Both the position numbers and the translations under genes were made by a program. A stretch of DNA of 64,000 nucleotides from Gammaproteobacteria bacterium (GTDB lineage: Bacteria > Pseudomonadota > Gammaproteobacteria > Eutrophobiales > Eutrophobiaceae), in the NCBI GenBank assembly GCA_030829985.1, contig JAURNW010000016.1:1-64000 (forward strand). Reading direction: 5' to 3'. Position 1 is the first letter of the stretch, and the number at the start of each line of letters is the position of its first letter. Of this stretch, positions 1-64,000 are shown one piece after another. The notes under the pieces were generated by a model. That model made no database searches and had not been told where the DNA came from. It saw nothing but the letters and a program-made list of their open reading frames with translations.

Positions 1-57
1 GGTACGTCGACGAATATCACGTACGGTTTGTTCTGCACTTCTTTTATTTGTCATCAT
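1..57 (-). CDS. IS3-family-like transposase OrfA, N-terminus only (runs off the window)
   Basis: Nineteen codons run leftward off the window edge from an ATG-ATG start preceded by a strong GAGG ribosome site. The peptide MMTNKRSAEQTVRDIRRRT matches, from memory, the beginning of OrfA transposases of IS3-type elements, which usually continue into a helix-turn-helix. The start lies about 80 bp inside a 24-bp sequence (117-140) that begins with TG on this strand, as an IS end should. With so few residues visible, the family call rests on the opening motif and on the neighbouring IS-like end. It could also be another short DNA-binding protein. Confidence 0.6.
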   Translation of the reverse strand, partial: MMTNKRSAEQTVRDIRRRT

Positions 58-116
58 CGTTTCCTCTTCGGTTAACGATGAACGAAAACTATCTCTTAGG
101 CAATTAGGCTAATTGG

Positions 117-140
117 TCCACATGGGGCTGACGGGGTACA
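117..140 (-). repeat. Probable terminal inverted repeat of the insertion sequence at the left edge
   Basis: On the minus strand this 24-bp sequence begins TGTACCCCGTCAGCCCCATG. It recurs perfectly and in inverted orientation at 5312-5335, and the match stops at the next base on both sides. It lies just upstream of the transposase start at 57, where an element end is expected. Position 140 would be the outer boundary. Confidence 0.7.
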
Positions 141-234
141 GGATGGGACTGTAACTTTAGTGAGTATCGCTGATATAAGAAAAAACCTGAGCTAATAGTA
201 ATTAGCGTATAAGAGAGTAATCTTGGGTAAATTA

Positions 235-258
235 AAGGGATAGTAAGGTCTATCCCTT
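235..258 (-). terminator. Candidate terminator after fdxA
   Basis: An 8-bp stem (235-242 with 251-258, AAGGGATA/TATCCCTT) has an 8-base loop and lies just beyond the fdxA stop. On the minus strand it is followed by a short T-rich run. The stem is AT-rich, so termination may be partial. Confidence 0.45.
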
Positions 259-274
259 GGGCAATTTGATTGGA

Positions 275-598
275 TTAACGCTCCAAATATTCCAGTTTGC
301 CGGTTTTGTCTTTCCATTCATCAGCATCTTCCGGCGCTGGTTTCATCTCGTTGATAACCGGCCAATCCCTTGATAATTCGGCATTTAATTCGATAAAACT
401 GTTCATTTCTTCAGGCACATCTTCATCTGCCATAATCGCTTCAACAGGGCATTCTGGCTCACACAGCGTGCAATCTATGCATTCATCCGGGTCAATAACC
501 AACATATTTGGTCCTTCGTGGAAACAATCGACCGGACAAACTTCAACACAGTCGGTGTATTTGCATTTAATGCAGCTTTCGGTAACAACAAATGGCAT
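275..598 (-). CDS. fdxA: 7Fe ferredoxin FdxA ([3Fe-4S][4Fe-4S])
   Basis: A small cytoplasmic electron carrier of 107 residues, the usual length for the Azotobacter FdI/FdxA family. Cysteines 9, 12, 17, 21 and 25 and then 40, 43, 46 and 50 reproduce the spacing of a [3Fe-4S] plus [4Fe-4S] ferredoxin. The C-terminal half is the acidic, tryptophan-containing extension typical of FdxA. It is last in a leftward run mutS, ABC permease, ABC ATPase, fdxA, with a 93-bp gap before it, and may have its own promoter there. fdxA next to mutS is a common gammaproteobacterial order. The electron-transfer partner cannot be told from sequence. Confidence 0.95.
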
Positions 599-691
599 CA
601 GATTTACCTATAGTTTCAAATATTAAAAAAGAATCGGATCATACTCGTATCTTGGGAAGCATAAAAGTCATTCAATTGATTAAATAGTAAT

Positions 692-1621
692 TTAATTATT
701 ACTTTTTATTATTTCAGATATCTCATCAGCCAGGGCTTTCCCCTTTTTAAACTCAGAAACGGCAACCCCCATTTCTCCAAGCTTTGATAATACCTTGATT
801 TGCAATTGTTCCACTGTCCCCGTGGTAAAAAATATAAGCCAGGATTTCATGTCCTTATTCTCGTTTTCTATGCGGCTAATCTCGCTTATCCCTTGCAATA
901 ATTCGGATAAATGAACATCACTGGGTATATCCAGCTTTAAACTAAAACATTGGCTGCTTCGTTTTAGTTCAGACAGGCTGGTATGGATAATTAATTTGCC
1001 TTTGTTCAAGATGGCGATATCACTGCATATATCTTCAATTTCGGATAAATTGTGTGAACTTATGATGACGCTATATCGATTGCCGAGTTCACTTAATAAA
1101 TTCCTCACTTCTGTAGCTGCAACGGGGTCTAGACCTGAAGTTGGTTCGTCCATCAATATCAATTCTGGTTCTCCGATCAGGGATTGAGCCAGCATAATGC
1201 GTTTACGTTGTCCAAAACTTAAGGTCTCTGGAAATTGATTCGCGAATCCACCGGCTTGAACCAATGACAATACTCGTTCGATTTCTTTTTTAGCATCATG
1301 CCGGTTGAAGTTTTGTAATCTTGCATAATGTTTCAATTGTGTCAGTACATCTACGCCTTTAAACATGGAAGTATCTTGTGGCAGTAATGCGAGTTTGCCT
1401 TTTATTGCACTTGAGTCAGGTCTATTACCTAAGATATGCACCCTCCCTGAACTGGGTCTTATAAATCCGCACAGGATTGCAAACAAGGTTGATTTGCCCG
1501 CGCCATTTGGTCCGACAATTCCGGTTGGTTGTGTAACATTCAATTGAAGATCTAATCCATCAAGCGCTTTAATTCCAGCAAAGCGTTTGGTTAATGATTC
1601 ACATTTAATCTGGTGATTCAT
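692..1621 (-). CDS. ABC transporter ATP-binding protein (ABC-2 exporter type)
   Basis: The 309-residue protein has a Walker A motif GPNGAGKST at residues 37-45, an LSFGQ signature near 132-136, a Walker B LILMDEP and a switch histidine in SSHNLSE. The last 90 or so residues form a C-terminal domain as in NatA/CcmA-type exporter ATPases. The start codon directly abuts the stop of the permease gene at 1622, so the two form a two-gene exporter. The substrate cannot be deduced. Related pairs move sodium, copper-enzyme maturation factors (NosF/NosY) or antibiotics. Confidence 0.9.
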   Translation of the reverse strand: MNHQIKCESLTKRFAGIKALDGLDLQLNVTQPTGIVGPNGAGKSTLFAILCGFIRPSSGRVHILGNRPDSSAIKGKLALLPQDTSMFKGVDVLTQLKHYARLQNFNRHDAKKEIERVLSLVQAGGFANQFPETLSFGQRKRIMLAQSLIGEPELILMDEPTSGLDPVAATEVRNLLSELGNRYSVIISSHNLSEIEDICSDIAILNKGKLIIHTSLSELKRSSQCFSLKLDIPSDVHLSELLQGISEISRIENENKDMKSWLIFFTTGTVEQLQIKVLSKLGEMGVAVSEFKKGKALADEISEIIKSNN

Positions 1622-2431
1622 TTATATATCTCTTCGTTTGAAGATATACCAGCCACATAAAAAATAGAATATTGTGTAAGCAAGCAGTGCAGAAATAGCA
1701 ATTAATATATTCTCCGGGTTGATATCGAATAATATTGATTTAAGGCCGCTTGGGATCAAATAGATGGCGTGAATAAAATCAGATTTAATCCAAAAAACAA
1801 GAATCACCAGAAAGATATAAATCATCATGCCCAAAAAAAGAGAGCCAAATCCCGAACGCGCAAATGATGAGACCATCGACATAAAAGCGATAAAGGGCAG
1901 GCTATAAACAAATACAAGTATGTAGGTTTGCAAGCCTAACAATGCAATGGCTTCCAGCGTGTCTTCCTCGTTTAAAAATGCTTGTATCGAAGCCCATAGG
2001 GAGGTGGTGGAAATACAAATTAATACCAGTAACAAAACGGCGATAAAACGTGAAAGATATATTTCGGCACGTGTTGCACGCATTAATAAAAATCGAAATG
2101 CACCTCTGGTCATATCACTTGAATATTGATTATTGGCAGCGACTAAAATAAATAAAGGGGTCAACGTGATTGATACCAGTAAATAGATTGATAAGCTTGC
2201 GGATCGATCAACAAATAAACGTAATGCCAATTCCTGATCTTGTGATATCCAGCTTACGAAGATTAAACCCTGAGTGCTTTGTAGCCATTCGACGGCTAAC
2301 AGAATAACGTTATCAAATATTAAATACCAAAATAAAAAGTAGGGAATTATGAAGGCCAGACTTTTCAGACTGTTAAGCGAATAACAGAAATTAAATAAGG
2401 TAAGCTCTTTAAGTCGATAAAGATTTAGCAT
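1622..2431 (-). CDS. ABC-2 type transporter permease
   Basis: A 269-residue integral membrane protein with about six hydrophobic segments, including a cluster near residues 20-50 and several in the second half. It ends in the basic tail FKRRDI. The layout, with a large external region after the first helix and a short amphipathic part before the cluster, fits the NosY/ABC-2 permease family. It adjoins its ATPase partner without a gap and starts 42 bp after mutS, so co-transcription with mutS is likely. The exported substrate is unknown. Confidence 0.85.
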   Translation of the reverse strand: MLNLYRLKELTLFNFCYSLNSLKSLAFIIPYFLFWYLIFDNVILLAVEWLQSTQGLIFVSWISQDQELALRLFVDRSASLSIYLLVSITLTPLFILVAANNQYSSDMTRGAFRFLLMRATRAEIYLSRFIAVLLLVLICISTTSLWASIQAFLNEEDTLEAIALLGLQTYILVFVYSLPFIAFMSMVSSFARSGFGSLFLGMMIYIFLVILVFWIKSDFIHAIYLIPSGLKSILFDINPENILIAISALLAYTIFYFLCGWYIFKRRDI

Positions 2432-2473
2432 GAACAGAGTGAGTAATTATTTTTTAAAATACAGTGGTGACTG

Positions 2474-5029
2474 TTATCGGTCCAGTATGGTTTTTAATTC
2501 ATACAATAATGCCAGCGCTTGCTTCGGGTTGGTCGAATCAGGATCGATTGATTTTATTTTTTCCAGTAAGGGATCAGCATTAAATAAATCCGTTTGGGTT
2601 TGTTGCTTATTTGTTATTGGTGTTTGCAGTTCAATCTCATGTAATCGATTTTTAGCAGCATTGATGACGGTTTTAGGAATGCCTGCCAGAGAAGCTACTT
2701 GTATCCCGTAGCTTTGGTTTGCGGGACCTTGCTTAACAGCATGGAGTAAGACTATCTCATCACCGTGCTCAACGACATCCATATGCACATTGGCTACATT
2801 ATCTTCATGTTCAGGCAGGGCAGTAAGTTCAAAATAATGTGTCGCAAACAAGGTATAACAGCGCGTGACTTTTGCAAGATGTGAAGCACAGGCCCATGCC
2901 AGTGCAAGTCCATCATAGGTACTCGTGCCACGCCCAATCTCATCCATTAGCACCAGACTATTACATGTCGCATTATTTAAAATATTGGCTGTTTCAGTCA
3001 TCTCCACCATAAAGGTTGAACGACCACTGCCCAAGTCGTCTGACGCGCCTATGCGTGTAAAGAGTTGATCAATTGGGCCAATAATCGCTTTTGTTGCTGG
3101 AACATAGCTGCCGATATGCGCAAGGATAATAATTAAAGCTGTCTGCCGCATATAGGTCGATTTACCGCCCATATTAGGCCCGGTGACGATTAACATATTC
3201 TTATCACTGTCCAGATTTAAATCATTCGCTATAAAGGGCGCAGACTGAATTTGTTCAACGACCGGGTGTCGTCCGGCTTCAATACTAATCTGGTTATCTT
3301 TTGTCAGTATCGGTGCAGTAAAATTTAGAGTTGCAGCGACTTCAGCAAAACTGAGATAGATATCAAACTCAGCCAACGCTGACGCACATAATTGTAGTTC
3401 TGATAAATAAGCAACAATGATATCCAGCAGTTGATCGTAAAGCTGCTTTTCGCGCGCCAATGATTTCTCTTTTGCGCCAAGTATTTTATTTTCAAAATCC
3501 TTTAACTCTGGAGTGATAAAACGTTCGGCGGCCTTTAACGTTTGACGACGATTATAATCGTCCGGAACGTTAGTTGAGTGAAGGCGACTAATTTCGATGT
3601 AATAACCATGTACTCGGTTATACCCAACTTTCAAACCTGGTAGTCCAGTGCGTTGCTTCTCTTTTTCTTCAAGCTCAGTTAAAAACTGACCCGCGTCATT
3701 ACTCAATTGTCTTAATTGATCCAGCGCTGAGTCATAACCATCAGCAATAACACCTCCATCCCGAATAATAACCGGCGGTTCGTCAATTAATGCTTTATTT
3801 AGCGTTTCAAGTAATTCAGGAAACAAACCAATGTTTTGGTAAAGCGCGTTTAGTCTGGGACTATCTATATCCACAAGTTGTTGCTTAATTTGTGGCAGTT
3901 GGGTGAGGCTATCCCGGAGCTGTATGAGATCACGTGGTCGTGCTGATTTAAGAGCCACACGTGACATGATCCTTTCTATATCACAAATACCACGCATGGC
4001 ATCATGGAAATCACTATGACAACGATTGTGCAAAAGCTTTTCCACGGCATCATGTCGATGCTGTAAGACGGCATGGTTACGGATAGGCTGTTGTAACCAG
4101 CGGCGCAATAAGCGCCCACCCATGACTGTTGATGTAGTATCGATTACATCTAACAATGAATGTGATTTACCTTCGGCGAGGCTGGTTTCAAGTTCCAGAT
4201 TACGACGCGATACGGTATCTATTTGTATTACATCATCAGCCGAATTTATTTTAGGATTCTGTAAGTGAGGTAGTAAGGTTTTTTGGGTATCGTTCAGATA
4301 TTGAATTAAACACCCCAGAGCCATGATAGCCGTTTCCATGTGTTGGCAGCCAAAGCCATTAAGGTCATTGATAGCATACTGCTGCTTGATAATTGCTTCA
4401 GCAGTGCTGTGATTAAAATGCCAATCAGGACGTTTGGTGATGATTCTATTTTGTATATTCAGCTTATCAAATTCAAAATTATCACTGAATAAAATTTCAG
4501 CCGGTTGATATTGTTCAATCAGGTCTTCAATAGAATATGAACTATCCACTTCTAACAAATTAACTTGACCACTACTGAGTTCTACACTGGCCAGGCCATA
4601 ATGTTCTTTAGTTTCACAAACCGAGAGCAATATATTTGCTACGCGTTCATTTAGCAGAATATCTTCCGTAATTGTACCTGGAGTTATAATGCGTACGACT
4701 TTACGTTCTACGGGACCTTTACAAAGTGCAGGGTCGCCCACTTGTTCGCAGATAACAACCGACTCACCTAGCTTAATAAGTTTAGCGAGATAATTATCAA
4801 CGGCATGATAGGGCACGCCTGCCATGGGGATAGCTTCGCCTGCAGATTTGCCGCGTTTGGTCAGTGTTATGTTTAATAAACGGGCTGCTTTTTTGGCGTC
4901 CTCATAGAACAACTCATAGAAGTCGCCCATACGAAAGAACAACAACATATTCGGGTGTTCGGCTTTGAAACCGAGGTATTGTTGCATTACCGGAGTGTGG
5001 GAGGGTAACTGCTGAGTAATGGCAGACAT
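2474..5029 (-). CDS. mutS: DNA mismatch repair protein MutS
   Basis: MutS (851 residues, close to 853 in E. coli) recognises mismatches and starts methyl-directed repair with MutL. The N-terminus carries the mismatch-probing GDFYELF motif, whose phenylalanine and glutamate contact the mispaired base. The C-terminal ATPase has Walker [10 protein letters not shown], Walker [14 protein letters not shown] and the conserved THYFEL histidine. All domains are present. It is first in a leftward run with the ABC genes and fdxA. The segment lies between a lone IS end at 5312 and an IS edge at 140, but the gene is intact. Confidence 0.98.
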
Positions 5030-5083
5030 ACTCTAATTGTAATAAAGCAAGTAAACCTTGGCTAGGCATGATTTCGCTAACAT

Positions 5084-5311
5084 TTAACAATCATCATTAA
5101 TTTCACACAGAACGGCGGGTGATTGCATACGCATAATTGCTTGCGAATAAAGCGTTATACCGAATCTTCTGTCTAGATTTGTCGCTTGTCCTGCAGCAAC
5201 GCATTGGGCGGCAAAGGTACCTGCTGTGGGCGCGCCAAACCCACCGCGGTTACTTCCACCGGGTACAGGTGTTCCGGGATTAGCCTGCATGGCCCAGACG
5301 ATTCTGTTTAT
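5084..5311 (-). pseudogene. C-terminal remnant of an unidentified gene, cut at an IS-like end
   Basis: An open frame reads leftward. Its first in-frame ATG is at 5290 (68 residues, opening MQANPGTPVPGG), but the frame stays open upstream to 5311, exactly where the 24-bp IS-like repeat begins, and is closed by a TGA inside that repeat. There is no Shine-Dalgarno sequence before the ATG. The peptide is rich in glycine, alanine and proline, has two cysteines near the end and closes with EINDDC. This looks like the tail of a larger, perhaps secreted, protein. I do not recognise the family. A genuine small gene is possible but less likely. Confidence 0.45.
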
Positions 5312-5335
5312 TGTACCCCGTCAGCCCCATGTGGA
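5312..5335 (+). repeat. Lone copy of the 24-bp IS-like terminal repeat
   Basis: This is a perfect inverted copy of 117-140, beginning TGTACCCC on the plus strand. No transposase gene adjoins it: htpG and its promoter follow within about 30 bp. It therefore looks like a scar left when an element was deleted, or a boundary of a rearrangement with the copy at the left edge. Confidence 0.65.
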
Positions 5336-5365
5336 TATGTCAGGCTTGAGACTTAATTTTGCAGA

Positions 5366-5394
5366 CTTGAAATTATCACGAAGAATCCCTATAT
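5366..5394 (+). promoter_or_regulatory. Sigma-32 (RpoH) type heat-shock promoter of htpG
   Basis: A -35 element CTTGAAA (5366-5372), a 14-base spacer and a -10 element CCCTATAT (5387-5394) closely fit the E. coli RpoH consensus CTTGAAA-N13/14-CCCCATNT, with one mismatch. Transcription should start near 5400, about 40 bp before the htpG ATG. The class of gene downstream supports the call. Confidence 0.8.
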
Positions 5395-5439
5395 AAGTCA
5401 TCACAATGAATTCATTAACAATATTGGGGTTTTATTAAC

Positions 5440-7395
5440 ATGTCTGTAGAAGCAAAACAGGAAACATTGGGTTTTCAAACTGAGGTCAAGCAATTATTGC
5501 ACCTCATGATCCACTCTTTATACAGTAATAAAGAGATATTTTTACGCGAATTAATTTCTAATGCCTCGGATGCAGCCGATAAATTACGTTTTGAGGCACT
5601 CAAGAATGATAGTTTGTACGAAGGTGATTCAGATCTGAAGATAAAGGTCGAATTCGATAAAGAATTAAAAACAATTACCGTCTCTGATAATGGTATCGGT
5701 ATGTCACGAGACGAGGTTATTGAACATCTCGGTACCATCGCGAAATCAGGTACCAAACAGTTCTTTGAGGCGCTGACCGGTGACCAATCCAAAGACTCGC
5801 AATTGATCGGCCAGTTTGGCGTCGGTTTTTACTCCTGTTTTATCATCGCACAAAAAGTTGAAGTCATTACGCGCCGCGCAGGTTTAGGAAAAGAAGAAGG
5901 TGTGCGTTGGGTGTCTGAAGGCGAAAATGATTATTCAATAGAAACAATCGATCGTGAAGCACGTGGCACCAAAGTGATATTACATCTTCGTGATGACAAT
6001 GAAGATTTTTTAAATGATTACCAATTGAGAAATGTGATCACTAAATACTCTGACCATATCTCGTTACCCATTATCATGGATAAAGAAGAGCAGGTAGAGA
6101 TAATAGACGAAGAAGAAGCTCAGAGCGAGGAAAACAAGGACGAAGAAAAGAAGGAAAAGAAATTTAAGACCGTTATTTCTGAAGAAACAGTTAATAGTGC
6201 AACAGCGCTATGGGCACGTAACAAGAAGGATATAACAGACGAAGAATACAACGAGTTTTATAAGCATGTGGGTCATGACTTTGAAGCACCATTAGCACAT
6301 ATTCATAATCGGGTAGAAGGAAAGCTCGAATATACCTCGCTACTTTATATACCAAAACGTGCTCCATTCGATATGTGGGATAGAAAGCAACGCCATGGTG
6401 TAAAGCTCTATGTGAAACGTATCTTCATCATGGATGATGCAGAACAGTTGATACCAAGCTGGATGCGATTTATACGCGGTGTGGTGGACTCGGATGATCT
6501 TCCATTAAACGTTTCCCGTGAAATTCTACAACACAACAAGGTGATAGATTCCATTCGTTCCGGCTGTACTAAAAAAGTGCTTGGTTTATTAAAAACGATG
6601 GCCGAAAAAGAAGCCGATAAGTACGCGGAGTTTTGGAAGACCTTCGGCAAGGTACTTAAAGAAGGCGTCGTTGAGGGTGATGAATACAAAGAAGATTTAT
6701 CCAACTTGTTTAGATTTAGTAGCACGCACGATGATTCTCAAGCTCAAAAAGTCTCCATTAAAGACTACATAGATCGTATGCAGGAAGGCCAAAAAGCGAT
6801 CTACTTTGTCTCTGCCAATACTCATGCGATGGCAAAAAACAGTCCACATTTGGAAATCTTTAAAAAGAAAGGCATCGAAGTGCTATTGATGTCTGATCCG
6901 GTTGACGAGTGGGTGACTACTCATTGGGCGGAAGTACAAGGAAAACCTCTACAGTCTATTACCAAAGGTGAATTAGATCTGGGTGATTTAAAGGATGAAG
7001 ACGAGAACAAAGAAGATGAGAAGAATGAAGCCAATGAAAAATTAGCGGAACGTATTCGAAAAGTTTTAGAAGCAAAAGTAAAAACCGTTCGTACTACATC
7101 ACGATTGACAACCTCTCCGGCTTGTCTCGTTGCTGATGAAAACGACATGGGACGACAGATGGAACAGATTCTCAAGGCTTCTGGCCAAGAGATACCGGTA
7201 ACCAAACCAATACTTGAGATAAACCCGGACCATCCTATAGTCAAAAAAATCGATAATGAAACAAATGAAGATCTATTTGCCGATTGGTCTCAGATTCTTT
7301 TCGATCAGGCTTTATTGAGTGAAGGTAGTCAACTGGAAGATCCGGCAACTTTCGTTAATAAACTTAATAGCTTGATAGTGACATTAGCTGGTTAA
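5440..7395 (+). CDS. htpG: Molecular chaperone HtpG (Hsp90)
   Basis: HtpG is the bacterial Hsp90, an ATP-dependent cytosolic dimeric chaperone. The GHKL ATPase motifs are clear: ELISNASDAADKLR near residue 30, DNGIGM near 85 and GQFGVGFYSCF near 125. At 651 residues it is somewhat longer than the 624 of E. coli. The difference lies mainly in two charged, low-complexity stretches, one near 215-242 and one near 515-537, placed like the charged linker of eukaryotic Hsp90. A sigma-32-type promoter lies just upstream and a strong hairpin terminator downstream, so it appears to be a single-gene heat-shock unit. Confidence 0.97.
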   Translation: MSVEAKQETLGFQTEVKQLLHLMIHSLYSNKEIFLRELISNASDAADKLRFEALKNDSLYEGDSDLKIKVEFDKELKTITVSDNGIGMSRDEVIEHLGTIAKSGTKQFFEALTGDQSKDSQLIGQFGVGFYSCFIIAQKVEVITRRAGLGKEEGVRWVSEGENDYSIETIDREARGTKVILHLRDDNEDFLNDYQLRNVITKYSDHISLPIIMDKEEQVEIIDEEEAQSEENKDEEKKEKKFKTVISEETVNSATALWARNKKDITDEEYNEFYKHVGHDFEAPLAHIHNRVEGKLEYTSLLYIPKRAPFDMWDRKQRHGVKLYVKRIFIMDDAEQLIPSWMRFIRGVVDSDDLPLNVSREILQHNKVIDSIRSGCTKKVLGLLKTMAEKEADKYAEFWKTFGKVLKEGVVEGDEYKEDLSNLFRFSSTHDDSQAQKVSIKDYIDRMQEGQKAIYFVSANTHAMAKNSPHLEIFKKKGIEVLLMSDPVDEWVTTHWAEVQGKPLQSITKGELDLGDLKDEDENKEDEKNEANEKLAERIRKVLEAKVKTVRTTSRLTTSPACLVADENDMGRQMEQILKASGQEIPVTKPILEINPDHPIVKKIDNETNEDLFADWSQILFDQALLSEGSQLEDPATFVNKLNSLIVTLAG

Positions 7396-7418
7396 GACAG
7401 AAAAACGTATAAAAATCT

Positions 7419-7446
7419 AAATGGGGCAACATTGCCCCATTTTTCG
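7419..7446 (+). terminator. Rho-independent terminator of htpG
   Basis: The stem ATGGGGC/GCCCCAT encloses AACATT and is followed by TTTTT, 25 bp after the htpG stop. Confidence 0.85.
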
Positions 7447-7501
7447 TTTCACTCTCAGACGCGCATACCCTAAAATGAATTAAAGTAATTTAAGGAATGC
7501 C

Positions 7502-9139
7502 ATGGAATATTCACAGGAAAACATTTCAAGTCTGCTCCGGGAGCTTAACGAAATTGGTATCGCACTGTCAGCGGAAAAAGATCATACCCGCTTATTGGAG
7601 TTGATCCTCGTTAAAGCCATAGAGATAACTAACGCGGATGGCGGTACATTGTATACGCGTACCGATGATCAGCGCTTAAGGTTTGAAATTGTCCACAATC
7701 GCTCTCTCGATATTCATAAAGGTGGAACCAGTGGTGAAGAGATTGTCTTTTATCCCATCGCACTTTATGACGACGAAGGAAAACCCAATAACCATATGGT
7801 GGCTGCCTGGTCTGCAATCAGTGGTGAGACGATCAATATACCTGATGCCTATGCCAGTGAAGAATTTGATTTTTCCGGTACTAGAAATTTCGATAACAAG
7901 ATGGGCTATCGTTCTATTTCATTCCTGACTGTGCCGTTGACCAATCATGAAAATGAAATTATCGGTGTATTGCAACTCATCAATGCTATTGATGAAGATA
8001 CGAATAAAGTGATTCCTTTCACTCCATTAGATCAACAGTTGATTGAATCACTTGCCTCACAAGCAGCGGTTACAATTACTAATAAAACATTGATCGATGC
8101 ACAGCGAAAATTATTTGATTCGTTTATACAACTTATAGCTGATGCGATTGATGAAAAATCACCCTATACCGCCGGCCATTGTCGTCGTGTGCCCGTGATC
8201 ACAAATATGTTGGCTGATGCGGTCAACAGTATTGATAAGGGTCCGCTAAAAGATTTTTGTATGACGGATGATCAAAAATATGAACTGGAAGTTGCTGCCT
8301 GGTTACATGATTGTGGAAAAATAACGACGCCTGAATACGTCTTTGATAAGGGAACAAAACTGGAAACAATCTTCGATCGAATTAATCTTGTAGATACACG
8401 TTTTGAAATACTAAAAAGAGATGCCGTGATTGCGTCACTTAAATCAAGATTAAACCAAATTGATAACGCAGATGATGTTGAACAGGAACTGGCAAATGAT
8501 AAGTTACTGCAAGAAGAATTAACAAAACTGGAAAAAGAAAGAGAAGATATTCGTAGCTATAATGTCGGCGGTGAGGTGTTGGCGGAGGAAGATTTTAAAC
8601 GTATTGAAGAAATTGCAAAAAGGACGTACATCGATCCAGAACAAGAAAAAGTCCATTTGTTAACTGAAGAAGAAAAGCAAAATTTACAAATAGGACGTGG
8701 AACGCTATCAATAAGAGAACGAGAGATTATTAATAATCATGTTTCAGTTACGATCAAGATGCTTGAATCTTTACCTTATCCAAAACATTTAACCAAAGTA
8801 CCTGAATATGCTGGTGGTCATCATGAAAAGATGGATGGAACGGGATATCCGAATAAATTAACCAGGGCCCAAATGTCTGTTCAAGCCAGAATGATTGCCA
8901 TTGCCGATGTGTTTGAGGCGCTAACTGCAAGCGATCGGCCGTATAAAAAAGCAATGCCTTTATCTCAATCTTTAAAAATACTGGGGCAGATGAAACTCGA
9001 TAATCATGTTGACGCCGATCTTTTCGATATCTTTATCAATAAGAAAATTTATCTTGATTATGCCAATCAATATCTGGGTAAGAATCAAATTGATGAAGTT
9101 GATTTTAATGATATCCCCGGCTATGCGCCTTTAGTCTGA
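7502..9139 (+). CDS. GAF and HD-GYP domain protein, probable cyclic di-GMP phosphodiesterase
   Basis: The 545-residue soluble protein has an N-terminal GAF sensor domain (about 10-195) and a C-terminal HD-GYP phosphohydrolase (about 205-525). The metal-binding HD is visible in WLHDCGK near residue 267, and the signature HHEKMDGTGYP lies near 436-447. HD-GYP enzymes linearise cyclic di-GMP. HD and GYP are about 180 residues apart rather than the usual 65 or so. The extra segment is charged and probably coiled coil (residues about 290-405). Catalytic residues look intact. The GAF ligand is unknown. The gene stands alone between htpG and prmB. Confidence 0.9.
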   Translation: MEYSQENISSLLRELNEIGIALSAEKDHTRLLELILVKAIEITNADGGTLYTRTDDQRLRFEIVHNRSLDIHKGGTSGEEIVFYPIALYDDEGKPNNHMVAAWSAISGETINIPDAYASEEFDFSGTRNFDNKMGYRSISFLTVPLTNHENEIIGVLQLINAIDEDTNKVIPFTPLDQQLIESLASQAAVTITNKTLIDAQRKLFDSFIQLIADAIDEKSPYTAGHCRRVPVITNMLADAVNSIDKGPLKDFCMTDDQKYELEVAAWLHDCGKITTPEYVFDKGTKLETIFDRINLVDTRFEILKRDAVIASLKSRLNQIDNADDVEQELANDKLLQEELTKLEKEREDIRSYNVGGEVLAEEDFKRIEEIAKRTYIDPEQEKVHLLTEEEKQNLQIGRGTLSIREREIINNHVSVTIKMLESLPYPKHLTKVPEYAGGHHEKMDGTGYPNKLTRAQMSVQARMIAIADVFEALTASDRPYKKAMPLSQSLKILGQMKLDNHVDADLFDIFINKKIYLDYANQYLGKNQIDEVDFNDIPGYAPLV

Positions 9140-9199
9140 AATTACGGAGCGTGGAATGTTTATGCATTTCGTTATGCATAATATTTCACTACCAAACAC

Positions 9200-10078
9200 A
9201 TGACTCCCAGAGAATTAATTCAAACAACGGAACAGCTATTTCAAAAAGCTGAACTTCACTATGGCCATGGTACTGATAATGCACTGGATGAAGCATTCTA
9301 TCTGGTGATGGCCGCGGCAGGATTGGAGTTTGATTGTGATGAAGAAAAACTGGATGAGTCCATTCAAGCGGATGTGTTAAAGAATATTGAACAATTGATT
9401 GATAAGCGCATTAATCAACGTGTGCCTGTTGCGTACCTGGTAAATCAAGCCTGGTTTGCAGGTCAAAAATATTACGTCGATGATCGTGTGTTGATACCAA
9501 GATCTCCATTGGCAGAATTAATTACGGGACAATTTACACCGTGGCTTTCGTGTACTGAAGTTAAATCGATTCTGGATATAGGTACCGGTAGCGCGTGTAT
9601 TGCATGTGCGTGCGCTTATGCATTCAGACATTCAAAGGTTGACGCAGTGGATATAGATTCTGATGCTATTGCTGTTGCGAATAAAAACGTTGCGTCCCAT
9701 AGATTGCAACAACAAGTAAACATTATAAAGTCTGATTTATTTGAACAATTAAATGATAAAAAATACGATTTAATTATCAGTAATCCGCCCTATGTCGGTC
9801 ATGATGAAATGCAATCATTACCGCAAGAATATTCGTATGAACCAGGTCATGCTCTTGAAGCCAATGACATGGGTCTGGAATTAGTTGGGAAAATATTAGA
9901 ACAGGCATCCGCATATCTAAATGATGGAGGTCTTCTGGCAGTCGAAGTAGGTAACAGTATGAATGCCTTGATTGAGCGTTATCCTACTCTGCCATTTATA
10001 TGGCTGGAGTTTGAGCAAGGTGGATATGGTGTTTTTTTACTCTATAAATCCGATCTGGATAAATACTATTCGCGTTGA
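9200..10078 (+). CDS. prmB: Ribosomal protein L3 N5-glutamine methyltransferase PrmB
   Basis: PrmB methylates a glutamine of ribosomal protein L3 using S-adenosylmethionine. The 292-residue protein has an N-terminal helical domain, the SAM motif LDIGTGSACIA near residue 131 and the catalytic NPPYVG near 194, which binds the glutamine amide. The N-terminal region and the LIPRSPLAELI motif favour PrmB over PrmC, which methylates release factors. In many Gammaproteobacteria prmB lies close to aroC; here the sox genes sit between them. The ribosome site is weak. Confidence 0.93.
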   Translation: MTPRELIQTTEQLFQKAELHYGHGTDNALDEAFYLVMAAAGLEFDCDEEKLDESIQADVLKNIEQLIDKRINQRVPVAYLVNQAWFAGQKYYVDDRVLIPRSPLAELITGQFTPWLSCTEVKSILDIGTGSACIACACAYAFRHSKVDAVDIDSDAIAVANKNVASHRLQQQVNIIKSDLFEQLNDKKYDLIISNPPYVGHDEMQSLPQEYSYEPGHALEANDMGLELVGKILEQASAYLNDGGLLAVEVGNSMNALIERYPTLPFIWLEFEQGGYGVFLLYKSDLDKYYSR

Positions 10079-10086
10079 ATATCTGG

Positions 10087-10644
10087 CTAGTGAATTAATA
10101 CTTTCATAAACCAGTGCTTGTCGGGGTTAGCGGTGTATAGCATATCAGGAGTAATAGGCCGCAGTTCTTCGTCTTCCGGAGGTACTTTTAAAACATTCAG
10201 ATCAACATCATGCAACTGACCCTCGATACCATTTCCAGTGATCTGCATCTGGTAATAGATTCCGTTATAAGCATCAATGCCATACGCTCCGGGGTATTTA
10301 TGCAGAAAAAGCAATTCATACTCCAGATTAGACATGTCTTCGGCCGTAATAAAACGATTATTCTGGTAAGGATAGGGCAGATGACACACCATCATTTTAG
10401 GTTTCTGCATACAGTCAAAAGGCCGCATTGATAAAAACTGTTTTTCAAATTTATCTTCATCTATTTGCAACTCGTAACGATAACCGCCATTCTCGGCAGT
10501 AAAAGTGACCTGACCGATATCGACAGTTTCCGTATCGCTCGCCTGTAAGGTAATCGTCATCAGCCGGGCGGTATCCAGAGCAAATAAATGACTGCTGAAT
10601 AAGGTCAGAATAGTCAAGAATAGAGGCTGGCTAAGTCGTCGCAT
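10087..10644 (-). CDS. Secreted hypothetical protein
   Basis: The 185-residue protein begins with a basic N-terminus and a hydrophobic stretch ending near FALD, a typical Sec signal peptide, so it should be periplasmic. The mature part has two cysteines in a segment reading DCMQKPKMMVC, which could form a disulfide, and is otherwise probably beta-rich. I do not recognise the family. It converges with prmB (8-bp gap) and diverges from the sox cluster across 264 bp that must hold both promoters. A link to sulfur oxidation is possible but rests on position only. Confidence 0.7.
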   Translation of the reverse strand: MRRLSQPLFLTILTLFSSHLFALDTARLMTITLQASDTETVDIGQVTFTAENGGYRYELQIDEDKFEKQFLSMRPFDCMQKPKMMVCHLPYPYQNNRFITAEDMSNLEYELLFLHKYPGAYGIDAYNGIYYQMQITGNGIEGQLHDVDLNVLKVPPEDEELRPITPDMLYTANPDKHWFMKVLIH

Positions 10645-10908
10645 GGTAATTACCGATTGATGAATAGGCTATGATTATATACACACATAGATGTATAAGG
10701 AACTTAAGGTATAATTGGAAATCACATACATTACATAGCGTACTCTGATTTTAATTTGGGCTGTAATATTAGAACCGATAAATTTCAATTAGTTGCATCA
10801 GGATAGCAGTGCAGACTATAAAGTATTTAACTGCATTTTGGAGCTACATTTTCGATGTATTAATGGCAGCTATATCGAGTACAAAAAGAATTTAGCGAGG
10901 TCGTGAAC

Positions 10909-11763
10909 ATGAAATACATAACATTTAAAACAGCTTTATCTAATATTTTTATCTGTCTGTTTTTAACTCAGGCATCACCAGTGGTGTTAGCCGATGTTCA
11001 GCCGGCTGACCATAGACAAAAGTTATCTGACAAAGTCTGGGAAGAGAACCTCAGGAGACAGAATTTCCAGGAAAGAACCATCATCGAAGGTGTAGAGCAA
11101 AACATACTTGAATTAAAAGCACCTTATACGGCCGAAGATGCGACAGTTGCCCCCGTCTCTGTTCATTCCAGCATATCGCAAACACCTGAACGTTACATAA
11201 AGAAGATCTCTATCTTTGTCGATCAAAATCCAATGCCGGTCGTAGGCTTTTTTGAGTTTACCCCTGATAGCGGCAAGGCCGATTTGGCGATGCGAATCCG
11301 TGTGGACACTTTTAGTTATGTGCGTGCAATAGCTGAACTGAATACGGGCGAATTATACATGACCAAAAGTTTCGTTCGTGCAAAAGGCGCCTGTTCAGCA
11401 CCGCCACCGGCAAGCATGGAAGACTCCAGGAAATTGCTTGGCAAGATGAAAATGAAAGTAGTGGGAGATGTAAAACTAGGCGAACCTAATTTAATGCAAG
11501 TGCAGGTACGCCACCCTAATATCACCGGCATGGCCCCGTTGAAGGTTGGCTCACGTGTTATTCCACCTGCATTTTTTATGGACTCCTTTGAAGTGGAATA
11601 TAACGGCAAGTTAATCGTCAAAGCATTTCTGACATTTTCGATTAGTATGGATCCGGCATTACGCTTTTACTTCGTTCCGGAGAAAGAAGGCGTTATGACG
11701 GTGAAGGGTACTGACACGAAAAAGAATGCGTTTAGTTCGACCTATGATGTAAAGTCTTCTTGA
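10909..11763 (+). CDS. SoxYZ-like fused sulfur carrier protein
   Basis: This periplasmic 284-residue protein fuses a SoxY-like half (about 40-170) to a SoxZ-like half (about 180-284). In Sox systems SoxY carries the sulfur substrate on a cysteine of a C-terminal GGCGG arm. Here the only obvious carrier is Cys162 in KGACSAPPP, at the end of the SoxY half, as in the fused SoxYZ-like family (TIGR04557 type). A Sec signal peptide covers about residues 1-29. I chose the ATG at 10909 because GCGAGG lies at proper distance; a GTG at 10903 is too close. It leads a sox operon 96 bp before soxC. Confidence 0.88.
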   Translation: MKYITFKTALSNIFICLFLTQASPVVLADVQPADHRQKLSDKVWEENLRRQNFQERTIIEGVEQNILELKAPYTAEDATVAPVSVHSSISQTPERYIKKISIFVDQNPMPVVGFFEFTPDSGKADLAMRIRVDTFSYVRAIAELNTGELYMTKSFVRAKGACSAPPPASMEDSRKLLGKMKMKVVGDVKLGEPNLMQVQVRHPNITGMAPLKVGSRVIPPAFFMDSFEVEYNGKLIVKAFLTFSISMDPALRFYFVPEKEGVMTVKGTDTKKNAFSSTYDVKSS

Positions 11764-11859
11764 TAAGAACTTACAACGAGTCAAGTTCCTAATAGTCTTT
11801 TATATTAACAAGCGTTATTAGATTATTTTTTAATCAATAATAATTGCTGAGGAAAGAGC

Positions 11860-13212
11860 ATGGCCAGTGATCGTATAAACGATCAAACTCTTCAAGAGAA
11901 TCAGGTTGCTGGTAATGGCTTGCTTGATCGGCGTTTATTTTTGATGCGCGGTGTACAGTTTGGTGTGATCTCCAGTGTGGCGGCATCAAGTTCACTGGCC
12001 GCGACAACATCTGAAAATAATCCGGCTGACCCAGTGTGGATGCATGTGCCGGGAAAACCTTTCTCTACTTACGGCATGCCGTCCTCCTTTGAAGATAATG
12101 TCGTTCGTTTTCCTACACAAAATGAAGCCGTCCCTGGTAATGGCGTTTCATGGACGCCATTACATTTAATGGAAGGCAGTATCACCCCAAATGGTTTGCA
12201 TTATGAACGTCACCATAACGGCGTGCCGCAGATTGATCCGAAACAACATCGCTTATTGATCCATGGCTTGGTAAAGGAAGACTTGATTTTCAGTATTGAA
12301 GATCTCTTACGTTATCCGATGCAATCAAAGATTTGCTTTATTGAATGCGGCGGCAATAGTAATGCCGGCTGGAATAAACAACCCTCAAAGTCCGAAGCCG
12401 GCTATTTCAATGGCATGGTTTCATGCAGTGAATGGACCGGTGTTCCCCTCTCGGTCTTATTAGATGAAGTCGGCTTAAGAAAAAAAGCGAAATGGATTAT
12501 TGCCGAGGGCGCCGATGCCTTTGCCATGCAGATGTCGATACCCATCGAGAAGGCCATGGATGATGCTTTTCTTGCGCTCTATCAAAATGGCGAACGTATT
12601 CGTCCTGAAAATGGTTACCCATTACGCCTCATCGTGCCCGGTTGGGAAGGTGTGCTTAATGTGAAATGGTTACGACGATTGCAGGTGACCAACCGACCCG
12701 TGATGGCACGTAACGAAACATCACGTTATACCGAATTACAACCTTCTGGTAAGTCCAGGATGTTCACCTTTCCGATGGAAGCAAAATCACTCATCACATC
12801 ACCCTCCGCCAATATGGTTTTAAAAACACCGGGGCTCTATCAAATCACTGGTTTGGCCTGGACGGGTCGCGGCAAGATAAGCAAGGTTGAGATCTCTGCT
12901 GATGATGGCAAAACTTGGGCAGATGCAGAATTACAAGAACCGGTACTGGATCGTGCCTTTACTCGTTTTCGTTTACCCTGGAACTGGAATGGCAAACCAA
13001 CTGTCATTAAAAGTCGTGCCATAGATGAAACAGGTTATGTGCAACCTGAACGTAATAAATTAGTAAAAGAACGTGGTCGTCATGGTTTTTTTCACTACAA
13101 CGCAATTATCAACTGGCATATTGATAGCGATGGCTTTGTTTCACATGTCTATGATAAAGATGAACAACAACAGAAAAATTCTGATATCAGTATTGATAGC
13201 GGCTGGGATTAA
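11860..13212 (+). CDS. soxC: Sulfane dehydrogenase SoxC (molybdopterin subunit)
   Basis: SoxC is the molybdenum-cofactor subunit of the periplasmic SoxCD complex, which oxidises the sulfane sulfur bound to SoxY. The N-terminus has a twin-arginine motif DRRLFLM (R24, R25), fitting export of a folded cofactor protein. Cys163 in CFIECGGNS is the expected molybdenum ligand of the sulfite-oxidase fold, and the C-terminal part is the dimerisation domain. The length of 450 is normal. A good GAGGAAAG ribosome site precedes the ATG. The last 53 bases overlap the soxD start. A sulfite dehydrogenase role is an alternative, but the SoxYZ and SoxD neighbours favour SoxC. Confidence 0.93.
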   Translation: MASDRINDQTLQENQVAGNGLLDRRLFLMRGVQFGVISSVAASSSLAATTSENNPADPVWMHVPGKPFSTYGMPSSFEDNVVRFPTQNEAVPGNGVSWTPLHLMEGSITPNGLHYERHHNGVPQIDPKQHRLLIHGLVKEDLIFSIEDLLRYPMQSKICFIECGGNSNAGWNKQPSKSEAGYFNGMVSCSEWTGVPLSVLLDEVGLRKKAKWIIAEGADAFAMQMSIPIEKAMDDAFLALYQNGERIRPENGYPLRLIVPGWEGVLNVKWLRRLQVTNRPVMARNETSRYTELQPSGKSRMFTFPMEAKSLITSPSANMVLKTPGLYQITGLAWTGRGKISKVEISADDGKTWADAELQEPVLDRAFTRFRLPWNWNGKPTVIKSRAIDETGYVQPERNKLVKERGRHGFFHYNAIINWHIDSDGFVSHVYDKDEQQQKNSDISIDSGWD

Positions 13213-13711
13213 TTCCAGTAGTGCTGATGAAATAAAGGATGCCGGTCCGGGTCTTGGTCATAAGGCATCGCCCGAAGAAATAGCGGCCTGGAATATCAGT
13301 GTCTTTCCCGATGGTGAAGGTCTGCCTGAAGGAGAAGGTAGTGTTGTTCAAGGGGAAAAAATCTATCAACAAAAATGTCTCGCCTGCCATGGTGAAAATG
13401 GTCTTGGTGCAACAGCCGATCAATTAGCCGGTGCACAGATGGGTCTTACCAGTGAGTATCCTGAAAAAACTATCGGCAGCTACTGGCCTTATGCAACAAC
13501 TCTGTTTGATGTGGTTCGTCGTGCTATGCCCATGACTGCACCGGGCTCATTAACCGATAATGAAACCTATGCGCTTACTGCTTACCTCTTACATTTGAAT
13601 AATATTATTGGTAAGGATGATGTAATGAATGCATCAACTTTACCAAAAGTAAAAATGCCGAATATTGATGGGTTTATAAATATTTATGATATCGAGGAAA
13701 AGCAGAAATAA
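13160..13711 (+). CDS. soxD: SoxD-like c-type cytochrome subunit
   Basis: The electron-accepting partner of SoxC, about 183 residues. A signal peptide (MNNNRKILISVLIAAGINSSSA) precedes a domain with one haem c site, CLACH at residues 73-77. A methionine ligand probably lies in the PMTAPG region. I chose the ATG at 13160 because it gives a proper signal peptide; the frame is open further upstream, but there it only overlaps soxC. It has a single haem domain, much shorter than the Paracoccus two-haem SoxD. The 53-bp overlap suggests translational coupling with soxC. Confidence 0.88.
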   Translation: MNNNRKILISVLIAAGINSSSADEIKDAGPGLGHKASPEEIAAWNISVFPDGEGLPEGEGSVVQGEKIYQQKCLACHGENGLGATADQLAGAQMGLTSEYPEKTIGSYWPYATTLFDVVRRAMPMTAPGSLTDNETYALTAYLLHLNNIIGKDDVMNASTLPKVKMPNIDGFINIYDIEEKQK

Positions 13712-13723
13712 TTATTTTCTTTC

Positions 13724-14239
13724 TTACTTAAACCCTTCTATTAAAGGATCTTCTTCCTCTTCATAATTAGCGATAAATTTTTCTAATTCATCAATCTCAA
13801 CCACCCCTGGCCATGTGACTAGCGGGCGTCCATCAGGATGAAAGATGGTCATGGAGGGAATACCGACTAACCATCGGCCTATGACTTCTGAGGCCTGTTC
13901 AATATCGGCGAGAAATAAGGGATAGTTGAGCGGTTCCTGTTTAACAAATTCTTGCAGGATATCCATCTTCCCGTAGCCAAAGCTGGGGAAATCCAGTGTT
14001 ACTCCCAACATGGGAATATCCGGGTTACGTTTCATGAAGGTTCTGATTTGTGGCAATTCAGTTACGCAAGCACTACAGGTCGGACTCCATGTATTGACGA
14101 CTACCCACTGACCTTTGCCTATATGGTTATTTAATGGCTCTTCTATTCCCTCAATATTCACTAAACTCATGTTGAGAGCGTCCGCCCTGGTTGAGAAGGG
14201 AAGTAGCAAGAAAAGTGAGATTAAGAGTATTTGTATCAT
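13724..14239 (-). CDS. TlpA/SoxW-like periplasmic thioredoxin
   Basis: A 171-residue secreted thioredoxin-fold protein. A signal peptide spans residues 1-19, and the active site is C55-S-A-C58, followed by the TELPQ helix. The cis-proline is in GIPSM. The TlpA/ResA group acts as a reductant in the periplasm, for example in cytochrome c maturation. In Sox systems a thioredoxin of this type (SoxW/SoxS) keeps the SoxY carrier cysteine reduced. It converges with soxD with only 12 bp between, so the Sox role is an inference from position. Confidence 0.85.
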   Translation of the reverse strand: MIQILLISLFLLLPFSTRADALNMSLVNIEGIEEPLNNHIGKGQWVVVNTWSPTCSACVTELPQIRTFMKRNPDIPMLGVTLDFPSFGYGKMDILQEFVKQEPLNYPLFLADIEQASEVIGRWLVGIPSMTIFHPDGRPLVTWPGVVEIDELEKFIANYEEEEDPLIEGFK

Positions 14240-14352
14240 TTCAATATTGATTAAAACATTATTTATTTATGTTTGTCTCTAAGTATGAATGATTAAAAAC
14301 GATAGAGTTCAACCATGTACGACCTCGCCGTTCCCGTATACAATAGCGCGCC

Positions 14353-15450
14353 ATGTCAGGAAATACATTCGGAAAATTATTTACCATCACCAGTGCCGGC
14401 GAAAGCCATGGCCCTGCGCTTATTTGTATTGTTGATGGCTGTCCTCCTGGATTGGCATTAACCGAAGCAGATATGCAGCATGATCTGGATCGGCGTAAAC
14501 CCGGAAAATCACGCCATGTGACTCAGCGCAAGGAATCAGACTCGGTGAAAATCATGTCTGGAGTTTTTGAAGGGGTGACCACGGGCACACCGATTGGTTT
14601 ATTGATCGAAAACGAAGATCAAAAGTCTAAGGATTACGGAAATATCAAGGATATGTTTCGTCCTGGACATGCCGACTATACCTACCAGCAAAAATACGGA
14701 ATTCGTGATTACCGCGGAGGTGGGCGTTCCTCTGCACGTGAGACCTGTATGCGCGTGGCGGCAGGTGGAATAGCCAAGAAATATCTGAAAGAAAAATTTG
14801 GTTTAGTTATTCGTGGTTATCTTGCGCAGATTGGACCGATTAAGATAGAGCTTAAAGATTGGGATGAGGTAGATAACAATGCCTTCTTCTGTCCTGATGT
14901 CAGCCGAGTATCTGAACTGGATGACTACATGGATGCGTTGCGTAAAGAGGGCGAGTCTATTGGTGCACGCATTAATGTCGTAGCCGAAAATGTGCCAGTA
15001 GGCTTGGGTGAGCCGATATTTGATCGCCTGGATGCGGACATTGCCAAGGCGATGATGTGTATTAATGCGGTAAAAGGTGTTGAGATTGGTGCAGGGTTTG
15101 AATCGGTTGAACATAAAGGCACGCATCATCGTGATGAAATGACGCCGGAAGGTTTTGTCGGTAACAATGCTGGCGGTATTTTAGGTGGTATTTCCTCGGG
15201 TCAGGATATTCTGGTTAGTATTGCATTGAAACCGACTTCCAGTATTCGCTTACCCGGCGATACGATTGATAAAACAGGTCAAGCGACTGAAGTCGTTACC
15301 AAAGGTCGCCATGACCCCTGTGTTGGTATACGCGCAACACCTATTGCTGAAGCGATGTTGGCGTTGGTATTAATGGATCATGTACTTCGACATCGCGGGC
15401 AAAATGCAGACGTACATTCAACCACACCAATCGTTCCTGCAAGTAACTAA
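14353..15450 (+). CDS. aroC: Chorismate synthase AroC
   Basis: AroC makes chorismate from 5-enolpyruvylshikimate-3-phosphate with reduced FMN, the last step of the shikimate pathway. All family signatures are present: [19 protein letters not shown] at the N-terminus, [12 protein letters not shown] near residue 119 and the [17 protein letters not shown] signature near the end. The length of 365 is standard. The MFS gene starts 2 bp after its stop, so the two are co-transcribed. Confidence 0.98.
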
Positions 15451-15452
15451 TC

Positions 15453-16601
15453 GTGATTAAAGTCGACGGCTTGCCTTACTGGCGACTGTCCGGTTTCTAT
15501 TTCCTGTTCTTTTTGACCGTCGGTTGTTTCATGCCGTATTGGTCATTGTATCTGAAATCGATAGGTATGAATGCCGAAGCGATTGGTATTTTGTCCGCCA
15601 TCGTTGTTGTTACAAAGATATTTTCTTCGTTTATCTGGGGTTGGGTGGTTGACCATACCGGCAAACGAATGCAGGTAATTCGTTATTCTTCCTTATTTTC
15701 AATGTTATCGTTTTCGCTGGTTTTATTTTATCAGGATTTCTGGTCGCTATTTTTTATTCTTTTTATATTCTCAATCTTTTGGAGCGCTGCCTTACCACAG
15801 ATAGAAGCGACTACCTTATCTCATCTTGGTGAACAAAGTGATAGCTATACGGTAATCAGGATATGGGGTTCGATCAGTTTCATTGTCGCGGTTCTTATTC
15901 TGGGTCCTTTTTTTGATACGAATCCTATTGATTATTTGTTACCCGTCATCATTGTGACAATGGCAATGGTATGGATACATAGTTTGTTTATTCCAGAGAT
16001 GCCAACGCAGCATCATAAGGAGAATGGTTTAAGTTTCAGGAAAATCTTATTCAAACCACAAGTCGTGGCATTGATGTCTGTTTGTTTTTTAGTTCAGGCG
16101 GGTCATGGTCCGTATTACACGTTTTTTTCGATCTATCTGGAAGAGCATGGATACTCAACCAGTTTTATCGGAACCTGTTGGGCATTGGGTGTTTTAGCAG
16201 AGGTGATCATTTATGTTTTTATACATAAAGTCATTGGTCGTTTCGGTCTACGTAGACTTATGATTTTGACCTTGCTACTTGCAACGGTACGATGGTTTTT
16301 GATCGCATGTTATGTCGATAATGTTGTAATACTTTTGCTTGCTCAATGTTTACATGCGGCTACATTTGGTGTTTATCATGCTGTAGCGATCCAGTATATA
16401 CATCGCGAATTTAAGGGAGCGCATCAGGGGCGTGGACAGGCACTGTACAGCAGTATCAGCTTTGGAGCAGGTCTGGCATTGGGAAGTTTGATTAGTGGTT
16501 ATCTCTGGGATTCAGTTGGCTCCATGCAGACATTTTTATTTGCGGCTATCTTGTCTGCGCTGGGCGCTTTTATTGCAGTTAAATGTCTTAAAGAAGTTTA
16601 A
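15453..16601 (+). CDS. MFS transporter (HcaT/LacY-like 12-helix carrier)
   Basis: A 382-residue membrane protein with about twelve hydrophobic helices and MFS loop features such as WGWVVDHTGKRMQV between helices 2 and 3. It belongs to the MFS_1-like/phenylpropionate-permease group, which frequently follows aroC in Gammaproteobacteria. It starts with GTG, 2 bp after aroC. The substrate is unknown; coupling to aroC would fit an aromatic compound. Confidence 0.85.
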   Translation: MIKVDGLPYWRLSGFYFLFFLTVGCFMPYWSLYLKSIGMNAEAIGILSAIVVVTKIFSSFIWGWVVDHTGKRMQVIRYSSLFSMLSFSLVLFYQDFWSLFFILFIFSIFWSAALPQIEATTLSHLGEQSDSYTVIRIWGSISFIVAVLILGPFFDTNPIDYLLPVIIVTMAMVWIHSLFIPEMPTQHHKENGLSFRKILFKPQVVALMSVCFLVQAGHGPYYTFFSIYLEEHGYSTSFIGTCWALGVLAEVIIYVFIHKVIGRFGLRRLMILTLLLATVRWFLIACYVDNVVILLLAQCLHAATFGVYHAVAIQYIHREFKGAHQGRGQALYSSISFGAGLALGSLISGYLWDSVGSMQTFLFAAILSALGAFIAVKCLKEV

Positions 16602-16628
16602 ATTTATCTAAACGACTTATTCAGTAAA

Positions 16629-18071
16629 TTAAACGTTAGTTCCACCCACGGTTATATCATCGATTCTGATTGTGGGTTGTCCAACACCAACCGGAACTGA
16701 TTGTCCGTCTTTACCACAGGTGCCTATGCCTGAATCAAGCGCCATGTCGTTACCTACCATCGTTACTCGGGTCAATACATCAGGACCGTTACCAATAATG
16801 GTTGCGCCTTTTATAGGTCTTGTGATTTTACCTTTTTCAATCATATACGCCTGGCTGGCACTAAAAACAAATTTGCCATTGGTAATATCGACTTGTCCAC
16901 CACCAAACTGTACGGCATAGATACCTTTATCAACCGAAGCAATTATTTCTTCCGGCTCATGTTTACCACCTAACATATAGGTGTTTGTCATTCGAGGCAT
17001 CGGTAAGTGAGCGTAAGATTCGCGACGGCCATTACCGGTAGGCGCAACGCCCATCAAGCGTGCGTTGTGTTTATCCTGCATATAGCCTTTTAAAATGCCC
17101 CGTTCAATCAACGTGGTTGATGATGTTGGTGTACCTTCATCATCAAAATTTAAAGAACCACGTCGTTTTTCAATTGTGCCGTCATCCACAACGGTGACTT
17201 CCGCTGACGCGACCCGTTCACCAATTCGCCCGGAAAAGGCAGATGTTTGTTTACGATTAAAGTCACCCTCAAGACCATGACCGATCGCTTCATGAAGTAA
17301 AATACCAGGCCAACCTGAACCGAGTACTACCGGCATCATCCCGGCTGGTGCCGCTTCGGCCTTCAGATTAATCAAGGCTTGTTCAATGGCTTCATCGACA
17401 TAAGTCATTGCCATGCCGTCGTTTAAAAAATATTCATAACCAAAACGACCACCACCACCAGAACCACCTTTTTCAATACGGCCATCTTCTTCGACGATAA
17501 CATTTATATTAAGACGTATAAGTGGTCTGACATCACCACTTAATAAACCATCACTATTGGCAACCAGAATAGTAGATTGTGATCCGGTTAATCCGATCAT
17601 CACCTGCTTAACGCGTGGATCTTTTTTACGTGCTGCTGCGTCCATTTGTTTTAATAAGTTAATCTTGTCTTCAGTTGAGATTGAATTAACTGGATCGCTA
17701 TCACTATAAAGCGCTGCCGGATCTGTTTTGTGCCATACCTGTATCTGACCGTTGTCCCCGTGACTGGCTATTGATCGAGCGGCTGTAGCTGCCTGAGTTA
17801 ATGCAGGTAATACAATTTCATCTGAATAAGCAAATCCGGTTTTTTCACCACTAATTGCACGGACACCAACACCTTGATCAATATTGTATGATCCTTCTTT
17901 GACAATACCGTCTTCCAATACCCATGACTCTGAATGAGAAGATTGAAAATAAAGATCAGCCTGATCAATAGAGGGTAGTATCAATTGGTCTAATGTGTTT
18001 TGAACATCAATTAGTCCAAGCCCACGTTTATCCAATAATGTCGATTGTGCAGTTTCCAGGGAATTGCTCAT
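16629..18071 (-). CDS. tldD: Metalloprotease TldD
   Basis: TldD pairs with TldE/PmbA to form a heterodimeric protease that degrades unfolded peptides and processes microcin B17 and CcdA. The zinc motif [11 protein letters not shown] (HExxxH) lies near residue 261, with the family's glycine-rich C-terminus. The length of 480 is normal. No tldE is in the window, as is usual since the two genes are often unlinked. It is downstream of the amidase gene in the same direction, with a 92-bp gap. Confidence 0.96.
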
Positions 18072-18163
18072 TAATTTATATCCAGTTTTATTTAAATGAA
18101 ACGTGAAGCGATATATACGATGTAAGGTCTTTCTATCAACTTTTCAAGTTTAAGGCTTCACTT

Positions 18164-18976
18164 CTATAATTTTCGATGTTCCAGTGTCGGGAACATATTT
18201 CTAAGTTTGGTTTGTTTATCAAGGTCGATTGCAGCGATTGCAACGCCGGGACCTTTATCGACACAGGCAAGTATGCTGCCCCAAGGGTCTATGATCATAC
18301 TATGCCCCCAGGTTTCACGTCCGTTTGCATGTGTTCCTCCCTGATTGGAGGCAATAACGTAACACAAGTTCTCAATAGCGCGTGTTTTTAATAATGATTG
18401 CCAATGTGCTTCCCCCGTTGTTGCCGTAAACGCAGAGGGCGCGGTGATGATCTGAACATTATTATCATGCATCTTTCGATACAATTCAGGAAAGCGTAGA
18501 TCATAGCAAACCGATAAACCTATGTTACCGATATCGGTTTCTGCCACTGTAACGCTATTGCCAGGTTCGAAGGTATTTGATTCCTTATAAGACTCCTCAT
18601 TCGTTTCATCGACCAATACATCAAACAAATGAATTTTGTCGTAATGTGCAACACATACACCTTCCGGACTATAAAGCAGACTTGCCGCAAGTACTTTATC
18701 CGCGACATGGGACTGAAGCGGAATTGTGCCGCCTAACAACCATATCTGGTGTTGTTTTGATTGTTCAGCTAAAAAAGACTGTAAGGGTCCTGAGCCAAAT
18801 TGCTCTACAATAGCCAGACGATCAGCGTCTTCTTTGCCCATTAGCGGGAAATTTTCCGGAAGAGTTACTAATTTGGCCTGATCCGAAACGGCTTCTGTGA
18901 TCAGTTTTTGAGCCATTTCAAGGTTTTCAGCGACAGTATCAGTAGATACCATCTGTATTGCGGCAACATTCATCAT
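18164..18976 (-). CDS. Carbon-nitrogen hydrolase (Nit1/omega-amidase type)
   Basis: A nitrilase-superfamily amidase of about 270 residues. The catalytic triad is visible: the glutamate in LPENF, the lysine in HYDKIHLFD and the cysteine in SVCYDLRFPEL. It is closest to Nit1-type enzymes that hydrolyse deaminated glutathione, a metabolite-repair activity. The ATG pair at 18976/18973 begins the conserved NVAAIQM strand, so I preferred it to an ATG 15 codons upstream. A TATAAT lies 6 bp before this start and no Shine-Dalgarno is present, so the message may be leaderless. Confidence 0.87.
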   Translation of the reverse strand: MMNVAAIQMVSTDTVAENLEMAQKLITEAVSDQAKLVTLPENFPLMGKEDADRLAIVEQFGSGPLQSFLAEQSKQHQIWLLGGTIPLQSHVADKVLAASLLYSPEGVCVAHYDKIHLFDVLVDETNEESYKESNTFEPGNSVTVAETDIGNIGLSVCYDLRFPELYRKMHDNNVQIITAPSAFTATTGEAHWQSLLKTRAIENLCYVIASNQGGTHANGRETWGHSMIIDPWGSILACVDKGPGVAIAAIDLDKQTKLRNMFPTLEHRKL

Positions 18977-18982
18977 GCAGTA

Positions 18983-18988
18983 ATTATA
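18983..18988 (-). promoter_or_regulatory. Candidate -10 box for the amidase gene
   Basis: TATAAT on the minus strand ends 6 bp before the chosen start codon, so transcription would begin close to the ATG. The possible -35 (TGTTTG, 17 bp upstream) is weak. Confidence 0.4.
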
Positions 18989-19085
18989 CGTGAGTCTGTA
19001 ATAATCAAACAGCTCAAACAATCCTGTATCGTTTTTAATGTATACCGTATAATCACCAGCTTTTTTATAGCTTTAGGGTCAGAAA

Positions 19086-20264
19086 GTGAACGAAGATTTT
19101 GCACGAATAAATCGATTACCCCCATATGTCTTCAATATCGTTAATGAATTGAAGATGGACGCACGTCATCGTGGTGAGGATATTATTGACTTTGGGATGG
19201 GTAATCCTGACCAACCCACGCCAAAACATATAGTCGACAAGCTGGTTGAGGCATCGCAACGCGAAAATACCCACGGTTATTCAATTTCACGCGGTATCCC
19301 GCGTTTACGTCGGGCAATCTGTAACTGGTACAAGTCACGTTATGATGTTGATCTGGATCCGGAGTCTGAAGCAATTGTGACGCTGGGTTCAAAAGAAGGT
19401 CTTGCTCATCTAGCGATGGCAGTGGTCGATAGGGGCGATGCAGTGTTGGTACCCAACCCGGCATATCCTATTCATCCCTACGGCTTTGTTCTGGCAGGTG
19501 CTGATGTGCGACATGTGCCGATTGGACCGGGAATCGATTTTTTTGAAGAGCTACAAAAATCGATAAGAGATTGCTGGCCCAAGCCAAAAATATTATTAAC
19601 TAATTTTCCGGCAAATCCGACTACTCAATGTGTTGATCTGGATTTTTTTAGCAAGATTATTGAAATCGCAAAAGAACACCAGATTTGGGTGATTCAGGAT
19701 CTTGCCTATGCCGATATTGTATTCGATGGTTATACCGCACCTTCAATATTACAGGTGCCCGGAGCAAAAGATGTCGCGGTAGAATTTTTCTCCATGTCCA
19801 AGAGTTATAATATGCCCGGTTGGCGCGTCGGTTTCATGGTGGGCAATCCCACTCTGGTGAAAGCTCTGTCACGTATTAAGTCTTATCTGGATTACGGGAC
19901 ATTTACGCCAATTCAAATAGCAGCAATTACAGCTCTTGAAGAAGACCAACAATGTGTTGCTGAGATTCGTGATATGTATCGAAATCGACGTGATGTGTTG
20001 TGTGACGGATTGAATTCAATTGGCTGGGAAGTAGAAAGACCACAGGGCACTATGTTTGTCTGGGCGCCTATACCTGAACAATTCAAGGCGATGGGTTCAC
20101 TCGAATTTTCGAAAAAATTATTGTTAGATGCAAAAGTGGCTGTTTCACCTGGTATTGGTTTTGGTACGTATGGCGATCAGTTTGTACGTTTTGCCTTGAT
20201 TGAAAACGAACATCGTTCACGACAGGCAATACGTTCTATTCGCGCGATGTTGAGAGAAGAATAA
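19086..20264 (+). CDS. alaC: Aminotransferase of the AlaC type (PLP, class I)
   Basis: A PLP-dependent class I/II aminotransferase of 392 residues. The substrate-binding region [10 protein letters not shown], the NPANPT-like FPANPTTQ motif and the PLP lysine in [14 protein letters not shown] match AlaC (YfdZ)-type glutamate-pyruvate transaminases. Gene order supports amino-acid metabolism: hom and thrC follow in the same direction. Homologues have been annotated as alanine or valine-pyruvate aminotransferases, so substrate preference is open. It starts with GTG at 19086 behind AGGGTC and diverges from the amidase gene. Confidence 0.88.
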
Positions 20265-20387
20265 ACGGTAAATCGTTTAAAAATTACGCATCACGATAAT
20301 TTAAAATAACGAAGTAGACTTAGCGTTTTAATATTCGCTAATCACTTTTTTACATACTGTAAGAAATAATATTACCTGGAGTTAATT

Positions 20388-21701
20388 TTGAAACCAGTAA
20401 ACGTAGGATTATTAGGCTTAGGCACCGTTGGTGGTGGCACGGTCAGTGTGTTAACGCGGAACTCAGATGAAATTGCACGGCGTGCCGGACGTGGTATTCG
20501 TATTAGCCATGCTGCTGCCAAGGACTACAATCCTGATCTTATCAAGGGTCTGGATCAAATCGGCAAAATTTCTGATGATGCATTTGCCGTGGTTAATGAC
20601 CCTGAGGTTGAAATCGTTATTGAGTTGATCGGTGGTTATTCACCAGCGAAAGAATTGGTATTACAGGCAATCGAAAATGGTAAGCACGTTGTCACCGCAA
20701 ATAAGGCTCTGATAGCCATGCACGGCAATGAAATTTTTGCTGCCGCGCAGGCAAAAGGTGTGACGGTGGCATTCGAAGCAGGCGTTGCCGGTGGTATACC
20801 CATCATCAAAGCGGTACGTGAAGGATTGGCTGCAAATCAAATTGAATGGATCGCAGGAATTATCAATGGTACGGGTAATTTTATCCTGACCGAGATGCGC
20901 GACAAGGGCAGAGACTTCGATGACGTTCTAAAAGAAGCACAAGCTCTGGGTTATGCTGAAGCCGATCCAACCTTTGATGTCGAAGGTATTGATGCCGCGC
21001 ATAAGTTAACCATACTGGGCTCGATCGCATTCGGTATGCCATTACAATTCGACAAGACCTATACCGAAGGCATAACAAAGATAGAGCAACAGGATGTCTT
21101 ATACGCTGGTGAATTGGGTTATCGCATTAAACATTTGGGCGTAACTCGCAAGACAGATGCCGGCATTGAACAACGTGTTCATCCTACATTAATTCCGGAG
21201 CGTCGTTTAATCGCCAGTGTCGATGGTGTTATGAATGCAGTATTAGTCATGAGTGATGCCGTTGGACCTACATTATATTATGGTGCAGGTGCCGGCTCTG
21301 AACCGACTGCCTCTGCCGTAGTCGCAGATGTTGTAGACGTAGTTCGTGCGTTGACTACTGATCCTGGAAACAGAGTACCGCATCTTGCTTTTCAACCGGG
21401 GGCATTATCTGATATTAAGATTTTGCCGATGGAAGAAACAGTTACCGCTTATTATCTTCGTATGAACGCGATAGATAAGCCCGGTGTGCTGGCTGATATA
21501 ACGCAAATTTTAGGTGACTCCGGGATTAGTATTGAGGCTATCTTGCAAAAAGAACCTGCTCCTGATGCGAGTCATGTGCCTATAATTTTTCTGACTCAAC
21601 GAATAAAAGAAAAAAATATGAATGACGCGATCGCACAGATAGAAGAGCTTGATACTATCGACGGTGAAGTAATGCGCATTCGTATGGAAACTCTGGGATA
21701 A
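20388..21701 (+). CDS. hom: Homoserine dehydrogenase
   Basis: Reduces aspartate semialdehyde to homoserine, the branch point to threonine and methionine. The N-terminal NAD(P) motif GLLGLGTVGGGT, the catalytic core with VTANKALIA and EAGVAGGIPII, and a C-terminal ACT domain (from about residue 350, YYLRMNAIDKPGVLADIT) are all present. The ACT domain implies allosteric control, usually by threonine. The length of 437 is typical of the monofunctional enzyme. It uses a TTG start at 20388 behind CCTGGAG. thrC follows 6 bp later. Confidence 0.97.
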   Translation: MKPVNVGLLGLGTVGGGTVSVLTRNSDEIARRAGRGIRISHAAAKDYNPDLIKGLDQIGKISDDAFAVVNDPEVEIVIELIGGYSPAKELVLQAIENGKHVVTANKALIAMHGNEIFAAAQAKGVTVAFEAGVAGGIPIIKAVREGLAANQIEWIAGIINGTGNFILTEMRDKGRDFDDVLKEAQALGYAEADPTFDVEGIDAAHKLTILGSIAFGMPLQFDKTYTEGITKIEQQDVLYAGELGYRIKHLGVTRKTDAGIEQRVHPTLIPERRLIASVDGVMNAVLVMSDAVGPTLYYGAGAGSEPTASAVVADVVDVVRALTTDPGNRVPHLAFQPGALSDIKILPMEETVTAYYLRMNAIDKPGVLADITQILGDSGISIEAILQKEPAPDASHVPIIFLTQRIKEKNMNDAIAQIEELDTIDGEVMRIRMETLG

Positions 21702-21707
21702 AATATC

Positions 21708-22850
21708 ATGACTTTTCGTAAACGTTACACTGGATTAATTGACCATTATCGTGATCGCCTGCCGGTACATGATGACACTCGTATCATTAGTCTTGGTGAA
21801 GGCAATACTCCGCTAATTAAATTACACAACATTCCTGACACGCTGGAGAAGGATGTTGATATCTATGTGAAATATGAGGGCTTAAATCCTACTGGTTCTT
21901 TTAAAGATCGTGGCATGACAATGGCCGTGACCAAGGCAGTAGAAGAAGGATCGAAAGCAATTATCTGCGCGTCAACCGGGAATACCTCAGCGTCGGCGGC
22001 AGCTTATGCTGCGCGTGCCGGCATAACGGCATTTGTATTGATACCTGATGGCAAGATTGCACAGGGTAAACTGGCACAAGCAATGATGGAAGGTGCAGTG
22101 GTACTTCAGGTTAATGGAAATTTTGATGCTGGCATGCGTCTGGTAAAAGAAGTAGCTGAACATGCCCCTGTGACGATCGTTAATTCGATCAATCCATATC
22201 GATTACAAGGTCAAAAGACTGCGGCTTTTGAAATTATTGAAGAGCTCGGAAGAGCTCCTGATTATCATTGTTTACCAGTAGGGAATGCTGGAAATATTAC
22301 AGCGCACTGGATTGGTTATAGTGAATATGCCTGTGCCGACGGTGATAAGGTTACCGATGCCTGTGCATTTTGTAATGGTGTATGTAAATTTGCCGGCGGT
22401 TCGATTGTCGGTGCTCGTCCTAAAATGGTCGGGTATCAAGCAAGTGGCTCAGCGCCCTTCATGCGTGGCGAGATGGTTGATAATCCAGAAACTGTAGCAA
22501 CTGCAATCAGGATTGGTCATCCTCAGTCATGGGATTACGCCTGGAAGGTTCGTGAAGAATCTGACGGCTGGTTCGATGAGTGTACAGATGAAGAAATTCT
22601 CGCTGCGCAAAAATTACTTGCAGAAAAAGAGGGTATCTTTTGTGAACCTGCTTCTGCAGCCTCTTTGGCTGGTGCCATGCGTGATGTGAATTCGGGTAAG
22701 ATTCCGGAAAACAGTTGCATAGTATGTACCTTGACCGGACATGGTCTCAAGGATCCGGATACTGCGATTAAACAAAGTACGCGACCAGTCATTAGCATTG
22801 AAGCAAAAATGGATCAGGTTAAGACGGCAATACTGGATAACCTGGCATAA
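21708..22850 (+). CDS. thrC: Threonine synthase
   Basis: Converts O-phosphohomoserine to threonine with PLP. The 380-residue protein has the PLP lysine in TGSFKDRGM near residue 65, the phosphate-binding CASTGNTSASAAAYAARAG and the glycine-rich PVGNAGN loop. This is the shorter class of threonine synthase, not the long E. coli form. It follows hom by 6 bp, so the two form a homoserine-threonine operon, probably continuing into the next gene. Confidence 0.97.
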   Translation: MTFRKRYTGLIDHYRDRLPVHDDTRIISLGEGNTPLIKLHNIPDTLEKDVDIYVKYEGLNPTGSFKDRGMTMAVTKAVEEGSKAIICASTGNTSASAAAYAARAGITAFVLIPDGKIAQGKLAQAMMEGAVVLQVNGNFDAGMRLVKEVAEHAPVTIVNSINPYRLQGQKTAAFEIIEELGRAPDYHCLPVGNAGNITAHWIGYSEYACADGDKVTDACAFCNGVCKFAGGSIVGARPKMVGYQASGSAPFMRGEMVDNPETVATAIRIGHPQSWDYAWKVREESDGWFDECTDEEILAAQKLLAEKEGIFCEPASAASLAGAMRDVNSGKIPENSCIVCTLTGHGLKDPDTAIKQSTRPVISIEAKMDQVKTAILDNLA

Positions 22851-22917
22851 AGACTGAAACTGAATAGTCACTAGTGAGACGCAAAAACATAACGCTTCAC
22901 TTTTTAAAGGTAAGCTT

Positions 22918-23934
22918 ATGCGTAGCTTAACCGTTTTTATCCCGGGCTTATTCGGTCCTGATATTGCAATACATCCTGATGACATACCCGATTTGCCTGC
23001 ATTAAACTGGATGCTGACAAAGGGTGAGCATGAAATAACAAAAGCAGACTCTGCCAGTTATAGTCTTTGTGAGTTATTCGGATTACCTCCTTCAGAAAAT
23101 GATTTTCCGGTTGCTGCTATTTCGCGCTTAAGCGACGACAATCAGCATCCACAGGGTATCTGGTTGCGTGCTGATCCCGTGCATGTGAAGACGGATAGAG
23201 ATGGACTTATATTGATTGATAATAATCAATTTACAATGAGTCAACACGATGCATTAGCGTTGGCTGCTGATATCAATATTGTCCTGAAAACCTACGGACT
23301 TGAACTTGAAGTGCCAGTACCAACCAGATGGTATTTAAGGTTTAAGGATCACCTTGAAATAAAAACAACGCCGGTCGATGCTATCGTTGGTCGGGATATT
23401 CTGCCATTCATGCCTGGTGGTGATAGTCGAATTAACCTGGATCAATTGATGAACGATATTCAAATGACGTTACATGATTCTGATGTTAATAAAAAACGGG
23501 AACAGGATAAAAAATTACCCATTAATAGTCTCTGGTTTTGGGGTTATGGTGAATTGCCAAAGATAATTGGTCGTCAATGGTCATTCGTTATGAGTGATGA
23601 GATGTTGGCAAAAGGGTTGTCTATGATTGCCGCAACACCGTTTGAAGAATTACCCGAAAGTTACCGCCAAATCATAAAAAAAAATGACGACTATAATGGG
23701 TTGATGTTTATAAGTTCATGCAAGCAACATAGTCATTATCATGATCTGGAAGGATGGCTTGAAGCATTAATGTTATATGAATCAGACTGGTTTCAACCAT
23801 TAATGGAATCTCTGAAAAGTCGTGAGCTGGATCAGCTATTTATAAAGACGGATACAGTCAGCATCAGCATTGATAAATCTTCCACTTATAAGTTTTGGAA
23901 AAAACAAAAAAGCATAGCTGCTTTTAAAAATTAA
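22918..23934 (+). CDS. RpfE-like protein (alkaline-phosphatase/phosphoglycerate-mutase-like annotation)
   Basis: A 338-residue cytoplasmic protein. The segment WLRADPVHVKTDRDGLILID and the later LWFWGYGELP match the family annotated as RpfE-type regulatory protein or as cofactor-independent phosphoglycerate mutase-like, which sits beside recJ in Xanthomonas and other Gammaproteobacteria. I see no obvious mutase active-site motif, so an enzymatic role is doubtful. Its stop directly precedes the recJ start. Family membership is fairly firm from motif plus synteny; the function is not known to me. Confidence 0.7.
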   Translation: MRSLTVFIPGLFGPDIAIHPDDIPDLPALNWMLTKGEHEITKADSASYSLCELFGLPPSENDFPVAAISRLSDDNQHPQGIWLRADPVHVKTDRDGLILIDNNQFTMSQHDALALAADINIVLKTYGLELEVPVPTRWYLRFKDHLEIKTTPVDAIVGRDILPFMPGGDSRINLDQLMNDIQMTLHDSDVNKKREQDKKLPINSLWFWGYGELPKIIGRQWSFVMSDEMLAKGLSMIAATPFEELPESYRQIIKKNDDYNGLMFISSCKQHSHYHDLEGWLEALMLYESDWFQPLMESLKSRELDQLFIKTDTVSISIDKSSTYKFWKKQKSIAAFKN

Positions 23935-25689
23935 TTGCTGCCTGTGAAGATTAAAAAAATAGCTCGCCGGAATGTTCCTGAAGTAATCAACTTGCCCGAT
24001 TCAATTCACCCTGTATTACAACGGGTTTATGCTGCGCGCAATATACAATCAACCGAGGATCTGGATTATTCGCTATCGTCCTTATTACCTTTTAACTCCT
24101 TAAGTGGTATTGATGCTGCAGTCAATCTATTATGCGAGGCGTTGGAAAATAAACGACGTATATTAATCGTAGCGGACTTTGATGCAGATGGCGCAACCAG
24201 CTGTGCTCTCGCCATACGCGGTTTAACGTTGATGGGTGGTGAAGACATTGTCTATGTTGTCCCAAACCGGTTTGAATATGGTTATGGTTTAACGCCCGAG
24301 ATCGTTGATGTTGCATTGGAGTATGACCCTGATTTATTAATCACCGTTGATAATGGAATATCGAGTGTCGCTGGAGTTAAACGTGCACGAGATAATGGTG
24401 TAAAGGTATTAATTACCGATCACCATTTACCGGGCGCAGAGTTGCCGGATGCCGACGCAATAGTCAATCCACAACTTCAGGGGGATCAATTTTCCAGTAA
24501 AAATCTGGCCGGTGTCGGTGTTGTTTTTTACATTTTGTTGGCATTACGTGCAGCCTTGAGAGAACAAGGGTGGTTCGAAAAACGAGATATTACTTGCCCC
24601 AATCTCGCACAATTATTGGATATCGTTGCATTGGGTACCGTTGCCGATGTAGTGCCGTTGGATAAAAATAATCGCATTATGGTTGCTCACGGACTGAAAC
24701 TGATTAGACAAAATAAATCTATAGCAGGTATCTCAGCGATCTTGAGTCAGGCCGGTAAGTCTTTGCCTATGCTTTCTGCAACAGATCTTGGTTTTTCAAT
24801 TGCGCCTCGTTTAAATGCGGCAGGACGTCTCACAGATATGTCGCTGGGTATTGAATGTTTACTAACAGATGATGCGCAAACAGCAGCAGAAATGGCGCAA
24901 CAACTGGATAAGTTGAATAAAGAACGTCGACAAATACAAGGTGATATGCAGGAACAAGCTACGCTTGAACTGCAAGACTATCTTGAAAAATCATCAGGTG
25001 AATTGGCACAAGGTATCTGTCTATTTAATCCTGACTGGCATCAGGGTGTTATCGGTATACTGGCAGCCAAAGTTAAGGAAACATTCAATCGTCCGGTTAT
25101 TGCATTTGCTCGTGAAAGCGATCCCAATGAAGGTGATGCCATTATTAAAGGATCAGCGCGATCTATTAATGGCTTACATATTCGTGATTTACTTGAAGAG
25201 ATAAGCCGCCGTTATCCCGAACTTATTTTAACCTTCGGCGGTCATGCGATGGCGGCAGGACTGACTATTAAAGAATCTGAATTTAATAGTTTCTCAGATA
25301 AGTTTAACGATGTACTTAAAGACACTATCTCTCTGGAAGATATGCAGGATGAATGTCTTACCGATGGTGAGCTATTAAGCAAAGAACTATCCATGCAATT
25401 GGCGCGAGACATTCAACTTGCCGGACCATGGGGACAATTGTTTCCTGAACCGGTTTTTGAAGGACAATTTAAAGTTATCGAAAGACGTATTGTTGGTGAA
25501 CATCATTTGAAACTCAGATTACAAACCAGAGACAGTAGCAAAGCACTGGATGCAATTGCATTTAATCATACTGATGAAGAATGGCCAAAATCTGTGTCGC
25601 ATATACAAATAGCTTATAAACTGGTGATTAACGAATTTCAAAATCGTGAAACTCTACAATTAATGATTAACCACATAGATTTTATTTAG
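23935..25689 (+). CDS. recJ: Single-stranded-DNA exonuclease RecJ
   Basis: RecJ is a 5'-3' single-strand exonuclease acting in RecF recombination and mismatch repair. DHH-family motifs are present: VADFDADGATS near residue 80, DNGIS near 137, ITDHHLPGA near 161 and the DHHA1 region with FGGHAMAAGL near 439. The length of 584 is normal. The frame opens at TTG (23935) immediately after the preceding stop; a GTG at 23944 (giving MKIKKIARR) is an equally plausible start. It is followed by prfB and lysS, as in E. coli. Confidence 0.97.
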   Translation: MLPVKIKKIARRNVPEVINLPDSIHPVLQRVYAARNIQSTEDLDYSLSSLLPFNSLSGIDAAVNLLCEALENKRRILIVADFDADGATSCALAIRGLTLMGGEDIVYVVPNRFEYGYGLTPEIVDVALEYDPDLLITVDNGISSVAGVKRARDNGVKVLITDHHLPGAELPDADAIVNPQLQGDQFSSKNLAGVGVVFYILLALRAALREQGWFEKRDITCPNLAQLLDIVALGTVADVVPLDKNNRIMVAHGLKLIRQNKSIAGISAILSQAGKSLPMLSATDLGFSIAPRLNAAGRLTDMSLGIECLLTDDAQTAAEMAQQLDKLNKERRQIQGDMQEQATLELQDYLEKSSGELAQGICLFNPDWHQGVIGILAAKVKETFNRPVIAFARESDPNEGDAIIKGSARSINGLHIRDLLEEISRRYPELILTFGGHAMAAGLTIKESEFNSFSDKFNDVLKDTISLEDMQDECLTDGELLSKELSMQLARDIQLAGPWGQLFPEPVFEGQFKVIERRIVGEHHLKLRLQTRDSSKALDAIAFNHTDEEWPKSVSHIQIAYKLVINEFQNRETLQLMINHIDFI

Positions 25690-25788
25690 CATACTTTTTT
25701 AACTCATTGGTATCACTTCTTTCATAATCTTATCTACGGTATACTTCACCTTTCCTGGAAAACCACCCTGTAATTACAGAAATTAATT

Positions 25789-26887
25789 ATGTTTGAAATA
25801 AATCCTCTACTAAACAGCATCTCTGATATGCAAGAGCGAGTTGAATCGCTTAGGGGGTATCTTTGAATACGATCAAAAGTCTGAACGACTGGTAGAAGTC
25901 TTACGCGAACTTGAACAGCCTGGTGTATGGGATAACCCTGAACAGGCACAGGCTCTCGGTAAAGAACGTGCCAATCTTGAAAACGTAGTGCACACCATTC
26001 AATCATTGCAGGAATCTCTGGCAGATTCGATAGAATTACTCAAACTTGCTGAAGAAGAGGGTGATGAAGACACCTTTTCTGCAGTTTCAAATGATCTTGA
26101 TGCTAATGAAGAGCATCTTGCCAAGCTAGAGTTTCATCGTATGTTCTCTGGCGAAATGGACCCCAATAATGCCTTTGTTGATATTCAATCCGGTTCGGGT
26201 GGTACAGAAGCCCAGGATTGGGCTGATATGTTATTGCGCATGTACTTGCGATGGGGCGAGCAACACGGTTTCAATACGGAGTTAATTGAAGTGTCACCGG
26301 GAGAAGTCGCCGGTATTAAAAGCGCCACCATTCAATATACGGGTGATTATGCCTTTGGTTGGTTACGTACCGAAACTGGTGTACATCGGCTGGTCAGGAA
26401 GTCACCTTTTGATTCGGGGAATCGGCGTCATACATCATTTGCTTCTGTGTTTGTATCTCCGGAGATAGATGACAATATAGAAATAGATATTAATCCTGCT
26501 GACTTACGCATAGATACTTATCGTGCGAGCGGCGCAGGTGGCCAACATGTCAATAAAACAGATTCAGCAGTTAGATTGACCCATGTTCCTACCGGGATTG
26601 TAGCCCAATGTCAGGCAGATCGTTCACAGCACAAGAATAAAGATCAGGCGATGAAGATTTTGCGAGCAAAATTGTATGAACATGAAATGCAGAAGCTCAA
26701 TTCGGAAAAGCAGGCGATGGAGGATTCAAAGGCCGATATAGGCTGGGGTAGCCAGATAAGATCTTATGTCCTGGATCAATCTCGTATTAAAGATCTGCGA
26801 ACAGGCGTTGAGACCGGCAATACTCAAGCGGTTCTGGATGGCGATCTGGATCGTTTTATCGAAGCGAGCCTGAAAAGCGGATTGTAA
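25789..26887 (+). CDS. prfB: Peptide chain release factor 2 (programmed +1 frameshift)
   Basis: RF2 terminates at UAA and UGA. Translation starts at 25789, reads 25 codons, meets TGA at 25864-25866 and must shift +1 to continue in the frame from 25865 to the stop ending at 26887. The joined product is 365 residues, the same as E. coli RF2. GGQ is in [14 protein letters not shown], and the stop-recognition SPF tripeptide is in [15 protein letters not shown]. The shift makes RF2 autoregulatory: low RF2 lets the ribosome pause at UGA and slip. lysS follows 140 bp later. Confidence 0.97.
25852..25866 (+). promoter_or_regulatory. prfB programmed frameshift site
   Basis: The Shine-Dalgarno-like AGGGGG (25852-25857), TAT, the slippery CTT (25861-25863) and the stop TGA have the same sequence and spacing as in E. 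coli prfB. The base after TGA is A rather than C; the UGA-A context is still poor for termination. Confidence 0.95.
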
Positions 26888-27027
26888 TTGATAGCTTAAA
26901 GGTGAAGAGTCAAAAATTAAAAAGTATAATGTCTCGAGAGATGTCTGGTTTATTAGGCTCCACGCATCATTCTAAATGCTTCACTTAATTTATAATAATA
27001 AATCAACAGGTAAAAAATAATTTAACC

Positions 27028-28518
27028 ATGTCAGATACAGATGAAAATGATTTAGTCGCACAACGTCGCCAGCATTTACAGGAATTACGTAAATCAGGTA
27101 ATGCTTTCTCAAATAAATTCAGACGTGATTCTTTAGCTGCGGATCTAATCGAACAGTATGGTGAAAAATCCAAAGAAGAACTGGAACAAAACCCGGTTAA
27201 GGTCGCCGTAGCTGGACGCATGATGACCCGTCGCATTATGGGCAAGGCTTCGTTTGCTCATTTGCAGGATATGTCAGGCCAGATTCAGCTGTATATAAGA
27301 CGAGATGATCTAGCAGAAGGTGTATACAACGAAGGTTTTAAAAAGTGGGATAGCGGTGACATCATTGGTGCGACGGGTATCGTGATGAAAACTAATAAGG
27401 GTGAATTGAGCATTCATGTAGATTCAATATTGTTATTGACCAAGTCATTACAACCCTTGCCCGAAAAGTTTCATGGGTTGACTGATCAGGAAACACGATA
27501 CCGTCAGCGTTACGTCGATCTTATTATGAATGAAGAGACGCGCAATACATTCAAAATACGGTCGCAGGTTATTGAGTTTATTCGTTCCTATTTAAAGGAT
27601 GTCGGTTATATAGAAGTAGAAACTCCGATGATGCATGTGATTCCCGGTGGTGCAACCGCACGTCCTTTTATGACGCATCATAACAGTCTGGATATGGATT
27701 TATTTCTACGTATAGCACCCGAGTTATATCTGAAACGTTTAGTCGTAGGTGGTTTTGAGAAAGTCTTTGAGATAAATCGTAGTTTTCGAAATGAAGGTTT
27801 GTCTGCAAGGCATAATCCGGAATTTACTATGCTTGAGTTTTATCAGGCCTACGCTGACTATGAAGATTTGATGAATCTGACAGAAGAGATGTTACGCAAG
27901 CTGACACTTGCGATCGGCGGTAGTAATGAAATTGTTTATCAGGCTGAAACCTACGATCTATCCAGGCCTTTTGATCGCATGACTGTGCTTGAATCGATCC
28001 TGAAATATAATGAATCTATTAGTCTGGATGATCTGCAATCGCTAGATACAATTCGTAAACTTGCTCAGCAACTCGGTATCCCGCTTGAAGATAGTTATGG
28101 AATAGGCAAGATTCAAATCGAAATATTCGAGAAGACCGTTGAGACTAGATTATTAGCGCCTACATTTATTACGCAGTACCCAACTGAAGTATCTCCATTA
28201 GCACGTAAGAACGATGATGATCCTTTTGTTACTGATCGATTTGAATTTTTTATCGGTGGTCGTGAGATTGCTAATGGATTTTCAGAATTAAACGACCCTG
28301 AAGATCAGGCTGAACGATTTCGCAAACAGGTAGCAGAAAAGGATGCGGGTGATATTGAGGCTATGCATTTTGACGAAGACTACATTACCGCGCTTGAATA
28401 CGGGATGCCACCGACAGCGGGCGAGGGAATTGGTATCGATCGTCTGGTGATGTTTTTGACCGACTCCCCGACAATTAGAGATGTTATATTGTTTCCGCAC
28501 ATGAGAAATAAAAGCTGA
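27028..28518 (+). CDS. lysS: Lysyl-tRNA synthetase (class II)
   Basis: Charges tRNA-Lys. The 496-residue protein has the N-terminal OB-fold anticodon domain (about 55-150) and a class II catalytic core with motif 2 [26 protein letters not shown] and motif 3 [11 protein letters not shown] near the C-terminus. prfB-lysS is a conserved pair. An ECF sigma-factor gene starts only 12 bp after its stop, so read-through transcription from lysS into the stress operon is possible. Confidence 0.98.
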
Positions 28519-28530
28519 TTTCATCAAACT

Positions 28531-29124
28531 ATGACGAGTCTTGATGATGAAACTGAATTAATCAAGGGTCTGAAAGAAGGAGATCAACTCAGTTACAAAA
28601 AACTGGTCGAAGCATACTGGATAGAATTAAACTTCCTTGCTGGACGTCTATTAGCTGATGAAGCAATAGCAAAAGATTGTGTCCAGGAAGTTTTCATAAA
28701 AGCGATAACTAAAATAGCTGGTTTTGAAGCACGTGGAACTCTAAAGGCCTGGTTACATCAGATAACTGTGAATGAGGCATTGATAGAATTACGAAAAAAA
28801 TCTGCCAGAAAAGAGGACTCTCTGGATGAGCTTATGCTTGAATTTGATGAGACTGGGCATTACATAGATCATTATCATGGTCGTCCTGTCAGTCAGGACG
28901 CTTTACTCGAATCACTCGAAGTCAAACAGCATATTAAACTCTCTATCGATAAACTCCCGACAAATTTTCGTATTATTTTAATTTTGCGAGACTATGAAGG
29001 TTATACGACAAAAGAAGTTGCTGAAAAACTGGCTATGACTGAACAAAATGTAAAGGTTCGATTACACCGGTCTCGGTTAGCATTGCGAAACCTTCTAAAG
29101 CCCGTATTAAGGGAGCAGCAATAG
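28531..29124 (+). CDS. ECF-type RNA polymerase sigma factor
   Basis: The 197-residue protein has sigma region 2 (about 20-90, with DCVQEVFIKAITKIAGFEARGTLKAWL) and sigma region 4 (about 135-190, with YEGYTTKEVAEKLAMTEQNVKVRLHRSR as the -35-binding helix-turn-helix). There is no region 1 or 3, so it is group 4 (ECF). The downstream GTG start of a zinc-type anti-sigma gene overlaps its stop by one base. The bufferin/HvfA-like operon follows, and this sigma factor most likely directs its transcription. Its own ribosome site is weak. Confidence 0.92.
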   Translation: MTSLDDETELIKGLKEGDQLSYKKLVEAYWIELNFLAGRLLADEAIAKDCVQEVFIKAITKIAGFEARGTLKAWLHQITVNEALIELRKKSARKEDSLDELMLEFDETGHYIDHYHGRPVSQDALLESLEVKQHIKLSIDKLPTNFRIILILRDYEGYTTKEVAEKLAMTEQNVKVRLHRSRLALRNLLKPVLREQQ

Positions 29125-29405
29125 TGAAACACATAAATCACAAAACAGTAATAAAAAATCATATTACCTGTCGTATGGTCGAAGAGTTTCTTATGGCTTA
29201 TCTAGACAAGGAATTAAGTTTCTGGACCAGACTTCGTTTTAAATTACATTTGTTAATCTGTTCAGACTGCACAAATTATATGCAGGAATATCAAAACACT
29301 ATCGCGCTTGGGCTCCGACTATTCAATTCACCAGATGAAGTTGCGGTTAATCTGGTGCCAGCTGAAATACTGCAGGCTATTATTAATGTGCGAAAACCGC
29401 TTTGA
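29124..29405 (+). CDS. Soluble zinc-binding anti-sigma factor (zf-HC2/ZAS type)
   Basis: A 93-residue protein with the zinc motif H42-x3-C46-x2-C49, plus Cys16 and an upstream helix (EEFLMAYLDKEL) as in ZAS-type anti-sigma factors such as RsrA and ChrR. There is no transmembrane segment, so it should act in the cytoplasm. In this class, thiol oxidation or metal displacement at the zinc site frees the sigma factor. It starts with GTG overlapping the sigma stop by one base, so expression is translationally coupled. The inducing signal here (copper or oxidative stress) is inferred from the downstream operon. Confidence 0.88.
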   Translation: MKHINHKTVIKNHITCRMVEEFLMAYLDKELSFWTRLRFKLHLLICSDCTNYMQEYQNTIALGLRLFNSPDEVAVNLVPAEILQAIINVRKPL

Positions 29406-29440
29406 TATATAAAAGAAAGTACTAAATAACTAAATTAATT

Positions 29441-29470
29441 TGTAACCTTTTACTGATTATATGCATCGGG
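29441..29470 (+). promoter_or_regulatory. Candidate ECF promoter of the bufferin-like operon
   Basis: In the 280-bp gap between the anti-sigma gene and the precursor gene, TGTAACC (29441-29447) is followed after 16 bases by CATCGGG. ECF promoters have an AAC-containing -35, and the Caulobacter SigF consensus is, as I recall, GTAACC-N16-CGAA. The -35 fits well and the -10 only loosely. The leader would be over 200 bases long. Confidence 0.45.
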
Positions 29471-29685
29471 CTAAAAAAGCTAAATTTATGATTAAACAGG
29501 GTTTAATTCTTAAAACCAAGAACTTTTCTCACAGTATTAAGTCCATTAGGTGTAGTTAGCGAATCAGGCATTTGATGCGCATTAGATGTGATCTATATTG
29601 CGTACCAATGACACTATATATTTTAATATGAATTATGCTCATCACGAGCAATATTTTTTGTTCAATCCTCCAGGAGAAAGTAAAG

Positions 29686-30012
29686 ATGTCAAACAAGAAT
29701 AAACTAAACCCATTAGCCGTTGCATTAGGAACTACTTTTGCAATTTCACTATCAGCCAGTCCGATTATTAATGCGGCCGATAATCCATTTGCAGCCACTC
29801 AATTAAGTAGTGGTTATATGGTTGCTGATGCTCATGGCGAAGGTAAATGCGGCGAAGCCAAATGCGGTGACAAGAAAGAAGCTGAAGGTAAATGTGGTGA
29901 TAAAAAAGCCGAAGGTGCATGCGGTGATAAGATGGGTGAAGAAGGTAAATGCGGCGATAAGAAGAAAGAAGAAGGTAAATGCGGCGAAGGCAAGTGCGGT
30001 GACAAGAAATAA
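29686..30012 (+). CDS. hvfA: HvfA/bufferin-type precursor peptide with seven EGKCG-like motifs
   Basis: The 108-residue precursor has a Sec signal peptide (1 to about 31), a spacer (32-50) and a low-complexity C-terminal region (51-108) with cysteines at 55, 60, 70, 79, 89, 99 and 104. Five are in EGKCG, one in EAKCG and one in EGACG, separated by lysine/glutamate linkers such as DKKEA. In HvfA and bufferins the DUF692 enzyme converts such cysteines to copper-binding oxazolone/thioamide or 5-thiooxazole groups. I chose the ATG at 29686, behind CAGGAG, because it gives the signal peptide. The processing and the final location, which is the periplasm in the relatives, are inferred. Confidence 0.9.
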   Translation: MSNKNKLNPLAVALGTTFAISLSASPIINAADNPFAATQLSSGYMVADAHGEGKCGEAKCGDKKEAEGKCGDKKAEGACGDKMGEEGKCGDKKKEEGKCGEGKCGDKK

Positions 30013-30029
30013 GACAGAGTCTGTATTTC

Positions 30030-30884
30030 ATGTTTAAAGAGTATCCTGTATCAGGTGCAGGTCTCGGTCTGCGGCGAGCCTTTATTGGCTCGCTCGCAGA
30101 GTCTATACCAGAACAAATCGACTTCATGGAAGTGGCGCCTGAAAACTGGATAGATGTTGGTGGAAAGTTTGGCCGTGCATTTCGAAAAGTTTCAGAACAA
30201 GTTCCTGTCGTCTGTCATGGCTTATCTTTAAATATTGGCGGTGTAGCTCCACTTGATGAAGCCTTTTTACACAAGGTAAAGCAGTTTCTTGAAACACATA
30301 AGATACGAATTTATAGCGAACATCTGAGCTATTGTGCAGACATGGGTCATCTTTATGACCTGATGCCGATCCCCTTTACCGAAGAAGCGATCAAATATGT
30401 GGTTAAAAGAATTAAACGTGTTCAGGATATTCTTGGACAACGTATAGCAATGGAAAATGCGTCTTATTATGCAGCTCCTGGTCAGGAAATGCAGGAAATC
30501 GATTTTATTAATGCTGTTATGGAAGAAGCCGATTGTTATTTTCATCTCGATATTAATAACATTTATGTGAATAGTATTAATCATAAATATGATGCCGAGA
30601 AATTTCTAAAGGCTTTGCCCGGTGACCGAATTGCTTACGCACACATCGCTGGTCACTATGTTGAGGAAGAAGACTTACGTGTCGATACTCATGGTGCCGA
30701 TGTCATTGATCCCGTATGGAAATTACTTGATGTTGCCTACGAACATTTTGGCGTTTTTCCAACATTGCTCGAACGTGATTTTAATATACCGCCATTAAAT
30801 ATTCTGCTTAAAGAAGTAGATACAATTAAAAATTACCAGACACAACATTCTTCAAATGATAGTATTCGAAAAAAACAAAGCTAA
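30030..30884 (+). CDS. hvfB: DUF692 multinuclear non-haem iron oxidase (MNIO), HvfB/BufB-like
   Basis: The 284-residue TIM-barrel protein belongs to the DUF692 family, whose members use two or three iron ions to oxidise peptidyl cysteines. Likely metal ligands are in VCHGLSLNIGG, SEHLSYC, MENASYY, FHLDINNIYVN, YAHIAGHY and DTHGADVIDPVW, an order typical of the family. It starts 17 bp after the precursor gene and overlaps the DUF2063 gene by 29 bp. These are the standard partners, so the substrate should be the upstream EGKCG peptide. The exact chemical product cannot be read from sequence. Confidence 0.93.
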   Translation: MFKEYPVSGAGLGLRRAFIGSLAESIPEQIDFMEVAPENWIDVGGKFGRAFRKVSEQVPVVCHGLSLNIGGVAPLDEAFLHKVKQFLETHKIRIYSEHLSYCADMGHLYDLMPIPFTEEAIKYVVKRIKRVQDILGQRIAMENASYYAAPGQEMQEIDFINAVMEEADCYFHLDINNIYVNSINHKYDAEKFLKALPGDRIAYAHIAGHYVEEEDLRVDTHGADVIDPVWKLLDVAYEHFGVFPTLLERDFNIPPLNILLKEVDTIKNYQTQHSSNDSIRKKQS

Positions 30885-31650
30885 CCATTTTCAGAACGTA
30901 CAGCATGTTTTTACACAGCATATGCGTGATCCTGAAAATAATCCTGCACCTGACGGCATTGAAGAACGGCGGTTAAAAATATATCGAGAACTTGTCTACA
31001 ATAATATTGAAGGTTTTATCGCAAATAGTTTTCCTGTACTGAGAAAAGTAATTGAAGATGAAGAATGGCATAAGATGATACGTGATTATCTTGCTAATCA
31101 TCAGTCGCATACACCTTTGTTTCCAAAAATGCCGCAAGAGTTTTTACAATATCTGGAACACGAATGCGTTGCCCATAAAGATGATTATCCTTTTCTGCTC
31201 GAATTAGCACATTACGAATGGATTGAAACCTCGATCTCTATGGACGCACGTGAAATATCATTTCATGGGATCGATCAAGACGGTGATCTGCTAAAAGGTG
31301 TTCCTGTCATTAGTCAATTAGCTATGCCATTGGCATATGAATGGCCGGTGCATACGATTAGTCCTGACCTGATTCCAGAATCATTACCAGAGCAAGCAAC
31401 GTATATTGTTGTTTATCGTGACAGGAATGATGCAGTCGGTTTTATTGAACTAAATCCGGTATCAGCCAAGTTGATAGAGTTCCTTACAGAGAATACCAAT
31501 AAAACAGGCAAACAAATGCTTGAGTTAATTGCTGAGCAACTGCGGCATCCAAACCCTGAGATTGTTATAAAGGGTGGGCTCGAGATTATGCAAGACTTCA
31601 AGAACAAGGATGTTGTATTAGGCACAAGAATCAAGAATTCACGACAATAA
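30856..31650 (+). CDS. hvfC: DUF2063 partner protein, HvfC/BufC-like
   Basis: The 264-residue soluble protein has the DUF2063 N-terminal domain (about 15-105; RLKIYRELVYNNIEGFIANSFPVLRK is characteristic) and a C-terminal domain of the NGO1945 type. In the HvfABC and bufferin systems this protein binds the precursor and presents it to the MNIO enzyme. Its start lies inside the end of the MNIO gene (29-bp overlap), implying coupled translation and a stable complex. Confidence 0.92.
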   Translation: MIVFEKNKANHFQNVQHVFTQHMRDPENNPAPDGIEERRLKIYRELVYNNIEGFIANSFPVLRKVIEDEEWHKMIRDYLANHQSHTPLFPKMPQEFLQYLEHECVAHKDDYPFLLELAHYEWIETSISMDAREISFHGIDQDGDLLKGVPVISQLAMPLAYEWPVHTISPDLIPESLPEQATYIVVYRDRNDAVGFIELNPVSAKLIEFLTENTNKTGKQMLELIAEQLRHPNPEIVIKGGLEIMQDFKNKDVVLGTRIKNSRQ

Positions 31651-31683
31651 ACCTGTCCAGGATTAATAACAAAGAGAGACAGC

Positions 31684-32292
31684 ATGACGACTATAATCAA
31701 TATTATAAATTGGGCTCAGGATTTGCTTGACCGGGTAATTACAACAACAGGATTTATCGGCCCTTTATTATTACGATTATATCTCGTCCCCATTTTCTGG
31801 ATCGCCGGTTCTAAAAAAATTAACTCCATAGATGGCACTATAGAGTGGTTTGGAAATCCTGATTGGGGTCTGGGCTTACCTTTTCCTGCATTATTAGCAT
31901 GGGCAGCATCATTAACGGAAGCCGGTGGTGCGATTTTGTTATTGCTTGGTCTGGCTACTCGCTGGATTTCAATTCCTCTTATGGCAACAATGATTGTTGC
32001 CATGGTAACGGTGCATTTACAGTATGGTTGGTTAGCAATAGCGGAAGGTTCTGGCTTCTTTGCAACAGAGAGAACCGTAGGCGCAATCGAACGACTGGAT
32101 CGAGCAAAGGATATATTGAAAGAACACGGTAACTACGGCTGGTTAACAGAAAATGGCCATATCGTGATACTCAATAACGGAATCGAGTTTGCAGCAACTT
32201 ACTTTATTATGTTGTTAGCATTATTAGTTATTGGTGGCGGGAAATATATCAGCGTTGATTATTGGTTAGCTAAAAAATATAGAACTTTATAA
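31684..32292 (+). CDS. DoxX-family membrane protein (BufD-like)
   Basis: The 202-residue protein has four or five hydrophobic helices and the DoxX pattern LRLYLVPIFWIAGSKK in the first and AASLTEAGGAILLLLGL in the second. It has a longer middle loop (about 115-160) than minimal DoxX proteins. A DoxX gene commonly ends bufferin-type operons. It lies 33 bp after the DUF2063 gene with an AAAGAGAG ribosome site. The role in copper handling or redox is unknown; the DoxX family includes quinone-linked thiosulfate oxidase subunits. Confidence 0.88.
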   Translation: MTTIINIINWAQDLLDRVITTTGFIGPLLLRLYLVPIFWIAGSKKINSIDGTIEWFGNPDWGLGLPFPALLAWAASLTEAGGAILLLLGLATRWISIPLMATMIVAMVTVHLQYGWLAIAEGSGFFATERTVGAIERLDRAKDILKEHGNYGWLTENGHIVILNNGIEFAATYFIMLLALLVIGGGKYISVDYWLAKKYRTL

Positions 32293-32299
32293 TCAAATA

Positions 32300-34747
32300 T
32301 TATTTCCAGGAATTTACAAGTGTCTGTGGTGCCTCAATCGCGTAACCCTGTACATAATCGATTCCAATCTCAAATAACGACTCAACAATATCATTATCTT
32401 CGATACACTTTATAATTGTTTGTGCTCCGATCAGGTGATTTATTTCATTTATTGATTCAAGTAACTTATAGTCATAATCATATTGACTATTGATATTGCT
32501 GAATTGTCTTGCATCAAGTTTAATATAGTCAATATTCAGTTGCTTGATACTATTGACGGTTGCAGGATTAATATTACAATCATCCAGTGCAATTTTGCAT
32601 CCCTGTTGTTTCATTAATGTAACAAAGTGTTTGAAACGTTCCATATTGTCAGAAAACTGTGATTCATTTATTTCAAAACAAATGTTACCAGCAGGAATGT
32701 CATAGTCTTTAAAAATATCTATGGCGTACTTAATAAAACTTTCATTCAAGACAGATTGTCGCGAAAGGTTGATGCTTATGATATGTGCGTCATTAAATAA
32801 ACGGTTTCCATAAGCAAACATCTCTATTACTACCTTCAACACCCAGTTATCTATAGCAGGCAAAATATAATAGTTTTCTGCAGTATGTATAAAATTATTT
32901 GCTGACAATAACTTCCCGTTGTCATTTTCCATACGAAGTAATACTTCATGAAAAACAACTTCATTTAAGTCATCAAGAGGTTTTATGCGTTGTGTGTAGA
33001 GCTTGAAGCTTTCTTTTTCAAGATTATTTTGAATATTCCCCAATATTATTAGTTCACCAGCATGCTGTTTTTTATATGGTGCGCCGGTTTCAAATAACTC
33101 AATTTTATTTCCACCCGTATCTTTTGCTACGTAGCAAACAAGATCAGCATCTCTCTTCAATTCGGTAAGTGATAAAGTCGATTCATTGAGTGGAACTATT
33201 CCTATACTGGCTGTTATGTTGAATTGCTTGCCATTCCAGTCAAATTTTGTTTTCAAGACTTCTTCACGAAATATATCAGCAATTAATTTTGCTTTTTCAA
33301 GACTACAGCCATACATGATCACAGCGAATTCATCACTGCCCAATCGTGCAACAGTGTCTGTGTCACGCGCTGTTTTCTTTAATTTAGTTGATATCTTTTT
33401 TAATAATTCATCACCTGCGTGATGGCCACAACTATCATTAATCAGTTTGAATCTGTCGAGATCTATATAACATATTGCATGTTCTCTTTTTGTATTTTTA
33501 GAGTTGGAAATCAACTTACTTAGTTCTTCATCAAATTCACGACGATTTATCAGACCGGTTAAGGTGTCATGTTTAGTTTGCCAATTAATATTTTTCTCCA
33601 TGTTACGTTTTTCAGTAACATCCCGAAAAATCATTACAGCACCGGTGATTGAATTATCTTCCTGTTTTATAGGTGTAGCACTGTACTCAATAGCGTATTC
33701 CAGGCCATCACGTCTTATAAGAATTGAATTATCAGCACCATTTATGTTTGAATTTTGATTCATACATAGTTCAATTGGATTTGATAGTTTCACATGACTC
33801 GTTTCATCAACAATATTAAGCAGCAATGATAGATTTTTACCTTTTATCTCTTCGGCATTCCAACCGGTGTATATCTCTGCTACCGGATTCATATAAACTA
33901 CGCAGCCAAATTGGTCTGTTGAAATGACACCCTCACAGATATAGCGCAAGGTTTGTTCTGCCTGTTTTTTTTGTCGGGACACAATGCCATTAAGTTTCAA
34001 GCATTCAGTATTGTCCTTGTTTAAATTTACATTCAGTTCCCTGGTCTTTTCGATAATAGTGTATAAATTCTTAGCCTGACCACTTATTTCATTAGCTAGA
34101 TTAAATGCCTCATGCAAGGATTTTGAATAATAGCTCGCAGCAATAAGCAGTATGCAATATGTCACTGCCAGTAGGGCTGCAATGGGGTATGCCTGTTCCG
34201 GTGGTAAACTGTATATCCAGAAGATAATCGGAAATATAAATGTCGAAATATAAATAATATAAGCGGGTAAGAAAACTGAAAGTATTGGAAGATACCCGAT
34301 AGACATGGTTGATAAAATTAATAATAAAATTATCTGCACAAAGGGACTTGCCATGGGTAGAAATAATAAATAACCAATACTAAAGGTCAATGCACTGATG
34401 CCAACCATAAATGTTTGATAAACAGCCCACTGATTATCAATTTGAAGAGAATTTTTTTGTTTGTCGAATTCTCTGAATAAAAATGATTGTACAAATGTTG
34501 TTAGTGCAATGAAGGATAACCATGGTATGTAGAGATAATCTGGTGTGGTTGGTATTATGAACCAGCTTATCAATAAGGCGGCGATGATGTTTAAGAAGGT
34601 ACCAATAGGAGCTTGCTGATATAAATAATGCAGCTCTTTATTATTACTGACATGACACTTAACAGGTTGTTCTATGTAATTACTTTCCAGAGACTCTAAT
34701 AAGTGCCTTGACGTTACTTCGTTATTATAAACATTTTCAATTGCCAC
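32300..34747 (-). CDS. Membrane PAS-GGDEF-EAL protein with a degenerate EAL site
   Basis: The 815-residue protein has about six membrane helices (50-210), a PAS domain (about 265-390), a GGDEF domain with GSDEF near 467-471, and an EAL domain (about 560-810). The diguanylate cyclase signature is usable (G-S-D-E-F). In the EAL domain the first motif reads EVLLR, and NLS, ExxE, the lysine of YIKLD and the Q of YVQGY are present. However, the loop that is normally DDFGTG reads DDCNIN, and AEGVE is replaced by IKCIE near 778-782, losing a catalytic glutamate. Phosphodiesterase activity is therefore doubtful. It converges with the DoxX gene, 7 bp apart. Confidence 0.9.
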   Translation of the reverse strand: MAIENVYNNEVTSRHLLESLESNYIEQPVKCHVSNNKELHYLYQQAPIGTFLNIIAALLISWFIIPTTPDYLYIPWLSFIALTTFVQSFLFREFDKQKNSLQIDNQWAVYQTFMVGISALTFSIGYLLFLPMASPFVQIILLLILSTMSIGYLPILSVFLPAYIIYISTFIFPIIFWIYSLPPEQAYPIAALLAVTYCILLIAASYYSKSLHEAFNLANEISGQAKNLYTIIEKTRELNVNLNKDNTECLKLNGIVSRQKKQAEQTLRYICEGVISTDQFGCVVYMNPVAEIYTGWNAEEIKGKNLSLLLNIVDETSHVKLSNPIELCMNQNSNINGADNSILIRRDGLEYAIEYSATPIKQEDNSITGAVMIFRDVTEKRNMEKNINWQTKHDTLTGLINRREFDEELSKLISNSKNTKREHAICYIDLDRFKLINDSCGHHAGDELLKKISTKLKKTARDTDTVARLGSDEFAVIMYGCSLEKAKLIADIFREEVLKTKFDWNGKQFNITASIGIVPLNESTLSLTELKRDADLVCYVAKDTGGNKIELFETGAPYKKQHAGELIILGNIQNNLEKESFKLYTQRIKPLDDLNEVVFHEVLLRMENDNGKLLSANNFIHTAENYYILPAIDNWVLKVVIEMFAYGNRLFNDAHIISINLSRQSVLNESFIKYAIDIFKDYDIPAGNICFEINESQFSDNMERFKHFVTLMKQQGCKIALDDCNINPATVNSIKQLNIDYIKLDARQFSNINSQYDYDYKLLESINEINHLIGAQTIIKCIEDNDIVESLFEIGIDYVQGYAIEAPQTLVNSWK

Positions 34748-34923
34748 TTTATTAATCCTCTATGTATCTAAATCGTGCAGATGTACTGCCTTTCACTAAT
34801 ACATTAAGAATATAGAGGTTTAATCAAAGTGGTTTGTGATACGGTTCACACTGTTGGAGTTATAGCTTATAAACATGTGATTTTATTCACAATATCAATA
34901 TAAATTTGACATGTAATGATAAA

Positions 34924-34945
34924 AAAAGCGCCTTTCGGCGCTTTT
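34924..34945 (-). terminator. Terminator of argG
   Basis: Stem AAAAGCGCC/GGCGCTTTT with a 4-base loop. On the minus strand, TTTTTTT follows just after the argG stop. The sequence is nearly symmetrical and could also act on the plus strand. Confidence 0.85.
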
Positions 34946-34950
34946 AGATA

Positions 34951-36165
34951 CTATTTTCTTTTGGCCTGTATCTTCAGTCGCAAGGCGTTCAGTTTGATGA
35001 AACCTTCGGCATCTTTTTGATTGTATGCACCAGCATCGTCTTCAAAAGTGGCAATTGACACATCAAAGAGACTATCGCTTTCAGATTTTCTGCCAGTAAC
35101 AATGGTATTGCCCTTAAACAATTTTAATCTGACAACGCCATTTACATGAGTTTGTGTTTCATCAATTAAGGTTTGTAATGCCTTTCTTTCCGGACTCCAC
35201 CAATAACCGTTATATATGAGTGAGGCATAGCGTGGCATCAGATCATCTTTCAGGTGCATCACTTCACGATCGAGTGTTAATGATTCCATAGCACGATGAG
35301 CTTTAAGCAGGATTGTGCCCCCCGGGGTTTCATAACAACCACGTGACTTCATGCCAACGTAACGATTCTCAACAATATCATCACGACCGATGCCATGTTT
35401 GCCACCGAGCTTATTGAGCGCAGCAAGAAGTTCAGCGGGTGATAATTTTTTACCATTTAATGCTATTGGATCACCATGCTTAAATTCCAGTTCAATTGAT
35501 TCTGCTGTATCTGGTGCTTTTTCAGGAGAAACTGACCATCGCCACATCGCTTCTTCAGGTTCACACCAGGGATCTTCAAGCTCGCCGCCTTCATAAGAAA
35601 TATGTAACAAATTAGCATCCATAGAATAAGGTGAAGCACCTTTACGTTTGGCTTCGATAGGGATGTTGTGTTTTTCGGCATAGGCCAATAATTTTTCACG
35701 TGAACTCAAATCCCATTCGCGCCAGGGTGCAATAACATGCACATCCGGTTTTAAAGCATAAGCACCCAGTTCAAATCGAACTTGATCATTGCCTTTTCCG
35801 GTTGCGCCATGAGAGATTGCATCAGCACCGGTTTCGTTTGCGATCTCTATCAGGCGTTTTGCGATTAAGGGTCTTGCTATAGAAGTCCCTAATAAATATT
35901 CCCCTTCATAGATAGTGTTTGCCCTGAACATAGGAAAGACAAAATCTCTGACGTATTCCTCGGTTAGGTCTTCAATGAAGATTTCCTTGACGCCCATTTT
36001 CTCAGCTTTAGCGCGCGCTGGCGCAACCTCTTCACCCTGGCCTATGTCAGCGGTAAAAGTCACCACTTCACAATCATAGGTATCCTTTAACCAGGTAAGA
36101 ATTACAGATGTATCGAGTCCGCCTGAGTAGGCAAGAACGACTTTATTAATTTTTTTAGTGCTCAT
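34951..36165 (-). CDS. argG: Argininosuccinate synthase
   Basis: Joins citrulline and aspartate with ATP in arginine synthesis. The N-terminal ATP motif [12 protein letters not shown] (residues 12-23), the citrulline-binding [12 protein letters not shown] and [15 protein letters not shown] are intact. The length of 404 matches the bacterial type 1 enzyme. It stands alone with its own strong terminator. I found no convincing ArgR box in the short gap upstream. Confidence 0.98.
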
Positions 36166-36230
36166 TTAGTGTTCTTCAATTTTGAAAAGTGGCTCATTCT
36201 AGCGGTTGGGATAGAACTATCAATAGTTCC

Positions 36231-37001
36231 TCATACATAATTTATAAATGATTTAAGCTGTTTCAGGAAATCATTTGGTTTTTCGGCATGTGGCCAGTGT
36301 CCGGTACCGTTGATCATGGTGATCTCTGCGGCAGGAAAATACTGGAATATCCTGCTATTGTAGATGCTGCGTAGATATTCTGATTCTGAGCCGCCGAGAA
36401 AAAGGGTCGGTAGTCGACAGACACTATTCTTAAACGTATCTGGAAATTGTCCAATCGTATCCAGATTAGCCATAATTCCCTCCAGATTAATTCGCCACTC
36501 AAAATTGTCACCAGCACGAATCAGGTTTTGTAACAAAAGCTGGATAATATTGATATTGTCAATCACCTTACCTAATTCAGTTTCTGCCTGTGAACGACTT
36601 TTTAAGGTCTGTAAATTTAACGAGAGCATTGCCTCGATATATTGATTGAATTCATGTTCATAATTTACCGGTGCGATATCTACAACGACCATGGCAGAAA
36701 AACGTTCGGGACGAGATAATGCTGCCGTCATTGCCACTTTGCCACCCATACTATGACCTACAATTATAATCTCAGTGAGATTTAATTTATCGGCAATGGC
36801 AATTACATCATCTGCCATTTCACTGTAGGACATGCTGTCTGTATGTGGGGATTGTCCATGGTTACGAAGATCTGGTGTAATAACGTGGTAGTTCTCGGCC
36901 AGACCCCTCGCAATACCTTGCCAGTTACGTCCAGAACCAAACAGACCATGTAATATGATGACAGGACGGCCTTTCCCGAATTCTTGAAACTCAAGCAACA
37001 T
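36231..37001 (-). CDS. Alpha/beta-fold hydrolase (YbfF-like esterase)
   Basis: A 256-residue alpha/beta hydrolase. The oxyanion motif HGLFGSGRNW is near residue 18, the nucleophile serine is in GHSMGGKVAM near 90-99, and the final histidine is in GTGHWPHAEKP. The sequence is of the YbfF esterase group, which cleaves short acyl or acyl-CoA esters. The physiological substrate is unknown. It is 65 bp upstream of argG in the same direction. Confidence 0.87.
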   Translation of the reverse strand: MLLEFQEFGKGRPVIILHGLFGSGRNWQGIARGLAENYHVITPDLRNHGQSPHTDSMSYSEMADDVIAIADKLNLTEIIIVGHSMGGKVAMTAALSRPERFSAMVVVDIAPVNYEHEFNQYIEAMLSLNLQTLKSRSQAETELGKVIDNINIIQLLLQNLIRAGDNFEWRINLEGIMANLDTIGQFPDTFKNSVCRLPTLFLGGSESEYLRSIYNSRIFQYFPAAEITMINGTGHWPHAEKPNDFLKQLKSFINYV

Positions 37002-37055
37002 GATGTAGAGATTGTATTATGGGATAAAAAATAAAAATTTTAGCATAAGAACATT

Positions 37056-37072
37056 AATTAGCATTGCTAATT
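37056..37072. repeat. Short inverted repeat in the hydrolase/CNNM intergenic region
   Basis: AATTAGC-ATT-GCTAATT is a 7-3-7 palindrome in a 292-bp gap between divergent genes. It could be an operator; no regulator is assigned. Confidence 0.3.
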
Positions 37073-37087
37073 ATAATAGTTGCTACG

Positions 37088-37106
37088 AATTATGAGAATC
37101 ATGCTC
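37088..37106. promoter_or_regulatory. Possible Fur box
   Basis: AATTATGAGAATCATGCTC agrees with the 19-base Fur consensus at 14 positions. It lies about 190 bp upstream of the CBS-domain transporter gene and 90 bp upstream of the divergent hydrolase gene. A lone match of this quality can occur by chance in AT-rich DNA. Confidence 0.3.
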
Positions 37107-37293
37107 AATATAGAAATAATAGTAGTATTAAATTTAGCCAATTGACCCATCATAAGGCAGTTATCACAATGTTGTAAAACGATTGGTATTTCTAGAATAG
37201 TTAAAAATGCTATGATACATCATATTAATTTTCCCAAGATTTCTTAACGGTTAATTCTGAATAATTAAACTATTGATGAATTAATTGCAGCTA

Positions 37294-38340
37294 ATGATTT
37301 TACTATTTACCTACGTGCTAATTGCATTAGTTTTTTCTTTTCTTTGTTCAATTGCTGAAGCGGTTCTTCTTAGTGTTACATCTGCGCATATCGCACTTAT
37401 GGAGTCCGAAAATAAGCCATCTGCGCCGGTACTCAAAACATTAAAAGAGGATATAAAAAAACCGCTGGCAGCAATACTGACTTTAAACACTATTGCTCAT
37501 ACCATCGGTGCCGCCGGGGCTGGTGCTCAAGCTGCAGTGGTGTTTGGGAATGCTTATGTTGCATTAGCCTCGGCAGTATTAACCCTGCTTATATTGATCT
37601 TTTCAGAAATTATTCCAAAAACACTTGGTGCGCATTACTGGCGCTCACTAGCACCTGCAACTGCTTATGGATTGAAGTTTTTGGTCTGGTTATTATATCC
37701 ATTCGTGAAGCTTTCCGAAAAGCTAACCAGCGGTATGGTAGAAGAGCCTGCTCTTAATGGTTTTAGTCGTGCCGAATTTTCTGCTATGGCCGATCTTAGC
37801 GTTGAAGAAGGACGCTTAAATAAACAAGAGTCATCCATTTTAAAAAACTTATTACTGCTTAATGAGATTAGAGTGAAGGAAGTAATGACTCCCAGGACCG
37901 TGATATTTTCATTGTCTGAACACAGTACAGTTGAAAATTATTTTCATCAGTATGACGATGTGCGCTTTTCACGAATTCCTATATATAGTGATGGGGATCA
38001 AGAACAGATTGTTGGTTTTGTATTGCGCAGTGATTTATTGTTGGCACAATCAAGAGGTAACACTACCACGACATTAAAAAACTATTGTAGAGAAATACAG
38101 GCGATACTGGATTCTACTAAAGTAGCTCAGGCATTAGAGGAATGCATACGTCTTAAATCACATATTATGCTTATCGTCGATGAATACGGTGGAATCGGAG
38201 GCATTGTGACATTGGAAGATCTTCTAGAAACGATGTTAGGCCGAGAAATTGTTGATGAAAGTGATAAAACTGTTGATATGCAACAACTTGCACTTAAGCT
38301 GGCGCGCCGTCAAAGCTTAGTAAAAAAACGATTAGAATAA
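37294..38340 (+). CDS. CNNM/CorC-type membrane protein with CBS domains
   Basis: The protein (about 348 residues) has a DUF21 membrane domain with about four helices (1-150) and a CBS-domain pair (about 190-315; VMTPRTVIFSL is the usual entry motif). Members are tied to magnesium or cobalt transport and were once called haemolysin-like. The C-terminal CorC_HlyC domain of longer relatives is missing, and a basic tail ends the protein. I prefer the ATG at 37294; the frame is also open from a TTG at 37285. It converges with lpd. Confidence 0.85.
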   Translation: MILLFTYVLIALVFSFLCSIAEAVLLSVTSAHIALMESENKPSAPVLKTLKEDIKKPLAAILTLNTIAHTIGAAGAGAQAAVVFGNAYVALASAVLTLLILIFSEIIPKTLGAHYWRSLAPATAYGLKFLVWLLYPFVKLSEKLTSGMVEEPALNGFSRAEFSAMADLSVEEGRLNKQESSILKNLLLLNEIRVKEVMTPRTVIFSLSEHSTVENYFHQYDDVRFSRIPIYSDGDQEQIVGFVLRSDLLLAQSRGNTTTTLKNYCREIQAILDSTKVAQALEECIRLKSHIMLIVDEYGGIGGIVTLEDLLETMLGREIVDESDKTVDMQQLALKLARRQSLVKKRLE

Positions 38341-38369
38341 TATTTAAATGTCCGGTATGTTCATTTAAA

Positions 38370-40118
38370 TTATTTTCGTTTAGGAATATAAAAATCTGTG
38401 ATTGTGCCGCTAAATGCCTCTGCTGCCATAGCAACTGTCTCGGATAAGGTTGGATGTGGATGTATCGTGAGTCCAATGTCTTCAGCATCTGCGCCCATCT
38501 CAATTGCTAATGCACACTCAGCGATTAAATCACCTGCATTCGGACCAACAATGGCTGCTCCAATAATACGGTTTGATTCTTTATCGAATAAAATTTTGGT
38601 AATGCCTTCATCGCGACCTAATGCTAATGAGCGACCACTGGCAGCCCACGGAAACACCCCTTTTCCATATTCGATATTTTTTTCTTTGGCTTCGGTTTCG
38701 GATAAGCCGACCCATGCTATTTCAGGATCGGTATAAGCTACTGAAGGAATAACACGATTATCAAAACCGACTTTATGTCCGGCAATTGTTTCTGCGGCTA
38801 TCTTGCCTTCATGTGTGGCCTTATGTGCCAGCATTGGCTGGCCGACAATATCGCCAATAGCGAAGATATTTTTAATATTGGTACGTTGTTGATCATCGAC
38901 AGGAATGAATCCACGTTCGTTGACATCAATACCGGCTTTGTCAGCGCCTATCTTATTACCGTTAGGTTGGCGACCGACAGCCACCAGGATTGCATCAAAC
39001 TTATCTTTTTCGGGAGCGTCTTTGCCATCGAAGCAAACTTCCAGATGTGCCTTATTAGCTGTGACAGACGTAACGGCTGTTTTTAAATAAATATTTTCGT
39101 AGAGACTGTTAATTCTTTTTTGTAGTGGCCGGACGATATCTTTATCACAACCGGCGATTAGACTGTCTAACATCTCAACGATTGTAATCTTGCAACCCAT
39201 TGCAGCATAAACCGTCGCCATCTCAAGACCAATAATGCCACCACCTATAACGAGCATACGTTTCGGTATTTTTCCCAGTAAAAGTGCGTCTGTTGAATCC
39301 ATAATACGCGGGTCGTCTGGCAGGCTGGGTATTTTTGTTGCTTGCGAACCAGCGGCGATGATGGCTGAATCAAAAGTAATAGTTCTGGTTTCTCCGTTAT
39401 TATCTATCTCTATCGCATTCGACGAAATAAATTTACCGTGGCCCTCTATCACTTTTATCTTGCGTTGTTTGGCCATCGCTGCAAGACCAGAGGTGAGTTT
39501 TTTAATAACAGACTCTGTCCACTGTCTTACCGGTTTTGAATCGGGTTTTTTTGAACCCAGATCGATGCCGTGTTCTTTTAATTCTTCAATTTCTGAAATG
39601 ACTTTACCAATATGTAATAAGGCCTTTGAAGGAATACAGCCTACATTTAAACAAACACCACCCAATGTTGGGTATCGTTCAATCAATATGGTTTGCTTGC
39701 CTAAATCAGCTGCACGAAATGCAGCAGTATAACCACCCGGACCTGCCCCCAGCACAAGCACTTCAGCATGATGGTCACTTGTGCCCGTATGTTTTGCCGG
39801 TGAGCTTGTGGCTGGAACGGCTTCAGAACTTTCAGTATTCGCAGCGGCAGATGGTTCTGTCTTTGTGGCTGTTTTATTTGATGTTTCTAGTATTAATATA
39901 ACACTGCCTTCAGAAACTTTATCACCGACGGATACTTTTATTTCCTTTATTACGCCTGCTGCAGAAGAGGGAATATCCATCGACGCCTTATCACTTTCTA
40001 ATGTAATAAGAGAATCCTCTTTTTGTACAGTGTCGCCAATCGCAACCAGTATTTCTATAATCTCAACAGTGTCAAAGTCGCCAATATCGGGGACTATAAT
40101 ATTTATTAATTCACTCAT
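38370..40118 (-). CDS. lpdA: Dihydrolipoyl dehydrogenase with N-terminal lipoyl domain (E3)
   Basis: Reoxidises the lipoyl groups of pyruvate dehydrogenase, passing electrons to NAD+. The 582-residue protein has an N-terminal lipoyl domain (1-76, lysine in ESDKASMDI), a linker rich in alanine and serine (80-118) and the flavoprotein core. The core has FAD motif VLGAGPGGYTAAFRAAD, the disulfide GGVCLNVGCIPSK, NAD motif GGGIIGLEMATVYAAMG and the catalytic HPHPTLSE. A lipoyl domain on E3 is known from some beta- and gammaproteobacteria but absent from E. coli Lpd. It is last in aceE-aceF-lpd, 11 bp after aceF. Confidence 0.96.
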   Translation of the reverse strand: MSELINIIVPDIGDFDTVEIIEILVAIGDTVQKEDSLITLESDKASMDIPSSAAGVIKEIKVSVGDKVSEGSVILILETSNKTATKTEPSAAANTESSEAVPATSSPAKHTGTSDHHAEVLVLGAGPGGYTAAFRAADLGKQTILIERYPTLGGVCLNVGCIPSKALLHIGKVISEIEELKEHGIDLGSKKPDSKPVRQWTESVIKKLTSGLAAMAKQRKIKVIEGHGKFISSNAIEIDNNGETRTITFDSAIIAAGSQATKIPSLPDDPRIMDSTDALLLGKIPKRMLVIGGGIIGLEMATVYAAMGCKITIVEMLDSLIAGCDKDIVRPLQKRINSLYENIYLKTAVTSVTANKAHLEVCFDGKDAPEKDKFDAILVAVGRQPNGNKIGADKAGIDVNERGFIPVDDQQRTNIKNIFAIGDIVGQPMLAHKATHEGKIAAETIAGHKVGFDNRVIPSVAYTDPEIAWVGLSETEAKEKNIEYGKGVFPWAASGRSLALGRDEGITKILFDKESNRIIGAAIVGPNAGDLIAECALAIEMGADAEDIGLTIHPHPTLSETVAMAAEAFSGTITDFYIPKRK

Positions 40119-40129
40119 GAAAATAATCC

Positions 40130-41428
40130 TTACAGCAAGACACGGCGGATATCGTTCAGAAAACCAGACAGTGTCACCATGAATTTTGCTGCTGCAGCAC
40201 CATCAATGACACGATGATCGTAAGTCAGATCCAATGGCAACATTAAACGCGGTTCAAATTCTTTACCATTCCATACAGGTTGCATATCAGAACGTGTTAC
40301 ACCAAGAATGGCGACTTCTGGCGCATTTACGATCGGCGTAAATGCTGTACCGCCAATGCCGCCCAGACTCGAAATAGTCATACAAGCACCTTGCATTTCT
40401 TTTGGGCTCAATTTACCTTCTCTGGCCTTACTACTGATAGCAGCCATTTCTTCTGCCAGATCGTAAATATGTTTTTGATCAACGTCTTTGAAAACAGGCA
40501 CCACTAATCCATTCGGTGTATCTACCGCAATACCAATATGATAGTACTTCTTTAAAATAAGCGAATTACCATCGCTGGAAAGCGAAGCATTAAACTCAGG
40601 GTACTCTTTTAAGGCGCCTACCAATGCCTTCATGATAAATGCCAGGAATGTAACTTTGACACCTTTTTTTTCTGCTTCAGCTTTCAAAGATTGTCTAAAG
40701 GCTTCCATTTCAGTGACATCAGCCACGTCATGATGAGTGACCATCGGCACATTCAGCCATGAACGAGTAAGATTAATTGCGGTTAGTTTTTTAATTCTAC
40801 TTAAGGGACGTTCTTCAATTTCACCGAACTTGGTAAAATCTATTGCAGGTACGGCAGGGATACCCGTACCACTTTGTACATTTGAACCGGATAAGGCCTG
40901 TTTAACAAATTTTGTTATATCTTCTTTCAGTATGCGACTTTTTGGGCCACTGGCTTTTGTTATTTTTGTAACGTCTACACCTAACTCTCTGGCATAACGA
41001 CGCACAGATGGGCTTGCATGAATTTGACCTTTTGTCTGAGCTATAGGAGAGGCATCCGGCTCTACATCCTTTGATATTGACGCAGATTTTTGTTGCTCTT
41101 TTTCATGAATAATTTTTTCCTGCTCGTTTATTTCAGGCTCTTCAATATTTTTGGTATCGGTGTTTTCACTATTGGCTGCTTTTTTTTCAGTAACTGACAA
41201 GTTAAGAATATTAGCGCCTTGTGCAACATGGTCGCCCACTTTCACGAAGATTTCCTGAACAGTGCCAGCATGCGTGGAGGGAATTTCCATACTGGCTTTA
41301 TCGCTCTCCAGAGTAATAAGTGCTTGTTCCTGTTTAACGCTGTCGCCCGCTTGCACCAGGACTTCTATGATCTCTACTTCATCAAAGTCACCAATGTCAG
41401 GTACTTTCACTTCAATAATGTCACTCAT
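40130..41428 (-). CDS. aceF: Dihydrolipoyl acetyltransferase (pyruvate dehydrogenase E2)
   Basis: Transfers the acetyl group from lipoate to CoA and forms the core of the complex. The 432-residue protein has one lipoyl domain (1-76, lysine in ESDKASMEI), a flexible linker, an E1/E3-binding domain (about 138-175; SPSVRRYARELGVDVTKI) and the catalytic domain with DHRVIDGAAAAKF near the end. E. coli has three lipoyl domains here; this protein has one, and the E3 subunit carries another. It lies between aceE and lpdA in one operon. Confidence 0.96.
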   Translation of the reverse strand: MSDIIEVKVPDIGDFDEVEIIEVLVQAGDSVKQEQALITLESDKASMEIPSTHAGTVQEIFVKVGDHVAQGANILNLSVTEKKAANSENTDTKNIEEPEINEQEKIIHEKEQQKSASISKDVEPDASPIAQTKGQIHASPSVRRYARELGVDVTKITKASGPKSRILKEDITKFVKQALSGSNVQSGTGIPAVPAIDFTKFGEIEERPLSRIKKLTAINLTRSWLNVPMVTHHDVADVTEMEAFRQSLKAEAEKKGVKVTFLAFIMKALVGALKEYPEFNASLSSDGNSLILKKYYHIGIAVDTPNGLVVPVFKDVDQKHIYDLAEEMAAISSKAREGKLSPKEMQGACMTISSLGGIGGTAFTPIVNAPEVAILGVTRSDMQPVWNGKEFEPRLMLPLDLTYDHRVIDGAAAAKFMVTLSGFLNDIRRVLL

Positions 41429-41468
41429 TAGATAGAATCCTGTCGTCTGCGTAGATGTTTAAGTTGAA

Positions 41469-44132
41469 TTAAATTGTCCATGGCGCAGGGCTCTCATTAT
41501 CAATTTCATATTTATTAATCGCTTTTGTGACTTCGCTACTCTTTAAGGTGCCCGCTTTACAAAGGCCTTCTAAAGCCGCAACAACAACATGGTATCGATT
41601 CACTTCAAAATGTTTACGAAGTTGCTCGCGCGTATCAGAGCGACCAAAGCCGTCAGTACCTAATACCGTATAACTGGATTGGTCTGGTAGATAAGGTCTG
41701 ATCTGTTCTGCGAAAAGTCGTACGTAATCAGTAGCAGCTATAACCGGACCTTCGCTCTTACTCAAACATTTTTGAATATGCGATACTTTTTTATCCGACT
41801 CTGGATGTAGTCGGTTCCACCGTTCACAAGTCTGTCCATCGCGGGCTAACTCCGTAAAACTCGGACAACCCCATATGTCAGATTCAATACCCCAATCTTG
41901 TTTTAGAAGATCGGCAGCGGCAACGACTTCGTTGAAAATTGTTCCTGAGCCTAATAATTGCACACGTGGTTTTTTATTTTTCGCACCTTTTTGAAATGCA
42001 TACATACCTTTTATAATGTCAGTCTCTACGCCTTTTGGCATAGCAGGGTGTGCATAATTTTCATTCATCACAGTGATATAATAATAAACATCTTCCTGCT
42101 CAACATACATTCTACGTAGCCCATCCTGAATTATGACTGCCAGTTCAAAGGCAAAGCTGGGATCATATGAAATACAGTTTGGTACAACAGAAGACCATAG
42201 TTGACTATGGCCATCTTCATGTTGCAATCCCTCTCCATTCAGTGTCGTGCGTCCAGCTGTTCCACCTAACAGGAATCCTCTGGTGCGTTGGTCTGCCGCT
42301 GCCCAGGCAAGATCACCTATACGCTGAAAGCCAAACATTGAGTAGAGTATATAAAATGGAATCATCGGTTCGTTATTGGTCGAGTAGGATGTGCCGGCTG
42401 CTATCCAGTCACACATCCCGCCAGCCTCATTAATCCCTTCCTGCAAAACCTGCCCATGTTTATCTTCCTTATAAAACATCAATTGGTCAGAATCCTGAGG
42501 CGTGTAGAGTTGTCCTAGCTGACTCCAGATACCTAATTGCCTAAACATGCCTTCCATACCAAAGGTTCGGGATTCATCCGGGACGATAGGGACAACACGG
42601 TCTCCAAGATTTTTATCTTTAACCAGAATGTTCAGTATTCTGACAAAGGCCATTGTCGTTGAAATTTCCCGACCTTCAGATGTGGCTTTTAATAATGTAT
42701 CAAAAGCATCAATGGCAGGGACCTCGAGTGATTTTGATTTTGTCCTTCGAGCAGGTAAATAACCACCGAGGTCATTCCGACGTTGTTGCATGTATTCGAG
42801 TTCTTTCGACCCTTTTTCAAATACGAGGTAGGGTAGCTTTTCAATTTCTTCGTCGGCGATAGGTAACTCAAAACGATCACGAAATATCTTGAGCGATTCC
42901 AGACTCATTTTCTTTTGCTGGTGTGTAATATTTTGTGCTTCACCGGACGTTCCCATGCCATATCCTTTTACTGTCTTGGGTAATATCACTGTGGGTTGAC
43001 CTTTATGGTTTACGGCAGCATGGAATGCCGCATAAATTTTAGCGGGGTCATGGCCGCCTCGGTTCAATTCCCAAATATCCCTGTCAGACCAGTCAGCTAC
43101 CATGGCTTTTAATTCGGGTGTATTAAAAAAATGTTCCCGCACATAGGCACCATCTTTCGCTTTATAGGTTTGGTAATCACCATCGACACACGCGGCCATA
43201 CGTTTTTTCAAAGCGCCATTATGATCTTTCTGTAAAAGTGAATCCCAACGGGTTCCCCAAATCACTTTAATGACGTTCCAGCCTGCACCACGAAAGTTGG
43301 ATTCTAATTCCTGGATTATCTTACCGTTGCCTCTAACAGGCCCGTCCAGTCGCTGTAGATTACAATTTATGACAAATACCAGATTATCCAGTTTTTCGCG
43401 TCCAGCCATACCAATTGCGCCAAGAGATTCCGGTTCATCAGATTCACCATCGCCCATAAATAACCAGACTTTACGCCCATCAGTATTACGAATATTACGA
43501 TCTTGTAAATATTTCATAAATCGTGCCTGGTAAATCGCCATGATCGGGCCAAGCCCCATCGACACAGTTGGAAATTGCCAGAAGTCGGGCATCAGCCAGG
43601 GATGAGGATATGAAGACAAACCACCGCCGCCAACTTCCTGTCGAAAATTATCCATTTGCTCTTCTGATAATCGACCTAACATAAAGGCTCTGGCATAAAC
43701 GCCAGGTGACGAATGTCCTTGAACATAAATTAGATCACCATCATGTTCATCTGAGGCAGCGTGCCAAAAATGGTTATAGCCAACGTCGTAGAGGGTTGCT
43801 GCGGAAGCATAGCTGGCGATGTGGCCACCAACATTGCTATCTTTATTTGCCCGGAGCACCATGACCATGGCATTCCAACGTACGTAAGAACGAATCTTGT
43901 GTTCGATAGTAGTGTCGCCGGTATACCGGGCTTGTTTAAAAACGGGCAGGGTATTGACGTAATCAGTATTGGCGCTGAACGGAATATCAGCGCCTTCTCT
44001 TCTGGCTTTATCGATTAATTTTTCCAGAAGGTAATGTGCCCGTTCCGGACCTTCTATCTTTAAAACTGCTTCTAATGCTTCAAGCCATTCGCTAGTTTCG
44101 TGTGGATCGATATCTTGTTCATGGTCAGACAT
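41469..44132 (-). CDS. aceE: Pyruvate dehydrogenase E1 component (homodimeric type)
   Basis: Decarboxylates pyruvate with thiamine diphosphate and acetylates the E2 lipoyl group. The length of 887 equals that of E. coli AceE. The thiamine-binding GDGESDEPESLGAIGMAGREKLDNLVFVINCN region is near residue 230, and the pyrimidine-binding part follows in the second half. It leads the operon aceE-aceF-lpdA. The 541-bp region upstream contains two TTGTnnACAA palindromes that may be operators. Confidence 0.97.
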   Translation of the reverse strand: MSDHEQDIDPHETSEWLEALEAVLKIEGPERAHYLLEKLIDKARREGADIPFSANTDYVNTLPVFKQARYTGDTTIEHKIRSYVRWNAMVMVLRANKDSNVGGHIASYASAATLYDVGYNHFWHAASDEHDGDLIYVQGHSSPGVYARAFMLGRLSEEQMDNFRQEVGGGGLSSYPHPWLMPDFWQFPTVSMGLGPIMAIYQARFMKYLQDRNIRNTDGRKVWLFMGDGESDEPESLGAIGMAGREKLDNLVFVINCNLQRLDGPVRGNGKIIQELESNFRGAGWNVIKVIWGTRWDSLLQKDHNGALKKRMAACVDGDYQTYKAKDGAYVREHFFNTPELKAMVADWSDRDIWELNRGGHDPAKIYAAFHAAVNHKGQPTVILPKTVKGYGMGTSGEAQNITHQQKKMSLESLKIFRDRFELPIADEEIEKLPYLVFEKGSKELEYMQQRRNDLGGYLPARRTKSKSLEVPAIDAFDTLLKATSEGREISTTMAFVRILNILVKDKNLGDRVVPIVPDESRTFGMEGMFRQLGIWSQLGQLYTPQDSDQLMFYKEDKHGQVLQEGINEAGGMCDWIAAGTSYSTNNEPMIPFYILYSMFGFQRIGDLAWAAADQRTRGFLLGGTAGRTTLNGEGLQHEDGHSQLWSSVVPNCISYDPSFAFELAVIIQDGLRRMYVEQEDVYYYITVMNENYAHPAMPKGVETDIIKGMYAFQKGAKNKKPRVQLLGSGTIFNEVVAAADLLKQDWGIESDIWGCPSFTELARDGQTCERWNRLHPESDKKVSHIQKCLSKSEGPVIAATDYVRLFAEQIRPYLPDQSSYTVLGTDGFGRSDTREQLRKHFEVNRYHVVVAALEGLCKAGTLKSSEVTKAINKYEIDNESPAPWTI

Positions 44133-44301
44133 ATTGATCAGCGCCCCGTGTGTATTCTTTATAATATACAGCTTATGAACTCATAAATTAGCATCATCAA
44201 TCCGGTTTAATATTGATACTAATCGAGATTCTTTTATTAATGGATTATTGGCATAAGGATTAACTAATGTCCAATAAACACCATTGGTAATATGCTTTAA
44301 T

Positions 44302-44313
44302 ATTGTTGACAAT
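44302..44313. promoter_or_regulatory. TTGTnnACAA operator-like palindrome 1 (aceE side)
   Basis: ATTGTTGACAAT, an imperfect palindrome. Its centre is 62 bp from the centre of the perfect palindrome at 44362-44377 and about 175 bp upstream of the aceE ATG. The half-site pattern fits a GntR-family dimer site. Confidence 0.55.
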
Positions 44314-44361
44314 AATGCCTTTAAAAGCATGAATACGCATCAAATCTAACATTTATTATAT

Positions 44362-44377
44362 ATATTGTCGACAATAT
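44362..44377. promoter_or_regulatory. TTGTCGACAA operator-like palindrome 2 (aceE side)
   Basis: ATATTGTCGACAATAT, a perfect 16-bp palindrome sharing the TTGTCGACAA core with a site at 53333. It could act on aceE, on the divergent peptidase gene or on both. Confidence 0.6.
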
Positions 44378-44673
44378 GTGTAAATCAAAACGATCTAACC
44401 TGATATTAAAAAGATCGGTTTCAAAGTATTGATAGTCTTTCAGATTAGGATATCCAGTCATAATAAATCCCATAGCGCTAGTGAATAATGTTGTTTAATG
44501 ACACGCAAGTTATAGGGAAAGATTAAGTGAATGAATGCAATAATTGCATGTCTATTCAGGATAGAGGCGGACCCGATAAGATCATTCTATAAGTGTTTTC
44601 CTCGTGTCATCGAACAAAGTTCTCTATCATTCAGTATAAAATCAGACATTGTTAAGGAATATATTTAATCATT

Positions 44674-46161
44674 ATGAGTATTACACTAGACCAAAATAAA
44701 ACGCTTCCCTCTAAAAAAAATATTGATGTTGTCAGTAACTGGCTGGTGGTTTTTGCACACTCACCGGCAAAGACGCTAAAGGAAAAAGCGGCATTCCCTT
44801 ATCAAGAGAATTTATTAAGTCGTCGTCAGCAACTCGATTTAAAGAAAGCCGATACCAGCCCCATTGTTATTGATTTACCTAATCAGCATTCAAGCCATGT
44901 TGCTTTTGCCTCTATTGAGACAACTATAAACAGTTTTGATTTATTAACGCTGGCGAGAAAAATGTTGGCTGCACACACAGCAATTAATCCGACGCAAATA
45001 GGTATTATCGTGTCAGGCTTTAATGAACAGGAAGCCGAACGTATAGCTGAAGCTTTAATATCTGCTGGCCTCGCAGCAGCAGCAACAATGCCGAAATTCA
45101 AGAGTGATAAACAAACGCCGTCACGCCTGAAAAAATTATCCTTATACGGTGTGCGTGCGAGTCATGGTTTCAAACAAAGCTTTGCTGTAGCGGAAGGTAA
45201 TGCATTAACCCGCAGTCTAAGTATCTTGCCGCCGAACAAATTGACACCGACTGAATACCTTAAAACCGTAAAAGAGATTGCGCGTGAGAATAAGTGGAAA
45301 CTTGAGTTCTACGATGAAGCGACATTAAAGAAGAAGAAAGCGGGTGCCTTCCTCGCAGTCTCACAAGGTAGTCCAAAGGCAGACTCGGGTATTGTACGTT
45401 TACGTTATACGCCCAAAGTTGCCGCAAAAGGCAAGAAAGTATTTCTGGTAGGTAAGGGCATTTGTTATGACACCGGTGGTACTAACCTGAAACCGGCTAA
45501 TTTTATGTATGGCATGCATGAAGATATGCAAGGTAGTGCTGTTGCCCTGGGTACTTTATTAGCCTTATCGAAACTGAATTTTAATCGCCCGGTGGAATGT
45601 TGGCTGGCATTGGCAATGAATCATATTGGTCCCAAGGCTTATAAACCGAATGATGTGATTACTGCTTCTGATGGCACAACAATAGAGGTCATACACACCG
45701 ATGCGGAAGGGCGCATGGTTTTATCTGATACATTGGCTTTAGCATCAAAAGAAAAGCCATCATTGATTCTGGACTATGCGACATTAACCGGCGCCTGTCT
45801 GTATGCGATTGGTACATCTTATAGCGGTGTGTTTACCAATAAAAAAGAATGGCATGCAAACTTGATAAAAGCCGGTGAAGACTCGGGTGAACGTGTCTGG
45901 CCATTTCCATTAGATGAAGATTTTGATGACATGATAAAAAGTGACATTGCTGATGTGAAACAATGCTCACAGGAAAGCGGTGTTGACCATATATTGGCAT
46001 CGCGGTTTCTACAACGATTCGTTAAGCATGATACGCCATGGGTACATATGGATCTTTCCAGTAGTCATAAAAAAGGAGGTTTGGCGCATATCCCTACAGA
46101 TACAATCGGTTTTGGTGTGCGTTATAGTGTTCATTTATTGCTGAATAACTATTTAAAATAA
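44674..46161 (+). CDS. M17 family leucyl aminopeptidase
   Basis: A 495-residue cytosolic metallo-aminopeptidase. The catalytic C-terminal domain has VGKGICYDTGGTNLKP (metal and active-site lysine region, near 260-275) and HTDAEGRMVLSD near 340 in place of the usual NTDAEGR. Metal ligands look complete. The N-terminal domain is divergent from PepA, so PepA's DNA-binding role should not be assumed. It releases N-terminal amino acids from peptides. A membrane protein with a zinc-protease motif follows 23 bp later. Confidence 0.9.
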   Translation: MSITLDQNKTLPSKKNIDVVSNWLVVFAHSPAKTLKEKAAFPYQENLLSRRQQLDLKKADTSPIVIDLPNQHSSHVAFASIETTINSFDLLTLARKMLAAHTAINPTQIGIIVSGFNEQEAERIAEALISAGLAAAATMPKFKSDKQTPSRLKKLSLYGVRASHGFKQSFAVAEGNALTRSLSILPPNKLTPTEYLKTVKEIARENKWKLEFYDEATLKKKKAGAFLAVSQGSPKADSGIVRLRYTPKVAAKGKKVFLVGKGICYDTGGTNLKPANFMYGMHEDMQGSAVALGTLLALSKLNFNRPVECWLALAMNHIGPKAYKPNDVITASDGTTIEVIHTDAEGRMVLSDTLALASKEKPSLILDYATLTGACLYAIGTSYSGVFTNKKEWHANLIKAGEDSGERVWPFPLDEDFDDMIKSDIADVKQCSQESGVDHILASRFLQRFVKHDTPWVHMDLSSSHKKGGLAHIPTDTIGFGVRYSVHLLLNNYLK

Positions 46162-46184
46162 ATTACTAAACAGGGAGGTAACAA

Positions 46185-46967
46185 ATGTCAGGCGGGATGA
46201 TAAAAAATATTCGAGTATTGATACTCTTGTATATTTTATTAATGGTTGCTGTTGCTGCCTGGTTAGCCAAGGCGAGAAGTACAGATTGGGATAAACCCCT
46301 GAACGTTGTTGTGTATGCCATCAATGGTGATGGCAGTAGGGCGAGTCAGAATTATATCAGCAATATCGAAGATAGTGACTTTGATAATATAGAGAATTTT
46401 TTCGAAAGTTCAGCAAAACGTTATCAATTACCGTTGAACAAACCGGTAGATGTGTCTTTTGCCGGAGAGTTGACAGTGAAGCCTCCATTGCCACCGCGTA
46501 AGGGTTCAACTTTGTCAGTGATGCTTTGGAGTCTTAAGTTACGTTACTGGGCCTGGAAGAATGATGATTATCCCTATCCGGAAGATGTGCAGATTTTTGC
46601 GTTGTATTTTGATCCTGACCAGACTTCAACTGTTGCGCACTCATTGGGTTTGCAAAAAGGCTTGATTGGTGTTGTTAATGTATTTGCCAGTAAGAAAATG
46701 AAAAAAGAGAATCATGTGATCATCGCACATGAGTTGCTACATACGGTTGGTGCTATCGATAAATATAATCCAGATACTAATCAGCCTCTTTATCCAATTG
46801 GTTATGCTAATTCTCAGCAATCACCTTTATACCCGCAAACAAAAGCAGAAATCATGGCTGGTCGAATAGCGATAACTGAATCAAAGGCCGAGCAACCTCG
46901 AGAATTAAAACAGGTGGTGCTGGGCGAAGCGACAGCAATTGAGATAAATTGGCTTAAAATTAACTAG
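46185..46967 (+). CDS. Membrane-anchored zincin-like putative protease
   Basis: The 260-residue protein has one N-terminal membrane helix (about 8-27) and a periplasmic part. Near residue 183 it carries IIAHELLHTVGAIDKY, an HExxH zinc motif followed by a glycine and an acidic residue, resembling the metzincin HExxHxxGxxH/D. I do not know a named family. It follows the M17 peptidase in the same direction after a GGGAGG ribosome site, so the pair may handle peptides on the two sides of the membrane. Activity is inferred from the motif only. Confidence 0.7.
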   Translation: MSGGMIKNIRVLILLYILLMVAVAAWLAKARSTDWDKPLNVVVYAINGDGSRASQNYISNIEDSDFDNIENFFESSAKRYQLPLNKPVDVSFAGELTVKPPLPPRKGSTLSVMLWSLKLRYWAWKNDDYPYPEDVQIFALYFDPDQTSTVAHSLGLQKGLIGVVNVFASKKMKKENHVIIAHELLHTVGAIDKYNPDTNQPLYPIGYANSQQSPLYPQTKAEIMAGRIAITESKAEQPRELKQVVLGEATAIEINWLKIN

Positions 46968-47025
46968 AACCAGGCAAAACACCGCAGAATCCGTAGAAAT
47001 CCATCCACTTTTAGTTATCTCTCTG

Positions 47026-47031
47026 TATAAT
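47026..47031 (+). promoter_or_regulatory. Candidate -10 box of typA
   Basis: TATAAT lies 34 bp before the typA start, in CTCTGTATAATGCCGG. I see no good -35 at the proper spacing. Confidence 0.5.
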
Positions 47032-47065
47032 GCCGGCCTTTCGCACATCAAGGCAGCCCGAATAA

Positions 47066-48883
47066 GTGACTCAAAAACTCCGTAATATCGCAATTATCGC
47101 CCATGTTGATCATGGTAAAACCACCTTAGTGGATAAACTCCTGCAGCAATCAGGCACATTTGATAGCCGTACAGCGCCGACTGAACGCGTTATGGACTCA
47201 AATGAACTGGAAAAAGAGCGTGGAATCACCATTCTCTCCAAGAATACAGCCATCAAATGGAATGATTATCGTATCAATATTGTCGATACGCCGGGACATG
47301 CCGATTTTGGTGGTGAAGTCGAACGCGTTCTTTCCATGGTTGATTCAGTATTGTTATTGGTTGATGCCGTTGACGGCCCGATGCCACAAACCCGGTTTGT
47401 GACACAAAAGGCGTTTGCTATGGGGTTTAAACCGATAGTTGTGATAAACAAGATCGATCGTGATGGTGCGCGTGCGCACTGGGTTCTTGATCAGACTTTC
47501 GACCTGTTTGACAAACTAGGCGCTTCTGACGAGCAACTGGATTTCCCCGTTATTTATGCCTCCGCATTAGGTGGCTACGCAGGATTTGAAGAAGATGTCC
47601 GTGATGGTGATATGACGCCATTATTTGAAACAATAATTAGTCAAGTATCAGCTCCGGATGTAGAAGAGGGTGGTTCATTGCAAATGCAGGTTTCTACACT
47701 CGATTACAATAGTTATGTTGGTATTATCGGTGTAGGTCGAATTAAGCGCGGTACGATAAAATCCAATATGCCAGTGGCCTTGATTGATATAGAGGGCAAA
47801 AAACGCAAGGGCAAGATTTCATTGGTCTATAGTTTCCATGGTCTCGATCGCATTGAGGTCGAATCGGCTTCAGCGGGTGATATTGTTGCTATTGCCGGCC
47901 TCGATCCGCTGAGTATCTCGGATACGATCTGTGATCCGGAGAATGTTGAAGCCTTGCCAGCATTAACGGTAGATGAACCTACCATTAGTATGACTTTCCA
48001 GCCCAATACCTCACCTTTTGCTGGCAAAGAAGGGAAATACGTGACCAGTCGAAATATCTGGGATCGTTTACAACAGGAATTAAAACATAACGTTGCTTTA
48101 AGAGTAGAAACAACCGAAGACTCCGATAAGTATCGTGTATCTGGTCGCGGTGAATTACATCTATCTATCCTGATCGAAACCATGCGTCGCGAGGGTTATG
48201 AACTTGCCGTTGGTCGTCCGCAAGTTATCGTCCATGATCTGGGTGACCATAAAGAAGAACCCTATGAACAACTCACCGTTGATATCGAAGCGATACATCA
48301 GGGTGCAATTATGGAAAAACTCGGTGACCGCCGGGCCGATCTGAAAAATTTACAACCCGATGGTAAGGGCAGAGTACGTCTTGAATACATTATTCCTGCT
48401 CGCGGTTTGATCGGGTTTCGTAGTGAGTTCCTAACACTAACTTCAGGTACCGGATTGTTATATAACGTGTTTGATCACTACGGTGTGTATGTACCTGTAA
48501 GTATTGGTCAACGTAATAATGGCGTATTGATATCTAATGGACTTGGAAAGGCCGCGGGTTATTCTTTATTCAATCTGCAAGAACGTGGTAAGTTATTTAT
48601 CGGTCATGCTGAAGATATTTATGAAGGAATGATCGTTGGTATACATGCGCGGGATAACGATTTGGTTGTGAATGCCCTGAAAGGTAAACAATTAACCAAC
48701 GTACGCGCCTCAGGTACAGATGAAAACATTGTCCTGACAACACCGATTAGATTGACGCTGGAACAGGCACTGGAATTTATTGACGATGATGAACTGGTAG
48801 AAGTAACACCAAAGACCATCCGTATTCGTAAAAAGCATTTAAAAGAACACGAAAGAAAGAGTGCTTCAAGAAAAGCAGGGTAA
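47066..48883 (+). CDS. typA: Ribosome-associated GTPase TypA/BipA
   Basis: A translational GTPase that helps 50S assembly and translation under cold and other stress. G1 [10 protein letters not shown]2 with ERGITI, G3 DTPGHADF and G4 NKID are present, followed by domain II, the EF-G-like domains III and V and the BipA-specific C-terminal domain. The length of 605 is standard. It starts with GTG at 47066 and is followed by a strong terminator; it appears monocistronic. Confidence 0.97.
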
Positions 48884-48916
48884 AGAATAAAATCCTGGTC
48901 CTAAAAGATAAGTCGA

Positions 48917-48956
48917 AATAAAAACCGAATTAGATTGATGTAGTTCGGTTTTTATT
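48917..48956 (+). terminator. Terminator of typA
   Basis: A 13-bp stem (48917-48929 with 48944-48956; AATAAAAACCGAA/TTCGGTTTTTATT) lies 33 bp after the typA stop, with T-rich sequence on the 3' arm. Confidence 0.8.
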
Positions 48957-49133
48957 GACTGATGTATATGTCAATACCAGTTATTTAGCAATTTTAATGA
49001 GCCCATGTTCTTGGCCAATAACGGATATTCTATAAAATAATTATCCACGGCAGTGTGCTATTGAAAGTAGACATAAAGCGCACGACACTAGATAAATTGT
49101 AGTGCATTGTGAATTTGTTTCCAGTGCTTATGA

Positions 49134-49931
49134 TTATTTGGTGTCATTGGATATGCGGCGAGCGAGTAAAAACACACTTTTAAAACCATCTATGTCGGGT
49201 TCATTACAGCATATTGGTGTATCAAAATTTCTTTCCTTTAGATCTTCAATTACAGTATTAATATCATATGTGTGTAACTGCATAGCAGGTTCGAATAGAG
49301 GTCGATGTTTTATTAGGTTTCTCAACCAATGCAGTGGGGGGAGGGCGTAGCGAAAACGTACTGCTGCTCTGACAAGATTAGAAGCATTGCATGATATAAA
49401 TAAATGAACAGCTAAGTAACCGCCTGGCTCTACTTTAAGAGAGAGTTCCTGCAAGATTAATCGGCCACGTTCCCATGGGATGTGTTGGAGAACTATGTAA
49501 GAATGGATTAGGCTAAATTTACCGACAACATTCGTGAGCAGGTCATCAGACAAAACGAAGCCAACATTTGTAATGCCAAGTGACTTAGCATTATCTGCAG
49601 CTTCTGCAATCATGGAAGGCGAAATGTCAACACCTAGAGCATATGCAGTACGTTTGGCTAACGGTAGTGTGATACGACCAACGCCGCAGCCAAAGTCAAG
49701 TGCTCTATTCGGTTGGAATGTTTGGTTGAAATTTTCGTTTATAAGCCGAAACACCCTTTTAATATGAGTATTTCCTGTAGCAAAAAATTCCTTTTTTATG
49801 ACGTCGTTGAGTCTATCTTTATGATATCTGTCAGAGCTAAGGACTCCAAAATATGGGTCTGTCGCTCCCCATCGCTCCCAATCTTTGTCAGTTCCCATGA
49901 GTAACCTTTTAAGTACGGTATCTGCTGCCAA
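49134..49931 (-). CDS. Class I SAM-dependent methyltransferase
   Basis: The 265-residue protein has the SAM-binding motif LDFGCGVGRITLPLAK near residue 83, the acidic GVDISPSM strand that follows and LIHSYIVLQHIPWERG. The fold is a small-molecule methyltransferase of Methyltransf_11/25 type. Nothing near it indicates a substrate. It sits alone, with about 250 bp of non-coding DNA downstream and 199 bp upstream, and may be a laterally acquired single gene. Confidence is high for the family and nil for the substrate. Confidence 0.83.
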   Translation of the reverse strand: MAADTVLKRLLMGTDKDWERWGATDPYFGVLSSDRYHKDRLNDVIKKEFFATGNTHIKRVFRLINENFNQTFQPNRALDFGCGVGRITLPLAKRTAYALGVDISPSMIAEAADNAKSLGITNVGFVLSDDLLTNVVGKFSLIHSYIVLQHIPWERGRLILQELSLKVEPGGYLAVHLFISCNASNLVRAAVRFRYALPPLHWLRNLIKHRPLFEPAMQLHTYDINTVIEDLKERNFDTPICCNEPDIDGFKSVFLLARRISNDTK

Positions 49932-50078
49932 CTAAATTTTAAGGGACACTTTTACCATACGACATAAATATGAAAATTGTTATAAATCACGTTGATTATA
50001 GTTATCCTATATCCAAGGTGTCCATTTTGAGTCGATAGTAGCATAATAACTTTATTTCTAGATTAGAAGCAGACATAG

Positions 50079-50115
50079 AAAAGGCCGATCTGCATATAAC
50101 GCAGTTCGGCCTTTT
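50079..50115 (-). terminator. Terminator of the DUF4139 gene
   Basis: A long stem (50079-50093 with 50101-50115; AAAAGGCCG...CGGCCTTTT, one mismatch) lies just after the gene on the minus strand and ends in a T-run. Confidence 0.85.
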
Positions 50116-50130
50116 ATACACAGCGTCTTA

Positions 50131-51588
50131 TTAGTATCTGACTAGTATTGAGTAACTCAGAGTCGTACTACTTTCGGCAGGTACTTCGATATGCCATTCA
50201 GCAGTGCCGGCAGCCACTTTTTTAAAAGGATGACTTTGTTCAAGCATCTTCCAGTCGCCGGGTACGGGTTCGCGTACAATGACAGTCACGGCTTCAGACT
50301 TTGCATTCTTTAGTTCTACCTCATAGGCACTCTCGAAGGCATAATTGTATTTTCCATAGGCGTTACGTTTTGCAAAATTGGTTTGTTTTTTATCAGCCGT
50401 TATATCAAATGCATCGCCTAGTTTTAAACGTATGTCCTCATTCTTTGGCGTGTGGTCAATGTTGTCTTCACCAATAAACTGCGCATTACCAGCTTTATCT
50501 TTTTTATACACTCGAACTGTGCCTTTAGGTAAGGGCAATCCAAGACCTGACTTTTCCTTATTTTGAAATTCAACATAAACACCTACTTTCAATTTTTGAC
50601 CGATATTGCCGTAACTACTTTGGTAATAATATTCATTACCTTGTAACAGGAATTCCTTATTTACAGGTATTTGTGCAGCGGTTAACAATGCAACTTGTTT
50701 GGTTTGATTGTTCGAGAGTGTAGTGGGACGATTTAAACTATAAAGATGGTATTCAAATAGACTTTCTTCCTGAACGCTATCTTCCATGACTATTTTAGCC
50801 GCAGCCATTGTTCTACCATCCAGTCGATGCTGGAGTTTATTTTTAACGACGTTTACATCACCCGCGACTAATTGAAGTTTGGCATTGTTATAAGCGGTAC
50901 CACTTTTATTGTTTAAAGTGACCCAGCCCATTAAATCAAGTTTGCTATCGTCCGCGTTTAGTTCAGCCACATAATCTGCTTTCCAGGATAGACCTGATGA
51001 AAGATAACTCAGTTCGACATCTTGTGGCTTAGCTATCTGATTATTGAGTTGGATGACGAGTGTTGGTTGGTCACGAAGGTTGTCGGGCACTTTATCAAAG
51101 ATGAAACGACCGCGTGGGTTGGTTTCAATTCGATCGCCTATCTTTACAACAACACCTTGGTTAGTGCTTAAGACCGTCGCTTGTTCGATATTCTCTACAC
51201 CGGTTACCGGATTCATCGTTGCTATTTTGATTTGTTTTCCTACATATTTTTCCAGTATTTTTTGTGGCGTAAGCAAATCAAAATCAAAATTCTGTTCCAG
51301 AATATTAAAGGCTTTGTTGTTATTCAGACATCTTAATAAGGATGTTTCTGGACGCATTGTCGCACTGACGCCACGAAAAGCGAGAAGATTAAAACCCTGA
51401 TCCAGAGTTATAGATCGTCGGTCTTTAATTAATGCCAGATTTTCATTGTAGATTGTTACTGCAACAGCATTCTGGTCTTCAAGTGTGCTTGTTTTTTCAT
51501 GTTCTATTGCACTTGCAATAGAAGTTAAAAATATCAATGTTGCGACAGACATGGTTTTTAGTAGTTTATCAAGAAGGATTAATTTCAT
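50131..51588 (-). CDS. Secreted DUF4139 domain protein
   Basis: The 485-residue protein has a Sec signal peptide (about 1-28, ending SAIE), so it is periplasmic or outer-membrane associated. It begins with a mucoidy-inhibitor-like N-terminal part (AVTIYNENLALIKDRR) and then the DUF4139 beta-rich region, which includes LSYLSSGLSWKADYVAELN near residue 200 and the terminal VREPVPGDWKMLEQSHPF with STTLSYSILVRY. The function of the family is not established. It is a single-gene unit between two strong terminators. Confidence 0.85.
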   Translation of the reverse strand: MKLILLDKLLKTMSVATLIFLTSIASAIEHEKTSTLEDQNAVAVTIYNENLALIKDRRSITLDQGFNLLAFRGVSATMRPETSLLRCLNNNKAFNILEQNFDFDLLTPQKILEKYVGKQIKIATMNPVTGVENIEQATVLSTNQGVVVKIGDRIETNPRGRFIFDKVPDNLRDQPTLVIQLNNQIAKPQDVELSYLSSGLSWKADYVAELNADDSKLDLMGWVTLNNKSGTAYNNAKLQLVAGDVNVVKNKLQHRLDGRTMAAAKIVMEDSVQEESLFEYHLYSLNRPTTLSNNQTKQVALLTAAQIPVNKEFLLQGNEYYYQSSYGNIGQKLKVGVYVEFQNKEKSGLGLPLPKGTVRVYKKDKAGNAQFIGEDNIDHTPKNEDIRLKLGDAFDITADKKQTNFAKRNAYGKYNYAFESAYEVELKNAKSEAVTVIVREPVPGDWKMLEQSHPFKKVAAGTAEWHIEVPAESSTTLSYSILVRY

Positions 51589-51685
51589 TATTGTTCTCCA
51601 GTCAGTTAATTTTTAAAATCTACTGGCTTAAACGAATGAAATTGAGAAAAGGGTTAATTGAATTTAAATTATTTCAGGAATAAAA

Positions 51686-51709
51686 AAAGCCGGTAAGAAG
51701 ACCGGCTTT
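51686..51709 (-). terminator. Terminator of the GST/CmcJ-like operon
   Basis: Stem AAAGCCGGT/ACCGGCTTT with the loop AAGAAG, followed by a T-run on the minus strand, 22 bp after the stop. Confidence 0.88.
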
Positions 51710-51731
51710 AATGTGTTGGAAAGATAAGTAA

Positions 51732-52553
51732 TTAAAAGAATGCCATCGTCCGCACCTCTATACTTTCACGTGTTGCTGCATTCTCCGGGGAAGTAGGATC
51801 CTCAAAAGCACTATGCCCCATTGAACTTGATAGACCGGGCTCGCTTTCGTAAGTCTTGAGTAATAAAGCTTGTTCTGGAGTCATTCTGGGAAAGTAATAC
51901 CAGCGATGCTTGGGTGAATAGCGTATGACATAGATTTCACCAGTACGGTCGCTGTACTTTAATTCCATTATCAATTTATCTTCTTCTATAGTCGTAGTGT
52001 CATCGATCATGGCTAGGGGAAACTCTTCTACGGTACGATAAAGTGGTTTCCAGACATTAAAAAATGCGACTCTACGTTTTAGTAATTCATCCGCTTCATC
52101 CGGTAATAATTCTCGAACACGTTGTGGCCCTGATTTTGGTGTGTAATCACTATGCGCCAGTTGTACTGTAGGGCGTTGTATTTCAGATTGAACTTTTAAA
52201 TCTGCCGGCATAGGTTTACGGATAGTATGATCAAATACTTCGACCCGGTGTGCACCGGTGTGCTGTTTTACAAATTCAACAATCAAAGGATAAAAAGAAT
52301 TTCTGATCTCATCATTATCGTTATATTTGTCAAACGTATTATCAATAGACTTGAGCTCAAAGCCTTCGCGATCAAGAGAGAACTTATCTACATTTGGCCA
52401 ACCATTAAAAATTTTTACTTCATGTGGATCAGTGCCCGGCGGATTTAACTCGATCGATGGATCAGGTTCATAGAAGTAATAATCCGGTGGTATCCCATTA
52501 TCAACGGTGTAGTTTATTGTTGATGTAACGAATTCTTCATTTTCCATAATCAT
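51732..52553 (-). CDS. CmcJ/NvfI-like (AsaB, GA4-desaturase family) oxidoreductase
   Basis: The 273-residue protein matches the CmcJ/AsaB/NvfI family by the order HRVEVFDHTIRKP, VQLAHSDYTPKSGPQRV, RVAFFNVWKPLYRTVEEFPLAMID and the C-terminal WYYFPRMTPEQALLLKTYES. Relatives act in cephamycin methoxylation and fungal natural-product oxidation; an H-x-D pair in AHSDYTP could bind iron. In bacteria the family is mostly uncharacterised. It follows a glutathione transferase gene by 50 bp in the same direction and shares its terminator, suggesting a two-gene detoxification or modification operon. Confidence 0.8.
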   Translation of the reverse strand: MIMENEEFVTSTINYTVDNGIPPDYYFYEPDPSIELNPPGTDPHEVKIFNGWPNVDKFSLDREGFELKSIDNTFDKYNDNDEIRNSFYPLIVEFVKQHTGAHRVEVFDHTIRKPMPADLKVQSEIQRPTVQLAHSDYTPKSGPQRVRELLPDEADELLKRRVAFFNVWKPLYRTVEEFPLAMIDDTTTIEEDKLIMELKYSDRTGEIYVIRYSPKHRWYYFPRMTPEQALLLKTYESEPGLSSSMGHSAFEDPTSPENAATRESIEVRTMAFF

Positions 52554-52603
52554 CTCGATTAATTATTATGTTCAACAGGGGGGTAATGAATGTGAGTTCA
52601 ATA

Positions 52604-53242
52604 TTATCTGCCGAGCTTAAAACCAGGACCAACATAGGTTTCTTCCCAACAGGCTAATTGTTCTACACCTTCCGTCATCCATTTGCTCAGGTTTGCATGA
52701 GCATCAAGCGGTAGCTTTTGTAAGCCATGTAAATGCATTGGTGCGGCTACGGCAATATCAGCAATGGTAGGACTATTACCGCAAAGCCAACCATTCTTGC
52801 CCAAACGTTCATCTAAGATGCCGGCTAATAGATGAAATGTTTCATCTTGAGCTGCGAGAACTGCAGCATCTGGTTCAGCTTCCAATAAAGGTTTAACGAC
52901 ATTTTCAACCAGGTAGACGTAACATGATGGGAACCAGCTTGATGATTCCCATAGTAACCAACGATTTATATCAGCTCGTAGATTAAGATCAGTTGGATAA
53001 AATGCATTTTTACCGTTTTTATCTGCAGCATATTGCAAGATTGCGTTTGATTCCCATAAGGTTAAATCACCATCTACCATGGATGGCATACTGCCATTTG
53101 GATTGATGGCTAAATACTCAGGACTTTTATGTTGTCCCTGAAAATAATCAACATGCTCTAATTCATAATCAACACCCATTAGTTTTAGCCCGGCAATTAC
53201 TTTGCGGCTGTTAACTGAGATTGGATCTGCATAAATTTTCAT
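52604..53242 (-). CDS. Glutathione S-transferase
   Basis: The protein (about 212 residues) has an N-terminal thioredoxin-like glutathione-binding domain (1-78; MKIYADPISVNSRKV with Ser/Asn near the catalytic position, and the PSMVDGDLTLWESNAI motif with cis-Pro) and a C-terminal helical domain with the N-capping NSPTIADIAVAAPM. I chose the start at 53242 because GAGGAA lies at proper distance; the frame extends eight codons upstream. It leads an operon with the CmcJ-like gene. Two TTGTnnACAA palindromes lie 75-165 bp upstream. Confidence 0.9.
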   Translation of the reverse strand: MKIYADPISVNSRKVIAGLKLMGVDYELEHVDYFQGQHKSPEYLAINPNGSMPSMVDGDLTLWESNAILQYAADKNGKNAFYPTDLNLRADINRWLLWESSSWFPSCYVYLVENVVKPLLEAEPDAAVLAAQDETFHLLAGILDERLGKNGWLCGNSPTIADIAVAAPMHLHGLQKLPLDAHANLSKWMTEGVEQLACWEETYVGPGFKLGR

Positions 53243-53332
53243 TTTTATTTCCTCAAACGTTGTCATTTCAGAGTATAGATCAAAGCTATAAGCTGTATTA
53301 ATGATGTCTTAGCACAGTTGTTATTTTCTTAG

Positions 53333-53344
53333 ATTGTCGACAAT
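53333..53344. promoter_or_regulatory. TTGTCGACAA operator-like palindrome (GST side, proximal)
   Basis: ATTGTCGACAAT is a perfect 12-bp palindrome with the same core as the site at 44362-44377. Its centre is about 96 bp upstream of the GST start codon. Confidence 0.6.
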
Positions 53345-53394
53345 TTATCGTAATTTTGTGAAAAAGTAAAACACAAAGGGCTTACATTCCATAT

Positions 53395-53406
53395 ATTGTT
53401 AACAAT
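53395..53406. promoter_or_regulatory. TTGTTAACAA operator-like palindrome (GST side, distal)
   Basis: ATTGTTAACAAT is a perfect palindrome whose centre is exactly 62 bp from the one at 53333-53344, the same spacing as in the aceE pair. Confidence 0.55.
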
Positions 53407-53445
53407 AAGTTGGTTTTTAATAGAACATAACAATTTCAAAAATAT

Positions 53446-53474
53446 AAAAAAGGCCGGTTAATCCGGCCTTTTTT
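53446..53474 (-). terminator. Terminator of the EF-G gene
   Basis: A 12-bp stem AAAAAAGGCCGG/CCGGCCTTTTTT with loop TTAAT lies 22 bp after the stop and is nearly symmetrical. Confidence 0.9.
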
Positions 53475-53496
53475 ATTTGAACAATAAGAGAAAAGA

Positions 53497-55587
53497 CTAC
53501 TTCTTCTTTGCTTCTTCGCGTGCCAATGTTTCAGCAATAACAGTCTCGGCCACATTTTTAGGGCAAGGATTGTACTGTAAGAATTCCATTGAAAACTGAC
53601 CTCGACCGGATGTCATCGTACGCAGTGAGCCAATATAGCCAAACATTTCACTTAAAGGAGCTTCTGCTTTAATTCGGATACCGGTAGGCATGGCTTCCTG
53701 TGATTTAATCATGCCACGACGACGATTCAGATCGCCGATAACGTCACCGACATGATCTTCAGGCGTATACACGTCAATCTTCATGATCGGTTCCATTAAT
53801 TGTGGGCCAGCCTTTGGCATACTCTGTCTATAACCAGCAGCTGCAGCTAATTCAAATGCGATGGCAGAGGAGTCAACGGCGTGGAAAGCACCGTCAACCA
53901 GGTTTACCTTGAAATCTAAACAGGGATAACCGGCTAGAACGCCTCTAACCATACTTTTTTTGAAACCGCCTTCAATTGCCGGCCAAAATTCTTTTGGTAC
54001 GTTACCACCGGTTACAGTTGACTCAAAAACGAAGCCACTACCGGGTTCACCGGGTTCAATAACGTAATCAATCTTGCCGTACTGGCCAGAACCACCGGAT
54101 TGTTTCTTATGCGTGTAAGAGTCTTCAATACGTTTTGTTACTGTTTCGCGATAGGCTACTTGTGGACTACCGACGATAACTTCAACACCGTGGGTACGTT
54201 TTAAAATATCGACTTTAATATCCAGATGTAATTCGCCCATCCCTTTCAGGATAGTTTCACCACTATCTATGTCTGTCTCAACGCGGAAAGAAGGATCTTC
54301 TTTAATCATTTTACCAATTGCCACACCCAATTTTTCTGAAGCAGCTTTATCTTTTGGCTCAACAGCAATTGAGATAACGGGATCAGGGAAAACCATGGGT
54401 TCCAGCGTCGCTGGCTTATTAGGATCACATAAGGTGTGTCCGGTTTGTACGTTCTTTAATCCAATCGCAGCAACGATATCACCTGCTTGCGCACCTTCAA
54501 GTTCAATACGTTCGTCTGCATGCATTTCGACGATACGACCAATGCGTTCGGTTTTACCAGTAAACGTATTTAGTACCGCTGATCCTTTTTCAAGTCTGCC
54601 GGAATAAATACGTAAGAAGGTCAATGCGCCAAAACGATCATCCATAATCTTGAATGCCAATGCGCGTAATGGTTTATCTGCGTCAACGGTAGCAACTTCA
54701 CCTGTTGGATTACCCTCCAAATCTACTTCAGGTTGTGGTTCAACTTCTGTTGGGCTAGGTAAATAATCTACAACCGCATCCAATACCAATTGCACACATT
54801 TATTTTTAAATGCCGAACCACAAAATGTCGGGAAGAAACTCAGGTTAATAGTACCTTTGCGGATACAAGCTTTTAGTTCATCAATGGAGGGTTCTACACC
54901 ATCCAGATATTTTTCCATTACGGCGTCGTCTTGGTCAACAACGGTTTCGATTAATTTCTCACGCCATTCTTCCACTAGATCTGCCATGTCAGCAGGCGGT
55001 TCCTGAATCTCATAATTTAGCGGATCATTTTCATCATTCCAGATCCAGGCCTTGCGCGTTAGAAGATCAACAGCGCCAACAAAGTTATCTTCAATACCAA
55101 TGGGTAGAACCATAACCGCTGGTTTTGCACCTAATACGTCTTCAACCTGTTTCACAACACGATAGAAATCGGCACCAATACGGTCGAGTTTGTTAACCCA
55201 AATAATTCGCGCCACTTCTGAATCATTGGCATAACGCCAGTTGGTTTCAGATTGGGGTTCAACACCGCCAGAACCGCAGAATACGCCGATACCACCATCG
55301 AGTACTTTGAGTGAACGATATACTTCGATAGTGAAGTCCACGTGGCCCGGTGTATCAATAATATTGAAACGATGATCTTTCCAGAAACAGGTGGTTGCAG
55401 CAGACTGAATAGTAATACCGCGTTCACGTTCTTGATCCATGAAATCAGTGGTGGTTTCACCATCGTGCACTTCGCCGACTTTATGGATTTTTCCGGTGAG
55501 CTTCAAAATTCGCTCGGTCGTGGTGGTTTTACCTGCGTCCACATGCGCGAAGATACCTATGTTTCTATACTTCGATAAGTCAGCCAT
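53497..55587 (-). CDS. fusA2: Elongation factor G, probable second copy (FusA2 type)
   Basis: Translocation GTPase of 696 residues. G1 [16 protein letters not shown]3 DTPGHVDF and G4 NKLD are intact, as are domains II-V with the [21 protein letters not shown] end. It is not in the str operon (no rpsL, rpsG or tuf nearby). It reads [11 protein letters not shown] and [16 protein letters not shown] where the housekeeping enzyme usually has ISAHIDAGKTT and DGAATMDWMEQEQERG, so a FusA2-type paralogue is likelier. The main fusA is not in the window, so this is not proven. It is monocistronic with a strong terminator. Confidence 0.88.
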
Positions 55588-55893
55588 TGTTCTACTCTAT
55601 ATAAAGTTAAATTAATTAAATCGATTATGTTTCTGCACCAGATTCAGGAAAAATAGCGCTACCGTATACCACATCTATTGAATTACTACTGAGATGACCG
55701 CATTGACGTGCAAACTGGCGGGCGGAGTATAAACCAGAATGGTTAAAGATGTGAAATCGAGCTTCATTTCACTGCAAAAAAAACTAAAAATCTGCCTTAT
55801 TTGGCTGATCAACCCAATAATGGTGGCATTAAATGGTCAAAATCATCAAATCCAAACTTTAGGTCAGTTTAAAGTCGACGTATAATTCTGAAA
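55588..55893. other. Divergent intergenic region, EF-G and yqcC
   Basis: No gene is seen in these 306 bp. The region should carry the leftward EF-G promoter and the rightward yqcC promoter. I found no convincing palindrome or terminator in it. Confidence 0.6.
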
Positions 55894-56238
55894 ATGCATG
55901 ATATTCCAAACCGAATCGCTGACGTATTATTAGAAGTAGAGGCTAGTCTGCGCACATGTGGCAAATGGGATCAATCCAAGCCCGATGCCAGCGATCTTAA
56001 TAGTACAATCCCTTTTTGCATGGACACGCTTAAATTCGAGCAATGGTTGCAATGGATATTTTTGCCAAGAATGAAAGACACTATTGAGCAGACCAGACCA
56101 TTGCCGTTACAAAGCGGTATATTTGAATATGCTGAAGAATGTCTGCATAAGGATGACCCATCTACAAATGCCTTGCTGAAGCAACTCAAGCGGTTTGATG
56201 ATTTGATCAGCATTCAAGCCGGTGGTTTGAGACACTAA
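55894..56238 (+). CDS. yqcC: YqcC-family protein (DUF446)
   Basis: A 114-residue helical protein with the family pattern LDxL...MDTLKFEQWLQWIFLPRMK and the later GIFEYAEECL. YqcC is found next to the pseudouridine synthase gene truC in E. coli and has no established function; truC is absent here. It is 70 bp upstream of yajD in the same direction. The family assignment is good. Confidence 0.88.
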   Translation: MHDIPNRIADVLLEVEASLRTCGKWDQSKPDASDLNSTIPFCMDTLKFEQWLQWIFLPRMKDTIEQTRPLPLQSGIFEYAEECLHKDDPSTNALLKQLKRFDDLISIQAGGLRH

Positions 56239-56308
56239 TATATAGTCTCTATTGTGTTTATGGACGCCGTGTCATAATGTAATTTCATCTCCTGGGTCAC
56301 CGACGCGA

Positions 56309-56659
56309 ATGGATAAATTCAATAGAGTTATTGCTGATTCAAGGCGAAATGCGGAGTCTCGAGGCCATGGTTATCGAGAGCAGGCACTCAAATTGTATCC
56401 GTGGATATGTGGTAAATGTAAACGGGAATTTACTCGAGAAAATATCAGTGAGTTAACCGTCCACCACAGAGATCATAATCATGACAATAATCCTGGGGAT
56501 GGAAGCAATTGGGAGTTGTTATGCCTTTATTGTCACGATCATGAGCATGCAAAATACCTGGATGCCAATGTTGCAGCAACCAATGCGACTAATGAACTTA
56601 AGCGGGGACATGCAACCGGCAAGCCTTTCGCTAATTTGAAGGATTTGTTGAATAAGTAA
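56309..56659 (+). CDS. yajD: HNH nuclease-like protein YajD
   Basis: The protein (about 116 residues) has an HNH fold with zinc cysteines: CGKC near residue 34, the catalytic HHRDHNHDNNPGDGSNWELLC and CLYCHDHEH. It matches YajD of E. coli, a predicted nuclease of unknown target. I chose the ATG at 56309, which gives the conserved MDKFNRVIADS start; an ATG 19 codons upstream has no family support. HNH domains of this small stand-alone type may act on DNA or RNA. Confidence 0.9.
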   Translation: MDKFNRVIADSRRNAESRGHGYREQALKLYPWICGKCKREFTRENISELTVHHRDHNHDNNPGDGSNWELLCLYCHDHEHAKYLDANVAATNATNELKRGHATGKPFANLKDLLNK

Positions 56660-56730
56660 GGGGATAACTTAGGACATTCATCGTTTGTATGTTCCTGCAC
56701 AAACGATATACATTACATCCCTGTAAATAA

Positions 56731-56756
56731 AAAAACCGCTCATAAGAGCGGTTTTT
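56731..56756 (-). terminator. Bidirectional terminator between yajD and phasin 1
   Basis: Stem AAAAACCGCT/AGCGGTTTTT with loop CATAAG. It serves the leftward phasin gene and probably also yajD. Confidence 0.88.
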
Positions 56757-56776
56757 AGTTTTACTTCGAGCTGAGA

Positions 56777-57091
56777 TTAAACAGCAGGAATTGATTTCTC
56801 AACAATCTTCTTAACGCTGGTTGCATAAGATTCGCCCAATTTTGCAATCTCTTGAGCATCTTCTACCGCATGTGTAGACAGATTTTGTGCAACTTCAACC
56901 TGACTGGTCAGATATTTTTGCAGTGAATCAATATCTTTAATCTCTGCCGCAGATTTAAGTGATTCAACACTTAACTTTGCATTTTCCTGAATGGTCTTTA
57001 CCTGAATAGCAGTGATTTGTTCAATGCTTTTTAGTGCAAGGTCATTCAACTCTTTTATAGGTGCTAACATTTTTTCGTACATGTTTTCCAT
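56777..57091 (-). CDS. Phasin 1 (polyhydroxyalkanoate granule protein)
   Basis: A 104-residue, almost wholly helical protein of the Phasin_2 (TIGR01841) type. It has the opening pattern YEKMLAPIKELNDLALKSIEQI and alternating amphipathic heptads to the end. Phasins coat polyhydroxyalkanoate granules in the cytoplasm. It is a paralogue of the gene at 57321, with the same length and the same opening pattern. Its promoter has TATAAT (57132-57137, minus strand) and a TGTTGCnnnGCAACA operator. No polymer synthase gene is in the window. Confidence 0.92.
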   Translation of the reverse strand: MENMYEKMLAPIKELNDLALKSIEQITAIQVKTIQENAKLSVESLKSAAEIKDIDSLQKYLTSQVEVAQNLSTHAVEDAQEIAKLGESYATSVKKIVEKSIPAV

Positions 57092-57131
57092 TTGTGTTTC
57101 TCCAATTATTTTATTAAAACATTGGAGCTAA

Positions 57132-57161
57132 TTATACGCTTATTATGTTGCGTTGCAACAA
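57132..57161 (-). promoter_or_regulatory. Promoter and PhaR-like operator of phasin 1
   Basis: The operator TGTTGCGTTGCAACA lies at 57147-57161. On the minus strand TTGCAA, 16 bases and TATAAT (57132-57137) form the promoter, so the operator covers the -35 element, as expected for a repressor. Confidence 0.7.
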
Positions 57162-57275
57162 TTATTATATTTATTTTAAGTTATTGAATATAATGAAATA
57201 AAAATAATTCTGTAATTATTATGTTGAAAATATAGGTATAAAATTTAAGTGCTTAATTGGGCTTTCCAATCAAAA

Positions 57276-57297
57276 AAACCGCTCATCAGAGCGGTTT
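57276..57297 (-). terminator. Terminator of phasin 2
   Basis: Stem AAACCGCTC/GAGCGGTTT with loop ATCA and a T-run on the minus strand. It is very like the phasin 1 terminator, suggesting gene duplication with flanks. Confidence 0.88.
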
Positions 57298-57320
57298 AGT
57301 CGATTAATTTTTGAGTAATC

Positions 57321-57635
57321 TTATTGCGGAATTATCGTTTTTTCGACAACTTCCTTTGCGTTTATAGCAAATGACTTGCTGAGATCTGCGATCTCTTGTG
57401 CATCAACCGCAGCATTATCAGAAACGTATTGTGTGACTGCGATCTGACTTTCTAGGTAAGTCTTGAAAGACTCAAGATCTTTAATGTCTTGAAGAGTATT
57501 TAGTGCGTACATACCAATTTTTGCATTGTCCTGGAAAGCTTTAAGCTGCAGGGACGTAATTTGTTCAATGCTTTTGAATGTCAGCTCATTCAACTCCTTA
57601 ATTGGAGCAAGTATCTTTTCATATGTGTTTATCAT
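57321..57635 (-). CDS. Phasin 2 (polyhydroxyalkanoate granule protein)
   Basis: A 104-residue helical paralogue of phasin 1, beginning INTYEKILAPIKELNELTFKSIEQI. The spacing of hydrophobic residues and the C-terminal VVEKTIIPQ correspond to VEKSIPAV of phasin 1. It differs in the middle third, so the two are not recent copies. It has its own terminator and its own promoter with the operator and -10 in the same arrangement, so each phasin is a separate transcript. Confidence 0.92.
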   Translation of the reverse strand: MINTYEKILAPIKELNELTFKSIEQITSLQLKAFQDNAKIGMYALNTLQDIKDLESFKTYLESQIAVTQYVSDNAAVDAQEIADLSKSFAINAKEVVEKTIIPQ

Positions 57636-57672
57636 GGATTATCTCCAAAAGTTAAATTTTTAATTAACGAAG

Positions 57673-57702
57673 ATTATACGCCGAATATGTTGCACCGCAA
57701 CA
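57673..57702 (-). promoter_or_regulatory. Promoter and PhaR-like operator of phasin 2
   Basis: The operator TGTTGCACCGCAACA is at 57688-57702 and TATAAT at 57673-57678 on the minus strand. The distance from -10 to operator (15 bp between left ends) is identical to that of phasin 1. Confidence 0.7.
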
Positions 57703-57769
57703 ATATATTAAGGAAAGTGTGATTTAGTCGAACTTATTGAATTTATTGCATCAATTTAATGCAAAAAAT

Positions 57770-57797
57770 GTTTAATGCACAATGTTGCACATTAAAC
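57770..57797. repeat. Inverted repeat between the small basic gene and phasin 2
   Basis: GTTTAATG/CATTAAAC (57770-57777 and 57790-57797) encloses CACAATGTTGCA, which has a TGTTGC half-site like the phasin operators. It could be a weak terminator of the 42-codon gene or another operator. Confidence 0.35.
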
Positions 57798-57835
57798 ATA
57801 GATTAATTAATGGTGAAAGTTAGTAAATTAATCAC

Positions 57836-57964
57836 TTATTTTTTGTCTGACGCCATAAATGTGGATTTAGTGTCTTTTTTATCTTTTTTTGAAGCCCGTT
57901 TTTCTTTTAAAGTCAGTGCTGGTTTTTTCTTTGCTTCTCTGCTGCTGTGTTGTTCTTTTGACAT
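57836..57964 (-). CDS. Small basic hypothetical protein (42 residues)
   Basis: Reading leftward from an ATG at 57964 with GGAG 8 bases upstream, the gene encodes a 42-residue, lysine-rich, highly charged peptide. It starts MSKEQHSSREAKKKPALTLK and ends TKSTFMASDKK. The middle is LKEKRASKKDKKDTK. It has no hydrophobic segment and is probably disordered or nucleic-acid binding. Similar short lysine-rich proteins are, as far as I recall, widespread and unnamed in Proteobacteria. The frame on the opposite strand is a less plausible gene, being phenylalanine-rich without a good ribosome site. Confidence 0.68.
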   Translation of the reverse strand: MSKEQHSSREAKKKPALTLKEKRASKKDKKDTKSTFMASDKK

Positions 57965-58071
57965 TTGGAGTACTCCGAAACGGATGATAGGTATATTGCA
58001 TACCGGTATATCACTCTACTGCAAGATGTTGAAAATAAACATCGATATAAGTAAATAGAAGGAATTACTTT

Positions 58072-58992
58072 TTATTCAAACATCCATTTATCCCAATAGG
58101 GTGGTGTTTCAAAATAACCTTGCATGTAGTCAACAAAACTTCTGACTTTTACAGACATATGTTTTCGATGTGCATAGATCAGATTGATAGGTAAAGCGCC
58201 GGGTTCGTATTTTTCCAATACTGGTTTGAGTCTGCCTGATTGTATATCCAGGCCAATCATATAGGAGGGCAGTTGTGCTAAACCACTACCGTTTATAGCC
58301 GCTACGCGTAAAGCATCCGCAATATTTGATCTTAAATAATCACCCGATATTTCAATCTTTTTTTCTTGCCCATCAACATTAAAAATCCAGTCAGATGAAA
58401 ACACCAGGTTATGACACATACCTAAACAAACATGTTTATCCAGGTCCTCAGGTGTTAATGGAATACCATTTTCTGCCAGATACTCCGGTGAAGCACATAC
58501 AATAAAACGACTTGAAGAGATCTTTAAAGCAACTGCACTCGTATCTTCCAGCGTGCCGACACGAAAAGCCAGATCCATGCCTCGATCAACCAGATTATCA
58601 AAATCATCTGAAAGGTTAAGTTCGATTGAGACATTAGCAAACTGTTTTTTATAGCCTTTAATAGCCCTGGCGACATGAAATGAACCGAATGAGGGTGGTG
58701 CCATTATGCGTAGTGTGCCGACGGGTTCGTTTTGTAATTCAGAGACACATTGTTCTGCCTCTTCGACTTCCGTAAGAATATCGATAATTTTCTTGTGATA
58801 TGCACTACCGACTTCTGTCAGGCTAAGTTGACGGGTAGTTCTGTTTAAGAGTCTTGCCCCCAGACTGGTTTCCAGATCCCGAACGTATTTTGAACACATG
58901 GTGTTTGAAATATCGAGCTCTTCTGCAGCTGCAGCAAAGCTACCCAATCGAGTAACGGTGGCAAACACTTTCATGCTGGTTAGCCTATCCAT
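58072..58992 (-). CDS. LysR-family transcriptional regulator
   Basis: The 306-residue protein has an N-terminal winged helix-turn-helix (1-60; MKVFATVTRLGSFAAAAEELDISNTMCSKYVRDLETSLGARLL) and a C-terminal periplasmic-binding-like effector domain (about 90-295). It is of the CrgA/DsdC-like subgroup that often controls oxidoreductases or quinone/electrophile responses. It diverges from the NTF2-like gene over 145 bp, and an Old Yellow Enzyme gene follows that, so these are likely targets. The ligand is unknown. Confidence 0.93.
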   Translation of the reverse strand: MDRLTSMKVFATVTRLGSFAAAAEELDISNTMCSKYVRDLETSLGARLLNRTTRQLSLTEVGSAYHKKIIDILTEVEEAEQCVSELQNEPVGTLRIMAPPSFGSFHVARAIKGYKKQFANVSIELNLSDDFDNLVDRGMDLAFRVGTLEDTSAVALKISSSRFIVCASPEYLAENGIPLTPEDLDKHVCLGMCHNLVFSSDWIFNVDGQEKKIEISGDYLRSNIADALRVAAINGSGLAQLPSYMIGLDIQSGRLKPVLEKYEPGALPINLIYAHRKHMSVKVRSFVDYMQGYFETPPYWDKWMFE

Positions 58993-59137
58993 TGTTGCAT
59001 CCTTTGTTCTTGTTCTTTAGTGATTATGTCTTTTTTGGAAAGAGTCCATGAACTGAAACAGCGTTGCTAATGCAGGTGATCGTACCTATATTTATTGCAA
59101 CGCACAAATTTAAACCATTTAACAGGAGTCTTTAACC

Positions 59138-59572
59138 ATGAAAAATATTAAATATATGTTTTTAATATCAATATTATCCCTTAGCTCAGCTTTTGCAGCT
59201 TCAAGCCCAGCGGCAAGTCTCGAAGAAATGAGCGCTATATGGGTATCCAGTTTCGACAATGGCAATACAGAAAGTCTGAAGTCATTGTATACCGAAAATG
59301 CGATGGCTTTTCCACCAAGTAGTGAAATTCTTCAAGGTCCGACTGCGATTAGTGCCTATCTTGAAAGTTTGAAAAAAGTTGGGTTTGGTGAATATTCAAT
59401 ATCAAATGTTGATACGCAGATAAAAGGTGATACGGCTTATACAACCGCACTTTGGGAAACAACACGCATTGATGCAAACGGTAATGAAATCATACTTGAT
59501 GGCAACATTACTAATGTATTGGAAAGACAAGTAGACGGCAGTTGGAAAATCAAACTCCAGAGCTGGAATTAA
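59138..59572 (+). CDS. Secreted SnoaL/DUF4440-like (NTF2-fold) protein
   Basis: The 144-residue protein has a Sec signal peptide (1-20, ending AFAA) and a cone-shaped NTF2-like domain with the pattern WVSSFDNGNTESLKSLYTENAMAFPPSSEILQG, typical of the SgcJ/DUF4440 group. The family includes small-molecule isomerases and binding proteins; I see no diagnostic catalytic pair. It diverges from a LysR gene and is followed 201 bp later by an Old Yellow Enzyme. A good AGGAG ribosome site precedes the ATG. Confidence 0.85.
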   Translation: MKNIKYMFLISILSLSSAFAASSPAASLEEMSAIWVSSFDNGNTESLKSLYTENAMAFPPSSEILQGPTAISAYLESLKKVGFGEYSISNVDTQIKGDTAYTTALWETTRIDANGNEIILDGNITNVLERQVDGSWKIKLQSWN

Positions 59573-59773
59573 TAAATACCTCCTCCTAAGGATAGTCTCT
59601 TAGATTAATTAATCGGTACACAAGGATGTGTATTTACATAAAATAATTTTTCAATATTCACTTATATTGAGTTGCCGCAATTTCGTAGCTACCGCTAGCG
59701 GCAAAAAAACAGATACAATGCGGAAAAAATCCACGAACTCGTCTTATCAAATTTAAACTCAGGTAATTATTAA

Positions 59774-60874
59774 ATGAGTAAAACCAGCCCGTTGTTAAAA
59801 TCTTTTCCATTAAACAAATCTCTGGAATTAAGAAATCGTATAGTAATGGCACCATTAACTCGTGGTCGAGCAGGTAGTGCTCGATTGCCGAATGCATTAA
59901 TGGCCGAATATTACAGCCAACGCGCATCTGCGGGTTTGATTATCTCTGAGGCAACGGTAGTTTCAAAACAGGCTATAGGCTGGATTGATTCTCCCGGTAT
60001 CTATAGCGACGAACAGATGCAGGGTTGGCAACAGGTGGTTGATGCCGTGCATGATGCTGGTGGCACCATTTTTTTACAGTTATGGCATTGTGGTCGAGCA
60101 TCACACAGCAGTTTCCATAATGGTCAATTGCCGTTTGCACCTTCAGCGATAAAATTGAATGGCGAATATATTCAAACCCCGAAGGGCAAGGAAGATTATG
60201 AAGTTCCTCATGAAATGACACAGGAAGAGATCCAGGCGACAGTTAATGATTATAAAAAAGCTGCCAGACGTGCAATGCTCGCAGGCTTTGATGGTGTTGA
60301 AGTACATGCAGCTAATGGTTATCTGATTGATGAGTTTTTACAGTCGAAAACGAATCAGCGCACAGATAAGTATGGTGGCAGTATTGCAAACCGATATCGT
60401 TTTCTAGATGAAGTTTTACAAGCCGTAATGGAAGAAGTGTCTGTCGATAGAATTGGTGTACGACTTGCGCCAAATGGGGTTTTTAATGATATGGGCTCAC
60501 CAGATTTCCGTGAGCAATTTACATTCGTAGCAGAGCAACTTAATAATTTTTCATTAGCCTATATTCATATTATGGATGGTCTTGCATTTGGATTCCATGA
60601 ACTGGGCGAAGCGATGACTCTGGAAGAGTTTCGTAAAGTATTCAAAGGTCCGATAATGGGCAATTGCGGTTACACTCAGGAAACCGCAGAAAAGGCTATT
60701 AAGGATAAGCATGCTGATTTAATTGCATTTGGCCGCCCGTTTATCAGTAACCCTGATTTAGTAGAACGCTTTACTAATGATTGCCCGCTTGCCCCGGAAG
60801 CACCAACCGAAGTCTGGTATGCGGCATCAGAAAAAGGTTATGCAGATTATCCTGTCTATAGTGCTGATGACTAA
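59774..60874 (+). CDS. NADPH-dependent alkene reductase (Old Yellow Enzyme, NemA-like)
   Basis: The 366-residue FMN TIM-barrel reduces activated C=C bonds of enals and enones, and nitro compounds. FMN contacts include MAPLTRGRAG near the N-terminus, QLWHCGRASHS near 102-112, and HAANGYLIDEFLQSKTNQRTDKYGGS near 178. The glycine-rich phosphate site is in IMGNCGYT near 295. The Tyr of GYLIDEF is the usual proton donor region. A LysR regulator lies two genes upstream, as with other OYE genes responding to electrophiles; a link to the GST gene 6.5 kb away is only speculative. Confidence 0.93.
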   Translation: MSKTSPLLKSFPLNKSLELRNRIVMAPLTRGRAGSARLPNALMAEYYSQRASAGLIISEATVVSKQAIGWIDSPGIYSDEQMQGWQQVVDAVHDAGGTIFLQLWHCGRASHSSFHNGQLPFAPSAIKLNGEYIQTPKGKEDYEVPHEMTQEEIQATVNDYKKAARRAMLAGFDGVEVHAANGYLIDEFLQSKTNQRTDKYGGSIANRYRFLDEVLQAVMEEVSVDRIGVRLAPNGVFNDMGSPDFREQFTFVAEQLNNFSLAYIHIMDGLAFGFHELGEAMTLEEFRKVFKGPIMGNCGYTQETAEKAIKDKHADLIAFGRPFISNPDLVERFTNDCPLAPEAPTEVWYAASEKGYADYPVYSADD

Positions 60875-60954
60875 TGTCGGATTAAGTCATCCCGTAATTT
60901 GATACTTAAATATAAGTGAATAACGTTATATACGAATAAAAAGAAGCAGTCCTG

Positions 60955-62337
60955 ATGAATACAATTCTTATCGGCGTTGTGATTTATATCATTGCACAAT
61001 TCTCTTTCGGTTTGTTGCTAAGTCATCGCATTAAAGATGAACAGGACTTTATACTGGCTGGTCGTAAACTTGGGCCGTTATTAGGTGCCTTTACTGTTTT
61101 TGCTACCTGGTTCGGGGCAGAATCGGTTATAGGCGCCGCCGGTAATATTTATACCAATGGTTTATCCGGCAGCAGTAGTGACCCGTTTGGTTATGGTCTT
61201 TGTTTAATCGCTATGGGTTGTTTTTTTGCCATCCCATTATGGAAAAGAAAATACACTACCTTTGGTGATTTCTTTCGAGAACGTTATTCGAATAAGGTCG
61301 AGAAATTATTTGTTTTATTAGTTGTTCCCTCTTCAATCTTTTGGGCTGCTGCCCAGATCCGCGCATTTGGACAAATCGTTAGTGTAATTTCAGATGTTGA
61401 AGTAAATCTGGCAATTGCAAGCGCTGCGTTATTGGTCACTATCTATACAATGATAGGTGGTATGCGTGTGACGGCAATAACCGATCTTGTTCAGGGCGTG
61501 CTCCTGATTATTGGTTTGTTTATATTATTTATTTTTATTCTGAATTCTGCTGCTGGACTTGATGCATCGCTGGCACTGATTCCACCAGAACGAATCCGGT
61601 TATTTGAAAGCGATATTTCATTACTGCAATCAATTGAAAAATGGGCTGTCCCGATCTGTGGTGCAACGCTCGCTGCTGAATCGATTGCTCGTATTCTTGC
61701 AACAAGGTCAGCCAATACAGCTCGGTTTTCGGCTGTTAGTGGCGGACTTTTGTATATCACAATTGGTATTATTCCTTTGTATATAGGATTGCTTGGTCCC
61801 GAACTGGTAGCCGGACTGGATGATCCCGAACAAATCATTCCCGTGTTAGCAAAACAGCATCTTTCAACCTTCTTTTATATTTTATTTTGTGGTGCGTTAG
61901 TGTCAGCAATTCTGTCGACTGTAGACAGCGCTTTATTAGCGGCCGCTTCATTGATATCGCATAACGTTGTGGTGCCATTACGTTCGAATATAACGGAAGC
62001 AGGTAAGGTAACTGTTGCACGCATCAGCGTCATCGGGCTTGGGGTAATAGCCTATTATTTCGCTGTAAATGCCGGCGGTGTTTATGAACTGATTCAAACA
62101 GCAGTAGCATTTGGTACAGCGGGTATATTTGTGGTGGGTACAATCGGTCTTTTTACATCTTTTGGTGATCAATACAGTGCATTTACCGGGCTGTTTATTG
62201 GTTCAGCAGTATGGGTGGCAGGTGAGTTTGTTTTCAGCTGGGAAACTCCTTATTTATTTGCATTAGTAAGTGCAGCAATTGCCTATACGTTGGTTGCGAT
62301 GATTGAACATAGGCTTTTCAGACAGTTACAGGTATAG
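60955..62337 (+). CDS. Sodium/solute symporter (SSS family)
   Basis: The 460-residue protein has about twelve or thirteen hydrophobic segments with SSS features: DFILAGRKLGPLLGAFTVFATWFGAESVIGAAGNIY in the first helices and LVSAILSTVDSALLAAASLISHNVV near residue 325, whose serine/threonine residues form the second sodium site. It follows the reductase gene by 80 bp. The substrate cannot be deduced from sequence; relatives take up proline, pantothenate, acetate or sugars. Confidence 0.88.
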   Translation: MNTILIGVVIYIIAQFSFGLLLSHRIKDEQDFILAGRKLGPLLGAFTVFATWFGAESVIGAAGNIYTNGLSGSSSDPFGYGLCLIAMGCFFAIPLWKRKYTTFGDFFRERYSNKVEKLFVLLVVPSSIFWAAAQIRAFGQIVSVISDVEVNLAIASAALLVTIYTMIGGMRVTAITDLVQGVLLIIGLFILFIFILNSAAGLDASLALIPPERIRLFESDISLLQSIEKWAVPICGATLAAESIARILATRSANTARFSAVSGGLLYITIGIIPLYIGLLGPELVAGLDDPEQIIPVLAKQHLSTFFYILFCGALVSAILSTVDSALLAAASLISHNVVVPLRSNITEAGKVTVARISVIGLGVIAYYFAVNAGGVYELIQTAVAFGTAGIFVVGTIGLFTSFGDQYSAFTGLFIGSAVWVAGEFVFSWETPYLFALVSAAIAYTLVAMIEHRLFRQLQV

Positions 62338-62367
62338 AAAGAATTGATTAGCGCGTTATAAAATTGC

Positions 62368-62940
62368 TTATTGATTTCTCTCAATATAGTCCAACAGGGT
62401 CTTGTCATTAAGCACAGGTTGAATGACTGTGCTCAGTATGTCATTTATCAATTCTGCATTTTTTTCTTCGCTGGGTGCATTCAGTACTTCTTGTTTATGG
62501 CTTGCATTAAAGTTTTTAGAAATATTTCCGGCGGTACTCGTGATCGTTACTGAAACTTTTGCTGTAACTTCAACTTCGCTGATTCGATGTTCACCATAGC
62601 CCTGATAGGTTAATTCGACGATAACGATATTCATTCGGGTGGCAGCAGATTTATCAATGTTATAACCGGCTTTTTCAAACAGCGGTATTAGATTTAAACG
62701 AATCTTTTCGGTAATGTCACCCTCAGTTTTTATTATAGCGGTTTCTTTATAAACGCCACCGCGTTGACCTAATACAGGACTTTTCCTTTTATCAGTGACA
62801 GACAATGAGAAGCGCGTATTCGCAATGACCGATAACTCTTCAGGAAGCTTGAGATCGGGATCAATTTTTACAGTTTGCGGACTAAGTGCGCAGGCGGTCA
62901 GGAATAAAAAGATTAAAAAAACATTGATAGTTTTTTTCAT
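62368..62940 (-). CDS. YajG-like lipoprotein
   Basis: The protein (about 190 residues) has a lipoprotein signal peptide with lipobox LTAC, acylated on Cys17, so it is anchored to the inner or outer membrane. I chose the ATG at 62940; an ATG 13 codons upstream would push the signal peptide inside. The mature part has the pattern SLSVTDKRKSPVLGQRGGVYKETA of the YajG family. The function is not established. It converges with the symporter gene and diverges from the dehydrogenase-family gene. Confidence 0.82.
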   Translation of the reverse strand: MKKTINVFLIFLFLTACALSPQTVKIDPDLKLPEELSVIANTRFSLSVTDKRKSPVLGQRGGVYKETAIIKTEGDITEKIRLNLIPLFEKAGYNIDKSAATRMNIVIVELTYQGYGEHRISEVEVTAKVSVTITSTAGNISKNFNASHKQEVLNAPSEEKNAELINDILSTVIQPVLNDKTLLDYIERNQ

Positions 62941-63081
62941 TTGAACACAATCCTCAAAAAAGGGATGAAGGTTAAACATACTATATATTAGTGTAGACGG
63001 ATGCTGTAAACATAATTTTAAATGTATAGTATGTTTGTAAGATATTTCAATATTTTACTTTGTTGAGAGGGCTTTATATCT

Positions 63082-63939
63082 ATGAATAGAAAATCCAGTG
63101 ATAATTTAAGTGTAGCTGTACTTGGATTAGGCATTATGGGCAGGGCGATCGCACAGAACCTTGAAGAGGATGGTCTATTAATGGCGACCTGGAACAGGAC
63201 CGCTTGCCCGGATGCCCCGCAATATACCCCTGAGATTAAAGAGGTGCTTAATAAAGCCAGATTTCTTTTTATTGTTGTTACTGATGGAAAAGCAGTTTCG
63301 TATGTATTGAACCTGATCAAACCATTCCTGAGAGAAGACCATATTGTTGTGCAATGTTCTACCGTTATGCCTCAGGAGAATATTGAATTCTCACATCAGG
63401 TTGCGTTGACTAATGCCACATTTGTTGAAGCATTACTTGGTGGTAGTAAAGTGGCAGTGGTGTCTCGCAAACTACCTTTTTATCTTGGTGGAGACATAAA
63501 AGACGTTAAGTGTATAGAACCAGTTTTATCAGGATTATCATCCAGTATTATTCATGTTGGTGAGGTAGGTAAGGCAAGTGTCGCTAAACTTGCGATGAAT
63601 TTGAATCTTGCAATTCAGATTGAAGCGCTTTGTGAGAGTTATGCTTATGCAATCAGTAATGGACTGGACGACGAGCAGTATTTTGAAGTATTACGTAATA
63701 ACACAGGTTGGAATTATCTCGCGGAATACAAAGAGCCTAAATTAAGAAACCGGGATTATAGTCCTCAATTTTCTGTGAGAAATATGTTGAAAGATGTGAA
63801 GCTTGCCTTAGCGACGGATAAAACATCTCGGGGTTTAACCCTGTTAAAAAAAACCAGGGATATTTATGCCAGTGGAGAAGAGAAAGGTCTGGGGGATGAA
63901 GACATGATCGCACTACTTAAAATGATACAGCCCGAATAG
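63082..63939 (+). CDS. NAD(P)-dependent 3-hydroxyisobutyrate-dehydrogenase-family protein
   Basis: The 285-residue protein has an N-terminal Rossmann domain (GLGIMGRAIAQNL near residues 15-27, then WNRT as the cofactor-selecting strand) and a helical C-terminal domain. The catalytic lysine is in GKASVAKLAMNLNLAIQ near 170. The group includes 3-hydroxyisobutyrate, tartronate semialdehyde, succinic semialdehyde (GLYR) and beta-hydroxyacid dehydrogenases. The arginine in WNRT favours NADPH. A GAGAGGG ribosome site precedes the ATG. The substrate is not determined. Confidence 0.87.
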   Translation: MNRKSSDNLSVAVLGLGIMGRAIAQNLEEDGLLMATWNRTACPDAPQYTPEIKEVLNKARFLFIVVTDGKAVSYVLNLIKPFLREDHIVVQCSTVMPQENIEFSHQVALTNATFVEALLGGSKVAVVSRKLPFYLGGDIKDVKCIEPVLSGLSSSIIHVGEVGKASVAKLAMNLNLAIQIEALCESYAYAISNGLDDEQYFEVLRNNTGWNYLAEYKEPKLRNRDYSPQFSVRNMLKDVKLALATDKTSRGLTLLKKTRDIYASGEEKGLGDEDMIALLKMIQPE

Positions 63940-63950
63940 TTTAATAGTAT

Positions 63951-64000
63951 TTATTGCTGGTATAACCACTTCAATACTTCATCTTGTACCAGTGTCCCAA
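63951..64000 (-). CDS. Possible C-terminus of a leftward gene running off the window
   Basis: On the minus strand a frame enters from the right edge and ends at TAA (63951-63953), reading GTLVQDEVLKWLYQQ. It would converge on the preceding gene with an 11-bp gap, a common arrangement. Fifteen codons are too few for a family call, and chance cannot be excluded. Confidence 0.4.
   Translation of the reverse strand, partial: GTLVQDEVLKWLYQQ

Follow-up and report, generated by a model that had tools for sequence, protein, structure and literature searches.

The 64,000-nucleotide stretch of DNA analysed here (the window) contains a complete hvfABCX operon, in which hvfB, hvfC and hvfX all score above their NCBIfam cut-offs, and the hvfA product is, judged from its sequence, a precursor of the Buf_EGKCG/oxazolin/captophorin class of 5-thiooxazole copper peptides. 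Thousands of relatives of this peptide are known, and it is a typical member of a family that was described recently. Among these relatives, the residue before the cysteine follows different rules in paired and in isolated motifs; this distinction is what merits an experiment, and it may be useful. The locus comprises the following features:

28531-29124, forward strand: ECF sigma factor gene, 12 bases after lysS (Pfam Sigma70_r2, 1.8e-12; Sigma70_r4_2, 2.3e-13)
29124-29405, forward strand: anti-sigma factor gene with the HxxxCxxC zinc/redox (ZAS) motif HLLICSDC (Pfam zf-HC2, 6.3e-10)
29520-29546, forward strand: putative ECF promoter of hvfA, -35 GAACTTTT, -10 AGTCCAT, with a 14-base spacer from GAACTT to AGTC
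29686-30012, forward strand: hvfA-type precursor gene, 108 aa, with a Sec-like leader (about residues 1-30) and a seven-cysteine core
29836-30009, forward strand: core, consisting of the doublet EGKCG-EAKCG, the singlets EGKCG, EGACG and EGKCG, and the doublet EGKCG-EGKCG
30030-30884, forward strand: hvfB, MNIO (DUF692) enzyme (PF05114, 1.8e-103; NF003818, 442.8 bits, cut-off 360)
30856-31650, forward strand: hvfC, DUF2063/RRE partner protein (NF050145, 299 bits, cut-off 142; PF09836)
31684-32292, forward strand: hvfX, DoxX-family membrane protein (NF050144, 229 bits, cut-off 80)

The initial annotation described five EGKCG motifs, one EAKCG and one EGACG, with seven cysteines spaced by 5, 10, 9, 10, 10 and 5 residues, and these descriptions are exact. 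Its span of 29835-30009 located the core, which begins at about residue 51, but is shifted by one base from the reading frame, in which codon 51 begins at 29836, and covers the core alone of a coding sequence that runs to a stop codon at 30010-30012. Alignment showed that the start codon (ATG, 29686) and the ribosome-binding sequence CAGGAGA 5′ of it are kept in relatives. The Sec-like leader (MSNKNKLNPLAVALGTTFAISLSASPIINA) ends near INA-A; by reading of the sequence it has a lysine-rich start, a hydrophobic stretch and a cleavage-like site at INA-A, and these features are conserved in relatives. The motif array is not due to chance, because the precursor matches the KCGExKCG domain model NF050137 (35.1 bits, cut-off 19.5) and three family-specific maturation genes lie 3′ of hvfA. 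NF050137 repeats with adjacent MNIO and DUF2063/RRE genes are among the marks of the Buf_EGKCG/oxazolin family (captophorin, Lys-Cys group), and all are present; we call the precursor HvfA-type and not an HvfA equivalog because it scores 36.3 bits against NF050188, which has a cut-off of 95. Two other assignments were rejected: a BufA1 bufferin (DUF2282), as the precursor had no Pfam match at E values up to 1, and a methanobactin (MbnA/MbnB), as HvfB reached 40 bits against TIGR04159 (MbnB), with a cut-off of 325.

The hvfB and hvfC genes overlap, hvfC beginning before hvfB ends. Structural matches were the Histophilus somni DUF692 protein (PDB 3BWW, 6e-73) for HvfB and the gonococcal PDB 3DEE (1e-11) for HvfC. 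Arg15, Arg16, Asp250 and Phe251 of HvfB correspond in position to Arg15, Arg16, Asp249 and Phe250 of FonB, which are residues of the captophorin MNIO Lys-Cys group and include the catalytic base Asp249 (PMC13097082). In published relatives every EGKCG cysteine is modified and the products bind copper (PMC13097082, PMC12538549, PMC13419390). Homology and these relatives support the earlier reading of hvfA as encoding an MNIO substrate with a role in copper binding, and the seven cysteine motifs are probably turned by the neighbouring iron enzyme (MNIO) into copper-binding rings.

We hold it to be very probable that the whole locus specifies a captophorin-type RiPP, with ECF-regulated hvfABCX, 5-thiooxazoles made by HvfBC, Sec export and periplasmic sequestration of Cu(I). 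According to this model, envelope or redox/metal stress would free the ECF sigma factor from the zinc-type anti-sigma factor, and the freed sigma factor would then drive hvfABCX transcription at the 29520-29546 promoter. HvfC would bind the Sec leader and present the core to HvfB, which would oxidise the cysteines (-4 H each) to 5-thiooxazoles, and the modified peptide, exported by Sec, would sequester periplasmic Cu(I). Motifs paired at a spacing of 5 residues are probably the main copper-binding units, and isolated motifs are probably modified too, under a looser constraint at the residue before the cysteine. The two-ligand copper site that the initial annotation derived from paired motifs is plausible, and the authors of the fontiphorin study suspect stochastic copper binding (PMC13097082). 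Copper detoxification in vivo is not certain, because in Microbulbifer copper did not induce the related operon, which conferred little protection (PMC12538549).

Within the family, 46 of 53 genomes had HvfC-family genes, mostly with precursors beside them; across the class, such genes occurred in 160 of 274 sampled genomes (92 above cut-off). The comparison set consisted of 99 distinct precursors, each with at least four motifs, giving 737 motifs and 638 motif gaps. The doublet spacing, to which the initial annotation drew attention, proved to be conserved: 304 gaps were exactly 5 and the others clustered at 9-16, the last gap was 5 in 77 precursors, and paired spacing is a family trait. Both end gaps were 5 in 57 precursors compared with 20 after gap shuffling; this excess was not taken as a sign that the end pairs are special, since pairs simply alternating with linkers would produce it as well. 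How many pairs and isolated motifs a precursor has, and in what order, varies freely, even inside the genus; the nearest relative, the precursor of the sister species G011, is about 89-90% identical and shares the layout of the window's precursor (5, 9, 9, 10, 10, 5). Another genome of the genus (G002) has two hvf loci, L091 and L103, whose long precursors differ and contain 14 and 11 motifs, and hvfB and hvfC matches in the second locus are only partial or split. Near the start of a further locus (L031, genome G048), a precursor carries EGKCG motifs on both sides of a central EF-hand-like calcium-binding segment, whereas published fusions have C-terminal EF-hands.

Of 170 isolated motifs, 65 had a residue other than lysine before the cysteine; among the 567 motifs that form part of a 5-spaced pair or triplet, this number was only 41. 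Within-precursor shuffling gave 42.7 (s.d. 2.8) such residues in isolated motifs, and 65 was reached in 0 of 5000 shuffles; because the precursors are related, permutation numbers here and below are not strict probabilities, and the per-precursor count (25 for the effect, 2 in reverse; sign test p = 5.6e-6) is the safer figure. In a second sample of 25 new precursors the same difference was seen (19/42 isolated and 5/140 paired motifs; 0/5000; sign 10:1). Moreover, the rule persisted without the genus of the window, and without precursors bearing arrays of identical non-lysine motifs. For position 2, glycine against other residues showed no effect of isolation or pairing in the precursor set. 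The lysine rule was not found in the publications consulted, which is no proof that it is unreported.

Both variants of the window sit where the family allows them, since EGACG is an isolated motif and EAKCG is the second member of a pair; we propose that EGACG is tolerated in its isolated motif because the constraint before the cysteine is looser there. However, the sister species G011 has EGKCG at both of these sites, so the variants are lineage-specific, and the view of them as a conserved design was rejected. For the same reason they make a weak test of what the MNIO needs, a use suggested for them at the outset, and that question is largely answered in print. Native FonA67-80 (SGEAKCGEGKCGEK), which contains EAKCG, is modified at both cysteines, and FonBC accepts the doubled variant EAACGEGACG, with position 5 requiring a small residue (PMC13097082). 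Hence, lysine and the first glycine are not strictly needed, at least by FonBC. Functional selection of EAKCG and EGACG, with EGACG serving for example as a dedicated non-modified or weaker copper site, would fit the enrichment of non-lysine residues in isolated motifs and of EA in second members of pairs (18 compared with 8.7 expected, 0/5000). Yet this seems very unlikely given the standard motifs in the 90% identical precursor of G011, the acceptance of EAACG and EGACG by FonBC, and the presence of a non-cysteine Ala in position 3 in just 4 of 99 precursors.

A different possibility is that modification is confined to the four paired cysteines, with the three isolated motifs (EGACG among them) serving as spacers or drifting as unmodified thiols, giving a product with four thiooxazoles. 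FonBC left a one-repeat FonA peptide unmodified and modified a two-repeat peptide (PMC13097082), and isolated motifs may therefore stay unmodified; relaxation of the lysine in isolated motifs agrees with this, as do the two clear cysteine losses seen (EGSSG in L038 and EGKYG in L096), both in isolated motifs. Against this, nearly all isolated motifs retain Cys, Gly and Glu, and when one cysteine of a pair in MmrA was mutated, the other was still modified, though the neighbouring pentad remains in that peptide (PMC12538549). We regard modification of the paired cysteines alone as unlikely, and modification at all seven sites as the preferred reading. Seven modified sites predict a mass change of -28 Da, and four paired sites -16 Da.

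Tentatively, and with somewhat less than even confidence, we suggest that the sites of HvfA-type precursors fall into two classes that differ in function: 5-spaced pairs that depend on the lysine, acting as copper-binding or processive-enzyme units, and isolated motifs, in which the residue before the cysteine is free and which may be modified differently, bind copper differently or stay unmodified. In the publications consulted, EGKCG substrates of stated layout consist of pairs or triplets, with no isolated motif in FonA peptides (2, 3 and 2 sites; PMC13097082), HvfA (three pairs; PMC13419390) or MmrA (three pairs; PMC12538549), and about a quarter of the natural motifs sampled are isolated. 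Should isolated motifs prove to behave differently, the number of copper sites counted per peptide would need revision, as would ideas of how an MNIO walks along its substrate. The 2+1+1+1+2 precursor of the window, whose isolated motifs include one EGACG, would lend itself naturally to distinguishing the two classes.

Sister species G011 also bears on the relation of precursor and enzyme. It is identical to the window at 91% in the sigma factor, 82% in the anti-sigma factor and 85% in hvfX; for hvfB and hvfC the values are 68% and 67% (L170 5931-7536 against window 30030-31650). The drop in identity starts at about 30031 and ends within about the first 150 bases of hvfX, and trees place the hvfB and hvfC genes of G011 outside the genus, paired with those of G017 (support 94/85 and 93/80). 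The simplest reading of these sequences is replacement of hvfBC in G011 by recombination with the precursor retained, and this suggests that precursor and enzyme are interchangeable across some distance. Convergent with hvfX lies a gene for a PAS-GGDEF-EAL protein (window 32300-34747, reverse strand), which has the same place in G011 and is only 69% identical there.

The sigma factor gene adjoins hvfA in G001, G003, G009 and G011, and alignment of upstream regions of relatives in the genus showed a conserved promoter block, GAACTTTT...AGTCCAT. The strict motif RRAACTTN14AGTC occurred in 16 of 58 upstream regions compared with 0.02 expected from mononucleotide shuffling, a count that is somewhat favourable to the motif, as part of this set had served to define it. 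It is also kept in species whose sigma gene does not adjoin hvfA. In its own genome the motif had 8 matches in all, compared with 13 in controls, and defines no regulon because of this lack of excess; no matching site was found upstream of the sigma gene. Homologous clusters are under ECF control in Neisseria (PMC2893595), Haemophilus (PMC7907618) and Caulobacter (PMC3511200), and the sigma factor encoded at 28531-29124 would regulate hvfABCX in the window. The ZAS-type anti-sigma factor is of the same kind as Neisseria MseR and Haemophilus HrsE, whose sigma factors control homologous DoxX/DUF692/DUF2063 clusters together with methionine sulfoxide reductases (PMC2893595, PMC7907618), and this would fit a peptide serving mainly in redox or hypochlorite stress and not as a copper buffer. 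We find such a role rather doubtful, because characterised EGKCG products bind copper; however, stress signal and product chemistry are separate questions, and both can hold.

The locus resembles several known systems. Fontiphorin FonABC of Fontimonas thermophila shares EGKCG/EAKCG repeats, seven cysteines, an MNIO with a DUF2063 partner and the same HvfB specificity residues, but LysC peptides of FonA show grouped repeats with two, three and two modified sites, and the minimal fon cluster has no sigma factor, anti-sigma factor or DoxX genes (PMC13097082). The oxazolin HvfABCX system of Haemophilus influenzae has the same operon and EGKCG pairs, and a Sec leader where the window's precursor has a Sec-like one, but its pairs are three AEGKCGEGKCG pairs with no isolated motif (PMC13419390), and its sigma factor RpoE2 is encoded elsewhere and not at the locus (PMC7907618). 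The Neisseria NMB2140-NMB2145 operon with rpoE and mseR (gonophorin) also combines DoxX, DUF692 and DUF2063-type genes with an ECF sigma factor and a zinc-type anti-sigma factor (PMC2893595, PMC13097082), in a different gene order and with a different promoter (GTMAGBWTT / CGTCTAAH, 12-13 spacer; PMC2893595). Bulbicupramide MmrABC of Microbulbifer likewise has repeated EGKCG pairs, which an MNIO/DUF2063 complex modifies and which bind copper, but MmrA carries three two-cysteine cassettes flanked by Lys repeats, and its expression is not induced by copper (PMC12538549).
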